64,000 bases of DNA from Rheinheimera nanhaiensis E407-8. Lineage in GTDB: Bacteria > Pseudomonadota > Gammaproteobacteria > Enterobacterales > Alteromonadaceae. Below the pieces are notes generated by a model. That model did not search any database. It had not been told where the DNA came from and saw only the letters and a program-made list of their open reading frames with translations. The position numbers were made by a program, and so were the translations under genes. This document shows, piece by piece, positions 1 through 64,000 of the stretch. Within the stretch, counting starts at the first letter, position 1. Every line of letters begins with the position of its first letter. The stretch lies in NCBI RefSeq assembly GCF_000296695.1, contig NZ_BAFK01000003.1:62001-126000 (forward strand), read 5' to 3'.

Positions 1-189
1 TGTTAAGGGGTTGTCGGCCAGCGCGCGCTGTGCTTTTAGCACCACGTTTTTATCGTCTATCTGGGCACCCAGGGTGCGCCTGTCGTTGGCAGAGGTGACG
101 GCCGTTGCGCCACCGGCCACTACGGCGGCAGCGCAGCCTTGTAATAAGGCCAGCATGACACAGGCACCGATAAGCTTTAGCGTATTCAT
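1..189 (-). CDS. dolP: DolP/YraP-like BON-domain outer-membrane lipoprotein (N-terminal part)
   Basis: Only the first 63 codons are inside the window; the gene runs off the left edge. The start is the ATG at 187-189, preceded on the minus strand by an AAGGAG ribosome site. The N-terminus is a lipoprotein signal peptide with a lipobox ending LLQGC, followed by an Ala/Val/Gly-rich linker and the RRTLGAQIDD segment that opens the first BON domain in DolP. In E. coli DolP is an outer-membrane lipoprotein that binds anionic phospholipid at the division site and supports envelope integrity. It overlaps the diaA stop by four bases (ATGA), and the order lpoA-yraN-diaA-dolP matches E. coli. The truncation is only the window edge. 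Confidence 0.85.
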   Translation of the reverse strand, partial: MNTLKLIGACVMLALLQGCAAAVVAGGATAVTSANDRRTLGAQIDDKNVVLKAQRALADNPLT

Positions 190-767
190 AAATCTCCTTG
201 TTGTGGAAACAACGTCATATCAATCAGTTCGCACAAGGTGTGCAATAAAAAGGTGTAACATTCAAAAATGCGTGCCCGCCGGTGTGCCGGTACTTTTAGT
301 TCAACGTCCTGCTGGTTCAGTAAGCCCGACAGCTCACCGCTGCCATCTACGGTGAGCGCAATAATTTTCATATCGTTGGTCAGTGCTGCTTCGACTGCTT
401 TTATCAGGCTGGGTTCACTGCCACTGCTGGAGACTACCAGTAACACGTCCTGGCTTTGGCCCAGCGCCTTAATTTGCCGTGCCAGATAGTCTTGCTGATG
501 ACTATGCTGCAGGCTGTTATTCTGGTTACACAGGGCCAGCGCCGGCAAGCAGGGCCGCTCGGTTTCAAACTGGTCTAGCAACAGCTGACAAAAATGGCTG
601 GCCAGCGCACTGGTAGCCCCTTCGCCAACGCAAATCACTTTGCCGCCGCTAACCAGGTTATTCACAATCACAAAGGCGGCGTTTTCCAGCGGGCCAGACA
701 GGCTTTCACCTGCGGCGATCATGGTTTGAATATTTTCACTAAAAAGCTGACGAATATGCTCTTGCAT
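186..767 (-). CDS. diaA: DnaA initiator-associating protein DiaA (SIS domain)
   Basis: The 193-residue protein is one SIS (sugar isomerase) fold, with the conserved stretch GGKVICVGEGATSALA near residue 41 and LLVVSSSGSEPSLIKA near residue 109. In E. coli DiaA is a homotetramer that binds DnaA and promotes ordered assembly on oriC. The related GmhA (sedoheptulose-7-phosphate isomerase) is the main alternative, but the position between yraN and dolP is that of diaA. Length matches the E. coli protein (196 aa). It sits 36 bases after yraN and overlaps dolP by four bases, so it is probably co-transcribed with both. Confidence 0.88.
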   Translation of the reverse strand: MQEHIRQLFSENIQTMIAAGESLSGPLENAAFVIVNNLVSGGKVICVGEGATSALASHFCQLLLDQFETERPCLPALALCNQNNSLQHSHQQDYLARQIKALGQSQDVLLVVSSSGSEPSLIKAVEAALTNDMKIIALTVDGSGELSGLLNQQDVELKVPAHRRARIFECYTFLLHTLCELIDMTLFPQQGDL

Positions 768-803
768 CAGGCTGTCCTGCGTAAGCGGGTTAGTATGGCC
801 AGT

Positions 804-1151
804 TTACTGGCCAATGGCATTTTTAACCCAGTGATACTGAAACGGCGGCTGCCCCTCTATCGCCAGCACATCCAGCCGGCACGGCTGATCTGACAACCGG
901 TGTTGCTGCAGATACCAGCGGCTGGCCCGCAGCAACTTTTGCTGCTTGCTGTAAGTGACTGCCGCCATGGCCCCACCAAAGGCGGCACTGGCGCGGTATT
1001 TTACCTCGACAAACACCAGGGTGTCGCCCTCGCGCATAATAAGGTCTATTTCACCGGCTTTACACTGAAAATTGCTGCTAATTAACCGCAGGCCCTGCTG
1101 TTGCAGGTAGTCGGCAGCCAGCTGCTCATAGTGTTGGCCTAAGTTGTTCAT
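804..1151 (-). CDS. yraN: YraN family protein (UPF0102), nuclease-like fold
   Basis: This 115-residue protein begins with the family signature NLGQHYEQLAADYLQQQG and continues with AGEIDLIMREGDTLVFVEVKYR. The E-I-D...F-V-E-V-K arrangement is that of restriction-endonuclease/Holliday-junction-resolvase-like folds, where these acidic residues and the lysine would bind metal. The biochemical role of UPF0102 proteins is not settled, so no reaction is claimed. It lies 20 bases after the lpoA stop in the conserved lpoA-yraN-diaA-dolP run. Confidence 0.88.
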   Translation of the reverse strand: MNNLGQHYEQLAADYLQQQGLRLISSNFQCKAGEIDLIMREGDTLVFVEVKYRASAAFGGAMAAVTYSKQQKLLRASRWYLQQHRLSDQPCRLDVLAIEGQPPFQYHWVKNAIGQ

Positions 1152-1171
1152 AATGACTTATTCATTTTCGC

Positions 1172-3022
1172 TTAGGGTTCCTGCAATGGAATTAAGCGGT
1201 TATTGCGATAGGCTGCCCAGCTGAGCTGCCGTACCAGGCTACCGCTGGCATCCAGTTGTAGCCGGCCGGTCAGGCCATAAAACACGGTAGCCGGCAGTTG
1301 CTGCTGCTGGCGCAGGCTGCCCACCAGATTGTAAGCATCCACGCCCATGGCGAATAAGCGCTGCAGGGTTTCATCCTGCTCGGCAAACAGCTGCTGATAT
1401 TGCTCACGTAGCGCCCGACTATTTTGCTCGGCCAGCATCCACGGCATTTCGGTAAAGGTTAAACCGTTTAAGTCGCGTAAATCGGTGCTGTCCAGGCTGG
1501 TACTGTGGCTGCGTGAGCTGGCATACAGCGGCAACCGCGGTGCTGTCTGGCTTACCGATACATCGACAAAGGGCTTAAACAAACGGGTTTGTACCGGATC
1601 GGCCAGCAGATAAATAGCGTCTATATCCAGCCGGCTATGCGGGTCGGCTTCCAGTTTGTCCGGGATCAGGTTATTTAGCTGTTTGATCCGCTCACGGCTT
1701 TTATCGGTTTCCAGCAACTGGCTGATTAACTGCTCAAGCTCGGCCTTATTGCCAAACTGATGCAGCTCAGGTGCGCTATGCCCCAGAGCTTGCCAGTGCG
1801 CGGCAAAACGCTGCTGCATACGCAGCGCAATATTGGTGTTGGTGCTAATCACTACCGGGCGCTGATAATTTTTTTGCGCAAATAGCTGGGCCATTTGGGC
1901 GGCTTCATCTTCCATGCTAAGGGCAAAATAAAATTGCTCGGCTTTGGCTGGCACGGCTGGCTCTTTACTGTTTAAAAACAGTGTTGGCCAGCGCCAGTTG
2001 TCGTCCTGGCTTATCCGGTCAACCTGGGGTTTTAGCAAAGGCCCGATGACAAAGTCGGCGCCGGAGAGACGCACCTGCTCAGCCAGCACTTCGTTCGGCT
2101 GCTGGCTGTCGATAAACACCAACCCGGCGGCTTGCTGGGCGCTGGCAGCGGCTAAAATGCCATACTGAATGGCCTGCGCATGCTGGCGAAACTGCCCGCT
2201 AAGGGGCAGCAGCACGGCAATACGCTGTGGCTGGTAAGGTGTCAGGTTAAGTAACTGGCTAAGGGCCGCCGGCAGTGTCAGCCGGCTGCTGAGTTGCACA
2301 TAACGGCGCTGCCAGTCGGCAAAGGCTTGCTGCAAGGCATCGGGCTTACCGATATAACGGCGGCTCAGCTGCGCTAGCTCTAACCAGCCCAATGTGGCCT
2401 GACTTGCGCCGGTGCGCAGGCTCTGCAGCTGGCTGTCAGTCAGTGCAGACAGGCTCTGCCAGAGTAAATCCGGGTATTGCGGATAGCGCTGGGCGCCGGT
2501 ATCCAGCGCATCCAGCTGCAGCAGGTAACGGCTGGCTTGCAAATAACGCTGCTGGGCTAACTGGTAACCGCCGGCCAGCCAGACAAATTCGGCCTGATCG
2601 GCCTGTGGCAGGGTTGGCACCTTGGTTTGCTCCAGTAAGGCACTGATACTGTGCTGCTGTTGGGTAGCCAGATAGGCTTTTAACAGCACTAAGGTGTTTT
2701 GCTGCACTATCATCGGGTAGCGGCTGTTTTTCAGGTTTTCGCTAATGGCCAGCGCCAGCAGATAATCCTGCTCTTGCAGCGCCTGCCGTGCGGCTTTTAA
2801 CAGCTGATAATGCCTGGCTTCCTGCTGATAATTGCCCGCGAGTTGATACAGTTGCCGCGCCGTTTGTTGGCTGTCGTCAACCTTGCTGAGCGGCTTATCA
2901 GGCAAAGACACTGATGTACTGGTGTCAGGTGCCGGGCGCTGGGCACAGCTGGCAAGCAGTGCGCCGGCGGCGAGAAATAACAGGGGCTTTAATTTGCTGG
3001 AAGTCACAATGCGCAGTACCAT
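1172..3022 (-). CDS. lpoA: Penicillin-binding protein activator LpoA
   Basis: LpoA is an outer-membrane lipoprotein that reaches through the periplasm and activates PBP1a. The ATG at 3022 gives a clean lipoprotein signal peptide ending in the lipobox ALLASC. A longer reading frame opens with TTG at 3070, but that would put the start 26 bases from the divergent rsmI start and add residues before the signal peptide, so I prefer 3022; the ribosome site is weak. An N-terminal helical TPR-like region (to about residue 250) is followed by the C-terminal periplasmic-binding-protein-like domain that starts at PYQPQRIAVLLPLSGQF and contains GPLLKPQVDRI. The protein is about 616 residues, close to family size, and divergent from rsmI as in E. 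coli. Confidence 0.9.
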   Translation of the reverse strand: MVLRIVTSSKLKPLLFLAAGALLASCAQRPAPDTSTSVSLPDKPLSKVDDSQQTARQLYQLAGNYQQEARHYQLLKAARQALQEQDYLLALAISENLKNSRYPMIVQQNTLVLLKAYLATQQQHSISALLEQTKVPTLPQADQAEFVWLAGGYQLAQQRYLQASRYLLQLDALDTGAQRYPQYPDLLWQSLSALTDSQLQSLRTGASQATLGWLELAQLSRRYIGKPDALQQAFADWQRRYVQLSSRLTLPAALSQLLNLTPYQPQRIAVLLPLSGQFRQHAQAIQYGILAAASAQQAAGLVFIDSQQPNEVLAEQVRLSGADFVIGPLLKPQVDRISQDDNWRWPTLFLNSKEPAVPAKAEQFYFALSMEDEAAQMAQLFAQKNYQRPVVISTNTNIALRMQQRFAAHWQALGHSAPELHQFGNKAELEQLISQLLETDKSRERIKQLNNLIPDKLEADPHSRLDIDAIYLLADPVQTRLFKPFVDVSVSQTAPRLPLYASSRSHSTSLDSTDLRDLNGLTFTEMPWMLAEQNSRALREQYQQLFAEQDETLQRLFAMGVDAYNLVGSLRQQQQLPATVFYGLTGRLQLDASGSLVRQLSWAAYRNNRLIPLQEP

Positions 3023-3095
3023 AGCCGGAAATATGGGTCTTATCTTACTGAGACTGCCACCTAAGCTCAAATAAATAGCGTGTGTAAATCACAGA

Positions 3096-3947
3096 ATGGC
3101 AAAACAGAACGGTTTTTTATACGTAGTCGCCACCCCGATTGGCAATTTAGACGATATTAGCCAGCGGGCTATTACTACATTACAGCAGGTTGACTGGATA
3201 GCGGCAGAAGACACCCGCCACACCGGCCGGCTGTTGTCGCATTTGGGCATTAGCGCCAAAACTATCGCGCTGCACGATCACAACGAAAAGCAGCGCGCCG
3301 CCAGTATTATCCAAAAATGCCTGGCTGGGGAACATGTGGCGTTGGTGTCGGATGCCGGCACCCCACTGATCAGCGACCCCGGCTACAGCCTGGTGCGCCA
3401 ATGCCGCGACGCTGGCGTGCGGGTAATTCCTGTTCCGGGGCCCTGTGCCCTGATCACGGCCTTATGTGCGGCAGGTTTGCCGACCGACAAGTTTCACTTT
3501 ATCGGTTTTTTACTGCCGAAAAGCCAGCAGCGGCAAAACCAGTTAGCTGAAGTGCCGGCCGGTGTGGGCACTATTATTTGCTACGACACGGCGCGGCGCA
3601 TTAAAGACAGCCTGCAGGACGTAGCTGCGGTATTTGGCGATGCGCGCGAGTTGGTACTGGCCAAAGAGCTGACCAAAACCTTCGAACATCTGGAATACGG
3701 CACCGCCACGCAAATCAGTGCCTGGCTAGAGGCTGACCCACAGCGCTGTCAGGGCGAAATGGTGCTGATGATAGCCCCCACACCCAAAGCAGAAAGCGAC
3801 ATCAGCGAGGCGGAGCTTAGCACGCTGAAGTTATTACTGACTGAGCTGCCGTTAAAAAAAGCGGCGGCGTTAACCGCACAAATCCATGGCGGCAAGAAAA
3901 ACGCCTTATATAAAGTGGCATTGCAATTAACTGGTGAAACCGAGTAA
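3096..3947 (+). CDS. rsmI: 16S rRNA 2'-O-ribose C1402 methyltransferase RsmI
   Basis: RsmI methylates the 2'-OH of C1402 in the 16S rRNA decoding centre using S-adenosylmethionine. The 283-residue protein has the tetrapyrrole-methylase fold, with the opening signature VVATPIGNLDDIS, the E-D-T-R-H segment (AAEDTRHTGRLL), the SAM loop VSDAGTPLISDPGY and the PGPCALITALCAAGLP motif. Length matches E. coli (286 aa). It is divergent from lpoA. Its last codons overlap the promoter region of the RNase P RNA gene that follows 19 bases after the stop. Confidence 0.95.
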   Translation: MAKQNGFLYVVATPIGNLDDISQRAITTLQQVDWIAAEDTRHTGRLLSHLGISAKTIALHDHNEKQRAASIIQKCLAGEHVALVSDAGTPLISDPGYSLVRQCRDAGVRVIPVPGPCALITALCAAGLPTDKFHFIGFLLPKSQQRQNQLAEVPAGVGTIICYDTARRIKDSLQDVAAVFGDARELVLAKELTKTFEHLEYGTATQISAWLEADPQRCQGEMVLMIAPTPKAESDISEAELSTLKLLLTELPLKKAAALTAQIHGGKKNALYKVALQLTGETE

Positions 3948-3959
3948 AACCGGTATAAT
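3931..3959 (+). promoter_or_regulatory. Probable promoter of rnpB
   Basis: A perfect TATAAT -10 lies at 3954-3959, seven bases before the inferred 5' end of the RNase P RNA, followed by a GC-rich discriminator (GCGCTC) of the kind seen at growth-rate-controlled stable-RNA promoters. The -35 at the right spacing (3931-3936, CTGGTG) is a poor match, so the call rests on the -10 and its position. Confidence 0.55.
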
Positions 3960-3966
3960 TGCGCTC

Positions 3967-4333
<367 letters not shown>

Positions 4334-4345
4334 AACAAACAACAG

Positions 4346-4383
4346 AAAAACCGCAGCTGTAACAGGCTGCGGTTTTTTGTTTT
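4346..4383 (+). terminator. Rho-independent terminator of rnpB
   Basis: The seven-base stem CCGCAGC (4351-4357) pairs with GCTGCGG (4366-4372) around an eight-base loop and is followed by TTTTTTGTTTTTTG. It lies 13 bases after the P1 helix of the RNase P RNA. Confidence 0.9.
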
Positions 4384-4430
4384 TTGCTCTGTGCTGCGCC
4401 ACAAGGAATTGGTGCAGAACAACGGCGCAG

Positions 4431-4453
4431 AAAAAAGCCCGCACAGGGCGGGC
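4431..4453 (-). terminator. Rho-independent terminator of the TonB-dependent receptor gene
   Basis: Read on the minus strand, a GCCCGC/GCGGGC hairpin (4437-4442 with 4448-4453, short loop) is followed by six T residues (4431-4436). It lies about 40 bases after the receptor stop codon. Confidence 0.85.
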
Positions 4454-4493
4454 AGAAAATTACCAGGAACAGCCGAATAACTAGGATACAGAG

Positions 4494-7340
4494 TTACATA
4501 AACTTATATTCCAGTAACAGGGTATAAGCCCGGCCACGCGGATCTGCTACACGAGGTTCCCAGGCGGCACCGGCAGCAAAGTCGTTTTGGTGCGCGGTAA
4601 ACGGTGGGTCTTCATCAAACAGATTTTTGATACCAAAGGTCAGTCTCATATTATCAATACCGGCATAACTGACGCTGTAGTTATAGGTAATGTATTCATC
4701 GACATTCGGGTTCCATTGTGACGGAATATAGGTTTCGTTACGCACACTGACCGGTAATTCATCTTTGTAGCCATCACGGTACAGCTGTGTCAGGCTGTGG
4801 CTCCAGTCGCCATGTACGTAGCTGAAGTTAAGGGTGTGCTTCCATTTAATCGGCAGGTTGTAGTAACGCACGTACTCGCCAACTAAGTTTTCGCTGTAAG
4901 GTAAGCTGTCTAAGCCTTTGGTTTTAAAGGTATCGATATAACTGGCGTTCAGGTTAATTTTCCAGGCGCCGCCGGCCAGCTCGCCTGTCAGGTTCATGTC
5001 CAGCTCAATACCCTGGGTTAATGAACCGCCAGAGTTGATATAACGCCGGTCAATCGCCACCACTTCACCCTGCGCATTACGGATCCAGTTGGCAGTGAAT
5101 AAATCGTAGTTGTCGATCAGCACCTCGCGCGGTGCAGAGCGGATAGTGTCGGTACGCTCAATCTCCCACCAGTCCAGACTAAAGTTAAAGTAATCGGTAG
5201 GGACGACAACGACACCGAAGCTTTTTTGCTCTGACTCTTCCGGTGCTAAGTCGGGTTTACCACCAAATAATTCAACCGGTTGGATGCGCTCACAGCCAGC
5301 AACATTTTCATCAGCAACACCACCGGGGCAGCTTTCTGGGTCTGCCAGATCCAGGCCGGTGTACTGTAACTCGGTGATGCCGTTAAACAGCTGATTAAAA
5401 GACGGCACCTTAAAACCGGTACTAAAGGCACCACGCAGCATCAGTTGCTCCAGTGGTTTGTAGCTAAATGACACTTTAGGGTTGGTGGTGCTGCCAAAAC
5501 CGTCGTATTTGTCGTAGCGTCCGGCCAGGGTAACTTCCAGCTCGTCGGTTACTGGCAGATAAAACTCCGCAAACACCGCTTTGATATCGCGGCTGACTTT
5601 ATCCAGTACGTTGGCGTTATCAAAGGGCGCTAAAAATACCGGCCGCATCTCGGCGCGTTCATCACCATTAAACTTAAACTCTTCACGGCGTAAATCGGCA
5701 CCCAGTGCCATCATTATTTCGCCACCGGGCAGTTCGAAGCCCACTTCACCGGATACGGTCGCGTCCAGCTGCGTCATAATAGACTCGCCACCATAGAGGG
5801 TAACCCCGCGGGCAGAGGCAGACGCTAATGCTGCCAGGCCGGCGGCACTCTGGCTTTGGCCGGGTAACAAGAAGGGGTTTAAATCACCGCTACCCAGCGC
5901 TACCTGCAGCGCATCGGTAAAGTAATAACCATCGCCTAATACCGAGTCAGATTCACTGGATGCGCGCGATAAGCCAACATTGTAGTCCCAGTTTGCGATA
6001 ACACCTTCAAAAGCGGCTAAAAAGCGGTATGCCTTGGTGGTGGTGTCAATTTCACGGCCGCCACAGGCAATACAGCGCCAGCGGTACGCAATACGCTCGC
6101 CATAATTTAACTGATCTTCGCCAAAATAGTCGGCCAACGCGTTATATATAAGATCATAAGACTCGCCGGTGCTGGGATACCAGGTAGCGGGGCCAAAGGT
6201 TGAACTGGGTGAAATCTGGTAAGGTTCAAAGGCTTTACTGACATCCACTTCAGAGGCAACAAACTCCAGCGTGGCCATATGCTCTTCTGCCAGTTTGAAG
6301 CTGGCGCGGCCGATAAAGTCGATGCTTTCCTGCGGCTGCTGAATACGTGCCGCTGCCGGGTAGTCCCAGGCACAGGCATAACGCGACGACTCTGAGCTCC
6401 ATAATCTTTGATCATAAGGCCCCATCATATCGCCACCGGTTTCACAACCAGCTGCGCCTGGCAAGTCAAGAATATTCACTGCAATAATCGACTGGCCATC
6501 GAGCGGGTCAACCAGGCCAGTGCCTATCAGGTTGGCTTCGGTAGCGCCGCGGTTAAATACTGTGGCAAAAGGTGTGCCCCGGGTGTCGGGCGATAAGCCT
6601 CGCTCGGGCTGAAAGGTATTGGAAAAATCACGGTCGGTGCCCTTTAACACTTCGTTCTTTTTAAACGACAGCGTAGCAAAGGCGTTCCAGCCGTCTTTGT
6701 TAATGTCGCCGGTACCAAACAGGATATTACCGCGGTATATATTGCCGCCACCGGCCTCGGTATGGTCGACAAAAGCCGACACTTCGGCGCCGGTGTAGTC
6801 GCGTTTGGTAATAAAGTTAATGACGCCGCCAATCGCATCGGTACCGTACACGGCGGAGGCACCGTCACGTAAAACTTCCACCCGCTCCAGTGCGGCAAAA
6901 GGGATAGAGTTCAGGTCAACCGCGCGGCCTTTTAAGCCGTGCGTAGCTACCCGGCGGCCATTGAGTAACACTAGCGTGGCATCAGCACCCTGGCCGCGCA
7001 GGTTAGCGCCCGATACGCCGTTATTGCCGCGTTGTTCCTCAGAGACAATACCGCCGTTACTGGCCAGGTTGTCTGATGAGTTACCGGCAATGTTCATTTG
7101 CAGTAATAATTGCTCGGCGGAAGTAATACCGGCGGCATCAATATCGGCTTTGCTAAACACTGTAATAGGCAGTGCACCTTCCAGTGCTGTGCGCTTAATA
7201 CTGGAGCCGGTAACCCGGATCCGTTCAACTTTGCTGTCGGCCTGCATCGTATCGCTTGCTGCTGCAGTGTCCTGGGCCAGCGCATGGCTGCTCAGGCCAG
7301 CAAGGGTAAGGGCCTGAATAAGCTTATTCAACTTCATCAC
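4494..7340 (-). CDS. TonB-dependent outer-membrane receptor, substrate unknown (murein peptides proposed)
   Basis: This 948-residue protein has a signal peptide ending SHALAQD, a TonB-box-like segment (VERIRVTGSSIKR) near residue 38, a plug domain (SAEQLLLQM, GANLRGQGADATLVLLNGRRV, VEVLRDGASAVYGTDAIGGVINFITKR) and a long beta-barrel ending LLLEYKFM. Such receptors use TonB energy to import scarce ligands across the outer membrane. The plug style is the large one common in Alteromonadales, often used for peptides or glycans; no siderophore gene lies nearby. It is divergent from an NlpC/P60 peptidase and epimerase gene and shares their intergenic inverted repeat, so I infer, without proof, a murein-peptide ligand. 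The start is ATG preceded by AGGAG; the next codon is also ATG. Confidence 0.9.
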   Translation of the reverse strand: MMKLNKLIQALTLAGLSSHALAQDTAAASDTMQADSKVERIRVTGSSIKRTALEGALPITVFSKADIDAAGITSAEQLLLQMNIAGNSSDNLASNGGIVSEEQRGNNGVSGANLRGQGADATLVLLNGRRVATHGLKGRAVDLNSIPFAALERVEVLRDGASAVYGTDAIGGVINFITKRDYTGAEVSAFVDHTEAGGGNIYRGNILFGTGDINKDGWNAFATLSFKKNEVLKGTDRDFSNTFQPERGLSPDTRGTPFATVFNRGATEANLIGTGLVDPLDGQSIIAVNILDLPGAAGCETGGDMMGPYDQRLWSSESSRYACAWDYPAAARIQQPQESIDFIGRASFKLAEEHMATLEFVASEVDVSKAFEPYQISPSSTFGPATWYPSTGESYDLIYNALADYFGEDQLNYGERIAYRWRCIACGGREIDTTTKAYRFLAAFEGVIANWDYNVGLSRASSESDSVLGDGYYFTDALQVALGSGDLNPFLLPGQSQSAAGLAALASASARGVTLYGGESIMTQLDATVSGEVGFELPGGEIMMALGADLRREEFKFNGDERAEMRPVFLAPFDNANVLDKVSRDIKAVFAEFYLPVTDELEVTLAGRYDKYDGFGSTTNPKVSFSYKPLEQLMLRGAFSTGFKVPSFNQLFNGITELQYTGLDLADPESCPGGVADENVAGCERIQPVELFGGKPDLAPEESEQKSFGVVVVPTDYFNFSLDWWEIERTDTIRSAPREVLIDNYDLFTANWIRNAQGEVVAIDRRYINSGGSLTQGIELDMNLTGELAGGAWKINLNASYIDTFKTKGLDSLPYSENLVGEYVRYYNLPIKWKHTLNFSYVHGDWSHSLTQLYRDGYKDELPVSVRNETYIPSQWNPNVDEYITYNYSVSYAGIDNMRLTFGIKNLFDEDPPFTAHQNDFAAGAAWEPRVADPRGRAYTLLLEYKFM

Positions 7341-7414
7341 TTTCTCCTGGAGTTGCGTTGTTCTGTTTTTATAGTGCTATCCGTTACCCGGGTCTGAGTG
7401 CCCGTTTTATCGCC

Positions 7415-7440
7415 TGTGCAAAACGTTTAATTTCTGCACA
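7415..7440. repeat. Inverted repeat TGTGCA-N14-TGCACA upstream of the receptor gene
   Basis: Two perfect six-base arms (7415-7420 and 7435-7440) flank 14 bases in the divergent region, about 75-100 bases upstream of the receptor start. The spacing is too long for a CRP site. It may be a second operator for the receptor or a chance palindrome. Confidence 0.3.
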
Positions 7441-7501
7441 AAATTAACATAGCAATATTTCTTTCCTTTTGAAAATAAATTATGCTGATTTTTGTAAATA
7501 G

Positions 7502-7531
7502 TTGGAATATTTCATTCCTTGGCGCTATCGT
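7502..7531 (+). promoter_or_regulatory. Candidate promoter of the NlpC/P60-epimerase operon with RpiR-type operator
   Basis: An inverted repeat GGAAT-ATTTC-ATTCC occupies 7504-7518. It overlaps a candidate -35 TTGGAA (7502-7507), which is followed after 18 bases by TATCGT (7526-7531), placing the start about 20 bases before the NlpC/P60 GTG. A closely related repeat (GAATAA-T-TTATTC) lies in the promoter spacer of the RpiR-family gene at 11011-11023. The match between two promoters of one locus is seen in the sequence; that it is the regulator's operator is inference. Confidence 0.5.
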
Positions 7532-7558
7532 TGCTAGTAAATAAAGGCTGATCAACCT

Positions 7559-8989
7559 GTGAGAAATAGCGTGCAGATAAGGGCTTACAAAAGCAGGAGC
7601 TGGTTTAGCGTAGTACTGCTGCTATTAAGTAGTGGCTTGCTAAAGCCAGCCATTGCGGCCAGTGAAGATAGCCTTAATATTAGGTTTAAAACAGACGTGC
7701 CATTTGTACAACCAGAGCAGTTACAGCTGCAGTTTTGGCAGCAAAGGCTAAGCCAGGGCGACCGGCTGTTACTCACAACGGCACAAATTGCCGAACGTAA
7801 CCGGCAAACCTTTGCGCTGCAGAAGGAACTGCAGCCGTTAAGTGCACTGCCAGGCCAGTATTCTGCCGATGAGCTGACGGCGATTATCGATAACGTCAGT
7901 AAGATCCCGTCAAGCCCACGCTTTTACACCAACGGCACCGCGCTTAGCGCAGCAGATTGGCAGCGTTATCAGGTGCTGCTGGGTAAAGATCGCGTAAAAG
8001 AGACCAATCCGGTCGCTTTTGCGCTTATCGTAAAGCGCACGGCGCTGCGCGCCTTTCCGACGCTGGATAGGGTCGTTAACGAGCAGGGCAATGCTGATCT
8101 GGATCGTTTTGCCGAAACTGCCTTATTTGTCGCCGAGCCGGTGGCGGTGTTGCACCAAAGCCGTGATAAGGCCTGGCTGCTGGTACAAAGCTTTAATTAC
8201 ACCGGCTGGGTGCAGGCGGCAGATGTGGCCATCGGCAGCCGTGAGCAGGTGCTTAGCTATGCTGAGCAGGAACCGTTTTTAGTCATTACCGCAGCCAAAG
8301 CGCATACCGCTTACACGCCTGCACAGCCCGCTTTATCAGAACTACAACTGGACATGGGCGTGCGGCTACCGCTAATAAGTGCCGCCGACACCGGTTTTAA
8401 TGTGCATGGCCAAAACCCGCTGGCCAGTTATATAGTGCAATTACCGCAGCGGCTTAACGATGGCCGCTTGCATTTTCTGCCGGCGCTGCTGCCGCTTAGC
8501 AGCGATGTCAGTATTGGCTATTTGCCTTTTACCGAACGAAACCTGTTAAGCCAGGCCTTTAAGTTTTTGGGCGAGCGTTACGGCTGGGGTCATGATTATA
8601 ACGGCCGTGACTGTACCGGTTTTATCTCAGAGGTGTTTCGCAGCTTTGGTTTGCTAATGCCGCGTAACTCCTCTCAGCAGGGCATGGGCAACTACGGCAC
8701 CAACCTAAGGTTTAATCAGCACAGCAGCCAGGCTGAAAAGTTACAGGCGTTAGCGCAGGCCAGGGTGGGAGATTTGTTGTATTTTCCCGGTCATGTGTCG
8801 ATGTTTATCGGCAGGGTGCAGCAGCAGCCGTTTATGATCCACTCGGTCAATACGCTGATTTACCCTACCGATGCCGGCCTGTATCAGGGTACCTTAAACG
8901 GCGTGGTGGTCACCCCATTAATGCCACTGCATAACAATACCGAACATGCTTATCTTGAGGCGTTGTATGCCATTAAATCACTGCGTTAA
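7559..8989 (+). CDS. Secreted SH3-type NlpC/P60 (C40) cysteine peptidase, probable gamma-D-glutamyl-diamino acid endopeptidase
   Basis: The 476-residue protein starts at GTG (a second in-frame GTG is at 7571) and has a Sec signal peptide ending KPAIAA, so it acts in the periplasm or outside. An N-terminal stabilising region and two SH3-like segments (FPTLDRVVN...; PLISAADTGFNV...) precede the C-terminal NlpC/P60 domain. The catalytic residues are visible: Cys352 in GRDCTGFISEVF, His412 in GHVSMFIG and His428 in MIHSVN. This architecture resembles YkfC-type enzymes that cut gamma-D-Glu-diamino acid bonds in murein peptides, releasing L-Ala-D-Glu. That is the substrate of the epimerase encoded 11 bases downstream, which strengthens the assignment. 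Confidence 0.85.
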   Translation: MRNSVQIRAYKSRSWFSVVLLLLSSGLLKPAIAASEDSLNIRFKTDVPFVQPEQLQLQFWQQRLSQGDRLLLTTAQIAERNRQTFALQKELQPLSALPGQYSADELTAIIDNVSKIPSSPRFYTNGTALSAADWQRYQVLLGKDRVKETNPVAFALIVKRTALRAFPTLDRVVNEQGNADLDRFAETALFVAEPVAVLHQSRDKAWLLVQSFNYTGWVQAADVAIGSREQVLSYAEQEPFLVITAAKAHTAYTPAQPALSELQLDMGVRLPLISAADTGFNVHGQNPLASYIVQLPQRLNDGRLHFLPALLPLSSDVSIGYLPFTERNLLSQAFKFLGERYGWGHDYNGRDCTGFISEVFRSFGLLMPRNSSQQGMGNYGTNLRFNQHSSQAEKLQALAQARVGDLLYFPGHVSMFIGRVQQQPFMIHSVNTLIYPTDAGLYQGTLNGVVVTPLMPLHNNTEHAYLEALYAIKSLR

Positions 8990-9000
8990 CCGAGGCGACT

Positions 9001-10095
9001 ATGAAAATAACTGATATCAGACTGGGTATGTTACGGGTGCCTCTGAAAACGCCGTTTAAAACGGCATTGCGTACCGTGAACAGTATTGAGGATATTATCG
9101 TCATGATCCATACCGACAGCGGCCACGTGGGTTATGGCGAGGCGCCGGCCACCGCGGTGATCACCGGTGATATTCACGGCTCTATTATTGAAGCTATCCG
9201 CACGGTGATAAAGCCCAAGCTGATTGGCCAGGACGTTAGCGATTTAAACCACATTATCCGCCTTATTCAGGGCTGTATTATGAAAAACTACAGCGCCAAG
9301 GCGGCAGTGGAAATGGCGGTGTATGACTTGTTTGCCCAGCTATACAAAGCGCCGCTGTATAAAATTCTCGGCGGTGGCGTGCCAAAGATAACCACCGATA
9401 TTACCATCAGCGTGGATTACATCGACAAAATGGTGGCCGACTCGTTAAGTGCGGTAGAGCGCGGTTTTGAAACCTTAAAAGTGAAAGTGGGCAAAGACAT
9501 TGGTGTCGACATAGAGCGGGTCAAAGCCATTTATGCTGCGGTTGAAGGCAAGGCGCTGATCCGGCTGGATGCTAACCAGGGCTGGACGGCCAAAGAGGCG
9601 GTGTATGCACTGCGTAAGCTGGAAGACGCCGGCGTGCGGCTGGAACTGGTCGAGCAGCCGGTAAAAGCCTATGATCTGGAAGGCTTAAAATACATCACCG
9701 AGCGGGTGCACACGCCGGTGATGGCCGATGAAAGCAGCTTCGGCCCGCGTGAAGTAATAGAGCTGATTAAAATGCGCGCGGCGGACATTATTAATATTAA
9801 GCTGATGAAAACCGGCGGCATTGCCAATGCCATTAAAATTGCCGATATCTGCTCGTTTTATGATATGCAGTGCATGATTGGCTGCATGCTGGAGGGCAGT
9901 GTCAGTGTGGCCGCAGCTGTGCATGTGGCGGTGGCAAAATCTGATGTGATCACCAAAATCGACTTAGACGGCCCGTCACTGTGCGCCTACGATCCGGTAA
10001 AAAGCAGCGTAAAATTTAATAATGCCGATATTACCATTGAGGATGCGCCCGGCCTGGGCATTAGCAGTATCGATGGCCTGGAAATGCTGGCTTAA
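9001..10095 (+). CDS. L-Ala-D/L-Glu-type dipeptide epimerase (enolase superfamily)
   Basis: The 364-residue protein is an enolase-superfamily enzyme of the muconate-lactonizing subgroup. The catalytic KxK is Lys160/Lys162, metal ligands are Asp190 (RLDANQGW), Glu218 (LVEQPV) and Asp243 (MADESSFGP), and the second base is Lys267 (INIKLMKTGG). The DxD motif Asp321-Leu-Asp323 near the C-terminus binds the dipeptide amino group in L-Ala-D/L-Glu epimerases such as E. coli YcjG and B. subtilis YkfB. There is no signal peptide, so it works in the cytoplasm, converting L-Ala-D-Glu to L-Ala-L-Glu for peptidase cleavage. It follows the NlpC/P60 gene by 11 bases with a GAGG ribosome site. Related epimerases act on other dipeptides, so exact specificity is open. 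Confidence 0.88.
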   Translation: MKITDIRLGMLRVPLKTPFKTALRTVNSIEDIIVMIHTDSGHVGYGEAPATAVITGDIHGSIIEAIRTVIKPKLIGQDVSDLNHIIRLIQGCIMKNYSAKAAVEMAVYDLFAQLYKAPLYKILGGGVPKITTDITISVDYIDKMVADSLSAVERGFETLKVKVGKDIGVDIERVKAIYAAVEGKALIRLDANQGWTAKEAVYALRKLEDAGVRLELVEQPVKAYDLEGLKYITERVHTPVMADESSFGPREVIELIKMRAADIINIKLMKTGGIANAIKIADICSFYDMQCMIGCMLEGSVSVAAAVHVAVAKSDVITKIDLDGPSLCAYDPVKSSVKFNNADITIEDAPGLGISSIDGLEMLA

Positions 10096-10099
10096 TGCC

Positions 10100-10942
10100 T
10101 CAAGCCTGTTTCAGTACCTGTAGCAGCTTGACGTTTTCTTCCAGTTGATGGTCGCTGTTTTGTTGCTGGCACAGCAGTAAATACAGGATATGACATAAAT
10201 GCTGCTGCGCCATTTGCACCAGGATCGGGTTTATCCGCACGTTTTCATCGCCGCTGAGCGCAAACAGCGGTACATCGGCGGTCAGGCTTAGCGCATTGCT
10301 TTTATAGCTGGTCAGGCTAAGCAGCGGAATTTGCTGTTGTTTAGCGTAGCGCGCTAATTTAAGTAAATCGGCGTTCTGGCCAGACTCGGAGATCAGCAGC
10401 ACGGCACTTTGTGGGCCCAAGGTGCCGGCCAGCTGCAGCGACAGTGCCGGGTCGCTGTGTGCCAGCGTCAGCTTGCCCAACTGCAATAAACGAAACTGCA
10501 TGTCATGCGCCACTATGCCTGATTTGCCAAAGCCGGCCACTAACACCCGGTCGGCACGCTGCAACAAGGCTGCCGCGTCATGCAGGGCTTTCTCTTCATT
10601 GATTTCCAGAATACCGCGTAAATGGTTGTGCAGGCTAAACTGCAACTGCTCTACCAGCTGTTGTAAATTGGTTGCATTACCGGGCTCGTTGCTGTCCCGC
10701 TGCAGGGTTGAGGCGGTAATAATGGCTTCGCTTACCGCCAGCTTTAAATCCGGATAGCCTTTATAGCCCAGTTTCTGGCAAAACTTTACCACGCTGGATT
10801 GGCTGGTGCCGACCGCATCGGCCAGCTGTTGTGAGGAATAATCCCGTAGCAAATGGGCGTTATCCAGAATAAAATCTGCCAGCTTGCGCTCGATCACCGA
10901 CATCTGATCCAGCATACCGCGGATCTTAAGTAAACATACCAT
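10100..10942 (-). CDS. MurR/RpiR-family transcriptional regulator (HTH plus SIS domain)
   Basis: An N-terminal HTH_6 domain (IRGMLDQMSVIERKLADFILDN... with DAVGTSQSSVVKFCQKLGYKGYPDLK) is followed by a SIS domain (DRVLVAGFGKSGIVAHDMQFRL; VLLISESGQNADLLKLAR). Such regulators sense sugar phosphates; E. coli MurR senses MurNAc-6-phosphate. The ATG at 10942 has GAGGA ten bases upstream and gives the usual family N-terminus (280 aa). A longer frame opening with TTG at 10996 is rejected because it begins at about the predicted transcription start. The gene faces the epimerase tail to tail with a four-base gap, so regulator and enzymes form one locus. A palindrome sits between the -35 and -10 of its own promoter. 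Confidence 0.88.
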   Translation of the reverse strand: MVCLLKIRGMLDQMSVIERKLADFILDNAHLLRDYSSQQLADAVGTSQSSVVKFCQKLGYKGYPDLKLAVSEAIITASTLQRDSNEPGNATNLQQLVEQLQFSLHNHLRGILEINEEKALHDAAALLQRADRVLVAGFGKSGIVAHDMQFRLLQLGKLTLAHSDPALSLQLAGTLGPQSAVLLISESGQNADLLKLARYAKQQQIPLLSLTSYKSNALSLTADVPLFALSGDENVRINPILVQMAQQHLCHILYLLLCQQQNSDHQLEENVKLLQVLKQA

Positions 10943-11004
10943 ACAGGGAATATCCTCGTTGTGTTGCCCAAGCTCTGTGGAATTTGTTATTGGCAACCTG
11001 CTTC

Positions 11005-11034
11005 AGTATTGAATAATTTATTCCGTATTGGCAA
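11005..11034 (-). promoter_or_regulatory. Candidate autoregulated promoter of the RpiR-family gene
   Basis: On the minus strand TTGCCA (11029-11034) and AATACT (11005-11010) are separated by 18 bases. The spacer contains the perfect 13-base inverted repeat GAATAA-T-TTATTC at 11011-11023, a classic repressor position. A second TTGCCAATA followed by a degenerate GGAAT-type site (10979-10993) lies just downstream. Confidence 0.5.
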
Positions 11035-11198
11035 GCGGCTGCAGAAAAAAGCAGCATAATTGTGGGCGCTGTATATAAAAACAGGGCTATTTGCTGAGTG
11101 TTTTGTATTGTCTCCACTTTTTCCCACCAAAATCATCACCTTCGCTGTAGCGCCTGATTTTACTGTGATCGCAATCGATCGATAGCTTGGTTTTTACC

Positions 11199-11228
11199 TT
11201 GACAATGGTCAAACCTGCACCCTAAACT
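11199..11228 (+). promoter_or_regulatory. Promoter of the mra/dcw cluster (Pmra)
   Basis: A perfect TTGACA -35 (11199-11204) is followed after 18 bases by TAAACT (11223-11228). It lies about 90 bases upstream of mraZ and immediately before the MraZ boxes, as in E. coli. Confidence 0.75.
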
Positions 11229-11237
11229 GTATCGTCG

Positions 11238-11261
11238 TGGGGATTTGTGGGTAAAAGTGGA
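11238..11261 (+). promoter_or_regulatory. MraZ operator: three 10-bp-spaced TGGG-type boxes
   Basis: TGGG at 11238, TGGG at 11248 and TGGA at 11258 repeat with an exact 10-base period, just downstream of the predicted transcription start; a further TGG follows at 11268. In E. coli MraZ binds three TGGGN repeats separated by five bases in the mra promoter and represses its own operon. The layout here is the same, with a degenerate third box. Confidence 0.85.
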
Positions 11262-11314
11262 TCATTTTGGCTTACCTGCAAACAAAATAACTAAAGTCAT
11301 TGCACAGGAAGCTT

Positions 11315-11779
11315 ATGTTTCGTGGCTCATTTACACTGACACTGGACGAGAAAGGACGGTTAGCGTTACCAGCACGCTACCGTGAATTTCTGCTGTCTGA
11401 TTGTCAGGGCCACTTAATTTGCACCATTGACCTGCATGATCCCTGTTTATTGCTGTATCCGCTGGCTGAGTGGGAAGAAATAGAAGAAAAACTCAAGCGC
11501 TTGTCCAGCCTAAACCCGCAGGAACGCCGCTTACAGCGTGTGCTGCTGGGTAATGCCACCGACTGCGATATGGATAAAAACGGCCGTATTTTACTGCCGG
11601 CGCCACTGCGCCAGCATGCCGGTTTGTCTAAAGGTATCCGCCTGGTCGGTCAATTAAATAAATTCGAGATCTGGGATGAAACCGCCTGGCATGAGCGTTT
11701 AGCGGCAGATATTGCGCTGGAACAGGCTCAGGCCGGTGATGTCGAACTGTCAGAACGATTACAGGACTTTGCACTGTAA
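11315..11779 (+). CDS. mraZ: Transcriptional regulator MraZ
   Basis: MraZ is the DNA-binding repressor of the division/cell-wall cluster that it heads. The 154-residue protein has two SpoVT-AbrB-like repeats with the signatures [13 protein letters not shown] (near residue 12) and [13 protein letters not shown] (near residue 89). I chose the ATG at 11315 with an AGGAAG ribosome site seven bases upstream over the in-frame TTG at 11300, because [15 protein letters not shown] is the standard family N-terminus. The stop is directly followed by the rsmH ATG. Three MraZ boxes upstream imply autorepression. Confidence 0.95.
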
Positions 11780-12724
11780 ATGAATACTGTGGCTCATATT
11801 TCCGTCCTGCTGCAGGAAGCACTGGATGGTCTGGCAATTAAAGCTGACGGCTGTTACCTGGACGGTACTTTTGGCCGTGGTGGCCATAGCCGGGCTATTT
11901 TAGCAGAGCTTGGCCCGCAAGGCCGGCTGTTTGCCATTGACCGCGACCCCGCCGCGATTGCCGCTGCCGCCCCACTGGCAGGCGATCCGCGTTTTCATAT
12001 CACTCACAGCCCCTTTGCCGCCCTGGCAACTATTGCTGAGCAGCAGCAAATTATTGGAAAAATAGACGGCATTTTGCTGGATTTAGGTGTGTCGTCTCCC
12101 CAGCTGGATGACGCCGACCGTGGTTTTAGCTTTATGCGCGACGGCCCGTTAGATATGCGGATGGACCCCACCAGTGGCATCAGCGCCGCTGACTGGCTGG
12201 CCAGTGCAGATGTAGAAGATATCAGCTTTGTGCTGCGCGAATACGGCGAAGAAAAGTTCGCCTGGCGTATTGCCCAGGCTATCGTAGCGGCTCGTAGTGA
12301 GCAGCCGCTGACGCGCACCGCTCAGTTGGCCAGGCTTATCAGCGACAGCGTGCCCAAAAGCAACAAAGAGAAAAAACACCCGGCGACGCGCAGCTTTCAG
12401 GCTATTCGCATTTACATTAACAGTGAGCTGGAGCAGGTTAATCAGGCGCTGCATGCCGCTATGCAAGTGTTAAAGCCCGGTGGCCGGCTGGTGGTGATTA
12501 GCTTTCACTCACTGGAAGACCGGCTGGTAAAACAGTTTATGCGCCGCTATTCCAAAGGCGAGCCGCTGCCGCGCGGTATTCCGCTTACCGCCGCCCAAAT
12601 GCAGCAACGTACTGAGCTTGAGCTGGTGGGTAAAGCCATTATGCCTTCAGAGCAAGAGCTTGAGCTAAACCCGCGCGCCCGCAGTGCCGTGCTGCGCATC
12701 GCACAGAAGCAGCGCCATGAATAA
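11780..12724 (+). CDS. rsmH: 16S rRNA N4-cytosine-1402 methyltransferase RsmH (MraW)
   Basis: RsmH adds the N4-methyl group to C1402 of 16S rRNA; rsmI, whose product adds the 2'-O-methyl to the same nucleotide, is also in this window. The 314-residue sequence starts [13 protein letters not shown] and contains SAM-binding motifs [11 protein letters not shown] and AIDRDPAA, the [20 protein letters not shown] segment, and the C-terminal [15 protein letters not shown] and [10 protein letters not shown] motifs. There is no gap after mraZ and an eight-base overlap with ftsL. Confidence 0.96.
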
Positions 12725-13025
12725 TATCAGCCTGCATCGGTTAATTTTTCGCGACTGGCGCGAGCAAAAATGGCTGGCGCTTCTGCTGCTGGCCTGCATT
12801 ATTTCCGCGCTGGTAGTGGTGCACTTTGCCCATTTAAACCGCCAGCTGACCATAGCGCAGGACGCCTTGTATCAACAGCGTGACCAGCTCGATATCGAGT
12901 GGCGCAATCTTATTTTAGAGCAGCGTGCACTGTCCGAGCATAGCCGGGTAGAGGAGATTGCCCGCCGTCAGCTGAATATGGTGCGCCCCACTGCTGAGCA
13001 AGATATCGCGGTGACAGTGCCATGA
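12717..13025 (+). CDS. ftsL: Cell division protein FtsL
   Basis: FtsL is a small bitopic septal protein that forms a complex with FtsB and FtsQ and activates FtsWI. The 102-residue protein has a short cytoplasmic N-terminus, one membrane segment (about residues 19-38, [18 protein letters not shown]) and a periplasmic coiled coil ([21 protein letters not shown]) ending in the [10 protein letters not shown] motif. The start is the ATG at 12717, inside the rsmH end; a longer in-frame opening upstream would add residues absent from the family. It overlaps ftsI by four bases. Confidence 0.92.
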
Positions 13026-14773
13026 GCAGCAAACGCAGTACACCTCAAGCCAAAGCCAGAACAGTGCCTTCAGTGCTGGGCTGGCGCTTTGCCTTTGTAC
13101 TGCTGAGTTTAGCGTTAGTTTTTAGTGCGTTAATGGTACGCGCTGCCTGGCTACAGGTGGTAGAGCCTGACATGCTGGTCAGCCAGGGCGATGCCCGCTC
13201 GCTAAGGGTAGAAGCCGATACCGTGTTACGCGGCATGATTTTCGACCGCAACGGCGAAGAGCTGGCGGTGAGTGTGCCGGTGGAAGCGATTTGGGCTGAC
13301 CCTAAAGTGGTGATCGAGCGTCATGCTGCCGCAGATGAGCGGCGCTGGCATGCGCTGGCCGACATTTTACAACTGACACCGGCACAGCTGCACAACCGCA
13401 TTGGCACCAACCCGCAGCGGCGCTTTGTTTATCTGCAGCGTCAGGTCAACCCGGCCGTGGTCGATTACGTGAAGAAATTAAAAGTGCCGGGCATTTACTT
13501 TCGCCAGGAGTCGCGCCGTTATTATCCGGCCGCTGAAGTCACTGCCCAGTTACTCGGTTTTACCAATGTTGATGATGTTGGCGTAGAAGGCATTGAAAAA
13601 CGCTTTGATGAGCTGTTAACCGGCACCGCCGGACGTAAGGTGTTTCGCAAAGATGCCAAAGGCCGTGAAATTGAAGTGTTGGAGCGGGTGCAACAGCAGG
13701 CACCAGGCAGTCTGCAGCTAAGCATTGATCAGCGTATTCAGTCTATTACCTACCGCGAGCTGAAAAAGGCGGTGCTGACCCACGGCGCCACCTCGGGCTC
13801 GGCCATGGTAGTGGATGTACATAGTGGTGAAGTGTTGGCGATGGTGAACAGCCCATCGTTTAACCCGAATAACCGCGGCAATACACCGGCGTATTTATTC
13901 CGTAACCGTGCCATTACCGACACCTTTGAACCGGGCTCGACCATGAAGCCATTAGCGGTGTTAAGCGCGCTGGAATTTGGCAGCGCTAACCTTGGCAGTA
14001 AAATTGACACTTATCCGGGTTATATCCGCGTCGGCGGCAGCTGGGTGCGCGACGCCATTAATTACAACACCTTAAGTTTGACCGGCATTATCCAGAAGTC
14101 GAGCAATATCGGTGTCACCAGGCTGGTGCTGGACATGCCGGTAGAGCATGTGATTAGCCTGTACGCCAATATGGGCCTGGGCAGCGATACTGGCCTGGGC
14201 TTAAATGGTGAAAGTGGTGGCATGTTAAGCCATCGGCGCCGCTGGTCTGATTTTGAGCGCGCTACCTTATCTTTCGGTTACGGCTTATCTGTGACTGCAG
14301 CACAGCTGGCGCGGGCTTATGCCACTATGGCTAACGGCGGTGTCAGCCGGCCGCTCAGCATAGTGAAACAAGACAATATTCTGCCGGGTGAGCAGGTGCT
14401 GGATCCGGAACATGCTGCCGCCATGCTGGAAATGATGGAAGCGAACATCATGCCCGGCGGTACCGCTACCCGGGCGCAAGTGAAAGGTTATCGGGTAGGT
14501 GGTAAAACCGGTACTGCACGTAAAGCCATTGCCGGTGGTTATGGTGAGGATTATGTTGCCTCTTTCGCCGGCGTTGGGCCGATTTCCAACCCAAGGTTGG
14601 CGTGTGTAGTGGTAATTAATGAACCAGCCGGCGATTTTTACCATGGCGGTGAAATTGCGGCGCCGGTGTTTGCCAATATTATGGGCGCCACCATGCAGTT
14701 GCTGAACCTGACGCCAGACGCGTCAAGCCAGAACAAAATCTCAGCAGTAACGGGAGGGCGCAATGCCGGTTAA
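13022..14773 (+). CDS. ftsI: Peptidoglycan D,D-transpeptidase FtsI (PBP3)
   Basis: FtsI is the septum-specific transpeptidase that cross-links peptidoglycan with FtsW. The 583-residue protein has an N-terminal membrane anchor (about residues 22-42), a pedestal domain (RGMIFDRNGEELAVS) and a transpeptidase domain. Active-site motifs are Ser306-Thr-Met-Lys309 (SxxK), Ser360-Ser-Asn362 (SxN) and Lys495-Thr-Gly497 (KTG). Length equals that of E. coli PBP3 within a few residues. It overlaps ftsL by four bases and the murE start by eleven. Confidence 0.96.
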   Translation: MSSKRSTPQAKARTVPSVLGWRFAFVLLSLALVFSALMVRAAWLQVVEPDMLVSQGDARSLRVEADTVLRGMIFDRNGEELAVSVPVEAIWADPKVVIERHAAADERRWHALADILQLTPAQLHNRIGTNPQRRFVYLQRQVNPAVVDYVKKLKVPGIYFRQESRRYYPAAEVTAQLLGFTNVDDVGVEGIEKRFDELLTGTAGRKVFRKDAKGREIEVLERVQQQAPGSLQLSIDQRIQSITYRELKKAVLTHGATSGSAMVVDVHSGEVLAMVNSPSFNPNNRGNTPAYLFRNRAITDTFEPGSTMKPLAVLSALEFGSANLGSKIDTYPGYIRVGGSWVRDAINYNTLSLTGIIQKSSNIGVTRLVLDMPVEHVISLYANMGLGSDTGLGLNGESGGMLSHRRRWSDFERATLSFGYGLSVTAAQLARAYATMANGGVSRPLSIVKQDNILPGEQVLDPEHAAAMLEMMEANIMPGGTATRAQVKGYRVGGKTGTARKAIAGGYGEDYVASFAGVGPISNPRLACVVVINEPAGDFYHGGEIAAPVFANIMGATMQLLNLTPDASSQNKISAVTGGRNAG

Positions 14774-16220
14774 CAGCAAAGCCTGGTTGGCACTTTATGC
14801 CAGCAATGTAATAGACACTGAGCTTGAGCAGCTGCAACTGGACAGCCGTAAGGTTGGTGCCGGTGATGTGTTTCTGGCTATCCCAGGCGTGCAGCAACAT
14901 GGCCGGCAATTTATTGCTCAGGCGCTGGCACAGGGTGCGGCCCTGGTGCTAACCGATGCAGGCCAGTATGACGATGCGCGTGTGGTCGTGCTGCCAGAGC
15001 TGATGCAAATTCTGCCCTCACTGGTGGCGAATTTTTATCAGCAGCCGGCGCGTAAACTGCAATTGGTCGGTATTACCGGGACTAACGGTAAATCCAGTAC
15101 CAGCTTTTTTGTCAGCCAGCTTGCCGCCGAGCTACAACAGCAAGCCGCTGTGATTGGCACCCTGGGTTACGGCCACTGTCAAAACCTTACACCACTGCCG
15201 AATACCACGCCGCATTATGTCGATTTGCAGCGCATTCTGGCGCACTTTGTCGCCGAACAAACCCAGCTGGTAGCGATGGAGGTGTCGTCGCACGCCCTGG
15301 TGCAGCAGCGCGTGGCGGGCATCTTGTTTGACGTGGCGGTATTTACCAACCTGACGCGCGATCATCTGGATTATCATGGCTCTATGGCCGAGTACGGCGC
15401 CGCTAAAGCCATGCTGTTCACACCGCAGCTGGCGCGGGTGGCTGTAATTAACGTGTCAGACGAATTTGGCCGCAAGCTGGCAGCACAAAGCCAGCTGCCG
15501 GTGTGGGTATATGGTAAAACCGAAGACTGCCAGGGTTATAACCGCTACCTGGGCTACTCAGATGTGATTGCCAATGACACTGGCTACAGCCTGACGCTGA
15601 CCAGCCACAGTGGCAAATTTACCCTTAGCCTGCCGCTGCTGGGCGAGTTTAATATTCAAAACGTGCTGGCGGCCATCGCCAGCCTGCTGGCACTGGGCTA
15701 TGACTTTGATGCCATTTTGGCCGCCTGTGCCGTGCTTAAAGCTGTGCCAGGGCGGATGGAACAGTTTCAGTTTGCCAAACAGTTTACCGCCGTGGTCGAT
15801 TACGCTCACACGCCAGATGCGCTGCAGCAGGCACTGCAGTCATTACGGCTGCATTGTCGTGGCCGGCTCTGGTGCGTGTTTGGTTGCGGTGGCGATCGCG
15901 ACCGCGGTAAGCGGCCATTAATGGGCCAGCTGTCTGAGCTGTTTGCCGACCATGTCATTATTACCTCGGACAATCCGCGCAGCGAAGATGCGCTGAGTAT
16001 TTGCCACGAGATTGCCGCCGGCATGAGCCCGGATGCCAGTTATCAGATAGAGCCTGACCGGCAAAACGCCATCAAGCTGGCACTGGCCAGTGCGCAGCAG
16101 GGCGACTTAGTGCTGATCGCTGGCAAAGGCCACGAAACCGTGCAAATTATCGGCTCGGAGCATCGGCAGTACGATGAACGGGCTTATCTGCGTCAACTGG
16201 TTACGGAGATGTCACTATGA
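14763..16220 (+). CDS. murE: UDP-MurNAc-L-Ala-D-Glu:meso-diaminopimelate ligase MurE
   Basis: MurE adds meso-DAP to the nucleotide precursor in the cytoplasm. The 485-residue Mur ligase has the ATP-binding loop GITGTNGKSST (Lys110) and the DNPR motif at residues 403-406, which marks meso-DAP rather than lysine specificity and agrees with a Gram-negative host. A GGAGGG ribosome site precedes the ATG inside the ftsI end, and the stop overlaps murF by four bases. Confidence 0.96.
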   Translation: MPVNSKAWLALYASNVIDTELEQLQLDSRKVGAGDVFLAIPGVQQHGRQFIAQALAQGAALVLTDAGQYDDARVVVLPELMQILPSLVANFYQQPARKLQLVGITGTNGKSSTSFFVSQLAAELQQQAAVIGTLGYGHCQNLTPLPNTTPHYVDLQRILAHFVAEQTQLVAMEVSSHALVQQRVAGILFDVAVFTNLTRDHLDYHGSMAEYGAAKAMLFTPQLARVAVINVSDEFGRKLAAQSQLPVWVYGKTEDCQGYNRYLGYSDVIANDTGYSLTLTSHSGKFTLSLPLLGEFNIQNVLAAIASLLALGYDFDAILAACAVLKAVPGRMEQFQFAKQFTAVVDYAHTPDALQQALQSLRLHCRGRLWCVFGCGGDRDRGKRPLMGQLSELFADHVIITSDNPRSEDALSICHEIAAGMSPDASYQIEPDRQNAIKLALASAQQGDLVLIAGKGHETVQIIGSEHRQYDERAYLRQLVTEMSL

Positions 16221-17593
16221 TCCGCTTAGCCTGCAGTGAAATTGCTACTATGCTCGGTGCCCGCATGATCGGTAGCGAGCAACACATCAGCTCGGTCAGT
16301 ACCGACAGCCGCAGTATCAGCGCCGGTGAGCTGTTTATCGCATTAAAAGGCCCCAACTTTGATGGCGCGGCTTTTGTCGCTGACGTTAAAGCCAAGGGCG
16401 CGGTGGCCGTAGTGCTGGAGCAACCGGTTAGCGAAGACATTACCCAGCTGATTGTGCCGGACAGCCGCCTGGCCTTGGGGCAATTAGGTGCTGCGCTAAA
16501 AGCCAGACTGGCACCGAAAACCATCGCCGTGACCGGTAGCGCCGGTAAAACCACGGTAAAAGAGATGATTGCCGCCATTTTAGCCAGGTTAGGCCCGGTG
16601 CTGGCAACCCAGGGCAACTTTAATAACGACATCGGCGTGCCGCTTACCCTGCTGCGGTTAACGGCTGAGCATCGTTATGCGGTGCTGGAGTTGGGGGCCA
16701 ACCATCAGGGCGAAATAGCCTATACCACCTCACTGGCGAAGCCGGATGTGGCCATTATTACCAATGTAGCGCCCTCGCATTTAGAAGGCTTTGGTGATGT
16801 GTATGGTGTGGCACGCGCCAAGGGCGAAATTTTTAATGGCTTAGCCGGTAATGGCCTGGCGATAGTGCCGGCTGACAGCGAATACCGCGATTACTGGTTA
16901 CGCCGGCTGACCGAGATGCCGGTGCAGCAGTTCTCGGCCAATCAGAGCGCCGATTACAGCGCCCGCGATATCGTGCTGGACGCCCAGGGCTGTGCCAGTT
17001 TTGTGCTACAAAGCCCCACCGGCAATGTTAACGTCAAACTGACCATTCCCGGTAAACACAATGTGGCCAATGCGCTGGCTGCCGCTGCGGCCTGTGTGGC
17101 GGTTGGCGCCAGTTTGCAGGATGTGGCGCAGGGGCTGTCGCAGATGCAGGCCGTAAAAGGCCGTACCAATATTAAGCAGCTAAGCAGCAAACTGCGGCTG
17201 ATTGATGATACCTACAATGCCAATGTTGAGTCGGTAAAGGCGGCGATAGATCTGTTAGCGTCGTACAGCGGCTATCGGGTGCTTATTCTGGGTGATATGG
17301 CCGAGCTGGGTGCCGACGCCCGTTTGTACCACGAAGAGATCGGTTTATACGCAAAAAATGCCGGAATTAATCTGTTGTTCACCCTTGGCGTGTTATCACA
17401 GAGCGCCAGTGACTTGTTTAACGGTCAGGGGGCACATTTCAGTTCGCGTCAGGCGCTGTTACAGCGGCTGATGCCAATCGTTTTTGAACAACCGGCGGTC
17501 ACCCTGCTAGTGAAAGGCTCGCGCAGTGCGAAAATGGAATTAGTCGTGCAGGACTTGCTAGAACGTTGTCAGCAGGAGAGCAGCCCATGCTAG
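16217..17593 (+). CDS. murF: UDP-MurNAc-tripeptide:D-Ala-D-Ala ligase MurF
   Basis: MurF completes the pentapeptide by adding D-Ala-D-Ala, the product of Ddl encoded later in the cluster. The 458-residue protein shows the N-terminal [16 protein letters not shown] motif, the P-loop [13 protein letters not shown] (Lys111), the [14 protein letters not shown] motif and [17 protein letters not shown] in the C-terminal half. It overlaps murE by four bases and mraY by seven, consistent with translational coupling. Confidence 0.96.
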
Positions 17594-18669
17594 TTTGGTT
17601 AGCCGAGTATTTAACCCAATACTTCAGCTTTTTTAATGTATTCAGTTACCTGACGTTCCGCGCCATTTTAGGCATCTTAACGTCATTACTGTTAAGCCTG
17701 TATCTGGGGCCCAAGTTGATTGCCCGTCTGCAGCGCATGCAAATTGGTCAGGTGGTACGCGGCGATGGCCCGGAAAGCCACTTTTCTAAGAAAGGCACGC
17801 CGACCATGGGCGGTTTGCTGATTTTAGGCTCGGTGCTGCTCAGTACCTTGCTGTGGGCCAATCTGGAAAATAAGTACGTCTGGGTAGTGCTGTTTGTACT
17901 GGTCAGCTTCGGTTGGATCGGCTTTGTCGATGACTATCGCAAAGTGATCCGCAAAGACCCCAAAGGCTTAATCGCCCGCTGGAAATATTTCTGGCAGTCG
18001 CTGTTTGCTATTGCCACCGCGGCTTTTTTGTACTTTACCGCCGAACGTCCGGCTGAAACCGCGCTGTTAGTGCCGTTTTTAAAGGATGTGATGCCGCAGT
18101 TGGGCTTGCTGTTTTTGGCGTTAAGTTACTTTGTGATTGTTGGTACCAGCAACGCGGTTAACCTGACCGATGGCTTAGACGGCCTGGCCATAGTACCTAC
18201 CATTATGGTGGCTGGGGCTTTTGCCATCATTGCCTATGCCAGTGGTAACGTGAACTTCTCGGCTTACCTGAATATTCCTTATCTGCCTTATGCCAGCGAG
18301 CTGGTGGTGCTGTGCGCTGCGCTGATTGGCGCGGGCCTGGGCTTTTTGTGGTTTAACACTTACCCGGCGCAGGTGTTTATGGGCGATGTCGGCTCACTGG
18401 CGTTGGGGGCCGTGCTTGGCGTGATCGCCATTTTAGTCCGCCAGGAAATAGTGCTGTTTATTATGGGCGGCGTCTTTGTAATGGAAACCCTGTCAGTGAT
18501 CCTGCAGGTGGGCTCTTACAAGCTGCGTGGTCAGCGCATTTTCCGTATGGCACCGATACACCATCACTATGAATTAAAAGGCTGGCCAGAGCCGCGCGTC
18601 ATCGTCAGGTTCTGGATCTTATCCATTATGTTTGTGCTGGTGGGTTTAGCCACCCTGAAACTGAGATAA
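17587..18669 (+). CDS. mraY: Phospho-MurNAc-pentapeptide transferase MraY
   Basis: MraY transfers phospho-MurNAc-pentapeptide from UDP to undecaprenyl phosphate, giving lipid I at the inner membrane. With the ATG at 17587 (MLVWLAEYL) the protein is 360 residues, equal to E. coli; the longer in-frame opening upstream is not needed. About ten membrane helices are predictable. Family motifs are [14 protein letters not shown] (catalytic aspartates about 116-117), [21 protein letters not shown] and the histidine-rich [14 protein letters not shown] loop. Confidence 0.96.
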
Positions 18670-18671
18670 CC

Positions 18672-20012
18672 ATGACACAGCAGGCATTAATGCAATATTT
18701 AGCGAAAAAACGCATAGCGGTAGTGGGGCTGGGCCTGTCGGGTCTGGCCACGGTGCGTTTTTTACTGAATTTAGGCATTAAGCCGGTGCTGATGGACAGC
18801 CGCAGCAAACCTGCCGGCATCGAGCAAATCGCGCCGGAAAAGGTTGACGGTATTTACCTGGGCGAGCTTGACGCTAACCGGCTGGCAAAAATGGATATCA
18901 TTGTGCTAAGTCCGGGGTTGTCACCGGCGCATCCGGCCATCCGCTTTGCCGTCGCGCAGGGCGCCCAGCTGATGGGCGATGTCGAGCTGTTTGCCCGGGT
19001 GAACCAAAAACCGGTGGTGGCGATTACCGGCTCTAACGGCAAATCGACAGTCACCATGCTGGTGGAGGCCATGCTGAAGGCCAGCGGCGTAAAAGCACTG
19101 GCGGCAGCTAATATCGGTTTGCCGGTGCTGGATGCCTTAGCCCAGAGTGATGTTGAGGTGTTTGTGCTGGAACTGTCCAGCTTTCAGCTGGATACCACCT
19201 CAAGTTTGCACAGCCTTGCCAGCTGCATTTTAAACGTCAGTGCCGATCATTTAGACCGCTATGGCGATATGGCCGCTTATGCTGCGTCAAAACAGCGGGT
19301 GTATCAGCACAGCCAACTGGCGGTATTTAACCTGGATGATGCCGCTACTATACCGCAGCACGCCGGACATAGTCTGGGCATTAAGCTGTCTGATGGCGCC
19401 TACGGTATTGTCAGCCAGGCAGGGCAGCGCTGGTTACAGGTGGCTGGTGAGCCTTTATTGCCACTTAATGAGATGACGCTGTTTGGTGAGCATAACCAGT
19501 TTAATGCGCTGGTGGCCTGTGCATTGGCGCTGGCGGCCGGTGCCAGCCGTGACGGCCTGAAAACAGCGCTTAAGCAGTTTGTCTCATTACCGCACCGCTG
19601 CATTTTAGTCGCTGAGCACAACGGCGTGCGCTGGATCAACGACTCTAAAGCCACCAATATCGGCGCCACCTTAGCGGCCATTGCCGGGCTTAGGCCCACC
19701 GTTGCCGGTAAACTGATTTTAATTGCCGGCGGTGATGCCAAAGGCGCGGATGTCAGCGAACTGCAGCCGGTACTGCAACGCGATGTACAGCAGCTGATCA
19801 CCCTGGGGCAGGACGGCCCGGCCATTGCCGCCTTACTGGCGGGCAGCATAGAAGTAAAAAGCTTAACGGAAGCGGTAAAAGCCGCAGCAAAACTGGCCAA
19901 AGCCGGCGATATGGTGCTGCTATCACCGGCCTGTGCCAGTTTGGATATGTTTAAAAGCTATGCCGAGCGTGGCGACCTGTTCACCCAGGCGGTGAAGGCG
20001 GAGGTGCTATGA
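18672..20012 (+). CDS. murD: UDP-MurNAc-L-alanine:D-glutamate ligase MurD
   Basis: MurD attaches D-glutamate to UDP-MurNAc-L-Ala. The 446-residue protein has an N-terminal Rossmann-like UDP-binding region (IAVVGLGLSGLATVRFL), the P-loop ITGSNGKSTVTML (Lys124), ELSSFQLDTT and the WINDSKATNIGATLAAI motif. It begins two bases after the mraY stop and overlaps ftsW by four bases. Confidence 0.95.
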   Translation: MTQQALMQYLAKKRIAVVGLGLSGLATVRFLLNLGIKPVLMDSRSKPAGIEQIAPEKVDGIYLGELDANRLAKMDIIVLSPGLSPAHPAIRFAVAQGAQLMGDVELFARVNQKPVVAITGSNGKSTVTMLVEAMLKASGVKALAAANIGLPVLDALAQSDVEVFVLELSSFQLDTTSSLHSLASCILNVSADHLDRYGDMAAYAASKQRVYQHSQLAVFNLDDAATIPQHAGHSLGIKLSDGAYGIVSQAGQRWLQVAGEPLLPLNEMTLFGEHNQFNALVACALALAAGASRDGLKTALKQFVSLPHRCILVAEHNGVRWINDSKATNIGATLAAIAGLRPTVAGKLILIAGGDAKGADVSELQPVLQRDVQQLITLGQDGPAIAALLAGSIEVKSLTEAVKAAAKLAKAGDMVLLSPACASLDMFKSYAERGDLFTQAVKAEVL

Positions 20013-21220
20013 AGCAGCTGGCACTGAGCATGTTTAAGCAGCCCTGGGCTAACCCGCTGCAGGCATTAAGCCAGTGGTGGCGCGCTGAAGATGGCGCCGC
20101 TTACGATAAATTATTCTTAACCCTGCTACTGCTTATTCTGGCGATTGGTGTGGTAATGGTGACCAGCGCTTCGGTGCCGGTGGCATCGCGCTTATATGAT
20201 AACGAGCTGCACTTTACCATTCGTCATCTGGTGTATCTGGCACTGGGCTGTACTGCAGCGCTAATCATCCTCAATATACCCGTGCAGTGGTGGCATAACA
20301 GCAATATGGCGCTGCTGTTTGCCGCGCTGGCGCTATTGGTGGCAGTGTTATTGTTTGGCCGTAATGTTAATGGCAGTACCCGCTGGTTATCGCTGGGCTT
20401 TTTCGGTTTACAGGCAGCTGAGCCAGCCAAGCTGTTTTTCTTTGTTTACCTGGCCAGCTATCTGGTGCGCCGCCATGAAGAAGTGCGGGAAAACTTAAAA
20501 GGCTTTTTAAAGCCCTTGTTTGTGCTGTTTGCTTTTGCCGTGTTGCTGTTGATGCAGCCGGATCTGGGCACCGTGATCGTAATGTTTGCTACCGCTGTGG
20601 CGCTGCTGTTTTTAGCCGGTGCCAAGCTGTGGCAGTTTTTTTGTTTAATTTTTACCGGCATCGCCGCCATTGGCGTGCTGATTGTGTACAGCGAATACCG
20701 CTGGAAACGGGTGACCGCCTTTTTAGATCCCTGGGCTGACCCGTTCGGCAGTGGCTATCAGCTGACACAGTCACTGATGGCCTTTGGCCGCGGCGGCTGG
20801 TTTGGTCAGGGCCTGGGCAACAGTATTCAGAAGCTGGAATACCTGCCAGAGGCGCATACCGACTTTATTCTGGCTGTTATCGCTGAAGAGACCGGCTTTA
20901 TTGGCGTGGCTGTGCTGGTGCTGCTGTTATTTTTGCTGGTATATCGTGCGCTGTGGATAGGCCAGCGCGCACTGGCAAAAAATTTAAGCTTCCACGGCTT
21001 CCTTGCGTATGCGCTGGCGATTTGGATTGGTTTTCAATCGGCGGTCAATATTGGTGTCGCCACCGGCGCACTGCCGACCAAAGGCCTGACCCTGCCGTAT
21101 GTCAGCTCGGGCGGCAGTAGCTTAATCATTATGTTGGCAGCGGCAGCACTGCTGCTGCGGATTGATTTTGAAGTACGGCTCAAAGGCAAACACGCCATCA
21201 GTGGAGGCAAGCATGACTAA
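20009..21220 (+). CDS. ftsW: Lipid II glycan polymerase FtsW (SEDS family)
   Basis: FtsW is the septal SEDS-family glycosyltransferase partner of FtsI. The 403-residue protein has about ten membrane helices and the family segments GVVMVTSASVPVA, the G-STRWLSLG loop (NVNGSTRWLSLGFFGLQAAEPAK), MQPDLGTVIV and the C-terminal PTKGLTLPYVSSGGSSLI. Start and stop overlap murD and murG. A second in-frame ATG lies at codon 8, so the N-terminus could be slightly shorter. Confidence 0.95.
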   Translation: MKQLALSMFKQPWANPLQALSQWWRAEDGAAYDKLFLTLLLLILAIGVVMVTSASVPVASRLYDNELHFTIRHLVYLALGCTAALIILNIPVQWWHNSNMALLFAALALLVAVLLFGRNVNGSTRWLSLGFFGLQAAEPAKLFFFVYLASYLVRRHEEVRENLKGFLKPLFVLFAFAVLLLMQPDLGTVIVMFATAVALLFLAGAKLWQFFCLIFTGIAAIGVLIVYSEYRWKRVTAFLDPWADPFGSGYQLTQSLMAFGRGGWFGQGLGNSIQKLEYLPEAHTDFILAVIAEETGFIGVAVLVLLLFLLVYRALWIGQRALAKNLSFHGFLAYALAIWIGFQSAVNIGVATGALPTKGLTLPYVSSGGSSLIIMLAAAALLLRIDFEVRLKGKHAISGGKHD

Positions 21221-22313
21221 GCCTCGTATTCTGATCATGGCAGGTGGCACCGGTGGCCATATTTTCCCGGCTCAGGCGGTCGCCACAGCGCTTAATGCCC
21301 AGGGCTGGCAAATTCACTGGCTGGGTAGCCGTGAAAAAATGGAAGCCCAGCTGGTACCCCAGTTTGGCTGGCCGTTTCACAGTATTGATGTGGCCGGCTT
21401 ACGTGGTAAAAGCCTGAACGCGCTGATAAAAGCGCCCTGGATGCTGCTGAAGTCATTATTGCAGGCACGGCGTGTTATCACGGCGGTGCAGCCTGATCTG
21501 GTGCTGGGCTTTGGCGGTTTTGCCAGTGGCCCCGGTGGCCTGGCGGCCTGGTTAAAAGGCGTGCCGCTGTTAGTACATGAGCAAAATGCAGTTGCCGGCA
21601 GTACCAACCGTTTACTGGCGCGGCTGGCGCAAAAAGTGTTAGTGGCTTTTCCGGCCGCTTTTGCCGGCCATGCCAAGCAGCTGGTGGTGGGTAACCCGGT
21701 GCGGGCAGCGCTGGTGGATGCCGGCAAAAACCATGATTTTAGCGGCAGTTTAAAAGTGCTGGTGGTGGGCGGCAGTTTGGGCGCCAAAGCGCTGAACGAA
21801 CAGTTGCCGCCGATTTTTGCTAAAGCGGCACAGCAGGCACCGTTACAGGTACGCCACCAAACCGGTAAGGTGATGCAACAGCACACTGATGCGTTGTACC
21901 AGCAACTGGCCCAAGGCGGTTTAACGGCAGAGGTGAGCGCCTTTATCGACGATATGGCGCAGGCTTACCGCTGGGCCGATGTGGTGATTTGCCGCGCTGG
22001 CGCCTCTACGGTAAGCGAGCTGGCCTGTGCTGGTGTGGCGGCGCTGTTTGTGCCGCTGCCACAGGCGATAGACGATCATCAAACCGCCAATGCGCGCTGG
22101 CTGGTGGCAGAGGGGGCTGGCTTAATGCTGGCACAATCAGACTTAACCGAACAACAGTTGTTACCGCTGCTGACGCAGTGGCAACAGGATAAAGCACCGT
22201 TACAACAGATGGCCGCCAAAGCGCGTGCCTGCGCGCTGGATCATGCCACCGCCCAGGTAGTGGCGCAGTGTCAGCAGGTAGCAGGTCAAACCGTAACAGG
22301 ACAAGTAGTATGA
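21213..22313 (+). CDS. murG: Lipid II synthase MurG (UDP-GlcNAc transferase)
   Basis: MurG adds GlcNAc to lipid I on the inner face of the membrane. The 366-residue GT-B enzyme shows the N-terminal glycine loop [39 protein letters not shown] and the UDP-GlcNAc signature [15 protein letters not shown]...[14 protein letters not shown]. The ATG at 21213 follows a GGAGG ribosome site; an in-frame extension inside ftsW is rejected. It overlaps ftsW by eight bases and murC by four. Confidence 0.95.
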
Positions 22314-23764
22314 TTACGACACCACAACAGAAAAAACTGGCGATGCGCCGCGTAGAACGCATTCACTTTGTTGGCATCGGCGGCGCCGGTATGGGCGGCA
22401 TTGCCGAAGTGCTGCTAAACGAAGGCTATAACGTATCCGGCTCTGACATCGCGCCTAACGGCGTCACCGAACGCTTAATCGGCCTGGGTGCCTGTGTCAG
22501 CTTCGGCCATGACGCCGCCAATGTGGCTGGCGCCAGTGTCGTGGTGGTATCCAGCGCCATTAACAGTGCCAATCCGGAAGTTGCCGCCGCCCGTGAGCTG
22601 CGTATTCCGGTGGTGCGCCGCGCTGAAATGCTCGGTGAGCTGATGCGCTTTCGCCATGGTATCGCGGTGGCGGGCACCCATGGTAAAACCACCACTACCA
22701 GCTTATTGGCATCGATTTTCGCCAAAGCCGGCACCGATCCGACCTTTGTGATTGGCGGCTTGCTGAACTCGGCCGGCTCTAACGCCCGCTTAGGCGCTGG
22801 CCGCTATCTGATTGCCGAAGCAGACGAAAGTGACGCCTCTTTCCTGCATTTGCAGCCGCTGGCCACAGTGATCACCAATATTGAAGCCGACCACATGGAC
22901 ACCTATCAGGGTGACTTTGAAAAGCTCAAAGCCACCTACCTGGAGTTTTGTCACAACCTGCCATTTTACGGTGTGGCGGTAGTGTGTATTGACGATCCGG
23001 TACTGCGCGCACTGATCCCGCAAATTGGCCGCACTGTGCTGACCTACGGTTTTAGCCAGGATGCTGACTTTGTCATCAGTGATTTTAGCCAGAGCGGCAC
23101 CCAAAGCCGCTTTGTCATTAGCGACACCGACGGCAACCAGCGCGAAGTGGTGCTGAATTTGCCGGGTAAACACAATGCGCTAAACGCCACCGCCGCTTTT
23201 GCGCTGGCGCGTGATGAAGGCATCAGCGAACAGGCGATTTTGGCCGCCTTTACTGAATTTGAAGGCATCGGCCGGCGTTTTCAGCAATACGGCGAGTTTG
23301 ATACCGGCAACGGCAAGGTGCTGCTGCTGGATGATTACGGCCACCACCCAACCGAAGTGGCCGCCACTATTGCTGCGGTGCGCGCCGCCTGGCCAGAGCG
23401 GCGCTTAGTGATGGCCTATCAGCCGCACCGTTATACCCGCACCCGCGATCTGTATGAAGATTTTGCCAAGGTGCTGTCCAGTGTCGACAAGCTGTTGCTG
23501 CTGGAAGTGTACAGCGCCGGCGAAGCACCGATCGCCGGGGCCGATAGCCGCAGCCTGTGCCGCTCTATTCGTGCCCGTGGCACGCTGGACCCCATTTATG
23601 TTGCCGGGCCGGATGAATTAGCGCCCAGCCTGGCCGATGTACTGGCCGATGGTGACGTGGTATTAACGCAGGGTGCCGGCAATATCGGTGCGCTGGTGAA
23701 GAAACTGGCGGCGATGCAACTGAACATCAGCAAGCTTAAAGCCAGTGCAGGAGAACAAGCATGA
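22310..23764 (+). CDS. murC: UDP-MurNAc:L-alanine ligase MurC
   Basis: MurC starts the stem peptide by adding L-alanine to UDP-MurNAc. With the ATG at 22310 the protein has 484 residues. It carries the Rossmann loop [15 protein letters not shown], the ATP loop [12 protein letters not shown] (Lys126), [10 protein letters not shown], the [14 protein letters not shown] motif and the late HRYTRTRDL segment. It overlaps murG and ddl by four bases each. Confidence 0.95.
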
Positions 23765-24690
23765 GTGACGCAGTACAGGCATTTGGCAAAGTAGCAGTAA
23801 TGTTTGGCGGGCTGTCGGCCGAGCGTGAGGTGTCACTGCGCTCCGGTGCTGCCGTGCTGAAGGCGCTGACCGACGCCGGCGTTGATGCCTTTGCCTTTGA
23901 CCCCAAACAGCAAAGCCTGGCCGAGCTGGCACAAAGCGGTGCACAGCGCGTGTTTATCGTGCTGCACGGCCGTGGCGGCGAAGATGGCAGCATGCAGGGC
24001 GCACTGCAGCAACTGGGCTTGCCCTATACCGGCAGCGGTGTGCTGGGCTCGGCACTGGCGATGGATAAAATTCGCTGCAAATACCTGTTTCAGGCGCAGC
24101 AATTACCCACGGCGCCCTTTGCCGTGGTGCACCACGATGACACCGACTTTGCCGCCTTATTGGCAAGCCTGGGCGGCAAAGTGATGGTAAAACCGGCTAA
24201 CGAAGGCTCCAGCATTGGTATGAGTGCGGCCAGCACCGCCGAAGAGCTGCAGCAGGCGGTAAAGCAGGCACTTAACTATGACAGCGAAATTTTAGTCGAG
24301 CGCTGGATCAACGGCCGTGAGTTTACCGTGGCGATTTTAAATGGCCAGGTGCTGCCGATTGTGGAAATGCGCACACCGCGTGCGTTCTACGACTATGAAG
24401 CGAAATACCAGGCCAGCAGCACCGAGTATTTATGTCCGGCGCCGTTAAGCGCCGAGCAAACTGCCGCCATGCAGCGAAGTGCACTTAAAGCCTTTAATGC
24501 GGTAGGCGCCAGTGGTTGGGGCCGGGTGGATATTATGCTGGACCAAGACGGCCAGCACTTTTTACTGGAAGTGAATACCGTGCCCGGCATGACAGAAAAG
24601 TCATTGGTGCCAATGGCGGCAAAGGCAGCCGGTTACAGTTTTCAGCAACTGGTGGTGGCGATTTTAGGCCAGAGCCAAGAGGCGAGATAA
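23761..24690 (+). CDS. ddl: D-alanine:D-alanine ligase
   Basis: Ddl makes the D-Ala-D-Ala dipeptide used by MurF. The 309-residue ATP-grasp enzyme shows [14 protein letters not shown] at the N-terminus, [16 protein letters not shown], the [12 protein letters not shown] loop and the C-terminal metal-binding [15 protein letters not shown]. It has the short DdlB size and cluster position. The stop overlaps the ftsQ start by one base (TAATG). Confidence 0.95.
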
Positions 24691-25442
24691 TGATTAAACA
24701 CCTGCCGAAGTTCGGGTTTAAGCAGCAACCGGCGTTTTACGCCGGCGTGTTGTTTTTTCTCTGCTCAGTGGCAGGCCTGGTGTGGGCAGCGGTGCAGGTA
24801 AATGCCTGGCTGCATGATCAGCAAAGTGCGCCGCTTAAGCAGGTAAAACTGTACGGCAACTTTGCCCACATCGACGCCCAGGCGCTGCATCAGCGGCTGG
24901 CGCAGCAGTACATAGGTAACTTTTTTAGCGTGAACGTGGACCAGGTACAGCAGTTCCTGTTACAGCAACCCTGGGTATATCAGGTGGCCGTGCGCAAACA
25001 ATGGCCTGATGCCCTGGTGGTGGTGGTCACAGAACAACAGCCGGTAGCGATCTGGAATCAGCAGCAATTACTCAACAAAGAGGGCGAGGTGTTTCAGGCG
25101 CCCCTAGAGCAGCTGAAAACGGAACTGCCGATGCTAACCGGCCCCGACGGCAGCCAGCAGGACGCCCTGGCCATGTTCCGCCATATGCAGGGCTTACTGG
25201 CCCTGCATAAATTTAATGCCGTGGCGCTGGGGGTAACCGAGCGCTTCTCCTGGCAGCTAAGCCTGAGTAATGGCGTAGCGCTGAAGCTGGGGCGTGATGA
25301 TACGTTAAAACGGTTGCAGCGCTTTATTGAGCTGTATCCGGTAATTAGCAAACATAAAACCGAAGCGATAACCGAAGTTGATCTGCGCTACGACACCGGT
25401 ATCGCCGTGCGTTACAGCAGTGAGCAGAAGAGAAAAGCATGA
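24690..25442 (+). CDS. ftsQ: Cell division protein FtsQ
   Basis: FtsQ is a bitopic membrane protein linking early and late division proteins and holding FtsL and FtsB. From the ATG at 24690 the protein is 250 residues: a short cytoplasmic tail, one membrane segment (about residues 15-36), a POTRA domain beginning LKQVKLYGNFAHIDAQAL and the C-terminal beta domain with LPMLTGPDGSQQD and LGRDDTLKRLQRFIELYP. A longer open frame runs back into ddl but lacks homology-like sequence. It overlaps ftsA by four bases. Confidence 0.93.
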   Translation: MIKHLPKFGFKQQPAFYAGVLFFLCSVAGLVWAAVQVNAWLHDQQSAPLKQVKLYGNFAHIDAQALHQRLAQQYIGNFFSVNVDQVQQFLLQQPWVYQVAVRKQWPDALVVVVTEQQPVAIWNQQQLLNKEGEVFQAPLEQLKTELPMLTGPDGSQQDALAMFRHMQGLLALHKFNAVALGVTERFSWQLSLSNGVALKLGRDDTLKRLQRFIELYPVISKHKTEAITEVDLRYDTGIAVRYSSEQKRKA

Positions 25443-26674
25443 CAAAGTCGTTAGATAGAGATCTGATTGTTGGCCTGGATATCGGCACTGCGCAAATTAA
25501 AGCGGTGGTGGGCGAAATTACCGCTGATGACCGCTTAAGCATTGTTGGCGTGGGCACCCATGTGTCGCGCGGCATGGATAAAGGCGGCGTCAACGACTTA
25601 AACCTGGTAGTGCAGGCGGTACAGCGCGCGATAGATGAAGCGGAGCTGATGGCTGACTGTCGGGTGTCATCAGTGTATTTAGGCATTACCGGTAAACATA
25701 TCCGTTGCCAGAACGAAAGTGGCATGGTGCCGATTAACGACACTGAAGTGACCGCAGACGATGTCGCCAATGTGATCCATGCTGCCAAGTCGGTACCCAT
25801 TTCGGCCGAGCGGCGCATGCTGCATGTGCTGCCGCAAGAGTTCTCGGTGGATATGCAGGAGGGCATTAAAAGCCCGGTCGGCATGTCAGGTGTGCGGATG
25901 GAAGCGCGGGCGCACATTATTACCTGCGCCAATGATATGGCAAAGAATATTGAAAAGTGCGTTGAGCGCTGCGGTTTGCAGGTCGACCAGTTAATTTTCA
26001 GTGCACTGGCTTCAAGCTATGCGGTGCTGACCGACGATGAGAAAGAGCTGGGCGTTTGCGTAGTCGATTTAGGCGGTGGCACCATAGATATTGCCATTTA
26101 CACCAATGGCGCCCTGAGGCACACCGCGGTGATCCCGGTAGCGGGCAATCAGGTGACCAGCGATATCGCCAAGATTTTCCGCACGCCAATAAGCCACGCC
26201 GAAGAGATTAAAGTGCAGTACGCCTGTGCGCTGCGCAGCATGGTAGGTAAAGAAGAAAGCATAGAAGTGCCAAGCGTCGGTGGCCGGCCGGCACGTTCTA
26301 TGTCACGCCATACCCTGGCCGAGGTGGTTGAGCCGCGCTATCAGGAATTGTTCGAGCTGGTGCTGGAAGAGATAAAAAGCAGTGGCTTAGAAGAGCAGAT
26401 TGCGGCCGGTGTAGTACTAACCGGCGGCACCGCCAAGATGGAAGGGGCGGTGGAGTTTGCTGAAGATATTTTTCAGATGCCGGTACGGGTGGGCCAGCCG
26501 GCCCATGTTACCGGGTTAAAAGAATACGTGCAGGATCCGGCCTACGCCAGTGTGGTGGGGTTGTTACTGTACGGTAAAGATGCCCGTACACAGCAGAAAA
26601 AAGCGGCTGACGTACGAGATTCAGTAAGTGGCTTCGTCAAACGGATCAGCAGCTGGTTCAAAGGCGAATTTTAA
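25439..26674 (+). CDS. ftsA: Cell division protein FtsA
   Basis: FtsA is the actin-like protein that tethers FtsZ to the membrane. The 411-residue protein has the phosphate loop VGLDIGTAQIKAVVGEI, the SHS2/1C subdomain (near GITGKHIRCQN), VVDLGGGTIDIAIYTNG and VLTGGTAKMEG. It ends with the amphipathic membrane-targeting helix VSGFVKRISSWFKGEF. It overlaps ftsQ by four bases and lies 26 bases before ftsZ. Confidence 0.96.
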   Translation: MTKSLDRDLIVGLDIGTAQIKAVVGEITADDRLSIVGVGTHVSRGMDKGGVNDLNLVVQAVQRAIDEAELMADCRVSSVYLGITGKHIRCQNESGMVPINDTEVTADDVANVIHAAKSVPISAERRMLHVLPQEFSVDMQEGIKSPVGMSGVRMEARAHIITCANDMAKNIEKCVERCGLQVDQLIFSALASSYAVLTDDEKELGVCVVDLGGGTIDIAIYTNGALRHTAVIPVAGNQVTSDIAKIFRTPISHAEEIKVQYACALRSMVGKEESIEVPSVGGRPARSMSRHTLAEVVEPRYQELFELVLEEIKSSGLEEQIAAGVVLTGGTAKMEGAVEFAEDIFQMPVRVGQPAHVTGLKEYVQDPAYASVVGLLLYGKDARTQQKKAADVRDSVSGFVKRISSWFKGEF

Positions 26675-26700
26675 GTAAGCGTAGAAACGGAGAGAGAGCT

Positions 26701-27870
26701 ATGTTTGAGTTAATGGAAAACCACAGCGAAGAAGCTGTTATTAAAGTAATAGGTGTTGGTGGTGGTGGCGGTAATGCCGTCGAGTACATGGTTGCCAGCA
26801 ATATCGAAGGGGTGGAGTTTGTTGCCGCCAATACCGATGCGCAGGCACTGCGTAATTCATCGGCCAATATTACCCTGCAATTGGGCTCTAATGTTACCAA
26901 GGGCTTAGGGGCCGGTGCTAACCCGGATATTGGTCGGCGCTCTGCTGAGGAAGACCGCGAAACCATTAAGAAAACCCTGCAAGGCGCAGATATGATTTTT
27001 ATCGCTGCCGGTATGGGTGGTGGTACCGGTACCGGTGCAGCGCCTATCGTGGCCGAAGTGGCGCGCGAGCTGGGTATTTTAACCGTGGCGGTGGTAACCA
27101 AGCCATTCCCGTTCGAAGGTAAAAAGCGTACTGCCTATGCCGACGAGGGTATTTTAGAGCTGAGCAAGCATGTTGACTCGCTGATCACCATTCCTAACGA
27201 CAAACTGTTAAAGGTGCTGGGTAAAGGCACCAGTTTGCTGGATGCGTTTAAAGCAGCCAATAACGTACTGTTAGGTGCGGTACAGGGTATTGCTGAATTA
27301 ATTACCCGCCCGGGTTTGATCAACGTCGACTTTGCCGACGTACGTACGGTAATGTCTGAGATGGGCACTGCCATGATGGGTAGCGGCCGTGCTACTGGCC
27401 CGGACCGTGCGGAAGAAGCCGCTGAGCAGGCCATTTCCAGCCCGCTGCTGGAAGATATCGACTTATCAGGTGCTAAAGGCATACTGGTCAATATCACTGC
27501 CGGTCTGGATATCAGCATTGAAGAGTTTGAAACGGTTGGTAACGCGGTAAAAGCCTTCGCGTCAGAAAACGCCACTGTGGTGGTAGGTGCGGTGATTGAC
27601 CCGAACATGCAAGATGAGCTGCGTGTAACGGTAGTGGCTACCGGTATTGGTGCCGACCGCCGGCCAGATATCAGCTTAGTGCAAAACAACCGTACGGTGG
27701 AAGTACAGAAGCCGTTTTACGGTACTCAGGGCGGTGCCGCGCTGCAACCGCAGCACGAAACACAGCAGGTGCGTCAGGAGCAGCCAGCGGCAGTAAAAGC
27801 GCAGCCAGAGAGCAAAGCGAATATCGATATCTTTGATATACCGGCATTTTTACGCAAACAAGCCGACTAA
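26701..27870 (+). CDS. ftsZ: Cell division GTPase FtsZ
   Basis: FtsZ is the tubulin-like GTPase that forms the division ring. The 389-residue protein has the nucleotide site IKVIGVGGGGGNAV, the tubulin signature GMGGGTGTGAAPIVAE, the synergy-loop region (VDFADVRTVMSEMG) and a variable linker rich in Gln. The conserved C-terminal peptide DIFDIPAFLRKQAD binds FtsA and ZipA. GGAGAGAG precedes the ATG. Confidence 0.97.
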   Translation: MFELMENHSEEAVIKVIGVGGGGGNAVEYMVASNIEGVEFVAANTDAQALRNSSANITLQLGSNVTKGLGAGANPDIGRRSAEEDRETIKKTLQGADMIFIAAGMGGGTGTGAAPIVAEVARELGILTVAVVTKPFPFEGKKRTAYADEGILELSKHVDSLITIPNDKLLKVLGKGTSLLDAFKAANNVLLGAVQGIAELITRPGLINVDFADVRTVMSEMGTAMMGSGRATGPDRAEEAAEQAISSPLLEDIDLSGAKGILVNITAGLDISIEEFETVGNAVKAFASENATVVVGAVIDPNMQDELRVTVVATGIGADRRPDISLVQNNRTVEVQKPFYGTQGGAALQPQHETQQVRQEQPAAVKAQPESKANIDIFDIPAFLRKQAD

Positions 27871-27929
27871 GCTTTGGCTTAGTCGCACGGCAGGGCCGAC
27901 AGCAGGATTAAGCTGCTGTTCAGTGAAAT

Positions 27930-27958
27930 TTGGCATAATTGCCACGTTATGCTATGCT
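27930..27958 (+). promoter_or_regulatory. Candidate promoter of lpxC
   Basis: TTGGCA (27930-27935) and TATGCT (27953-27958) are separated by 17 bases in the ftsZ-lpxC gap, about 46 bases before the lpxC ATG. Only a short TAAGC/GCTTA hairpin without a T-run lies just after the ftsZ stop, so read-through from the dcw cluster also seems possible. Confidence 0.5.
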
Positions 27959-28003
27959 TCGCCGCCATTTTGTGATTGCTTATTATTTGAGCAGGAATAA
28001 ATT

Positions 28004-28915
28004 ATGATTAAACAACGTACCATCGGCAAAACAGTCAGCTCCATTGGAGTGGGATTGCACAAAGGCGAAAAGGTTACGCTTACTCTCCGACCTGCGCCGG
28101 ATAACACGGGCATCGTGTTCCGTCGTGTTGATCTTGATCCTGTGGTCGATTTTAAGGTAGCGCCTGAGTTAGTGGGTGATACCGTGATGTGTACCTGTTT
28201 AATCAATGACAATGGCGTGCGGTTATCTACCACTGAACACCTGATGGCGGCCATTGCCGGTTTAGGTATCGACAACCTGGTGGTTGAAGTAGACGCCGCA
28301 GAAATTCCGATTATGGACGGCAGCGCCAACCCCTTTGTTTACCTGTTGCTGGAAGCCGGTGTTGCCGAGCAGCGCCTGGCGAAAAAGTTTATCCGCATTA
28401 AAAAGCATGTGCGGGTAGAAGATGGCGACAAATGGGCCGAATTTAAGCCGCATCACGGCTTTAAAATAGATTTTGCCATTGAATTTAACCACCCGGTGAT
28501 TGCAGAAACCACCCAGCATATGCAGATGGATTTCTCGGCCGCCGGTTTTATTAAAGACATCAGCCGCGCCCGTACCTTTGGCTTTTTGCATGAAGTAGAA
28601 TATCTGCGTGCCAACAACCTGGCGTTAGGCGGCAGTTTTGATAATGCCGTAGTGCTGGATGAGTACCGGGTATTAAACCAGGACGGCCTGCGCTACGAAG
28701 ATGAATTTATCAAACACAAAATCCTCGATGCGATTGGCGATCTGTATATGGCCGGTTACAGCATTTTAGGTGAGTTTAAAGCCTTTAAAACCGGCCATGC
28801 GCTGAATAACCAGCTGTTATGTGCCGTGTTGGCCGATCAGGCGAACTGGGAATTTGTCAGCTTTGAAGACAAAGCCGATATGCCGATTTCTTATCTGGCG
28901 CCGCAGCTGGCGTAA
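28004..28915 (+). CDS. lpxC: UDP-3-O-acyl-N-acetylglucosamine deacetylase LpxC
   Basis: LpxC is the zinc-dependent deacetylase that commits UDP-acyl-GlcNAc to lipid A synthesis. The zinc ligands His79 (TTEHLMAA), His238 and Asp242 (HKILDAIGD) fall at the same numbers as in E. coli, and the 303-residue length is within two residues. The catalytic Glu78 is present. Downstream of ftsZ, as in most gammaproteobacteria. Confidence 0.97.
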
Positions 28916-28940
28916 TGCTCTATCTGCCTTTTCAAACACA

Positions 28941-28965
28941 AACCCGGTGATTACCGGGTTTTGTC
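28941..28965. terminator. Bidirectional terminator between lpxC and dciA
   Basis: AACCCGG (28941-28947) pairs with CCGGGTT (28954-28960) around a six-base loop, with T residues on the plus side and A residues mirroring this on the minus side. The dciA stop codon lies in the loop, so it can serve both convergent genes. Confidence 0.75.
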
Positions 28966-29424
28966 ATTTTTCGCGCCGGCATTTTCTGCCAGCTTTAACA
29001 GCGCTTGCGCCAGTGCGCCGTCGGTGCCGGCCGCCAGCTGACGCAGGCTGTCGGCTGCCTGTTCAGATAATTGCTTGCTGTTTGCTGCCGGTAGCTGCAC
29101 TTGGGGCCGGTTTATCTGGCCATTGGGCGAGGCTTCAATCTCAATGCCGGCTAAATCGGGCAAGATTTTTCGGCGAAAATTGTCTAGAATGGCGTCGCGC
29201 TGCATTTTTAGACGGGTCAGCCAGCTGGGTGAGGCACATAAGATAATAGCTCTGCCATCACGAATACAGCTAACCTGGCAAAAACTCAGTTGGTCCAGTT
29301 GCAATACCTCAGCTAATACCTGGTTTAACTGTTGCACCAGTTGCACTTGTTGCTGCTGCGACGCCAGCGGGCTGTGCGACAGCAGCTTACTGATATCCTG
29401 AGGTTTTTGCGTGTAACGGGTCAT
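28951..29424 (-). CDS. dciA: DciA-like replicative helicase loader/regulator (DUF721)
   Basis: DciA loads the replicative helicase DnaB onto DNA in bacteria that lack DnaC. The 157-residue protein has the DUF721 core: an N-terminal helix set (VQQLNQVLAEVLQLDQL) followed by the KH-like stretch CQVSCIRDGRAIILCASPSWLTRLKMQRDAILDNFRRK, and a C-terminal Gln/Ala-rich tail. The position between lpxC and secA, on the opposite strand, is where dciA is found in Vibrio- and Shewanella-type genomes; in E. coli secM occupies this interval. Family assignment is firm; helicase loading is by family knowledge. Confidence 0.85.
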   Translation of the reverse strand: MTRYTQKPQDISKLLSHSPLASQQQQVQLVQQLNQVLAEVLQLDQLSFCQVSCIRDGRAIILCASPSWLTRLKMQRDAILDNFRRKILPDLAGIEIEASPNGQINRPQVQLPAANSKQLSEQAADSLRQLAAGTDGALAQALLKLAENAGAKNDKTR

Positions 29425-29459
29425 GGTTAACTCCCGGCAGCAGTGAAACAGATAACGCA

Positions 29460-29495
29460 GTGTAACAGCTTGGCGCCGAAGCGAACATGTTACAC
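29460..29495. repeat. Inverted repeat in the dciA-secA divergent region
   Basis: GTGTAACA (29460-29467) and TGTTACAC (29488-29495) are perfect inverted arms separated by 20 bases, about 35-70 bases upstream of dciA and 130-160 upstream of secA. A regulator site is possible; the factor is unknown. Confidence 0.35.
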
Positions 29496-29621
29496 CTTGA
29501 AAGCATTAGCATAGGGCACCATATCTGGCGTAATATGCTTGCACAACAGCAATTTGATACTGGTAAGGCCAAAGGCCGCCGGGGCTGCCCTGCAGTTTTA
29601 ACTTAAAATGGTATTGGGATA

Positions 29622-32339
29622 ATGTTTGGAAAACTTTTTGCCAAATTATTTGGTAGCCGCAACGACCGCTTCTTAAAAAAACTAGAAAAACAGGTTCAGC
29701 ACATTAATAGCCTCGAGGCTGAGTTTGAAGCCTTATCCGATGACCAACTGAAGCAAAAAACCGCTGAATTTAAGCAGTTACTGGCCAGTGGCAGCAGCTT
29801 AGACGATATACTGCCGCAAGCCTTTGCTACTGTGCGTGAGGCCAGCAAGCGCGTATTTGGCATGCGCCATTTCGATGTGCAGTTAATCGGCGGTATGGTG
29901 CTGCATCAGGGCAAAATTTCTGAGATGCGTACCGGTGAAGGTAAAACCCTCACCGCAACCTTGCCGGCTTACTTAAACGCGTTAAGCGGTAAAGGTGTAC
30001 ATGTTATTACCGTGAACGATTACCTGGCCCGCCGCGACGCTCAAACCAACGCACCCTTATTTGGCTTTTTAGGTATGTCAGTCGGCGTTAACGTGCCTGG
30101 CATGGCGCACCCGGATAAGCAAAAAGCCTATCAGGCCGACATTACCTATGGCACTAACAATGAATTTGGCTTTGACTACCTGCGCGATAATATGGCGTTT
30201 TCACCGCAAGATCGGGTGCAGCGCGATCAGGCCTTTGCCATTATCGATGAAGTTGACTCAATCCTGATTGACGAAGCCCGTACGCCACTGATTATCTCTG
30301 GCCCGGCCGAAGACAGCTCTGAGTTATACAAACAAATCAACGTGCTGGTGCCTAGCCTGGTAAAACAGGAAAAAGAAGACGAAGAGGGCGCACACGGTGA
30401 TGGCCACTTTACGGTAGATGAAAAAGCCCGTCAGGTGTACTTAACCGAACAAGGCCAGATCAGAGTAGAAGAGATGCTGCGCGAAAAAGGCATGATTGGC
30501 GAGCACGATACCTTATTCTCTGCTGCTAACATTACCCTGCTGCACCACGTTTATGCTGCGCTGCGGGCCCATCAGCTGTTTAAGCGTGACGTCGATTACG
30601 TAGTAAAAGACGGCGAAATTGTCATTGTTGATGAGCACACCGGCCGTACCATGGAAGGCCGGCGCTGGTCTGAAGGTTTACACCAGGCAGTAGAAGCCAA
30701 AGAAGGGGTAAAAATTCAGAACGAAAACCAGACTCTGGCCTCTATTACCTTCCAGAATTACTTCCGCCTGTACGATAAACTGGCCGGTATGACAGGTACT
30801 GCTGATACTGAAGCCTTTGAGTTCCAGCAAATTTACGGCCTGGAAACCATAGTAGTGCCAACTAACCGGCCTATGGTACGTAACGATATGGCTGATTTAG
30901 TGTACTTAACGGCCGAAGATAAGTACCAGGCCATAATTGCCGACATCACTGCCACCCGCGATGCCGGCCGGCCGGTGCTGGTGGGTACAGCGTCTATTGA
31001 AAGCTCAGAGTACTTATCGGGCCTGCTGAACAAAGCCAAGATTAAACACCAGGTACTTAACGCCAAGTTCCACGCCAACGAAGCGCAAATTATCGCCCAG
31101 GCCGGTCAGCCGGGTACGGTAACCATTGCTACCAATATGGCAGGCCGCGGCACAGACATAGTGCTGGGTGGCAGCTTACAGGCTGAACTAGCGGCGCTTG
31201 GCGATGATGCGACCGAAGCGCAAAAAGCCAAAGTAAAAGCCGACTGGCAACAGCGCCACGACGCGGTTATCGCGGCCGGTGGTTTACATATTATTGGTAC
31301 TGAGCGGCATGAATCGCGCCGTATCGACAACCAGTTGCGTGGCCGCTCGGGCCGTCAGGGCGATCCGGGTTCAAGCCGGTTCTACCTGTCGCTGGACGAC
31401 GCGTTAATGCGTATTTTCGCTTCAGACCGTATGGCCGGCATGATGCGCCGCCTGGGTATGGAAAAAGGCGAAGCAATCGAACACCCCTGGGTCAGCCGCG
31501 CTATTGAAAACGCGCAGCGTAAAGTAGAAGCGCGTAACTTTGATATCCGTAAACAGCTGTTAGAGTTTGATGACGTTGCCAACGATCAGCGTAAAGTGGT
31601 GTACGAGCAGCGCAACGAGCTGTTAGACGCCACCGACATCAGCGAAACCATTAACGCTATCCGCGCCGACGTGGTTGACGGTGTGATAAGCCAGTATATT
31701 CCGCCGCAATCGCTGGATGAAATGTGGGATATTCCTGGCCTGGAGCAACGCTTAAAAGCTGACTTCTCGCTGGATTTGCCGATTGCCAGGTGGCTGGCAG
31801 ATGATAAAAAGCTGTTTGAAGAAAAGCTACGTGAGCGTATCGCCGAAGAGGTAGAGAAAGCTTACCAGTATAAAGAGCAAATGGTCGGGCCGCAGGTACT
31901 GCGTCAGTTTGAAAAAGCCATTATGCTGCAAAGCCTGGACACGCATTGGAAAGAGCACCTGGCAGCGATGGACCACCTGCGTCAGGGCATTAACCTGCGT
32001 GGTTACGCGCAGAAAAACCCGAAACAGGAATACAAGCGCGAAGCCTTTGAGCTGTTCTCCACCATGCTGGAAAACCTGAAAATTGACGTTATCGGCGTAT
32101 TAAGCCGGGTGCAGGTGCGGGCTGCAGAAGATGTGGAGGCGGTAGAAGAGCAGCGCCGTAAGGCTGATGCCGTGCCGCACGATTACCAGCACGCCGAAGC
32201 TGAGCATGTTGGCGGTGAAATTCCGGCAGGCATGCCTGCTGGCCCGGTATTTCGTGATCACGACAAGATAGGCCGTAATGATCCTTGCCCCTGCGGCTCG
32301 GGTAAAAAGTACAAACAATGTCACGGTAAACTGGTGTAA
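29622..32339 (+). CDS. secA: Preprotein translocase ATPase SecA
   Basis: SecA drives post-translational export through SecYEG. The 905-residue protein has the Walker A loop [13 protein letters not shown] (Lys108, same number as E. coli), the DEAD-like [18 protein letters not shown], the [10 protein letters not shown] motif, and the [15 protein letters not shown] segment. The C-terminal zinc-binding tail [13 protein letters not shown] binds SecB. No secM-like gene precedes it; the upstream neighbour is divergent dciA. Confidence 0.97.
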
Positions 32340-32357
32340 CGCCAATCGTGATAAGAC

Positions 32358-32386
32358 AAAGTCAGCTCAGGCTGGCTTTGTTGTTT
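32358..32386 (+). terminator. Probable terminator of secA
   Basis: AAAGTCAGC (32358-32366) pairs with GCTGGCTTT (32371-32379) with one G-U pair around TCAG, followed by a modest GTTGTTT tract. Some read-through into mutT is likely. Confidence 0.55.
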
Positions 32387-32397
32387 CTGGGGGAAGT

Positions 32398-32814
32398 ATG
32401 ACTAATAAAGTAGTGCATGTTGCGGTGGGTGTGATAGTGCGTGGCGAGCAGATTTTGCTGGCATTACGCGGCAGTAAGCAGCATCAGGGCGGCAAATGGG
32501 AGTTTCCCGGCGGTAAGGTAGAAAGCGGTGAAACGGTGCCGCAAGCGCTGGCGCGCGAGCTGTTAGAGGAAGTGGCTATTGAGGTCACGCAAAGCAGTGC
32601 CTTTATGCAGCTGGAGTATGCCTATCCGGAAAAAACCGTGCTGCTGGATATCTATCTGGTTAGCGCCTTTAACGGCGAGCCACACGGCCGCGAAGGCCAG
32701 CCACTGCGCTGGGTGGATGTGAATGCGCTTGATAGCATCGAGTTCCCCGATGCGAATCAGCCAATAGTCGAGCGCATTCAGCAGTATTTTGCCACTCAGA
32801 CTATAAATGACTAG
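32398..32814 (+). CDS. mutT: 8-oxo-dGTP diphosphatase MutT-like Nudix hydrolase
   Basis: MutT removes 8-oxo-dGTP from the nucleotide pool. From the ATG at 32398 (GGGGGAAG upstream) the protein is 138 residues. The Nudix box runs from GGKVESGETVPQALARELLEEVAI; all acidic residues and the Arg are in place, but the usual Gly before the last hydrophobic residue is Ala (EEVAI instead of EEVGI). The position right after secA is the conserved mutT place. An in-frame extension back into secA is rejected. Confidence 0.92.
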   Translation: MTNKVVHVAVGVIVRGEQILLALRGSKQHQGGKWEFPGGKVESGETVPQALARELLEEVAIEVTQSSAFMQLEYAYPEKTVLLDIYLVSAFNGEPHGREGQPLRWVDVNALDSIEFPDANQPIVERIQQYFATQTIND

Positions 32815-32819
32815 TTAAT

Positions 32820-33227
32820 ATGACCAGCTTGTTATTGCCGTTGGTTCTTGTTTTACCTTTGCTGATAGTTGGCTATCAGTGGTACAAGGAGGAATTCCAA
32901 TTTAGCCGTAAGGCTTTGTCCTATTGGCAGATTTTTTTATTGGGCTGCTTTATTGGCTACACTGCCTATTGTTTGCTCAGTGGTGTGGAGCCAACAATCC
33001 AACAATTAGGGGATCAGGGGAATAAAGCAGGGCGCGCCTTATCATTCAGCGGATTGTGGAGTTTCGTACTGCCGGGGTTAATTGCCCCGCTTATTGTTTT
33101 TCCCAGAGAAACTTTGCTGTATTTACTCCGGCAGCCTAAAGCAGGAAATATAGAAACATTTGGTTTAGCCATTTTAGGCTGGGTATTGCTGCTATCTATA
33201 CTACTAAGGCACCTACTAGTTATCTAA
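32820..33227 (+). CDS. Small multi-pass membrane protein, function unknown
   Basis: I do not recognise this 135-residue protein. It has three to four predicted membrane segments (about residues 3-19, 40-56, 80-98 and 113-133) separated by short polar loops, including KEEFQFSRKA and RQPKAGN. There is little ribosome-site signal before the ATG, which lies five bases after the mutT stop, so it may depend on translation of mutT. Its 3' end overlaps the next gene, on the minus strand, by 12 bases. Confidence 0.6.
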   Translation: MTSLLLPLVLVLPLLIVGYQWYKEEFQFSRKALSYWQIFLLGCFIGYTAYCLLSGVEPTIQQLGDQGNKAGRALSFSGLWSFVLPGLIAPLIVFPRETLLYLLRQPKAGNIETFGLAILGWVLLLSILLRHLLVI

Positions 33228-33716
33228 TGCTGGCCAGATTAACTCTTGTAGTTTTACACCATCAAAAGGTGCATGTAGCGAGCTTATTGATTCAAGACGT
33301 TCTCTGACATCTAAGGGTAACTTCATATAATCAAGTTTGATTTCTAGTTCGATGAGATGAAAGTTATCTTCTTTTTGCTGCCTAATAAAACGTGAAACTT
33401 CTTCGCTTTTTACGGAAGCATTCAACCTCTCGAGTAAAACCAGAGTTTCGATGTAGTTTAATTTAGTCTCAGAGACACACTTAAGAAATGCCCTTTGCTC
33501 TAAGTATGGAACAATAGCTTCTGAATAAGGAATCTTCGTTAACAAATTGAGCTCAGTCGAAGTTAACGATATTTCAGTTTTCCTCTGCTGCAGACAGTAT
33601 TCCGTTGCTGTTTCATATGCAGCCTGAGTGGTTTGAGCGTATGAAAATGCCTCGGTAATATCTGAAGCATTTAAGCCATATGGCAGTAAAGTGATAGCAA
33701 TGAGTAGTTTATTCAT
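33216..33716 (-). CDS. Unrecognised secreted protein, second gene of an AT-rich pair
   Basis: No family is recognised. From the ATG at 33716 (AAGGA upstream; an in-frame GTG opens two codons earlier) the protein is about 166 residues with a signal peptide MNKLLIAITLLPYGLNA. The mature part is helical, with two cysteines (TEYCLQQ and FLKCVSE) that could form a disulfide in the periplasm. It overlaps the stop of the preceding minus-strand gene by eight bases, so the two are translationally coupled. Base composition is visibly more AT-rich than the flanking core genes. Confidence 0.6.
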   Translation of the reverse strand: MNKLLIAITLLPYGLNASDITEAFSYAQTTQAAYETATEYCLQQRKTEISLTSTELNLLTKIPYSEAIVPYLEQRAFLKCVSETKLNYIETLVLLERLNASVKSEEVSRFIRQQKEDNFHLIELEIKLDYMKLPLDVRERLESISSLHAPFDGVKLQELIWPALDN

Positions 33717-34116
33717 AGCCACATCCTTGATAAACCGCTTTCCAAAATTGTCTTTCTTTTACTGATAAAGACGGCTTCTGTGTTTGTCTTAATGCGACTG
33801 ATTCAATTTGACGACGTTTTACAGCACCAAGCCCTTTTACAGACTCAAAGAAGACGTCCCAATTAGTGGAATAAATAGCATAACCAGACTGAGCGGAATC
33901 AGAAGATGCCAGTTTGAAAGCCAGTGTCCCCTCAAGTTGCTGTGCTCCGGAGCCTGAGGCACCTGTGCGACTAGCGCCACCAAAAATTGACCATAACTGA
34001 CCGAGCAACAAAAATTTGCTACCCAGTTTTTCGAGTGAGCCGAGACGTTCAATTTCTTTAACTGCTTCCAAGCTGCTTTGGCTAAGTTGCAAATTCACAA
34101 TTGTCGGGCAATTCAT
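33709..34116 (-). CDS. Unrecognised cytoplasmic protein, first gene of an AT-rich pair
   Basis: This 135-residue protein matches no family I know. It lacks a signal peptide, has a Gly/Ser-rich stretch (GGASRTGASGSGAQQ) near residue 47 and a basic C-terminal half (GAVKRRQIESVALRQTQKPSLSVKERQFWK). A clear promoter with an overlapping palindrome lies directly upstream, and an AAGGATAGG ribosome site lies inside one arm of that palindrome. With the downstream secreted protein it forms a two-gene AT-rich unit between mutT and yacG, which suggests acquisition by transfer. Confidence 0.6.
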   Translation of the reverse strand: MNCPTIVNLQLSQSSLEAVKEIERLGSLEKLGSKFLLLGQLWSIFGGASRTGASGSGAQQLEGTLAFKLASSDSAQSGYAIYSTNWDVFFESVKGLGAVKRRQIESVALRQTQKPSLSVKERQFWKAVYQGCGYE

Positions 34117-34123
34117 AACAAAC

Positions 34124-34151
34124 CTATCCTTGTTTAAAGAGGTAAGGATAG
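34124..34151. repeat. Perfect inverted repeat across promoter and ribosome site of the AT-rich pair
   Basis: CTATCCTT (34124-34131) and AAGGATAG (34144-34151) are perfect eight-base arms with a 12-base loop. One arm overlaps the -10 and the other contains the AAGGATAGG ribosome site of the minus-strand gene starting at 34116. It could be an operator for autoregulation or, if transcription began further upstream, a hairpin hiding the ribosome site. Confidence 0.5.
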
Positions 34152-34173
34152 TGTTTTGTGTATCGATTGTAAA
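34145..34173 (-). promoter_or_regulatory. Candidate promoter of the AT-rich gene pair
   Basis: On the minus strand TTTACA (34168-34173) and TATCCT (34145-34150) are separated by 17 bases, about 30 bases before the ATG at 34116. The -35 abuts the yacG stop codon. Confidence 0.55.
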
Positions 34174-34404
34174 TTAATTGTTTTTGAAAAAGTCGTTATC
34201 CTGGGCGATAAATTCCTGCTCCAGCTCGGCCAGATATTCTTCTGATAGTGCAGCGTCAATTGGCGCTTTATCAGGTATGCGGTGGTTTTCTGCAGCCCAG
34301 TCGCCAAGGTCAATCAGTTTGCAGCGCTCAGAGCAAAATGGCCGAAAGGGTGAAGCGGCGCTCCATTCAACGGCGTTGTCACAGGTAGGGCAGTTTACTT
34401 TCAT
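34174..34404 (-). CDS. yacG: DNA gyrase inhibitor YacG (zinc-binding)
   Basis: YacG is a small zinc protein that binds GyrB and inhibits gyrase in E. coli. From the ATG at 34404, with AAGGAG upstream, it has 76 residues. The four zinc cysteines are in CPTC (residues 5 and 8) and FCSERC, followed by [15 protein letters not shown], the family signature. In E. coli it follows coaE and zapD; here the upstream neighbour is hsp20, so it has been separated from those partners. It still faces mutT tail to tail, across the inserted genes. Confidence 0.9.
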
Positions 34405-34509
34405 TGGTGGCAGTCTCCTTAGTGCGGCCATTCTAGCAACCCAGGCCCCGAGTTACCAATACCTGGATGCGCAAGATGGGGATTCTGCACTTGGCGTGTG
34501 ACAACGCAG

Positions 34510-34530
34510 CCGCCCGCTGTAAACGGGCGG
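34510..34530. terminator. GC-rich hairpin after hsp20
   Basis: CCGCCCG (34510-34516) pairs with CGGGCGG (34524-34530) around a seven-base loop, 17 bases after the hsp20 stop. There is no T-run on either strand, so it is a weak or factor-dependent terminator at best. Confidence 0.4.
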
Positions 34531-34546
34531 TTGTCGGCAAAGAAGG

Positions 34547-34969
34547 CTAACTGATACTGATTTTACGACTGGGGGCTTCGGTAGCGGCTTTTTTCGGTGC
34601 TTTAATGCTGAGCAGGCCGTCTTTAAAGCTGGCGCTGATATCGTTTTCATGCACGGCATCGCCCACAGTAAAGCTGCGCATTATTTTGCCGTAGCGGCGC
34701 TCCTGACGAATTAGCTTGCCATCTTTCTCTTCTTTATCTTCCTGTTTTATTTCGGCTTCAAGCGTTAATACGCCACGCTCCAGGCTGATATGAATATCGT
34801 CTTTTTTCACGCCGGGTAATTCCGCCGTGATTTGGTAATGGTCTTTATTGTCTTTAATATCGACTTTAGGCGCAAAAAACTCGGTATCGTTGCTTTTCCA
34901 CGCAGTGGGCGCAAAGAAGTTATCGAACAGGCTGTCAAAGTCGAAACGGTTACGCGGTAACAGGCTCAT
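34547..34969 (-). CDS. Hsp20-family small heat shock protein
   Basis: The 140-residue protein has a short N-terminal arm (RNRFDFDSLFDNFF), an alpha-crystallin domain (KVDIKDNKDHYQITAELPGVKKDDIHISLE...GVLTLEAE...SFKDGLLSIKAPKK) and a C-terminal I-x-I-type tail (RKISIS). Such chaperones hold unfolding proteins. The ATG follows AAGGAGA. Upstream, an FNR/Anr-like box TTGATC-CAGC-TCAA replaces an obvious heat-shock promoter, hinting at low-oxygen control. It is divergent from sixA. Confidence 0.92.
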   Translation of the reverse strand: MSLLPRNRFDFDSLFDNFFAPTAWKSNDTEFFAPKVDIKDNKDHYQITAELPGVKKDDIHISLERGVLTLEAEIKQEDKEEKDGKLIRQERRYGKIMRSFTVGDAVHENDISASFKDGLLSIKAPKKAATEAPSRKISIS

Positions 34970-35033
34970 GATGGTCTCCTTTGGTTAAGTTCACTACAGC
35001 GAAATAACCTTAGTTCAGCGGTAACCCGGGTAA

Positions 35034-35047
35034 TTGAGCTGGATCAA
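35034..35047. promoter_or_regulatory. FNR/Anr-like box between hsp20 and sixA
   Basis: The sequence TTGAGCTGGATCAA matches the FNR/Anr consensus TTGAT-N4-ATCAA at nine of ten defined positions. It is centred about 71 bases upstream of the hsp20 ATG, a workable activator position, and about 80 bases upstream of sixA. Confidence 0.5.
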
Positions 35048-35121
35048 GAATTGGTGTGATGTTGAAAAGCCTGCCTACAATGTCATAAATATGCCTTACA
35101 ACGCTGCTATAACTGCGCGCT

Positions 35122-35604
35122 ATGAATAAATTCCTCTATTTTCTGCGTCATGCTACTGCTGAAGTGATCCGGCCTAATCACCTGGATATCGACCGCTGCC
35201 TGATAGAAAAAGGCCGGCTGCAGGCACGCAGGGTCGCTGACTTTATGCAGCGGCAAAACCTGAATATGCAGCAGGTGTTTACCTGCCCATACCCGCGCGC
35301 AGTGCAAACGGCGGCAATAGTGTGTAAGAATGCCGGTTTTGCCGCTGCCACTGAGCAGCCCTGGTTGGCGCTGGAAACCCCTGTTGCACAAGCTATAGCG
35401 CAGCTGCAGCTGTTATGGCCGACATTACCTGAGCATACCTTGCTGGTTGGCCATGAGCCGGATTTCTCACTGCTGATTAGCCGTTTGCTGGGTACTGACA
35501 TGCCGGTGATTAATATTCGTAAAGCGTCGCTGAGCTGTATCAGTATCAGTGAAGATCTGGCACAGGCTGAACTACAGTGGTCAGTACCAGCACGTTTTAT
35601 GTAA
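35122..35604 (+). CDS. sixA: Phosphohistidine phosphatase SixA
   Basis: SixA removes phosphate from histidine in phosphotransfer proteins (ArcB and the nitrogen PTS in E. coli). The 160-residue histidine-phosphatase protein has the catalytic RHA motif LRHATAE (His10) and the second histidine His111 in LLVGHEPDFS. Residues 56-63 (CPYPRAVQTA) supply the conserved Arg. A TATAAC element lies only nine bases before the ATG, so the leader may be very short. Confidence 0.88.
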   Translation: MNKFLYFLRHATAEVIRPNHLDIDRCLIEKGRLQARRVADFMQRQNLNMQQVFTCPYPRAVQTAAIVCKNAGFAAATEQPWLALETPVAQAIAQLQLLWPTLPEHTLLVGHEPDFSLLISRLLGTDMPVINIRKASLSCISISEDLAQAELQWSVPARFM

Positions 35605-35613
35605 GGAGTTTAT

Positions 35614-35644
35614 AAAAAGTGCCGAAATCTGAATAGATTTCGGC
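35614..35644 (-). terminator. Terminator of the outer-membrane barrel gene
   Basis: GCCGAAATCT (35621-35630) pairs perfectly with AGATTTCGGC (35635-35644) around GAAT. Reading the minus strand, the hairpin is followed by ACTTTTTAT, so it terminates the gene at 35656-36231; it lies 16 bases after sixA and may also end that transcript. Confidence 0.75.
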
Positions 35645-35655
35645 ATGGGGCGAAC

Positions 35656-36231
35656 TTAGAAGTAGTAATTTACGCCAACAGATAAATTATTCGCTTCCAG
35701 CTTGAATGAGTAAGGGCCATCACGGAATGTTTCGTCCGGCAGCATGACATATTCCACATTCACAGCAACGTTATTAGCAAAACGGAACTCGCCGCCGATA
35801 CCTAATGCCAGGCCGGTTAATGAATCTTTCTCTGAGAATGAATAAGATGGGCCTGTCTCTTTATATTCAAATTCAGTTTTGCTGTATCCTGCCAGTGCGA
35901 ATACAGAGAACTCGCTCGACAGTTGGTAGCGTGCCTTGGCAACTAACATTGTCTGCAGGTTCACACCAAAGCTTTCTTTATAACCATCTTCAGAGAATGA
36001 CTTGTCGTTGATACCAGTACCCAGACGGGCTTCAACAGCGAAGTAGTCATTGAATTGATAACCGGCTAATGCACTTAAGCTGCCAAAATCAACTGAAACG
36101 GAGTAACCACTGTCTTTTTCTTCCAGCGTGGTTTTATTGTACTGACCGCCCACATAAAAGTTTTGTGTATCGGCTTGCACAGCGAAAACACTACTTAAGG
36201 CAACGGCTACCAGCATTTTTTTAAACGACAT
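35656..36231 (-). CDS. Small outer-membrane beta-barrel protein (OmpA-like/porin-family)
   Basis: The 191-residue protein has a signal peptide (MSFKKMLVAVALSSVFAVQA) and alternating polar/hydrophobic strands typical of an eight-stranded barrel: FYVGGQYNKT, FGSLSALAGYQFNDYFAVEARLG, LALGIGGEFRFANNVAVNVEYVML. It ends VGVNYYF with the terminal Phe recognised by the BAM complex. Substrate or role cannot be read from sequence. It stands alone with its own terminator. Confidence 0.8.
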   Translation of the reverse strand: MSFKKMLVAVALSSVFAVQADTQNFYVGGQYNKTTLEEKDSGYSVSVDFGSLSALAGYQFNDYFAVEARLGTGINDKSFSEDGYKESFGVNLQTMLVAKARYQLSSEFSVFALAGYSKTEFEYKETGPSYSFSEKDSLTGLALGIGGEFRFANNVAVNVEYVMLPDETFRDGPYSFKLEANNLSVGVNYYF

Positions 36232-36335
36232 AAAACATCCTATTTTATTTAATTAACTGCAAAATGCGCGCGCAGTTATATCTGAAACAATTTTGTTGGT
36301 AAAGTGTTTTTATTAGGTATGGTTAAAGCGCGGTT

Positions 36336-36731
36336 ATGACAGATTATCTTTTCGTGTATGGCACCTTACGCCAAAACGCCAAGCATCCAATGCACCAGCA
36401 GTTAATCGCTCACGCCCGCTTCGTTAGCATGGCGCGATATCAGGCGCGGCTATATCAGCTAAGTTATTACCCGGGCGCTGTGCCGTCAGCCAGTGCCGCC
36501 GATCAGGTGGTGGGCGAGCTGTATCAGCTACTGCAGCCAGAACTATTACTGCCACAGCTGGACCAGTACGAAGAATGTGGCGAAGGCTTTGCCAAGCCGC
36601 AAGAATATCGCCGTGAACTGCAGCAAGTAACGCTGGAAAACGGCACCAGCGTTAGCGCCTGGGTGTATATCTACAACCGCGATACGTCGGCTTTACAGCA
36701 GATCCAAAACGGCGATTTTCTGAATGTATAG
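36336..36731 (+). CDS. Gamma-glutamylcyclotransferase-like (GGCT/AIG2) family protein
   Basis: The 131-residue protein has the family signature VYGTLRQN (residues 7-14) and the acidic LDQYEECGEGF segment, where Glu79/Glu80 is the expected catalytic base. Members release 5-oxoproline from gamma-glutamyl amines or remain uncharacterised (YtfP type), so exact activity is open. It shares a terminator with convergent purH. Confidence 0.85.
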   Translation: MTDYLFVYGTLRQNAKHPMHQQLIAHARFVSMARYQARLYQLSYYPGAVPSASAADQVVGELYQLLQPELLLPQLDQYEECGEGFAKPQEYRRELQQVTLENGTSVSAWVYIYNRDTSALQQIQNGDFLNV

Positions 36732-36744
36732 CACCCGCAATAAC

Positions 36745-36768
36745 AAAGGCCGCAATGCGGCCTTTTTG
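36745..36768. terminator. Bidirectional terminator between the GGCT-like gene and purH
   Basis: AAAGGCCGC (36745-36753) pairs perfectly with GCGGCCTTT (36757-36765) around AAT, followed by T residues on the plus strand and TTTGTTATT on the minus strand. Confidence 0.88.
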
Positions 36769-36786
36769 TCTAAAGCAGATTTGCTA

Positions 36787-38373
36787 TTAGTGTCTAAAGT
36801 GGCGTACGCCGGTAAATACCATTGCCATACCGTGCTCGTCGGCGGCGGCGATAACTTCCGCATCACGCATCGAGCCACCTGGCTGGATCACTGCAGTAAT
36901 GCCAGCTGCGGCTGCAGCGTCGATACCGTCGCGAAACGGGAAGAAGGCGTCTGAGGCCATCACTGAGCCTTTTACTTCCAGCTTCTCATCGGCAGCCTTG
37001 ATACCGGCGATTTTCGCGCTGTATACCCGGCTCATTTGGCCGGCGCCAACGCCGATGGTCATGCTGTCTTTTACATACACTATGGCGTTTGATTTAACAA
37101 ACTTGGCGACCTTCCAGCAGAACAGCAAGTCTTTTAACTCCTGCTCGGTCGGCTGACGCTTGGTGACGACTTTTAAGTCGCTGGCAGACACTTTGGCCTG
37201 ATCGCGGTCTTGCAGCAACATACCGCCGTTAACCTGTTTAATATCCGTTGCCGGCGCAGCAGGGCTGAACTCACCGCATACCAGTAAACGCACGTTCGGT
37301 TTGGTGCCAACCACAGCAACAGCGGCATCGGTCGCAGACGGGGCAATAATCACTTCAACAAACTGGCGGCTGACAATTTCCTGCGCGGTGGTTTCATCCA
37401 GCTGACGGTTAAAGGCAATAATGCCGCCAAAAGCTGAAGTTGGGTCGGTTTTATAAGCGCGGTTGTAAGCCGCTAAAATGCTGTCACCAATGGCGACACC
37501 ACAAGGGTTAGCGTGCTTAACAATTACACAGGCTGGCTCGGCGAATTCTTTTACGCACTCCAGTGCCGCATCGGTATCGGCGATATTGTTGTACGACAAC
37601 GCCTTACCCTGCAATTGTTTAGCAGTAGATACTGAGGCTTCAGTCGCGCCGTCCTGCACATAAAAGGCTGCGCTCTGGTGGCTGTTTTCGCCATAGCGTA
37701 AGTCTTGTTTTTTGACAAATTGCGCATTGAACGTGCGCGGGAACTTAGTGGCTGGTTCGTTCGGCGTATCGTAGGCTGGCAGCATGGCACCAAAGTAGTT
37801 GGCAATCATGCCATCGTATTGGGCCGTATGCTCAAAGGCGCTGATCGCCAAACTGAAACGGGTGGCGTGGGTGGTGGCACCGCCATTGGCCTGCATTTCT
37901 GCCAGCACCATGTCGTAGTCTTTGGCGTTAACGACAATAGTCACGTCTTTGTGGTTTTTCGCTGCCGCGCGCACCATAGTCGGGCCGCCGATGTCGATGT
38001 TTTCCACCGCATCTTCCAGCGTGCAGCCGGGTTTAGCCACAGTGCTGGCAAACGGATACAGGTTAACCACCACTAAATCGATCGGGCCGATATGGTTGTC
38101 GGCCATTACCGCTTCGTCAACACCGCGGCGGGCTAAAATGCCACCGTGAATTTTCGGATGCAGGGTTTTTACCCGGCCGTCCATAATTTCCGGGTGGCCG
38201 GTATAGTCAGAGACTTCCGTTACCTTAATGCCTTGCTCGGCCAGTAATTTTGCCGTACCACCGGTAGAGAGGATATCTACCTGGGCCGCTTCAAGCGCGC
38301 GGGCAAATTCTACGATACCGGTTTTGTCGGACACACTTAACAGTGCGCGGCGGATAGGTCTTAGTGTCGTCAT
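36787..38373 (-). CDS. purH: Bifunctional AICAR transformylase/IMP cyclohydrolase PurH
   Basis: PurH carries out the last two steps of IMP synthesis. The 528-residue protein has the N-terminal cyclohydrolase (MGS-like) domain ([46 protein letters not shown]) and the C-terminal transformylase domain ([24 protein letters not shown] with the catalytic Lys-His, [14 protein letters not shown]). Length matches E. coli. Its usual partner purD is about 4.7 kb upstream, separated by fis, dusB, a kinase and a nuclease. No PurR-like box is visible in the leader. Confidence 0.96.
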
Positions 38374-38427
38374 GCTTAGACTCTCATTTTAGCTTGCAGA
38401 AATCGGTTATATCCCCAGCATTGTTAA

Positions 38428-38530
38428 CAGAGGCTAGTTTGCTCACGCTAACACGCCGTGAACCCCTCCCTGGGGGCTCGATTCGGCCATCCTGGCCTGC
38501 AACGGTTAGCTTAGAGCAAGCTAGCCTCTG
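38428..38530. repeat. Multi-arm inverted-repeat element between purH and fis (structured RNA or MITE-like)
   Basis: The ends are 17-base inverted arms (38428-38444 and 38514-38530, starting CAGAGGCTAG and ending CTAGCCTCTG) with one G-T pair. Nested inside are GCTAAC/GTTAGC (38447-38452 with 38505-38510), CCGT/ACGG, and two hairpins: CCCC-TCCCT-GGGG (38463-38475) and GGCCA-TCC-TGGCC (38485-38497). The fold is cloverleaf-like. The core motifs (CCTCCCTGGGGGCTCG and CGGCCATCCTGGCC) resemble dispersed repeats I recall from marine gammaproteobacteria, but I cannot confirm copies here. No ORF explains it. Confidence 0.7.
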
Positions 38531-38621
38531 CCAGAATGTCGTTAATCTGTTCTATCCTGTTTTGCTGCCTGAGTACCGAAGCTAATGCGGAAGGTAATGC
38601 GTAAAATTCCTCAGGAACAGC

Positions 38622-38646
38622 CAATAAAAAAGCACCCGAAGGTGCT
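38622..38646 (-). terminator. Terminator of the dusB-fis operon
   Basis: On the minus strand AGCACC-TTCG-GGTGCT (38631-38646) is followed by TTTTTTATT. A second GC hairpin, GCGGGG-CGAA-CCCCGC (38652-38667), sits between it and the fis stop. Confidence 0.88.
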
Positions 38647-38674
38647 TAGCAGCGGGGCGAACCCCGCGTTGGCA

Positions 38675-38965
38675 TTAGCTCATGCCGTACTGTTTTAATT
38701 TCTTGCGCAGCGTGCCGCGGTTTATACCCATCAGGTTAGCAGCGCGGGTTTGGTTACCGCGGGTATATTTCATTACCTCTTCCAGTAACGGGCGCTCTAA
38801 TTCAGATAATACCAGCTCGTACAGGTCGGTAACGTCCTGACCGTTTAACTGTTGCAGGTAGTTAGCAACGGCTTTTTGTGCAGCAGTGCTTAATGCCTGC
38901 GGCTTTTCCTGAGACTGTACGTTAGCGTTAGTAATAAATGGCGAAGTAACGTTCGAATTAAACAT
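38675..38965 (-). CDS. fis: Nucleoid protein Fis
   Basis: Fis is the growth-phase-dependent DNA-bending protein. The 96-residue sequence has a divergent N-terminus and the highly conserved C-terminal half: [47 protein letters not shown], containing the helix-turn-helix. The segment before it ([12 protein letters not shown]) matches E. coli closely. It follows dusB by 17 bases in the conserved dusB-fis operon and so is driven by the dusB promoter with its GC-rich discriminator. Confidence 0.95.
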
Positions 38966-38982
38966 TGCTTTTCTCTTTTACG

Positions 38983-39954
38983 TTAGGTTGCTGCTAGTTG
39001 ATGAAAATAGTCATTTAAGGCGTCAAGTTGCTGCTTAGCGCACTCAATGCCATTGAATTCACTACGAAACACGCCGAGCGCATCGTGCTCGGCTAAATAC
39101 CAGCCCACATGCTTGCGGGCAATACGGGAACCGGCATGCTCACCATAAAGCTGGTGTAAACCCTGCACATGTTCCAGCATGATCTGGCGCACCTCGGCTA
39201 TTGCCGGTGGGGCCAGTTTGTCGCCGGTGGCCAGGTAATGCACCACCTCGCGGAAAATCCACGGCCGGCCTTGTGCGGCACGGCCTATCATAATGGCGTC
39301 AGCCCCGGTGTAATCCAGCACAAAACGTGCTTTCTCCGGTGTGGTGATATCGCCATTGGCAACCACAGGTATCGACACACTTTGCTTAATCGCACGAATG
39401 GTGTCGTACTCGGCTTCGCCTTTGTACATACAAGCTTTGGTGCGGCCATGCACCGCCAGCGCCTGTATGCCGTTATCCTGTGCAATCTGCGCAATCTGCA
39501 CGCCATTGCGGTTGTCGGTATCCCAACCGGTGCGGATTTTTAACGTTACCGGCACCTTAACTGCATCGACCACAGCGCGCACAATTTGTTGCACTAAATC
39601 CGGATACTGCAATAAGGCAGAGCCCGCCAGCTTTTTATTCACCTTTTTGGCCGGGCAGCCCATATTAATGTCGATAATATCGGCACCAATAGACACATTG
39701 TACTGCGCGGCTTCGGCCATTTGCTGCGGGTCTGAACCGGCAATTTGTACCGAGCGGATGCCCGACTCCTGCCGGTGGCCCATGCGATTTTGCGACTTTT
39801 CGCTTTGCCACACCAGCGGGTTGCTCGACAGCATTTCCGACACAGCTAAGGCTGCGCCAAACCGGCGGCAAAGCTCACGAAAAGTGTGATCGGTAACCCC
39901 AGCCATCGGAGCACAAATTACCTTGTTCGCTAACTGATATGGACCTATGCGCAC
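38983..39954 (-). CDS. dusB: tRNA-dihydrouridine synthase DusB
   Basis: DusB reduces uridine to dihydrouridine in tRNA using FMN and NADPH. Motifs are [41 protein letters not shown] with the catalytic Cys, [12 protein letters not shown], and [17 protein letters not shown] for FMN phosphate. I set the start at the GTG at 39954, giving MRIGPYQL as in E. coli; an adjacent GTG at 39957 is equally usable. The in-frame TTG at 40017 lies on the predicted -35 and is rejected. Length is 323 residues. Confidence 0.9.
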
Positions 39955-39989
39955 CACGTAATCCAAGGCTCTACCCGTAAGGGGCGCTA

Positions 39990-40018
39990 AGTTTACGGAT
40001 TTTTGCCGCCAAAGCAAA
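39990..40018 (-). promoter_or_regulatory. Candidate dusB-fis promoter with GC-rich discriminator
   Basis: On the minus strand TTTGCT (40013-40018) and TAAACT (39990-39995) are 17 bases apart, followed by GCGCCCC (39981-39987). A GC-rich discriminator is characteristic of stringently controlled promoters such as E. coli fis. It gives a leader of about 30 bases. Confidence 0.55.
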
Positions 40019-40165
40019 GGCTATTATTTAAACAAAAGTGTAAATTTACTGGCCTTTGCTGTCTTGACATTCGCTAAACGGCTGAAAATTGGTGTTTTGT
40101 AAAGGTTGAAACACGGTGGAATGGGCGCTGGCAAAAAAGATAATTGTAGTGCTGTTGGTTTTGTA

Positions 40166-40200
40166 ACCAGACCAAACCGGTAGAACCGGTTTGGTCTGGT
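40166..40200. repeat. Perfect 15-bp hairpin after the PRK-like gene
   Basis: ACCAGACCAAACCGG (40166-40180) pairs perfectly with 40186-40200 around TAGAA, starting one base after the PRK-like stop codon. No T-run follows on either strand, so it is not a standard intrinsic terminator; it may stabilise a 3' end or be a protein site. Confidence 0.6.
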
Positions 40201-40201
40201 G

Positions 40202-41098
40202 TCAGGTACCTAACCAATCTACCTGGCCACGGGCCTGGCGCCGTTTAATCATTAACTCTTCAATCAGCGGCGTTAAAATAAGCTCCATCGCCAGGCCCAT
40301 TTTGCCACCTGGCACCACCAGCGTATTCACCCGTGACATAAAAGAGCCGTTAATCATCTGCAGATAGTACGGAAAGTCGACATGTTTGATGCCGCGAAAG
40401 CGGATTACGACAAAACTTTCATCCAGCGACGGGATATCTTTAGCGCTAAAGGGGTTAGAGGTATCTACTGTTGGCACGCGCTGAAAGTTGATGTGGGTGC
40501 GCGAGAACTGCGGCGTAATATGGTTTATATAATCGTCCATACTGCGCACTATGCTGGCCTGTACCGCTTCGCGGCTATGGCCACGCTCTGAAGTGTCGCG
40601 GATAATTTTCTGGATCCACTCTAAGTTAACAATCGGCACCATGCCGATCAGCAAATCGACATGCTGTGCCACATTGTGCTGGTCGGTCACAGCGCCGCCA
40701 TGCAGACCCTCGTAAAACAGTAGGTCGGTATTGGGGCGCAAGTCCTGCCAGGGGGTAAAAGTGCCGGGCAGCTGATTGTAGGGCACAGCTTCATCAAAGG
40801 TATGCAGATAATGACGGATCTTACCGCTGCCGGTTTCGCCATAGCTGGCAAAGAATTTTTCCAGCACACCAAAGTCATTGGCTTCCGGGCCAAAATAGCT
40901 TATATGGCGGCCTTCTTCTTTGGCTTTACGTATAGCCACTTCCATTTCCGGCCGGCTAAAGCGATGAAAGCAATCACCCTCGACAAAGGCGGCGTCGATA
41001 CCCAGCGTGCGAAAGATATGCTGAAACGCTATGGTGGTGGTGGTAGTGCCAGCGCCGGAAGAGCCGGTAATCGCAATAATAGGGTTTTTATGAGACAT
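40202..41098 (-). CDS. prkB: Phosphoribulokinase-like kinase (PrkB type)
   Basis: The 298-residue protein begins with the PRK-type P-loop AITGSSGAGTTTTTIAFQ, which lacks the usual lysine, as in true proteobacterial phosphoribulokinases. Other landmarks are EGDCFHRFSRPEME, the FGPEANDFGVLEKFF segment and DLLFYEGLHGGAVTD. E. coli PrkB is a close-sized relative whose physiological role is not established, and no RuBisCO gene is in view, so carbon fixation is not implied. It stands alone between the nuclease and dusB. Confidence 0.85.
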   Translation of the reverse strand: MSHKNPIIAITGSSGAGTTTTTIAFQHIFRTLGIDAAFVEGDCFHRFSRPEMEVAIRKAKEEGRHISYFGPEANDFGVLEKFFASYGETGSGKIRHYLHTFDEAVPYNQLPGTFTPWQDLRPNTDLLFYEGLHGGAVTDQHNVAQHVDLLIGMVPIVNLEWIQKIIRDTSERGHSREAVQASIVRSMDDYINHITPQFSRTHINFQRVPTVDTSNPFSAKDIPSLDESFVVIRFRGIKHVDFPYYLQMINGSFMSRVNTLVVPGGKMGLAMELILTPLIEELMIKRRQARGQVDWLGT

Positions 41099-41236
41099 AA
41101 CTGTCGCCCGCTAACTTAACTGAACCTCACCTTAAAACAAGAGCTCGACAGCGGGCAACTGTTTCTTGCGCTTTATTAAAAAGACCAGCCAGGGTTGCTG
41201 CGGGTTCTGCCTGCTAACTGGCTGAACCCGCGGTGA

Positions 41237-43030
41237 TTAGAACTCAAAGGTGGCGATCAGTGGGTCGTGATCGGACGAACGGTAGGGATCGGCGCTGTAC
41301 CACAACTTTTGCTGGGCAGCGCTTTTAAACTCGGTGTTGTAATCCAGCAACACAGGTTCATCGGCGTTAATAGCCCAATGCTGCATGCTGCTAAGCTGTT
41401 TAGCGAGCGTGGGGCTTGCCAGCGCATGATCCAGTGAGCCGGTGCGGCCGCGAAACACATAAGAATATTGGCTGCCCTGTGCAGCGTGCAGATATTGCCA
41501 GTTCTGCTGCTCCAGCGTGCGGATTGGATCTTCCCGCCGGTAAGCATTCAGATCGCCGATAATTATCTGGTAGTCGGTGCTGACACCGGTCGGCTGGCTG
41601 TGCAGCCAATCACTCAGGGCTTTAGCCGAACGGGTGCGCAGTGCATTCCAGCACGCCTGGCCGTCCTGCTGATCTGCGTTAACATCTTTACCGTCTTTCG
41701 GGCAGCTGCCTTTCGATTTAAAGTGGTTAATGCTGACGGTAACCAGCTCGTTACTCGCCAGATGACGAAAGCTTTGCGCCAGTGGCGGCCGGCTACCCCA
41801 GTCAAAAGGTGCTGTTAACAGCATAGCGGCTTTACCCTCGACACTGACAGTGGCCGGGCGATATAGCAGCGCCACTTTAATGGCATCAGTGCCGGGCTGC
41901 TGGCGGGTGATAATAAAGCGGTAGGGTTTGCTGGTAACTTTATTCAGCGCTGCGGTCAGCTCTGCTAATGCACCTTGCTGGCCATAGCCGTTATTCTCAA
42001 CTTCTAACAGACCGATAACATCGGCATCCAGCGCGGCCAATGCCGCGACGGTTTTTGCTTGCTGCCGGGCCAGCTCTGCCGGGGTAGAGGCGCCGCGGCG
42101 GGTTGGAAAGGCCGGGTTTTGGCCCTGGCCATTAAAGTAATTCAGCACATTAAAGCTGGCCACGCGTAAGGCTTTGGCCGGTTTCGCGGCCGGGGCTGCG
42201 GGTCTGGGGTTAGTCTGGCTGAACTGCGGCATTGTTGTTGGCACTAAACGGTAGCCACGCTCGTCCTGCAATAACACGCCGGTCAGATCATGTAATGTAT
42301 CGCCGATTCTGAGTGTCTGGCTGGCGCTGATTTTTACCGCACCCAGCACTAATGGCTCAGGGTTTTGCTGGTAATGGCCATCATCTACCACCAGCATATG
42401 TCGTTGTTGCTGAGTATCAAATAGTGCAGCTGCCGCCTCGCCGGGTAACTGCTGCTCGGTAGGTACCATTAGCCGCTGGTCGGCCACGGTAATCTCACCG
42501 TAGCGCGCCAGATGGTAAGTGTCGTTCACAATAAGGGGTTGGCTAAATTGCAGCAGCGCGCCTTCCAGCCGCTCCCAATTCAGGTTATCAGCCAAAGGCA
42601 GTGTCAGGCGCTGCGGGTTAACCGTTACGGCTTCACCGCACAGTTTAATTTCACTTACCTGATGCAGGCTGGTCTGTTGGCTAAGTTCAGCTACAGTACC
42701 GCTTACCTGCAGTACCTGGCCGGGCTGGTAAATCGCGGCCGCTTCAATATCGGCAATAAACAGGCTATTGGCCGTCAACGGGTTCGTGCTTTGCTCGCCA
42801 CGCAGCATCAGGCCGGCGGCTTTGCTGCCAGGGTAAACCACTGCAGTAACCACACCTTGCGTGGTCAGCTTACGGCCCAGCAGCGGGCTGGTATCTGTAT
42901 TACCCTGAATAGCCGAAATGGCGGTGGTGTCAGCCAAACACTCTGCCAGTGCCTGGCCGGGTGCTATGATACTGCAAGCAAAAGCAGCGAGCAGTGCCAG
43001 CTGCTTTGACGTTAAACTCTGACGCATCAT
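41237..43030 (-). CDS. ExeM/NucH-family extracellular endonuclease
   Basis: The 597-residue protein has a signal peptide ending GQALAE, an N-terminal OB-fold-like region (LTTQGVVTAVVYPGSKAAGLMLR...) and a C-terminal endonuclease/exonuclease/phosphatase domain: VASFNVLNYFNG, DVIGLLEVENNGYG, VTVSINHFKSKGSCP, IIGDLNAYRREDPI and SSDHDPLIATF, with the metal and catalytic His/Asp residues present. Such enzymes degrade extracellular DNA. The ATG lies three bases after the purD stop (a second ATG is two codons in), so it is probably co-transcribed with purD. Confidence 0.88.
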   Translation of the reverse strand: MMRQSLTSKQLALLAAFACSIIAPGQALAECLADTTAISAIQGNTDTSPLLGRKLTTQGVVTAVVYPGSKAAGLMLRGEQSTNPLTANSLFIADIEAAAIYQPGQVLQVSGTVAELSQQTSLHQVSEIKLCGEAVTVNPQRLTLPLADNLNWERLEGALLQFSQPLIVNDTYHLARYGEITVADQRLMVPTEQQLPGEAAAALFDTQQQRHMLVVDDGHYQQNPEPLVLGAVKISASQTLRIGDTLHDLTGVLLQDERGYRLVPTTMPQFSQTNPRPAAPAAKPAKALRVASFNVLNYFNGQGQNPAFPTRRGASTPAELARQQAKTVAALAALDADVIGLLEVENNGYGQQGALAELTAALNKVTSKPYRFIITRQQPGTDAIKVALLYRPATVSVEGKAAMLLTAPFDWGSRPPLAQSFRHLASNELVTVSINHFKSKGSCPKDGKDVNADQQDGQACWNALRTRSAKALSDWLHSQPTGVSTDYQIIIGDLNAYRREDPIRTLEQQNWQYLHAAQGSQYSYVFRGRTGSLDHALASPTLAKQLSSMQHWAINADEPVLLDYNTEFKSAAQQKLWYSADPYRSSDHDPLIATFEF

Positions 43031-43033
43031 CTG

Positions 43034-44320
43034 TTACTGCTTCTCGCGGGCGATAGCGCGATAGCCGATATCGGTGCGGCAGAACATGCCATCCCAGCGA
43101 ATGTGGCTGGCCAGCTGATAGGCAGCTTGCTGCGCTTGAGTAACATTAGCCCCTAAGGCCGTAGCACACAGCACCCGGCCACCGTTCGTCAGCACCTGGC
43201 CGTCTTTTTGCTCGGTACCGGCATGAAACACTTTGGCGCTGTCGCTGTCGATGCCATCCAGGCCACTGATCACCTTGCCTTTGGCATAGCTGTCCGGGTA
43301 ACCGCCAGCGGCTAATACCACGCCCACTGCAGCCTGGTCGGTAAATTGGATCTGCTTGCCGGCCAGCTCGCCTTTAGTTGCCGCTAAACACAGCGCCACT
43401 AAATCAGATTGCAGCCGCAGCATTATCGGCTGAGTTTCCGGGTCACCAAAGCGGCAGTTAAATTCCAGCACCTTGGCACTGCCATCCGGCGCTATCATTA
43501 AACCGGCGTATAAAAAGCCGGTAAATACCGTGCCTTCGCTGGCCATGCCATTTACCGTCGGGTAAATCACATGCTGCATTACCCAGTCATGCACAGCTGG
43601 CGTGACCACCGGTGCTGGCGAATATGCGCCCATGCCGCCGGTGTTAGGGCCTTTATCGGCGTTATCACGCGCTTTATGGTCCTGTGACGAGGCAAAGGCC
43701 AGCGCGGTTTTACCGTCAACCATGACGATAAAAGAGGCTTCTTCACCGGTTAAAAACTCTTCAATTACCACGCGGCTGCCGGCATCACCAAATTTATTGC
43801 CCGACAGCATATCGTCAATGGCGGCATCGGCTTCCTGTTGGCTTTGCGCAATAATGACGCCTTTACCTGCCGCCAGACCGTCGGCTTTAATCACTACCGG
43901 TAAGCCGAGCGTTTTAGCGAAAGCTTTGGCCGGCGCAATGTCGCTGAAGGTCTGATAGGCGGCGGTCGGAATCTGATGACGGGCTAAAAAGTCTTTGGCA
44001 AAGGCTTTGGAGCTCTCCAGCTGCGCCGCGGCTTTGGTTGGGCCAAAAATGGCCAGATCTGCAGCGCGAAACGCATCAACCACACCTTTGGCCAGCGGCG
44101 CCTCGGGCCCGACGATGGTCAGATCTATGGCTTCTGCTTTGGCAAACGCCAGTAGCGCGGGCACATCATCTGCCGCAATCGCCACATTGGTCAGGTTGCT
44201 CTCACGCGCGGTGCCGGCATTGCCCGGGGCGACAAATACCTTAGTGGCCAGAGGTGACTGGGCGGCTTTCCAGGCCAGTGCGTGCTCGCGGCCACCGCCG
44301 CCAATTACCAATACTTTCAT
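43034..44320 (-). CDS. purD: Phosphoribosylamine-glycine ligase PurD
   Basis: PurD joins glycine to phosphoribosylamine in purine synthesis. The 428-residue ATP-grasp enzyme has MKVLVIGGGGREHALAWK at the N-terminus, VGPEAPLAKGVVDAF, KADGLAAGKGVIIA, EEFLTGEEASF, DNADKGPNTGGMGAYSPAP and FNCRFGDPETQ. Size matches the family. It is usually next to purH, but here lies upstream of a nuclease gene with which it appears coupled. Confidence 0.96.
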   Translation of the reverse strand: MKVLVIGGGGREHALAWKAAQSPLATKVFVAPGNAGTARESNLTNVAIAADDVPALLAFAKAEAIDLTIVGPEAPLAKGVVDAFRAADLAIFGPTKAAAQLESSKAFAKDFLARHQIPTAAYQTFSDIAPAKAFAKTLGLPVVIKADGLAAGKGVIIAQSQQEADAAIDDMLSGNKFGDAGSRVVIEEFLTGEEASFIVMVDGKTALAFASSQDHKARDNADKGPNTGGMGAYSPAPVVTPAVHDWVMQHVIYPTVNGMASEGTVFTGFLYAGLMIAPDGSAKVLEFNCRFGDPETQPIMLRLQSDLVALCLAATKGELAGKQIQFTDQAAVGVVLAAGGYPDSYAKGKVISGLDGIDSDSAKVFHAGTEQKDGQVLTNGGRVLCATALGANVTQAQQAAYQLASHIRWDGMFCRTDIGYRAIAREKQ

Positions 44321-44347
44321 TTAGCTTTCCGTTAATTGATCAAAAAA

Positions 44348-45187
44348 TTACTCAGATACTGGCTTGCGAAACTTCAGCGTCATACGGTCGCTTTCGCCAA
44401 TGGCCAGATATTTCTCTTTGTCCTGCTCTTTTAGCCGCAGCACCGGAGGTAAGGTCCAGACACCACCCGGGTGGTCGGCCGTGTCTTTCGGGTTGGCGTT
44501 AATGTCGCTCTCGGCTTCAAACACAAAACCCGCTTGTTCTGCCAGTTTAATGGCCAGTGCCTGCGGGAAGTAACCGGTCTTCTGCCAGTCGCCGCTGGCT
44601 TTATCAGCCGGCAAGCGGTGCTCTACCACGCCTAACACCCCACCGGGCTTTAACGCGTTATAAAAATCTTTGAAAATGGCCACCATGCCCTCGTCACCGC
44701 CATTGCCATACCAGTTATGCAGGTTACGAAAGGTCAGCACCACATCGGCACTGCCGGCCGGTGCAATGGCGCTGCTGTTGCCAGGGGCAAACTCAGTCAG
44801 CTGTACCCGGTTGTATACCGGGTTTGCCGCCAGCTTGTCGACAAAAGCCGCGCGGCTACGCTTGTAGTAATCTGAGCTGCTGTCAGCCGGGAAATGGGCG
44901 GCATAATAAGTGCCGTGCGCCGCCAGTAAAGGCGCCAGAATTTCGGTGTACCAGCCGCCGCCGGGGGCTATTTCTACCACGGTGCTACTTGGCGTAACGT
45001 CAAAAAATTGCAGCGTGGCAACCGGGTTGCGGTATTTATCGCGGGCAACGTTAGCCGGGCTGCGGCTTGGGTGATCAACGGCCAGTTGCAGCGCTTCAGC
45101 AGAAGCCTGGGTCGTTGGGGTGCTGGCGCTGGCCAGCGGACTTAACAGCAGAGCAGACAGCACGGTAGCGAGTGTGAGTGTTTTCAT
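44348..45187 (-). CDS. Exported class I SAM-methyltransferase-like protein
   Basis: The 279-residue protein carries a Sec signal peptide (MKTLTLATVLSALLLSPLASAS) followed by a complete class I methyltransferase-like fold: motif I VVEIAPGGGWYTEIL, a mid-domain VVLTFRNLHNWYG and LKPGGVLGVVEHR. S-adenosylmethionine is cytoplasmic, so a secreted member is odd: it may act on another ligand, or bind rather than catalyse. Related exported proteins are annotated only by the fold. It lies 27 bases upstream of purD on the same strand, so it may be the first gene of a purD-nuclease operon. Confidence 0.8.
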   Translation of the reverse strand: MKTLTLATVLSALLLSPLASASTPTTQASAEALQLAVDHPSRSPANVARDKYRNPVATLQFFDVTPSSTVVEIAPGGGWYTEILAPLLAAHGTYYAAHFPADSSSDYYKRSRAAFVDKLAANPVYNRVQLTEFAPGNSSAIAPAGSADVVLTFRNLHNWYGNGGDEGMVAIFKDFYNALKPGGVLGVVEHRLPADKASGDWQKTGYFPQALAIKLAEQAGFVFEAESDINANPKDTADHPGGVWTLPPVLRLKEQDKEKYLAIGESDRMTLKFRKPVSE

Positions 45188-45357
45188 CGTCGTGGTTCCC
45201 TGGAGTAAAAGTGGCGCTAGTGTAGCAAAACAATGCTAAAAAAGCAGGTGAGTCAGGCACATTGTCTGGTTTAATTCAGATGGCCAGACTGCTATTTTCT
45301 CATCAACAATTGCATTCGGCTGTGATAGAATGCCGGCCCTTTTACGCGGGAAGCCTT

Positions 45358-46098
45358 ATGTTAGACCAAATCCGAATTATTCTGGTAGGCACCAGCCACA
45401 CCGGCAATATTGGCTCGGTAGCCCGGGCGATGAAAACCATGGGCTTATCGCAGCTGTATCTGGTGGCGCCGAAAACGCTGCCGGATGGCCAGGCCTATGC
45501 ACTATCAGCCGGTGCCAGTGATGTGCTGGCCAATGCCAAAGTGTTCGACACTCTGGAGCAGGCTATTGCTGATTGCCCGCTGGTTATCGCGGTAAGTGCC
45601 CGTGAGCGCACTCTGGGCTGGCCTATGCTTAACCCGCGTCAGGCCGGTGAGCTGTGCGTACAGGAAGCGCCCGGTCATCCGGTAGCGCTGGTGTTTGGCC
45701 GCGAAAAAAGCTGTTTAACCAACGAAGAGCTGCAGCTGTGTAACCGTCAGGTATCAATACCGGGTAACCCGGATTACAGTTCACTAAACCTGGCCATGGC
45801 GGTGCAGGTGCTAAGCTACGAAGTGCGCATGGCTTATCTGGCAACAGCGCAGCAGCCGCAACCGGTGTCAGAGGTGGCTTACCCCAGTAGTGCGCAGATG
45901 GAAAGCTTTTACCGCCATCTGGAAGCTACCTTAAACGATACCGGCTTTATTATTAAACAGCACCCGGGCGTGGTGATGACCAAACTGAAACGGCTGTTTA
46001 CCCGGGCGCGGCCGGAAGAAACCGAATACAACATCTTACGTGGCATCTTAACCTCAGTTCAGCGCTATGGCCAAAAGACGGCCGGCGACAAGGAGTAG
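45358..46098 (+). CDS. trmJ: tRNA (cytidine/uridine-32-2'-O)-methyltransferase TrmJ
   Basis: TrmJ methylates the ribose at position 32 of tRNA. From the ATG at 45358 the protein is 246 residues: a SPOUT-fold domain with [24 protein letters not shown], the knot motifs [15 protein letters not shown] and [22 protein letters not shown], and a C-terminal extension with [16 protein letters not shown] longer in-frame opening upstream lacks family sequence and is rejected. TAGAAT (45326-45331) may be its -10. It precedes cysE and the isc operon, a common arrangement. Confidence 0.95.
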
Positions 46099-46101
46099 GG
46101 C

Positions 46102-46911
46102 ATGTTTGCGGGTATGAAAGAAGATATAAAAAGTGTTTTTGAGCGTGACCCGGCCGCGCGCAGCAGCTTTGAAGTATTAACCAATTACCCGGGGCTGCAT
46201 GCCATCTGGTGGCACCGGCTGAGCCACAAACTGTGGCGGGCTAACTTTAAATGGCTGGCGCGGTTTTTAAGCACTATAGCGCGCTGGTTAACCGGGGTAG
46301 AAATTCACCCCGGCGCCAAAATTGGCCGCCGTTTCTTTATCGACCATGGTATGGGCGTGGTAATCGGCGAGACCGCCGAAATTGGTGATGATGTGACCTT
46401 GTATCATGGTGTTACCTTAGGCGGCACCAGCTGGAACCCCGGCAAGCGCCACCCCACGCTGGGCAATGGTGTGGTTATCGGCGCGGGCGCCAAGGTGCTG
46501 GGGCCTTTGCAGGTGGGCGAAAATGCCCGCATTGGCTCTAATGCGGTGGTGGTAAAAGATGTACCGGCCGGCGCCACTGTGGTAGGTATTCCAGGCCGTA
46601 TTGTTGCCAAAGCCGATGCTGAGGTGAGCGCTGAGCGCAAGCAGCTGGCGCAAAAGTTCGGCTTTGACGCCTACGCCGTGTCGGCCGATAACCCCGATCC
46701 GGTAGCCAATGCCATTGGCCGTATGCTTGATCATATCCAGTTGTTAGATAATAAAGTGGGCGAGCTGTGTCACAGTGTCAACCAGCTGGGCGGTAATGTG
46801 TGTGAAGAAGTGCCGGCCGTGGCGATCGATGAGGAAGATTTTCGTCTGGCCGAGCAGCGCGCGGCACAAGAGCGTAAGCGTGATGTAGAAGCGTTTGACC
46901 CTAATATCTGA
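46102..46911 (+). CDS. cysE: Serine O-acetyltransferase CysE (EpsC/NifP-like type)
   Basis: CysE acetylates serine for cysteine synthesis, feeding the sulfur that IscS mobilises from cysteine. The 269-residue protein has an N-terminal helical part ([35 protein letters not shown]) and a left-handed beta-helix of hexapeptide repeats ([70 protein letters not shown]). The catalytic His/Asp pair is in FIDHGMG. It starts three bases after trmJ and ends 113 bases before iscR. Confidence 0.94.
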
Positions 46912-46937
46912 GCGAAAACATTGAACCCTTAACAGCA

Positions 46938-46962
46938 ATACCTGACTAAAATACTAGGTTAT
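46938..46962 (+). promoter_or_regulatory. Upstream type 1-like IscR site (degenerate right half)
   Basis: This 25-base stretch matches the left half of the type 1 IscR motif (ATACCTGACTAAAAT) but is degenerate in the right half. It lies 27 bases upstream of the better site, measured start to start. Two sites also occur at E. coli iscR. Confidence 0.55.
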
Positions 46963-46964
46963 TA

Positions 46965-46996
46965 ATACTTGACTAAATTAGTCAGGAAAGTAAAAT
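46965..46996 (+). promoter_or_regulatory. iscR promoter with overlapping type 1 IscR site
   Basis: Bases 46965-46989 match the type 1 IscR consensus ATASYYGACTRWWWYAGTCRRSTAT at all but two positions. The site covers the -35 TTGACT (46969-46974), which is followed after 16 bases by TAAAAT (46991-46996). [2Fe-2S]-IscR would occupy the promoter and repress the operon when clusters are plentiful, as in E. coli. Confidence 0.85.
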
Positions 46997-47024
46997 AGCG
47001 CCACTGCTGTTGGGGGGGTAAAAC

Positions 47025-47507
47025 ATGAGATTAACGTCAAAAGGCCGTTATGCGGTAACGGCGATGCTGGATGTGGCGCTACATACCGCCAACGGGCCAG
47101 TGCCGCTGGCGGATATTTCTGAGCGCCAGGGTATTTCGTTATCTTACCTTGAACAGTTATTCGCCCGCCTGCGTAAACAAGGTTTAGTCAGCAGTGTGCG
47201 TGGCCCGGGTGGTGGTTACCAGTTAGGGCGCGAAGCGGCACAGATTTCGGTGTCGGACGTAATAAGCGCGGTGGATGAATCGGTAGATGCCACCCGCTGT
47301 CAGGGCAAATCAGATTGCCACAGCGGTACCCGCTGTTTAACCCACACCCTGTGGAGTGACTTAAGTCACCGCATTGAAGATTTTCTTACCGGCATCACGC
47401 TGGGCGAGCTGGTAAACCAGCGCGACGTACAGAACGTGGCAAAGCGGCAAAACAGCCGCATTGTAAAAAACCCGGCAACTGATATTGAAGTCAGCTGCCA
47501 GCTGTAG
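47025..47507 (+). CDS. iscR: Fe-S cluster-sensing regulator IscR
   Basis: IscR is an Rrf2-family repressor that reads [2Fe-2S] supply. The 160-residue protein starts [20 protein letters not shown], has the winged helix with [31 protein letters not shown], and keeps the cluster ligands Cys92, Cys98 and Cys104 ([14 protein letters not shown]) plus His107 at E. coli numbering. It heads the isc operon, with two IscR sites upstream for autorepression. Confidence 0.96.
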
Positions 47508-47524
47508 GCAACACGGAGCAAACA

Positions 47525-48739
47525 ATGAAGCTACCTATTTATCTGGATTACGCTGCAACTACCCCGGTCGACCCACGGGTAGCAGAGAAAATGATGCAGT
47601 ATTTAACGATGGACGGCGAGTTTGGTAACCCGGCGTCACGTTCGCATCGTTTTGGCTGGCAGGCCGAAGAAGCGGTAGAAATTGCCCGCAGCCAGATTGC
47701 TGAGCTGGTAAACGCTGACCCGCGCGAAATAGTGTTCACCTCAGGCGCCACTGAATCGAATAACCTGGCCATTAAAGGCGCAGCCGATTTTTACCATAAA
47801 AAAGGTAAGCACCTGATCACGGTGAAAACCGAGCATAAAGCCACGCTGGACACCATGCGACAGCTGGAACGTGAAGGTTATGAAGTCACCTATTTAGAGC
47901 CGCACACTGATGGCCTTATTACCATCGAAATGCTTGCAGCGGCGATCCGCCCTGACACCACTGTCATCAGCGTGATGTTTGTCAATAACGAAATTGGTGT
48001 GGTGCAGGACATCGCCGCCATTGGCGAGCTGTGTCGCAGCAAAGGCATTATTTTTCATGTCGACGCTGCCCAGGCTGCTGGCAAGGTTGATATCGATCTG
48101 CAGGCGTTAAAAGTCGATTTAATGTCGTTCTCGGCGCATAAAGCCTATGGCCCTAAAGGCATTGGTGCCTTGTTTGTCCGGCGTAAACCGCGCATCCGCT
48201 TAGAGGCGCAAATGCACGGTGGTGGCCATGAACGCGGTATGCGTTCAGGCACCTTACCTACCCACCAAATTGTGGCGATGGGTGAAGCGTTCCGTATCGC
48301 CAAGCTGGAAATGCACGACGAAATTAAGCGTATCAGCGCGCTGCGTGACAAGCTGGTTAACGGTGTGAAAGACATTGAACAGGTGTTCTTAAACGGCCAC
48401 CCGACCAAGCGGGTACCACATATTACCAATATCAGCTTTAACTATGTGGAAGGCGAGTCGCTGATTATGGCGCTGAAAGACATTGCGGTATCGTCGGGCT
48501 CTGCCTGTACCTCAGCCAGCCTGGAGCCTTCATACGTGCTGCGCGCGCTGGGCATGAGTGACGAGCTGGCACACAGCTCTATCCGTTTCAGTATCGGCCG
48601 TTTTACCACCGAAGAGCAGGTAGACCACACCATTAAGATAGTGCACCAGGCGATTGAAAAGCTGCGTGCTATGTCTCCGCTGTGGGATATGTACAAAGAC
48701 GGTATCGATTTAAACACTGTGGCCTGGGTTGCGCACTAA
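47525..48739 (+). CDS. iscS: Cysteine desulfurase IscS
   Basis: IscS is the PLP enzyme that takes sulfur from cysteine for Fe-S clusters and tRNA thiolation. The 404-residue protein has PLP lysine Lys206 ([10 protein letters not shown]), His104-type TEHKATL, and the mobile active Cys328 in [10 protein letters not shown], all at E. coli numbering. It ends [22 protein letters not shown], the IscU-binding tail. It begins 17 bases after iscR. Confidence 0.97.
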
Positions 48740-48769
48740 GCGCGCCGGCTGCAAACAGAGGTAACTATC

Positions 48770-49153
48770 ATGGCTTACAGTAATAAAGTAATCGACCACT
48801 ACGAAAACCCACGCAACGTCGGCGCGTTTGACAAAGACGATGTTGGTGTAGCAACCGGCATGGTCGGCGCACCGGCCTGTGGCGACGTGATGAAGCTGCA
48901 AATCAAGGTAAATGAGCAAGGCATTATTGAAGATGCCAAGTTTAAAACCTACGGCTGTGGCAGCGCTATTGCCTCCAGCTCACTGGTAACCGAGTGGGTA
49001 AAAGGCAAAAGCCTGGCGCAAGCCGAGCAAATTAAAAATACCGACATCGCGCAAGAGCTGGCGCTGCCACCGGTAAAGATTCACTGCTCTATTCTGGCGG
49101 AAGACGCCATTAAAGCCGCTATCGCCGATTACAAGCAGAAACACGGAGGCTAA
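48770..49153 (+). CDS. iscU: Fe-S cluster assembly scaffold IscU
   Basis: IscU is the scaffold on which [2Fe-2S] clusters form. The 127-residue protein keeps Cys37 (PACGD), Cys63 (YGCGSA), His105 and Cys106 (HCSILAED), and the LPPVK motif bound by HscA. Its length is close to that of E. coli. Confidence 0.97.
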
Positions 49154-49158
49154 GCAGC

Positions 49159-49482
49159 ATGGCCATTTCGATGACACAAGCCGCTGCCGACCGGGTACGC
49201 AGTTTTCTGCAAAACCGTGGCAAGGGCATTGGCCTTAGAGTAGGGGTAAAAACCACCGGCTGCTCGGGCCTGGCTTATGTGCTGGAGTTTGTCGATACGC
49301 TAAACGACGACGATCAGGTGTTTGAGCATGACGACTTAAAACTGATCGTCGATGGCAAAAGCCTGGTGTATATCGACGGCACCCAGCTGGATTTTGTCAA
49401 AGAAGGCCTGAACGAAGGTTTTCAGTTTAACAACCCCAACGTCAACGGCGAATGTGGTTGTGGTGAAAGCTTCACCGTTTAA
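49159..49482 (+). CDS. iscA: A-type Fe-S carrier IscA
   Basis: IscA passes iron or clusters to target proteins. The 107-residue protein has the three conserved cysteines in TTGCSGLAY and GECGCGESF. It follows iscU by five bases. Confidence 0.95.
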
Positions 49483-49519
49483 GTGGTTTAACCTGTTACA
49501 TTAAGCATCAAAGGGCCGG

Positions 49520-50044
49520 ATGAATTACTTTCAGCTGTTTAATCTGCCGGCGCAGTTCGACCTCGACTTAACCGAGCTCGGTTCGCGCTACCTGAAACTG
49601 CAAAAGCAGTTTCACCCGGATCAGCACAGCAGTGGCTCGGAGCGCGACAAGCTGTTGGCAGTGCAACAAACCGCCAACATTAATGATGCCTATCACAGTT
49701 TAAAACAGCCGCTGCTGCGTGCCGAACACTTGCTGGCCCTGCGCGGCTTAAAAATCAGTAACGAGCAGCGTAGCTTCACTGACCCGATGTTTTTAATGCA
49801 GCAGATGGAGCTACGTGAGCAGTTGGCCGAGATAGCGCTAAGCGATGATCCTGACAGCATGATCGACAGCATCGAGCGCCAATTGCAGCAGCAAAAAAAG
49901 CAGCTGCTTAAGCAACTTGCCAGCGCACTGGATGCGCAAACTGCCGAGCAGGACCAGCTGGCGGCCGACCTTATCCGTAAACTAAAATTCTTCTTTAAGC
50001 TGCAGCAGGAGCTGGAGCTTATTGAACAGCAACTACAAGACTAA
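49520..50044 (+). CDS. hscB: Fe-S co-chaperone HscB (J-domain protein)
   Basis: HscB delivers IscU to HscA and stimulates its ATPase. The 174-residue protein has an N-terminal J domain with the HPD tripeptide (FHPDQHS, His32) and a C-terminal helical IscU-binding domain (MEQ-like [14 protein letters not shown]). It lies eight bases before hscA. Confidence 0.94.
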
Positions 50045-50052
50045 ACAACACT

Positions 50053-51909
50053 ATGGCGTTATTACAGATCGCAGAGCCGGGCCAGAGCGCGGCACCGCAC
50101 CAGCACAAACTGGCCGCCGGTATTGACCTTGGCACCACCAATTCACTGGTCGCCACAGTGCGCAGCGGTGAAGCTAAAACCCTGGTAAACCGGCAGGGCC
50201 GTGATATGGTGCCCTCTGTAGTGCGTTACACGCCAGATGGCGTCATAGTGGGCGATGCGGCACTGGCCGCGGCCATTGACGACGCGCAAAATACCATAGT
50301 GTCGGTAAAACGCCTGATGGGTAAAGGCTACAGCGAAACCACTGCATTAAAGCAGCAGGTGCCTTATCAGTTGGTTGATCAGCAAGGTCTGGTCGCCATC
50401 GACACGGCGCAGGGCGTAAAAAACCCGGTAGAAGTATCGGCGGAAATTCTGGCCACCCTGGCTAACACTGCCAGCGAAACCCTCGGTGGTGAGTTAAACG
50501 GTGTGGTGATTACCGTGCCGGCTTATTTTGATGATGCCCAGCGCCAGGCCACTAAAGATGCCGCTAAATTAGCCGGCCTGAATGTGCTGCGGTTACTGAA
50601 CGAACCCACAGCGGCGGCGCTGGCCTACGGCCTGGACTCCGGTCAGGAAGGCGTGATTGCGGTGTACGATTTAGGCGGTGGCACCTTCGATATTTCCATT
50701 TTGCGGCTACGTCGCGGCGTATTTGAAGTGTTGGCCACTGGTGGTGATTCAGCCCTGGGCGGTGATGATTTTGACCATGCCATTGTCAGCCACCTGCAGC
50801 AACAAACCGGCCAGGCCAAGTTAAGCCACCAGCAAATGCGACAGTACTTAACTACGGCACGCCAGCTAAAAGAGCAGCTGACTGAGCGGGATAGCGTCGA
50901 TTTTGCCCTGCCGCTGAATGACTGCGTATATAACGGCAGCCTGAGCCGGGCTGAGCTGGAGCAACTGATAAGCCCGCTGGTCAAACAAACCATTCGCGCC
51001 TGTCGTCAGGTACTGCGCGATGCCGGTTTAACCGCTGAGGAGATTGTCAAAGTGGTGATGGTGGGCGGCTCTACCCGGGTGCCACTGGTACGCCAGCAGG
51101 TCGCCGCATTTTTTGCCACTGAGCCATTAACCTCTATTGATCCGGATAAAGTGGTGGCGATTGGCGCCGCCATTCAGGCCAATGTGCTGGTGGGCAATAA
51201 AGCCGAAGGTGACACCCTGCTGCTGGATGTGATCCCGTTATCCTTAGGGCTTGAGACCATGGGCGGTTTGGTAGAAAAAATTATCCCGCGCAATACCGTG
51301 ATTCCGGTAGCACGGGCGCAGGAATTTACCACCTTCAAAGATGGCCAGACCGCGATGGCGCTGCATGTGGTGCAGGGCGAGCGCGAGCTGGTAGATGATT
51401 GCCGCTCACTGGCACGCTTTGAACTGCGCGGTATACCGCCGATGCCGGCCGGTGGTGCCCATATCCGCGTCACCTTTCAGGTTGATGCCGATGGCTTGCT
51501 TAGCGTAACGGCGCAGGAAAAATCGACCGGCGTGCAGGCGAATATTCAGGTGAAGCCGTCGTACGGCTTAACCGATGAGCAAGTGGCTAGCATGCTAAAA
51601 GGCTCTATGCAGTATGCCCGCCAGGATATGCAGCAGCGCTTGCTGCGCGAGCAGCAGGTAGAAGCCGAACGCGTACTGGAAGCGGTAAGCCAGGCGCTGA
51701 AAGCCGATGCCGCACTGCTAAGCAGCGCTGAGCTTGATAACATTCAACAGGCACTGACGGCATTACGCCAGGTCCGGCAGGGTGACGATACCGCCGCCAT
51801 TAAAGCCGCTATAGAGCACACCAATCAGTTAACAGACGACTTTGCTGCAAGACGGATGGATCAGTCTATTCGCCATGCGCTTAAAGGCCATAACGTGGAC
51901 GAGGTATAA
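50053..51909 (+). CDS. hscA: Fe-S-specific Hsp70 chaperone HscA
   Basis: HscA is the dedicated Hsp70 that helps release clusters from IscU. The 618-residue protein has the ATPase signatures [29 protein letters not shown] and [17 protein letters not shown], then a substrate-binding domain beginning [17 protein letters not shown] and a helical lid. Length is that of E. coli HscA (616). Confidence 0.96.
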
Positions 51910-51912
51910 CAG

Positions 51913-52251
51913 ATGCCACAAATTGTATTTTTACCCCATGCGCAGCTGTGTCCAGAAGGCGCCGCGCTGGAAGCTAAAACCGGCGAAACCGTACTGGACG
52001 TGGCGCTGCGTAATGGTATTGCCATTGAGCATGCCTGTGAAAAGTCCTGTGCCTGCACCACCTGCCACGTCATAGTGCGCGAAGGTTTTTACTCACTGAA
52101 CGAAAGTGATGAGCTGGAAGACGATATGCTGGATAAAGCCTGGGGCTTAGAGCCGGAGTCGCGTCTGGGCTGTCAGGCCCGTATCGCCGATGAAGATTTA
52201 GTGGTCGAAATCCCCAAATACACGGTTAACCTGGTCAGTGAAGGCCATTAA
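51913..52251 (+). CDS. fdx: [2Fe-2S] ferredoxin Fdx
   Basis: Fdx supplies electrons for cluster assembly. The 112-residue adrenodoxin-type ferredoxin has ligands Cys42, Cys48, Cys51 and Cys87 and the extra Cys46 (CEKSCACTTC), exactly as in E. coli. It begins three bases after hscA. The operon ends here at a terminator; the small iscX gene found next in E. coli is absent. Confidence 0.96.
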   Translation: MPQIVFLPHAQLCPEGAALEAKTGETVLDVALRNGIAIEHACEKSCACTTCHVIVREGFYSLNESDELEDDMLDKAWGLEPESRLGCQARIADEDLVVEIPKYTVNLVSEGH

Positions 52252-52267
52252 GGCCAACGTGAAGGCG

Positions 52268-52296
52268 AAAGCGGCTGTAATGGCCGTTTTTTTTTT
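52268..52296 (+). terminator. Terminator of the isc operon
   Basis: AAAGCGGC (52268-52275) pairs with GCCGTTTT (52283-52290) with one G-U pair around a seven-base loop and runs into a tract of ten T residues. Confidence 0.9.
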
Positions 52297-52396
52297 GGCC
52301 AGATACCGAACTGTAGCAACAAAACTGCTGAAAACACTGGAGATTAGCTATAGCTAAGCTAGTCTTGCACTAACAACAACGATAGACGGAGTTTTT

Positions 52397-53527
52397 ATGT
52401 TTAAACGTACTGCGCTTACTTTGGCTATAGCAGCCTTACTGGCGGCACCGGCGCATGCCGATCTGACCATTAACGGCTTTGCCTCTATTAAAGCCGGCAT
52501 GACGCTGGATAACGATGCGACCTTGTATGGCTATGATGATGACCTCGATTTTAAAAACGAAAGCTTATTTGCCGTGCAGGTGATGTCTGATTTAGGTGAA
52601 AAGCTGTCTGTCACAGCTCAACTGATGGGCCGTGGCCGCGAAGACTTTAATGCCGAGTTTGAATGGGCCTTTTTAAGCTACCAGCTGAGCGACAATCTGC
52701 AGCTGAATGCCGGCCGCTTGCGCACGCCGTTTTACAAATACTCCGACTTTAAAGATGTCGGCTATGCCTACGATTGGGCGCGGGTGCCAGAAGCGGTATA
52801 TAACCTCGACTTTGACAATATTGAGGGCGTCTCGCTGTATCATACTACTACCCTGGGCAGCCTGGACTCTTCGCTGCAATTAATTGCCGGCAGTTTTGAC
52901 GGTGATGCGGTGGTAACCGGACTAACAGTACAGGCGAAAATTGATCAGGTACTGGGTGCTGCCTGGGAGTTAAGCCGCGATGGTATCAGTGCGCGTCTGG
53001 CTTACCTGAGGGGCGACACCAGTTTGTCAAACCCGGATATCGATGCGCTAACCGGCATATTAACCGCCAGTGGCTTAGGTGCGGTAGCCAGGGCTATCGA
53101 CGTCAATGAAGAAAGCAGTACCTTTTTGGGGCTGGCGTTAACGCTGGATAAAAACGACTGGGTAGCGGTGGCCGAGATCACCCGTACTGAAGTGGATGAT
53201 TCTTTAATTGCCGAGCAAAATGGCTACTACGTCTCACTTGGCCATCGTTTTGATAGCCTGACGCCTTATGTATCTTATGAAAAACGCGATAACGACGCCA
53301 AACGCGACATTATTGCACTGTTGCCGCAGGGGGTCCCGGCACAGTTGGCGCTGGGCGTAACCCAAGCCGTGGAGCGGTTTGAAGTAAAACGTGACGCCTG
53401 GAACCTGGGCCTGCGTTATGATTTTCATCCTTCAGCCGCCTTTAAAGCGCAGCTGACCCGCGTCAATAATGACATTACCGATGACGACACCAGCTTGGTT
53501 ACGCTGGGTGTGGATCTGGTGTTTTAA
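52397..53527 (+). CDS. Porin-like outer-membrane beta-barrel protein
   Basis: The 376-residue protein has a signal peptide (MFKRTALTLAIAALLAAPAHA), the opening strand DLTINGFASIKAGMTL, repeated amphipathic strands including EFEWAFLSYQLSDNLQLNAGRLRTPFYKYSD (typical of general porins) and a terminal VTLGVDLVF with C-terminal Phe. It is likely a trimeric porin of about 16 strands. The substrate is not readable. It lies 11 bases before a small PBP-like gene; such pairs suggest a joint role, perhaps in phosphate or anion handling. Confidence 0.8.
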   Translation: MFKRTALTLAIAALLAAPAHADLTINGFASIKAGMTLDNDATLYGYDDDLDFKNESLFAVQVMSDLGEKLSVTAQLMGRGREDFNAEFEWAFLSYQLSDNLQLNAGRLRTPFYKYSDFKDVGYAYDWARVPEAVYNLDFDNIEGVSLYHTTTLGSLDSSLQLIAGSFDGDAVVTGLTVQAKIDQVLGAAWELSRDGISARLAYLRGDTSLSNPDIDALTGILTASGLGAVARAIDVNEESSTFLGLALTLDKNDWVAVAEITRTEVDDSLIAEQNGYYVSLGHRFDSLTPYVSYEKRDNDAKRDIIALLPQGVPAQLALGVTQAVERFEVKRDAWNLGLRYDFHPSAAFKAQLTRVNNDITDDDTSLVTLGVDLVF

Positions 53528-53538
53528 GGAGGTCCAAA

Positions 53539-53952
53539 ATGCAACTAGTCAAAGTTATGTTATTGACGGCAGCATGCCTGGTCGGTGCAGCGCAGGCTGA
53601 AATTGCCGTGGTGGTGAACCCGGCCAATGCTAATGCGGTGTCTGCTGATGATCTGAACCGTTTGTTTTTAGGCCGTAGTTCAAGTTTTGCCGATGGCAGC
53701 AAGGCCACACCGCTAAATTTAGCGGAGGGGCAGGCAGCGCGGGCTGAATTTGACAGCAAAGTACTAAACCGCTCTGCTGCACAGTTAAAAGCCTACTGGT
53801 CAAAACTGGTGTTCACCGGTAAAGGTACACCACCGAAAGAGTTGGCCGACGATGCGGCGGTAAAGGCTGCGCTAGCGGCAGATAGCAGCGCCATTGGCTA
53901 TATCAGCAGTGGCAGTGTCGATAGCAGTGTTAAGGTAGTCGCTACCTTTTAA
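53539..53952 (+). CDS. Small periplasmic PstS-like (PBP-like domain) protein
   Basis: The 137-residue protein has a signal peptide (MQLVKVMLLTAACLVGAAQA) and sequence like one lobe of a PstS phosphate-binding protein: EIAVVVNPANANAVSADDLNRLFLGRSSSFADG, KAYWSKLVFTGKGTPPKEL and AIGYISSGSVDSSVKVV. Full PstS proteins have about 320 residues, so this is a short form of the PBP-like domain, with no transporter genes nearby. AAGGAGG precedes the ATG, and it is co-transcribed with the porin-like gene. Confidence 0.8.
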   Translation: MQLVKVMLLTAACLVGAAQAEIAVVVNPANANAVSADDLNRLFLGRSSSFADGSKATPLNLAEGQAARAEFDSKVLNRSAAQLKAYWSKLVFTGKGTPPKELADDAAVKAALAADSSAIGYISSGSVDSSVKVVATF

Positions 53953-53967
53953 GCGGTTTTTACCAGC

Positions 53968-53999
53968 AAAAGCCGCGGCCTGAGGTTGCGGCTTTTTTG
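53968..53999 (+). terminator. Terminator of the porin/PBP-like pair
   Basis: AAAAGCCGC (53968-53976) pairs with GCGGCTTTT (53988-53996) around an 11-base loop, ending in TTTTTTG. Confidence 0.88.
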
Positions 54000-54097
54000 T
54001 CGGCAAAAAATAGGTTTTTTCCGCCAACTAGCGTATAATTTGCCGCCTTAAAATTTTAAACCTTACGTTTACTTAATCTTATTAACAGGAGCCTGTT

Positions 54098-54529
54098 ATG
54101 GCGTTAGAGCGCACTTTTTCTATTATCAAACCCGATGCTGTTGCTAAAAACGTAATCGGTGCCATTTACAACCGTTTTGAATCGGCCGGTTTACGTATCG
54201 TTGCCGCCAAAATGCTACACTTAAGCCGCGAACAGGCTGAAGGTTTCTACGCTGAGCATAAAGAGCGTCCATTCTTTGGCGCCCTGGTGTCATTCATGAC
54301 CTCTGGCCCGGTAATGGTGCAGGTGTTAGAAGGTGAAGATGCGGTACGTAAAAACCGTGAAATCATGGGTGCGACTAACCCGAAAGATGCATTAGCCGGT
54401 ACTTTACGTGCTGACTACGCCGCCAGCATCGACGAGAACGCCGTACACGGTTCTGACGCTGCCGCTTCTGCCGCACGCGAAATCGCTTACTTCTTCACAG
54501 AAGCTGAGCTGTGTGCCCGTACCCGCTAA
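54098..54529 (+). CDS. ndk: Nucleoside diphosphate kinase
   Basis: Ndk balances nucleoside triphosphates by a phosphohistidine mechanism. The 143-residue protein begins [17 protein letters not shown] and has the active His117 in [13 protein letters not shown] perfect TATAAT lies at 54034-54039 in the leader, but no good -35 accompanies it. An AGGAG ribosome site precedes the ATG. Confidence 0.97.
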
Positions 54530-54552
54530 GCGTTAATCGCCTGCGGTAACGG

Positions 54553-54578
54553 ACTAAGGGGGCAACAGCCCCCTTAGT
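54553..54578. terminator. Perfect 11-bp hairpin after ndk
   Basis: ACTAAGGGGGC (54553-54563) pairs perfectly with GCCCCCTTAGT (54568-54578) around AACA, 23 bases after the ndk stop. No T-run follows, so termination strength is uncertain. Confidence 0.55.
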
Positions 54579-54635
54579 GCATGTTGGTCCAGTGTTTTAT
54601 GGCTATTGTTTATTGTGGTAAGGAGCGCTCTGCAA

Positions 54636-55763
54636 ATGACTGAGCAGCAAGAAAAAATTAATTTACTTGATTTAACCCGGGCGCAAATGCAGGCGTTTTT
54701 TGTCGAGTTAGGCGAAAAACCCTTCCGTGCCGATCAGGTAATGAAATGGATTTACCACTTCTGTATCGATGATTTCGATAAGATGAGCAATATCAATAAA
54801 GTATTGCGCGAAAAGTTAAAAGCCCGCTGTGTTATCGAAGCGCCGGTGGTGGTTACCCGCCAGGACAGCAGTGATGGCACCATTAAGTTTGTTATGGGCT
54901 TAAGTGGCGGTCAGGAAGTTGAAACAGTGTGGATCCCGGAAAAAGACCGTCGTACCCTGTGCGTGTCGTCTCAGGTGGGGTGTGCGCTGGACTGCTCATT
55001 CTGCTCTACCGCGCAGCAGGGCTTTAACCGCAATTTAACTGTGGCCGAAATTATCGGTCAGGTATGGCGGGTAGCGCAACTCATTGGCAGTTACGGCGAT
55101 ACCGGTGATAAACCGGTGACCAACGTGGTAATGATGGGGATGGGCGAACCGCTGCTGAACCTGAACAACGTGGTACCGGCAATGGAGCTGATGCTGGAAG
55201 ATTTTGGCTTTGGTTTATCGAAGCGGCGGGTAACGTTAAGCACCTCTGGCGTGGTGCCGGCGCTGGATTTACTGCGGGAAAAAATCGACGTGGCGCTGGC
55301 CATTTCATTACATGCGCCGAACAATGAGCTGCGTAACGAGCTGGTACCGGTAAACCGCAAATATCCAATGGAAGAATTTTTAGCTGCGTCAAGACGTTAT
55401 GTGGCGAACTCTAAGGCCAATGATAAGGTCACAGTAGAGTACGTGATGCTGGAGGGGGTAAACGACAGCATGGAGCAGGCACATGAACTGGCGCAGGCAT
55501 TAAAAGATACGCCGTCGAAAATTAACCTGATCCCGTTTAACCCTTACCCGGGCTCGCCATACAAACGCTCAAGTAATTCGCGCATTGACAGGTTTAACAA
55601 AGTCTTACAAGAATACGGCTTTACTGTTATTGTACGAAAAACCCGGGGCGATGATATCGACGCGGCCTGTGGCCAGCTGGTGGGCGATGTTATCGACCGG
55701 ACCAAACGGTTAATCAAGAAGCAGCAAAAAGGGCAGGCGATTGCCGTAAAAGTGCTGCCATAA
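54636..55763 (+). CDS. rlmN: Dual-specificity RNA methyltransferase RlmN
   Basis: RlmN is a radical-SAM enzyme that methylates C2 of A2503 in 23S rRNA and A37 in tRNAs. From the ATG at 54636 (AAGGAGC upstream) it has 375 residues. The [4Fe-4S] motif is Cys116-xxx-Cys120-xx-Cys123 (CALDCSFC), and the methyl-carrying and proton-transfer cysteines are Cys109 or the C-terminal Cys345 region ([10 protein letters not shown]). Other motifs are GMGEPLLN and VTLSTSG. It heads the conserved rlmN-pilW-rodZ-ispG-hisS-yfgM-bamB-der series. Confidence 0.96.
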
Positions 55764-55779
55764 CATCAAGGATGTCGGT

Positions 55780-57696
55780 GTGGTAAAACAGAAAGTACTA
55801 CTAGGCTTGTCAATCAGCAGTGTACTGCTGCTGGGCGGCTGTGTATCTGAACAAACCTATGTTGGCACCGACCGGCCGGTGGCCAGTCGCAACTTTGATA
55901 ATATAGAAGCGGCCCGCACCCGTATTTCGCTGGGGTTAAATTACCTGCGCCGTGGCGATAGCTCGCAAGCGAAATATAATCTTGAACGGGCGCGCAGCTT
56001 TGCGCCCAATTCGGCCGAAGTATACAGCGCTCTGGCTTACTACTATCAGATGGTCGGTGAGAACAAACAGGCAGAAAATTACTTTCGTGAAGCCATCAGT
56101 AAAGACGCTAACTACGCTGATGCTTATAACAACTACGGCGCTTTTTTATGCCAGATTGAGCGGTATGAGGAGGCCGAGCAGTTACTGCTAAAAGCCATTA
56201 GCCGGCCAGGCTATATCCGCGTAGCCGAAAGCTATGAAAATCTGGCACTGTGTCAGCTGCAGCAAAATAATTTTACCAAAGCCAAAACTTATCTGGACAA
56301 CTCTACCAGCCACAACAGCACCCGTATTACCTCGTTAACGCTGTCGGCGGGTTTATCTTACGCTATGGGCGATAACCGCGCGGCGAAGGCACTACTGGAT
56401 CGTATTCAGCGGCTGGGCCGGGTATCGGCCCGCACTGTGTTGTTAAGCTATTTAATTGCCGATAAAAATGGCGATCAGGAAACCCTGCGTAACGCCGAGC
56501 AGTTGTTGCTGACCTTATACACTGATACGCCCGAAGCGCGGCTATTGCTGCAGCAAAAGCTGCAAGACAGCGAGTTTGAGCAACTGCGTGAGCGTTACAA
56601 AGACAGTTTGATGGCCAATATTGTTATACCGGATGAGACTGCAGCGAAACCTGAGTTGCCAGCACAGCCAACTGCCAACCCGAAGCTGAAAATTGTTAAA
56701 CGTAAAACAACAGAAGACACCACTGCGACGGCTAACGCCAGCCCGACTAAGCGCCGGGGTAGTACTACTGCACCAGCCAGCACTGCGGCCGCGCTGCCGG
56801 TGGTAACGGCACCGAACGCTGTGGTCAGCCAGGCAGCTGCTGTGCAGGCACTGCCAACCGAAACTGAGCTGTTAGCTGAGGCCAAAGCGCTGGCTGCCCA
56901 GCAGGAAGAAGCCGCACGCCAGCAGGCGCAAGCCCAGCAGGAACAACTCGCCCAGCAGAAAGCGCTGGCGCAACAGGAACAGCTAGCCCAGCAAGAACAA
57001 GCAGCGCAGCAAGAGCAAGCAGCCCAGCCAGAGCAAGCAACCCAGCAGGTTGAGCCAACGCCTGAGGTGACAGCTGCGCAGACGCAAACACCGGCAGAAC
57101 CGGAAGTATCCGCTACAGCGACCTCTGAGCCTGAAACCATAGCAGAAACGCCAGCTGAAACAGCAGCTGAATTGTCAGCACAGCCGCCAGCACCACGGCA
57201 AAGTGAAATCACCGACACCAGTGCTGCGCCTGAAGCGACAGTCGTTGCTGCAACAACAGTGCAGCCGGAAGTCACCGCTGAGCCGGCAGCTATATCGGCC
57301 AATGCTGACACTGATATTCCCTTTCATATCGTGCAGCAGTCTGAGTCGCTGTATGCGATTTCGGTCAAGCATAATATCCGTCTGCAACGCCTAATGCAGT
57401 GGAACCAGCTGACACCGGATTCAGTGATTAAAACCGGTCAGAAAATCTGGTTAGCTGAAGTGTCAGACGAGCAGCTAAAGCAGCCAGTCAGTGCGCCGGC
57501 TTTGCCTGCGCGTGAACAAGCTACACCAGAGCAGCCGTACCATACGGTGGCTGAAGGGGAGACGATGTTCGGTATTTCATATCGTTACAATGTGCGCCTA
57601 AGCAGCTTTATGCAGTGGAATAATCTCACTGAACAAAGCACGTTAAAAGTTGGCCAGCAAGTCGTGGTGGTTGACCCGGCCAGTGTAGAGCCATGA
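55780..57696 (+). CDS. pilW: PilW/PilF-like TPR lipoprotein with C-terminal tandem LysM domains
   Basis: The 638-residue protein starts at GTG and has a lipoprotein signal (LLLGGC). Residues about 40-260 are TPR repeats matching PilF/PilW (ARTRISLGLNYLRRGDSSQAKYNLERA, YNNYGAFLCQIERYEEAEQLLLKAI), which pilot the type IV pilus secretin PilQ. Family members usually stop near 250 residues. Here a Pro/Ala linker, a Gln/Ala/Glu-rich low-complexity stretch (about residues 370-430) and two LysM domains (about 514-560 FHIVQQSESLYAISVKHNI..., and 587-633 YHTVAEGETMFGISYRYNV...) follow, suggesting peptidoglycan binding. The gene position between rlmN and rodZ is the pilW position. Confidence 0.85.
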   Translation: MVKQKVLLGLSISSVLLLGGCVSEQTYVGTDRPVASRNFDNIEAARTRISLGLNYLRRGDSSQAKYNLERARSFAPNSAEVYSALAYYYQMVGENKQAENYFREAISKDANYADAYNNYGAFLCQIERYEEAEQLLLKAISRPGYIRVAESYENLALCQLQQNNFTKAKTYLDNSTSHNSTRITSLTLSAGLSYAMGDNRAAKALLDRIQRLGRVSARTVLLSYLIADKNGDQETLRNAEQLLLTLYTDTPEARLLLQQKLQDSEFEQLRERYKDSLMANIVIPDETAAKPELPAQPTANPKLKIVKRKTTEDTTATANASPTKRRGSTTAPASTAAALPVVTAPNAVVSQAAAVQALPTETELLAEAKALAAQQEEAARQQAQAQQEQLAQQKALAQQEQLAQQEQAAQQEQAAQPEQATQQVEPTPEVTAAQTQTPAEPEVSATATSEPETIAETPAETAAELSAQPPAPRQSEITDTSAAPEATVVAATTVQPEVTAEPAAISANADTDIPFHIVQQSESLYAISVKHNIRLQRLMQWNQLTPDSVIKTGQKIWLAEVSDEQLKQPVSAPALPAREQATPEQPYHTVAEGETMFGISYRYNVRLSSFMQWNNLTEQSTLKVGQQVVVVDPASVEP

Positions 57697-58652
57697 GCCA
57701 ACAGCAGACTGAACAAGTAACCGCCGGCCAATTACTGCGTGCGGCCCGCGAGCAACGTAAACTGAGCCAGCAACAGGTAGCGCTGCAGCTTAACCTGCGC
57801 CCGGACATTATTGCTAAGCTGGAGCAGGATCAGCTGGACGGCACCTTAGAAACCTTTGCCCGTGGTTATGTGCGCGCTTATGGCCGCTTGTTAAAACTGC
57901 CTGAAGCAGAGCTGATGGCGGCCTTTGGCCGCCATACCGGGCTGGAACAAAGCCACGCTAAACCGATGCGGACTTTCTCTAACCGCACCGCACGCCAGGC
58001 CACCGAAAACCGTTTTATGTGGCTTACCTACGCCATTATCGCCCTGCTGCTGGTATTGCTGTTTATCTGGTGGTGGCAAAGCGGCAGCATGATGAACCGC
58101 CAAGCCGCAGTACCAGCGCCAACGGAGTCGGCGGCTCAGACACCTGCACAGGCCACTGATGCGGCAGAGCAAGCTGCAACTGACGGGCAGACAAACCCGG
58201 GCGCCACACTGTCAGAGCCAGCTGCTGGCAGTTTAACTACTGAAAATCCGGTCGACAGTACTGTACCGAACCTGAGCGAACCGGTGGCGACCGATACGCT
58301 GGTCGCGTCTGCTCCCGAGCAGCTAAGCAGTGAGCTGGAGCAGCTAATGCCGACCGTCAACGATGAGGCGGCCAGCGCCGCAGCCTCCACCGTGGTAGCG
58401 GACGGGTTGGCGCAGCTGGAAATGCGTTTTAGCGAGAACTGCTGGGTTGACGTGGTAGATGCCACTGGCAGCCGGGTAGCCTTTGGTACCAAGCAAGCCG
58501 GCTATATTATGCAATTAAGCGGCGTCGCCCCTTTTACCATCACCCTGGGTAATCCCAGTGTGGTAACTATTAATTTAAACCAGCAAGCCGTTGATATGGC
58601 AGCCTTTCCTGCCGGTCGCGTAGCAAAATTCACCCTTCCCGAGCAAGAATAA
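57693..58652 (+). CDS. rodZ: Cytoskeleton protein RodZ
   Basis: RodZ links MreB to the elongation machinery. The 319-residue protein has an N-terminal HTH_25 domain ([35 protein letters not shown]...[15 protein letters not shown]), one membrane helix near residues 111-131, a Thr/Pro/Ala-rich periplasmic linker and a C-terminal beta domain ([24 protein letters not shown]). It overlaps the pilW stop by four bases and ends two bases before ispG. Confidence 0.92.
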
Positions 58653-58654
58653 GC

Positions 58655-59758
58655 ATGTTTGCAGACAGTCCGATTAAACGCCGTAAAAGCACACAAATTC
58701 ATGTAGGTTCTGTACCTGTAGGCGGTGATGCGCCTATCGCAGTACAATCGATGACCAACACCCTGACCACCGATGTCGCTGCTACGGTGGCGCAAATTAA
58801 TGCCATCGCAAAAGCCGGTGCTGACATAGTGCGGGTGTCGGTGCCAACAATGGAAGCAGCCGAAGCCTTTAAGCTGATTAAGCAGCAGTCGCCGGTGCCG
58901 TTGGTGGCTGATATTCATTTTGATTACCGTATCGCACTGAAAGTAGCCGAATATGGCGTGGATTGTTTGCGGATTAACCCGGGTAATATCGGCCGCGAAG
59001 ATCGCATCCGTGCCGTGGTAGATTGCGCCCGCGACCATAATATTCCCATTCGTATCGGTGTTAATGGCGGCTCTTTAGAAGCGGATATTCAGGAAAAATA
59101 CCGCGAGCCGACACCCGAAGCGCTGGTTGAATCGGCTATGCGGCATGTGGACATACTGGACAGGCTTAACTTTGATCAGTTTAAAGTCAGTGTAAAAGCC
59201 TCAGATGTGTTTTTAGCCGTTGGCGCCTATCGCTTACTGGCCAAACAAATTGTGCAGCCGCTGCATTTAGGTATTACCGAAGCCGGTGGTGCCCGCGCCG
59301 GTGCAGTAAAATCAGCCATTGGCCTGGGTATGCTGCTGGCCGAAGGTATCGGTGATACGCTGCGGATTTCGCTGGCGGCCGATCCGGTAGAAGAAGTTAA
59401 AGTCGCCTTTGATATTTTAAAGTCGCTGCGCATTCGCTCACGCGGCATTAACTTTATTGCCTGCCCCAGCTGTTCCCGGCAGGAGTTTGATGTAATTAAA
59501 ACCATGAACCAGTTAGAGCAGCAACTGGAAGATGTCACCGAGCCATTAACAGTGTCGGTGATTGGCTGTGTGGTGAACGGGCCGGGCGAAGCGTTGGTAT
59601 CGGATCTGGGTGTGGCCGGTGCCAACAAAAAAAGCGGTTTTTACATTAATGGCCAGCGGCAAAAGCTGCGGCTGGATAATGAGCAAATCGCTACCCAGTT
59701 AGAGCAGCAGGTCCGCAGCTATCTGGCGCAGCAAATCGCGGTGCGTAAGGTCGATTAA
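58655..59758 (+). CDS. ispG: 4-hydroxy-3-methylbut-2-enyl diphosphate synthase IspG
   Basis: IspG is the [4Fe-4S] enzyme of the MEP isoprenoid pathway, which supplies undecaprenyl phosphate for MraY. The 367-residue protein has [25 protein letters not shown] and the cluster cysteines Cys270, Cys273 (ACPSCSRQ) and Cys305 ([11 protein letters not shown]). Confidence 0.96.
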
Positions 59759-59771
59759 GCCGGTAACAGGC

Positions 59772-59800
59772 TTGGTGTTTGCCGTGGTTGCGCCTATAAT
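59772..59800 (+). promoter_or_regulatory. Candidate promoter of hisS
   Basis: A perfect TATAAT (59795-59800) lies 17 bases after TTGGTG (59772-59777) in the 81-base ispG-hisS gap, followed by a GC-rich discriminator (CGCGGC). It suggests hisS and downstream genes have their own start. Confidence 0.6.
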
Positions 59801-59839
59801 CGCGGCAGTTTTTTAATTTAACCCGATGGAAGATTCATT

Positions 59840-61105
59840 TTGTCGAAACAAATTCAGGCCATTCGCGGCATGAACGACTGCCTGCCGCAGGACACACCGG
59901 CCTGGCAGTATGTCGAGCAGATCCTGCGCAATACCGTTGCCAGCTATGGATACAGTGAAATCCGCTTTCCGATAGTGGAAATGACCGAGCTGTTTAAGCG
60001 CTCTATTGGTGAAGTGACCGACATCGTCGAAAAAGAGATGTATACCTTTAACGACCGCAACGGCGATAGCTTAACGTTGCGCCCTGAAGGCACCGCCTGC
60101 TGCGTGCGTGCTGGCAATGAGCACGGCTTATTGTATAACCAGGAGCAGCGGCTGTGGTACACCGGGCCGATGTTTCGCCACGAACGGCCGCAAAAAGGCC
60201 GCTACCGGCAGTTTCATCAGTTTGGTTTAGAAGCCTTTGGTATGGCCTCGGCCGATATCGATGCTGAAGTGATTATCCTGTCAGCCCGGCTGTGGCAACA
60301 GCTGGGGCTTACGCCTTATGTGAAACTGGAGCTGAATTCGTTAGGCTCCAGCGCGTCGCGCGCGGCCTATCGTGAGGCATTAGTCAGCTATCTGGAGCAG
60401 CATAAAGCCCTACTGGATGAAGACAGCCTGCGCCGTATGTACAGCAACCCGCTGCGGGTGCTGGACAGCAAAAACCCGGCTTTGGCCGATGTGCTGGCCG
60501 CAGCGCCGCAGCTGGCTGACTATCTGGACGAGGAATCCAAAGCCCATTTTACCCGCTTACAGCAGCTGTTAAGCCGCGCAGGCATTGCCTTTAGCCTGAA
60601 CCCGCGTCTGGTACGCGGGCTGGATTATTACAACAAAACCGTATTTGAGTGGGTAACCACTGAATTGGGCGCCCAGGGTACAGTGTGTGCCGGTGGCCGT
60701 TATGATGGTTTAGTGGAGCAGTTAGGCGGTAAAGCAACGCCGGCAGTGGGGTTTGCCCTGGGGCTGGAGCGGCTGGTATTGTTGCTGCAAAGCCTGAATT
60801 TACTGCCACAGCTAGCAGCAACCGCCGACATTTACCTGATGGCATTGGGGGATGCGGCGGAACTTGCGGCGTTAACTGTTGCCGAACAGCTGCGCAGCGC
60901 CTTGCCGGGTAAACGTATTATGACGCACTGTGGCGGCGGCAATTTAAAGAAACAATTAAAACGGGCAGATAAGTCTGGCGCGGCCATTGGCCTGATCCTG
61001 GGCGAAGATGAGCTGGCGCGCGGCGAAATAACCTTAAAATGGTTGCGTGACGATAAGCCGCAGCAAACTTTACTAATCACAGATGTAGCGGCAGTGCTGG
61101 CATAA
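59840..61105 (+). CDS. hisS: Histidyl-tRNA synthetase
   Basis: HisRS charges tRNA-His. The 421-residue class II synthetase shows [14 protein letters not shown], motif 1 region [19 protein letters not shown], motif 2 [21 protein letters not shown], the His-specific [15 protein letters not shown] and motif 3 [16 protein letters not shown]. The start codon is TTG, preceded by GGAAGA six bases away; the nearest ATG (59826) is out of frame, so the rare start looks real. Confidence 0.95.
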
Positions 61106-61142
61106 TGCTGACAGCGCACTGAGCTAGAAACGGAGTAACGCA

Positions 61143-61775
61143 GTGGAAATTTACAGCAGCGAAGAGCAACAAGTTGAAGCGATAAAACGGTTTTGGCAGG
61201 AATACGGCAAAGCCATCCTTGGCGGTGCGGTACTGGGTTTAGCCGCTTTGTACGGTTTTCGCTTCTATCAGGCCGATCAGCGTGAAGCAGCTGAGGCAGC
61301 CTCAAGTAAGTTCAGCCAGTTGGTTGAGCAGCGTGACGCTAGCGCCAGTGAAGACTGGTTAGCCCAGGCGCAGGGTTTTATCGACGGCAGCAAAGCCGAT
61401 AATTATGCCGTGCTGGCGGCATTGTTGGCAGCCAAGGATGCCGTAGCCCTGCAGCAGTTTGATAAGGCCGCTGCGCAGTTAAACTGGGTGCTGGCTAATA
61501 CCAAGCAGCCGGAGCTGTTGGCGGTAACGCAGCTGCGCTTAGCGCGGCTGCAGCGTGAGCAGGGCCAACTGGATGCAGCCTTAGCGACCTTAGCTAAGCC
61601 GGTGCCAGAGAGTTTTGCTGCTATGCAAGCCGAGCTTAAAGGCGATGTGCTGGTACAGGCAGAGCGTTTAGCCGAAGCTAAAACTGCCTATCAGCAAGCG
61701 CTAAGCAGCGCCGGTCAGAACACGCAGTTGTTACAGATTAAACTGGATGAGCTGGCGCACGTCACTGCAGCATAA
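61143..61775 (+). CDS. yfgM: YfgM family protein (SecYEG-associated, TPR-like)
   Basis: YfgM is a single-span inner-membrane protein that joins PpiD at SecYEG in E. coli. The 210-residue protein starts at GTG with GGAG upstream. It has the N-terminal EIYSSEEQQVEAIKRFWQEYGK signature, a membrane helix at about residues 24-41 (AILGGAVLGLAALYGFRF) and a periplasmic TPR-like part (LLQIKLDELAHV at the end). It follows hisS and is 10 bases before bamB. Confidence 0.9.
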   Translation: MEIYSSEEQQVEAIKRFWQEYGKAILGGAVLGLAALYGFRFYQADQREAAEAASSKFSQLVEQRDASASEDWLAQAQGFIDGSKADNYAVLAALLAAKDAVALQQFDKAAAQLNWVLANTKQPELLAVTQLRLARLQREQGQLDAALATLAKPVPESFAAMQAELKGDVLVQAERLAEAKTAYQQALSSAGQNTQLLQIKLDELAHVTAA

Positions 61776-61785
61776 CGAGGTAAGC

Positions 61786-62967
61786 GTGAAATTACAGCTT
61801 AAACAAGCATTATTACTGGCGGCCCTGGTACTGGCGGGCTGCTCCAGTAAAGAAAAGCTGGTGTTACCGCCGGTGACCAATATTATCGACCCGGATAAAG
61901 TGTGGAGCCGCAGCATTGGCTCTGGTGTTGAACATTATGAGTCCAGCCTGACACCGATTATTGTTAAAGACACCGTGTATGCCGCCAGCCGCGAAGGCCT
62001 GGTGGCAGCCTTTGATCTGGCCTCAGGTAAGCGTAAATGGCAATTTGATTTACGCAAACCGGCCGGCAGCTCACTGTGGCAAAGTATCGGCGCAGTGTGG
62101 TCGGGCGATAATGCCCGTATCTCCGGCGGTTTAGCCTTTGGCTTTGATAAACTGTATTTTGGCACCGAGAACGGTGATGTGGTGGCGTTAAGCACCGACG
62201 GCGAGCTGGTTTGGCGGGTAGAAGTACCCGGCGAAGTATTAGCCAGCCCGGCAACCGGCGATGGTCTGGTGGTGGTCGCCACGGGTGCCGGCACCCTGGT
62301 GGCCTTGCACCCGGATAGCGGCGAGCAGCGCTGGAAATTTGAAAGCGAACAGCCCGCCCTGACCTTACGGGGTGTTAGCGAGCCGGTGATCGAAGCGGGT
62401 GGTGTGATTTACGGCTCGGGCAGTGGCCATATTGGCGTATTAATTGCTGAACGCGGCTATCAGGCCTGGGAAGAGCAGGTGGCCGTGCCAATGGGCAGTA
62501 CAGATCTGTCGCGTTTGGTTGACGTAGACGCCAAGCCGATAGTACAGGGGGGCATCGTCTACAGCATTAGCTATAACGGCGCTTTAGTGGCGCAGGAGCT
62601 ACGCAGCGGCCGGCAGATCTGGAAGCGGGATTACGCCAGCTTCCGTAATATGGCCATTCAGGGTGATACCTTGTATCTGGTTGATTCACAAGGCCGTATT
62701 TACGCGATGGATAGCCGCGCCGGTACCGAGCGCTGGTCACAGTTTGGTTTAAACAAACATTACCTGACCGGGCCTACCGTATACAAAAACTACCTGGTGG
62801 TAGGTGATAACAAGGGCAACCTGCACTGGTTAAACCGCGACAACGGCGATTTCGTCGCCCGCCAGAGTATGGACAGTTCAGGTTTTTACACCGAAGCAGT
62901 CAGTAACGGCGACGTGTTACTGGTGCAAAGCCGCAACGGTGAGCTAGTCTTATTACAAACGCCTTAA
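61786..62967 (+). CDS. bamB: Outer membrane assembly lipoprotein BamB
   Basis: BamB is an eight-bladed PQQ-type beta-propeller lipoprotein of the BAM complex that inserts barrel proteins such as the receptors and porins seen in this window. I set the start at the GTG at 61786, with GAGG five bases upstream, giving 393 residues and a lipoprotein signal ending LVLAGC. Propeller repeats include VAAFDLASGKRKWQFDL, LVALHPDSGEQRWKFE and IYAMDSRAGTERWSQF. The in-frame ATG 39 bases earlier lies inside yfgM and would bury the signal peptide. Confidence 0.94.
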   Translation: MKLQLKQALLLAALVLAGCSSKEKLVLPPVTNIIDPDKVWSRSIGSGVEHYESSLTPIIVKDTVYAASREGLVAAFDLASGKRKWQFDLRKPAGSSLWQSIGAVWSGDNARISGGLAFGFDKLYFGTENGDVVALSTDGELVWRVEVPGEVLASPATGDGLVVVATGAGTLVALHPDSGEQRWKFESEQPALTLRGVSEPVIEAGGVIYGSGSGHIGVLIAERGYQAWEEQVAVPMGSTDLSRLVDVDAKPIVQGGIVYSISYNGALVAQELRSGRQIWKRDYASFRNMAIQGDTLYLVDSQGRIYAMDSRAGTERWSQFGLNKHYLTGPTVYKNYLVVGDNKGNLHWLNRDNGDFVARQSMDSSGFYTEAVSNGDVLLVQSRNGELVLLQTP

Positions 62968-62993
62968 TCCGCCCCGGCGGTGCAAGTTTTTTG

Positions 62994-63028
62994 AACAGGC
63001 CTGTAGTGGGCCTGTTTTGTTATTTTTG
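62994..63028 (+). terminator. Terminator between bamB and der
   Basis: AACAGGCC (62994-63001) pairs perfectly with GGCCTGTT (63009-63016) around a seven-base loop and is followed by TTTTGTTATTTTT. It ends 11 bases before the der start, so der must use read-through or an upstream-overlapping promoter. Confidence 0.85.
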
Positions 63029-63039
63029 AGGTGCACCTA

Positions 63040-64000
63040 ATGTTGCCTGTCGTTGCCCTGGTAGGGCGAGCCAATGTCGGTAAGTCGACACTGTTTAACC
63101 GCTTAACGCGCAGCCGTGATGCGCTGGTAGCTGATTTTCCGGGCCTGACCCGTGATCGCAAATACGGCACGGTAAAATATGAAGGCCTGGAGTTTATTGT
63201 GGTGGATACCGGCGGTATTGACGGCAATGAACAGGGCATTGAAGTGGAAATGGCCGAGCAGTCACTCAAGGCGATAGACGAAGCCGATGTGGTGCTGTTT
63301 ATGCTCGACGCCCGGGTTGGCGTGACTGTCGGCGATGAGGCGATAGCGGCCCATATCCGTAAAGTAGAAAAACAAGTGTTTCTGGTGGCAAATAAAACCG
63401 ACGGTTTGGACGCTGACACTGCCATTGCCGACTTTTACAGCCTGGGCCTGGGCGAAGTATACCCAATAGCAGCAGCGCACGGCCGTGGCGTGTCAGCGCT
63501 GTTAAACCGCGCTTTGGTGCCACTGTTAAGCAGTGAACAACAGCAAGCACTCAGTGGCGAATTCGATGATGAAGACGGCCCGGCGCTGGAAACCCTGACC
63601 GAAGAAGAAGCGGCGGCCGAAGCAGCAAGGCTGCGCAACGAACATATTAAGCTGGCCATTGTCGGCCGGCCTAACGTCGGTAAGTCTACGCTGACCAACC
63701 GTATTTTAGGCGAAGAGCGGGTAGTGGTATTTGATATGCCCGGCACCACCCGCGATGCCATTTACATTCCGATGCAGCGCGGCGGCCGTGATTACACCCT
63801 TATTGACACGGCGGGTGTGCGCCGGCGTGGCAAAATTGATGACATGGTCGAGAAGTTCTCGGTAGTAAAAACACTGCAGGCGATTGAAGATGCCAACGTG
63901 GTCATTTTAGTGCTGGACGCCCGGTTGGGTATTTCTGATCAGGATTTAAGCATTTTAGGCTTTGTGCTTAATGCCGGCCGTTCACTGGTTATTGCGGTGA
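63040..64000 (+). CDS. der: Ribosome assembly GTPase Der (EngA), 5' part
   Basis: Der has two tandem GTPase domains and helps mature the 50S subunit. The first 320 residues are in the window. G-domain 1 shows [23 protein letters not shown] and NKTD; its G1 has Ala in place of the usual Pro (GRANVGKS). G-domain 2 shows [24 protein letters not shown] and [11 protein letters not shown]. An acidic linker ([17 protein letters not shown]) joins them. The gene continues past the right edge. Confidence 0.95.

Follow-up and report, generated by a model that had tools for sequence, protein, structure and literature searches.

In Gram-negative bacteria, knowledge of murein recycling largely concerns the inner membrane and what lies inside it. 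Whether some of these bacteria also possess a dedicated entry route for murein fragments in the outer membrane is the question raised by a four-gene locus of Rheinheimera nanhaiensis E407-8, located at positions 4494 to 10942 of the window (the whole 64,000-nucleotide stretch of DNA that was analyzed). Here, the gene for a TonB-dependent receptor (TBDT) is divergent from those for a YkfC-like NlpC/P60 peptidase and an L-Ala-D/L-Glu epimerase, and a gene for a MurR/RpiR-type regulator is also present (Table 1). A preliminary description of this DNA had given the same four genes in the same orientation and had remarked that the locus lacks a gene for an inner-membrane transporter, and both statements hold. 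Gene content, linkage, and a palindrome and its positions are observed directly, and the probability that the locus forms the branch of a murein-scavenging regulon that serves the outer membrane and the peptides is put at roughly three in four.

Gene products of the locus

Table 1. Genes and operator-like elements of the locus (window coordinates)
Feature	Position	Strand	Remarks
TonB-dependent receptor, proposed murein-fragment importer	4494..7337	-	Pfam domains and orthologue linkage
Second operator-like element (GCATAATTTATTT on receptor strand)	7473..7485		2 mismatches; receptor/NlpC promoter
Operator-like element GAATATTTCATTC (GAATGAAATATTC on receptor strand)	7505..7517		2 mismatches; receptor/NlpC promoter
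NlpC/P60 peptidase with SH3b domain	7559..8989	+	predicted YkfC-like gamma-D-Glu-diamino acid endopeptidase
L-Ala-D/L-Glu dipeptide epimerase, enolase superfamily	9001..10095	+	predicted from 1jpm match and residues
MurR/RpiR-family regulator (HTH_6 and SIS)	10100..10942	-	ATG at 10942
Exact operator candidate GAATAATTTATTC	11011..11023	not assigned	69 nt 5' of regulator ATG

Among solved structures, 1jpm, an L-Ala-D/L-Glu epimerase, is the best match to the epimerase (phmmer, E 5.5e-98). In an alignment with it, the residues K160, K162, D190, E218, D243, K267, and D321/D323 are all present and supply what we take to be the Lys-Lys dyad, the metal ligands, and the dipeptide-binding DxD of the enolase superfamily. 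The protein scores below the NCBIfam equivalog cut-offs (NF041118, 253 of 500 bits; PRK15129, 109 of 343 bits), and no signal peptide was seen in it by eye.

The peptidase, the sole PF00877 match in the genome, contains SH3_6 (E 4.7e-14) and NLPC_P60 (E 1.3e-11) domains and has an N-terminus that, judged by eye, resembles a signal peptide. Its proposed catalytic residues Cys352, His412, and His428 are indeed present and are invariant in a 26-row alignment. The assignment to the YkfC type stands in part, i.e., the triad is accompanied by the S1-site residues Y341, W343, and D351, and the SH3b tyrosine is matched by Tyr214 (numbering inferred), but Asp256 and Ser239 of the Bacillus cereus enzyme are replaced by Asn370, likewise invariant in the 26 rows, and Thr353. 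In the work on B. cereus YkfC, Asp256 is tied to specificity for free N-terminal L-Ala (PMC2954226). For the regulator, whose longest open reading frame opens at TTG 10996, this frame carries the RpiR-type helix-turn-helix (HTH_6, E 8.9e-22) and SIS (E 9.4e-13) domains, so that the proposed family is retained; since the best NCBIfam model, NF008590, reaches 174 bits (cut-off, 355) and the MurR model PRK15482 85 bits (cut-off, 408), the protein is not an equivalog-level MurR.

The receptor comprises 947 amino acids from the ATG at 7337 (the frame is also open at GTG 7340) and has the plug (PF07715, E 1.8e-17) and barrel (PF00593, E 2.4e-38) domains of a TBDT. Six cysteines are invariant in a 47-row alignment of 46 of the 79 loci described below and the window. 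An AlphaFold2 model was obtained with a pLDDT of 80.6 and a pTM of 0.79, the plug region being poor, and among the 50 matches listed in a fold search only generic TBDTs were found, which gave no ligand information; the closest solved structures, at 10-17% identity, are receptors for siderophores, colicins, cobalamin, heme, and transferrin.

Neighborhoods of receptor relatives

The proposed import of murein peptides was assessed through 79 fetched receptor relatives, from the best 80 of 488, in which linkage was defined as an epimerase, NlpC, RpiR, MurQ, or NamZ gene within about 10 kb at scores above 200. By this definition, 54 of the 79 are linked to a core murein-catabolism gene versus none of 20 control TBDTs, whose flanks were mostly about 8-9 kb on each side versus 10 kb for the test loci. 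A majority of orthologues beside genes for unrelated substrates was thus not seen. The clusters of the relatives contain Amidase_2 with a PBP4B-type domain, GH3, NamZ, MurQ, and BadF kinase, and further M15, S66, M14, Alr, DUF819, and SSF. One PBP4B-type protein exceeds its cut-off (PRK03642, 463 versus 385 bits), and for the cluster protein c13 no Pfam, NCBIfam, or PDB match was found at the thresholds used. Genes of the MurNAc branch occur near the receptor less often (MurQ 16/79, NamZ 10/79), in counts that include weak matches with E up to 1e-10 and end with the flanks at 10 kb; the family profiles were derived from the neighborhoods of NlpC, epimerase, and receptor genes. As the relatives often adjoin murein-breakdown enzymes together with a regulatory switch, the receptor is probably a dedicated importer of murein fragments as food.

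The five core markers are absent nearby in the other 25 relatives, and 14 of these lack every scanned family except the receptor. The 25 unlinked relatives speak for a chance neighborhood of unrelated genes. This explanation is exceedingly improbable, considering that the locus recurs, with its genes differently arranged, in genomes of the Alteromonas, Rheinheimera, Pseudidiomarina, and Luteimonas types, that the control TBDTs are unlinked, and that a palindrome is held in common, also at Luteimonas-family sites (see below).

It is rather improbable that the receptor merely shares the regulon while importing other cargo needed alongside murein breakdown, e.g., general peptides, D-amino-acid peptides, or a metal chelate. 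Such cargo would fit the siderophore, colicin, and cobalamin receptors among its nearest solved relatives in the matches listed, and the gcvP-like gene or M15/Alr genes that adjoin some members of the receptor clade. However, linkage and palindrome are specific with respect to the 20 control TBDTs, and an epimerase is encoded elsewhere in 15 of the 16 tested genomes with an unlinked receptor; in the genome of one unlinked locus (L158) no epimerase match was found. Among 118 genomes of the window's own family, receptor orthologues (56-100% identity) are present in 11 according to the matches listed, with at most 7 candidates scored per genome. A clear epimerase orthologue accompanies them in 10 of the 11, versus 17 of the 107 genomes without the receptor, again among the matches listed (Fisher p 8e-7 for genomes that are not independent). 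In a receptor tree built by a quick method from 61 of the 79 loci, the window, one family row, and 5 outgroup rows, 2 of the 5 outgroup rows branch inside, near the base.

A palindrome shared by receptor and murein genes

The palindrome GAATAAWTTATTC is common to the murein-linked receptor loci. With at most one mismatch, 68 sites occur in 47 of the 54 linked loci, i.e., the same loci in which the palindrome was discovered, versus 3 sites in the 25 unlinked and 2 in the 20 control loci; none of the 29 other half-site arrangements exceeded 7 sites or 5 linked loci. In the 400 nt preceding the receptor, 14 linked, 2 unlinked, and no control loci carry such a site, and other half-sites give 0. 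When two mismatches are allowed, these numbers become 40/54, 3/25, and 1/20, with other half-sites reaching at most 14/54.

A single exact copy is present in the window's genome, 5' of the regulator gene. Of the two elements between the receptor and NlpC genes, the one nearer to NlpC reads GAATGAAATATTC or GAATCAAATATTC in 16/16 aligned Rheinheimera-group sequences and the other is conserved as GCATAAWTTATTT in each of these, although the neighboring promoter stretch is conserved as well. In one genome of the same genus, an unrelated Oar-like TBDT occupies the slot of the receptor, and both operator-like elements are retained.

Genome-wide, 8 near-sites were found versus 6 for a reversed-pattern control; their number alone is therefore little evidence, and only their positions speak. 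Six of the 8 adjoin murein-related genes (neighboring genes were located for the true near-sites only), namely, I) rpiR; II) a GH3/SSF-kinase-MurQ-NamZ pair; III) an NhaC-like carrier with a VanX-like dipeptidase; IV) an LD-carboxypeptidase; V) a 5-oxoprolinase/D-glutamate-cyclase operon; and VI) a D-lactate-dehydrogenase-like gene. As a probe, the palindrome pointed to the MurNAc operon and further murein genes, and the one-mismatch site that precedes the SSF-kinase-MurQ-NamZ run, in which MurQ exceeds its cut-off, is a candidate operator. No palindrome with up to two mismatches was found near a PBP4B-like protein (C46) of this genome. A longer form of the palindrome was counted in 60 sampled Luteimonas-family genomes; each of its 27 sites (reversed pattern, 0) adjoins the 5' end of an NlpC (20), DUF819 (6), or Oar-like TBDT (1) gene. 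Another palindrome, AAGAATWATTCTT, served as a second control; it occurred at 2 sites, and no cluster family was found in the 1.5-kb flanks of either. Because the palindrome is common to all of them, the receptor, NlpC, regulator, and remote murein genes are tied together, and a murein-catabolic regulon that includes a receptor is well supported.

These positions also bear on whether the locus recycles or remodels the cell's own wall, with the receptor recovering self-shed fragments. This is unlikely: mur/fts genes do adjoin the locus in the window and 3 same-genus genomes, and an AmpG-like permease, recognized by eye only, seems to be encoded elsewhere in the genome, but such adjacency holds for 4 of the 35 neighborhoods mapped, and the palindrome is found, in addition, at genes for NamZ/MurQ catabolism and 5-oxoproline/D-Glu disposal and at the D-lactate-dehydrogenase-like gene.

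The inner-membrane gap is narrowed by candidate carriers that bear the palindrome, i.e., the SSF symporter and the NhaC-like carrier in the window's genome and DUF819 in the Luteimonas family. DUF819 scores 568-669 bits against the cluster profile in Alteromonas/Alkalimonas-type loci and 174-375 bits in Luteimonas-family loci. It occurs once in the window's genome, and is not claimed as a carrier in this organism because the match is weaker (198 bits) and no palindrome with up to two mismatches lies in the surrounding 9.3 kb.

Proposed route and related systems

Porins pass solutes only up to a size limit, which large murein fragments exceed. Using energy supplied by TonB, the receptor may carry such fragments (cross-linked stem peptides or disaccharide-peptides) to the periplasm. 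They would be trimmed in this compartment by peptidases, by the hexosaminidases GH3 and NamZ, and, in genomes that have them, by amidases, and the NlpC enzyme would cleave gamma-D-Glu-diaminopimelate bonds to yield L-Ala-D-Glu. The sugar may reach the cytoplasm via the SSF protein encoded beside the MurNAc genes, and the dipeptide via DUF819 in relatives or the NhaC-like carrier in the window's genome. The epimerase would then convert L-Ala-D-Glu into L-Ala-L-Glu, MurNAc would be processed by the kinase and MurQ, and D-lactate, D-Glu, and D-Ala would be drained by downstream palindrome-bearing genes. The RpiR protein is predicted to repress the regulon through the palindromes until released by a murein-derived sugar phosphate. 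Ligand, transport direction, carrier assignment, effector, and repression are what we infer here.

The murR/murQP-yfeW regulon of Escherichia coli combines an RpiR-type regulator, the MurQ etherase, a PBP4B-type protein, and a PTS permease for MurNAc catabolism. The present regulon shares the regulator type, MurQ, MurNAc catabolism, and, in a relative's cluster, the PBP4B-type protein, but it adds the TBDT, NlpC, and epimerase, has SSF/DUF819/NhaC-like carriers for the PTS permease, and its regulator is not a MurR equivalog. In Bacillus subtilis, muropeptide rescue brings together the exo-muramidase NamZ, the GH3 enzyme NagZ, the amidase AmiE, and MurQ; these enzyme kinds recur here, whereas that system has no outer membrane and no receptor. 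Bacillus YkfB/YkfC are of the same enzyme kinds with the same catalytic triad, yet the enzyme here differs in Asn370, Thr353, its signal-peptide-like N-terminus, and its Gram-negative setting with a receptor (PMC2954226). TonB-dependent GlcNAc uptake clusters of Caulobacter, with GntR-type regulators and a PTS permease, likewise place a TBDT beside an inner-membrane carrier and catabolic genes for wall/chitin sugars, and the words "epimerase" and "NlpC" are absent from the main text of the study (PMC13046382). An open-access literature search, part of whose results were mostly noise, gave no murein TBDT named in titles or abstract openings.

It is fairly likely that the receptor belongs to a family of dedicated muropeptide/stem-peptide TBDTs heading a widespread gammaproteobacterial murein-utilization regulon (Rheinheimera, Alishewanella, Alteromonas, Pseudidiomarina, Luteimonas, Lysobacter, Pseudoxanthomonas, and others), in which the receptor is exchangeable for an unrelated Oar-like one under the same operators and DUF819 is an inner-membrane murein-peptide carrier. 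The palindrome provides a direct list of genes for testing. If the reading is true, DUF819 carriers would gain a testable role, the receptor would be an entry route for murein-like molecules, and a dedicated outer-membrane receptor with its regulon would suggest that the walls of other bacteria are a food source for many bacteria of soil and water.

The receptor locus and its relatives

Contig C53, on which the window lies, belongs to a 3.99 Mb genome, and the four-gene layout read from the sequence in the preliminary description is borne out: the gene for a TonB-dependent receptor (TBDT), on the minus strand, is transcribed away from those for an NlpC/P60 peptidase and an L-Ala-D/L-Glu epimerase, and a convergent gene of MurR/RpiR type ends 5 bases past the epimerase. 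The NlpC gene is the sole PF00877 match in the whole genome. The adjoining mur/fts neighbourhood is kept in three genomes of the same genus (G017, G063 and G097) and is absent from the remaining 31 mapped loci.

The receptor is found at 56-100% identity in 11 of 118 family genomes; the other matches, among those listed, reach at most 34%, save for N-terminal segments at 38-51%. A clear epimerase orthologue (E < 1e-90) is present in 10 of the 11 receptor genomes versus 17 of the 107 receptor-less ones, and in the eleventh (G009) the receptor stands in a run with NlpC, DUF819, an SSF symporter, a kinase, NamZ, RpiR and GH3. A scan of GTDB contigs gave 79 receptor loci with named hosts (the best 79 of 488 relatives), e.g., Rheinheimera, Alishewanella, Arsukibacterium, Pseudidiomarina, Alkalimonas, Alteromonas, Pseudoalteromonas, Thalassotalea, Luteimonas, Lysobacter, Pseudoxanthomonas, Stenotrophomonas, Thermomonas and Rhodanobacter. 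The closest receptor among the best relatives fetched is that of Rheinheimera pleomorphica (91% identical to the window's).

With weak matches counted (E up to 1e-10), the fetched flanks of these 79 receptors hold epimerase (46), RpiR (44), NlpC (36), amidase/PBP4B-like (32), beta-lactamase-fold peptidase (27), M15 (24), MurQ (16), SSF (15), GH3 (15), NamZ (10) and DUF819 (7) genes. Around 20 control TBDTs of the window's family, each of these gene families scored 0 of 20, except for one weak GH3. The preliminary description had tied the receptor to murein use, and comparison of orthologue neighbourhoods supports this, with 54 of the 79 loci linked by a strict count (score > 200 to epimerase, RpiR, NlpC, NamZ or MurQ). 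Among the 25 unlinked loci, 14 have none of the gene families scanned for in their flanks and the others carry some of them, e.g., M15, Alr, GH3 and amidase-like genes. In a tree of 61 of the 79 loci, the unlinked rows fall largely among Lysobacteraceae, at several separate points amid linked rows. Elsewhere in the genome, an epimerase at 56-77% identity occurs in 15 of the 16 unlinked-locus genomes searched (the exception being that of L158), a raw frequency for that family.

Two further neighbours recur. A gcvP-like gene is common to 10 of 23 loci compared (L156, L157, L160, L161, L164, L200, L202, L209, L211 and L212) and marks another conserved location of the receptor, mostly in Lysobacteraceae and away from murein genes. 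A tryptophan-halogenase-family flavoprotein lies directly 3' of the receptor in 14 of the 79 loci (L175, L179, L182, L183, L185, L190-L197 and L201).

A palindrome shared by murein genes

A search of upstream regions for common dyads, followed by reading them, exposed the palindrome GAATAAWTTATTC. Allowing one mismatch, 68 sites are spread over 47 of the 54 linked loci, against 3 sites in the 25 unlinked and 2 in the 20 control loci; none of the 29 alternative orders of the half-site letters exceeds 7 sites. This count was made where the motif was found, so two additional tests weigh more.

In the window's own genome, the single exact copy lies 69 nt 5' of the regulator's ATG, and five of seven one-mismatch copies precede other murein-related genes (see table); the reversed pattern, for which the comparison is of number alone, occurs at 6 places. 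The FAD/FeS protein behind one copy may be a D-lactate dehydrogenase, and the Pxp-cyclase-transaminase run is likely a drain for D-Glu and D-Ala.

Across 16 chosen family genomes, exact copies occur at 13 places in 8 genomes (reversed pattern, 3). Those assigned to a position lie 5' of rpiR in G017, G063 and G097, 5' of a D-lactate-dehydrogenase-like gene in G017 and G063, and between murQ and lysA in G042, where lysA scores above its cut-off; in G060, no evident murein gene adjoins an exact copy. The palindromes at lysA suggest use of murein diaminopimelate. The second test used the form GAATAAWTTATTGAC, which some of the fetched loci had previously shown in the group of Luteimonas sp. 8-5, and covered 60 genomes sampled from that strain's family (taken to be Lysobacteraceae). 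This form has 27 sites in 26 of these genomes (reversed pattern, 0), and every site adjoins the 5' end of a gene: NlpC in 20 cases, DUF819 in 6 and an Oar-like TBDT in 1. For three of the NlpC sites (L304, L308 and L318) the longest ORF extends over the site, probably through a start set too early.

Locations of genes and palindromes
Feature	Location	Palindrome	Remark
Start of mur/fts cluster	window, 11300		named by eye and in the preliminary description
PxpA/B/C, D-glutamate cyclase-like, D-amino-acid transaminase run (window's genome, C51)	L244:7053-11300	one mismatch, 29 nt 5'	
GH3 and SSF-kinase-MurQ-NamZ run (window's genome)		one mismatch, between	MurQ above curated cut-off
M14 and NhaC-like carrier with M15 (window's genome)		one mismatch, between	
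S66 LD-carboxypeptidase (window's genome)		one mismatch, 5'	
FAD/FeS protein (window's genome)		one mismatch, 5'	NCBIfam: GlcD-like matches only, below cut-off
gcvP-like gene (window's genome)		one mismatch, within	named by eye
erpA-like gene (window's genome)		one mismatch, 5'	named by eye
lysA, diaminopimelate decarboxylase (G042)	L276:2653-3906	one exact, one near	between rpiR and murQ
Beta-lactamase2-fold protein (G042)	L273:3608-4912	exact, at gene start	3' of ribosomal protein genes (by eye)
Palindrome-bearing gene (G081)	L274:3454-4854	exact, at gene start	3' of ribosomal protein genes (by eye)
Cluster protein c13	L126:5592-6890; L129:6620-7888		
Oar-like TBDT (G017)	L116:10292-13333	both operator-like elements in promoter	in the receptor's place

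Operator-like elements at the receptor promoter

Sites with up to two mismatches lie within 400 nt 5' of the receptor in 40 of the 54 linked loci (many of them close relatives), 3 of the 25 unlinked loci and 1 of the 20 controls; no other half-site exceeds 14 linked loci. Between the receptor and NlpC genes, GAATGAAATATTC (or GAATCAAATATTC) and GCATAAWTTATTT are retained in 16 sequences of the Rheinheimera group. Conservation also extends to an adjacent downstream stretch, perhaps the promoter, and so does not by itself single out these elements; this weakens the footprint argument and slightly lowers our confidence in a murein-scavenging regulon headed by a receptor for murein fragments, to a probability of about 0.77. 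In the congeneric genome G017, an Oar-like TBDT with no significant sequence similarity to the window's receptor takes that receptor's place; as both elements are retained despite this swap, the regulon seems to keep this position for a receptor whichever protein fills it.

A proposed route from murein fragments to central metabolism

The components of the proposed system are individually known already. YkfC of B. cereus is described in PMC2954226, Caulobacter peptidoglycan recycling is described as including a GlcNAc TBDT (PMC13046382), a carbohydrate reconstruction of mat consortia bases its MurNAc prediction on MurQ (PMC5507952), a Trojan-horse review gives MurP and AmpG as importers (PMC13209645), and DUF819 has a CPA/AT-type transporter fold, with no substrate assigned in the relevant passages of PMC8396727. 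No murein-fragment TBDT is named in the open-access literature searched, which leaves subscription papers largely outside and novelty unproven.

From the observed gene content, linkage and palindrome positions we infer transport, the size of the ligand, an effector and repression. Porins let short free peptides through, while disaccharide-peptides or cross-linked peptides are above their size limit.

In most of seven loci from the family, cluster protein c13 is encoded 5' of NlpC, DUF819 or the epimerase, and the members scanned have no match in Pfam, NCBIfam or PDB. By Pfam and NCBIfam, the clusters encode Amidase_2 with a peptidoglycan-binding domain and a PBP4B-type domain, GH3, NamZ, a MurQ-like SIS protein, a BadF-type kinase, an SSF symporter, DUF819 and a Na+/H+ antiporter-like carrier, together with M15 D-Ala-D-Ala dipeptidase, S66 LD-carboxypeptidase, M14 carboxypeptidase and alanine racemase. 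Combined, the products of these genes would carry muropeptide through to central metabolism.
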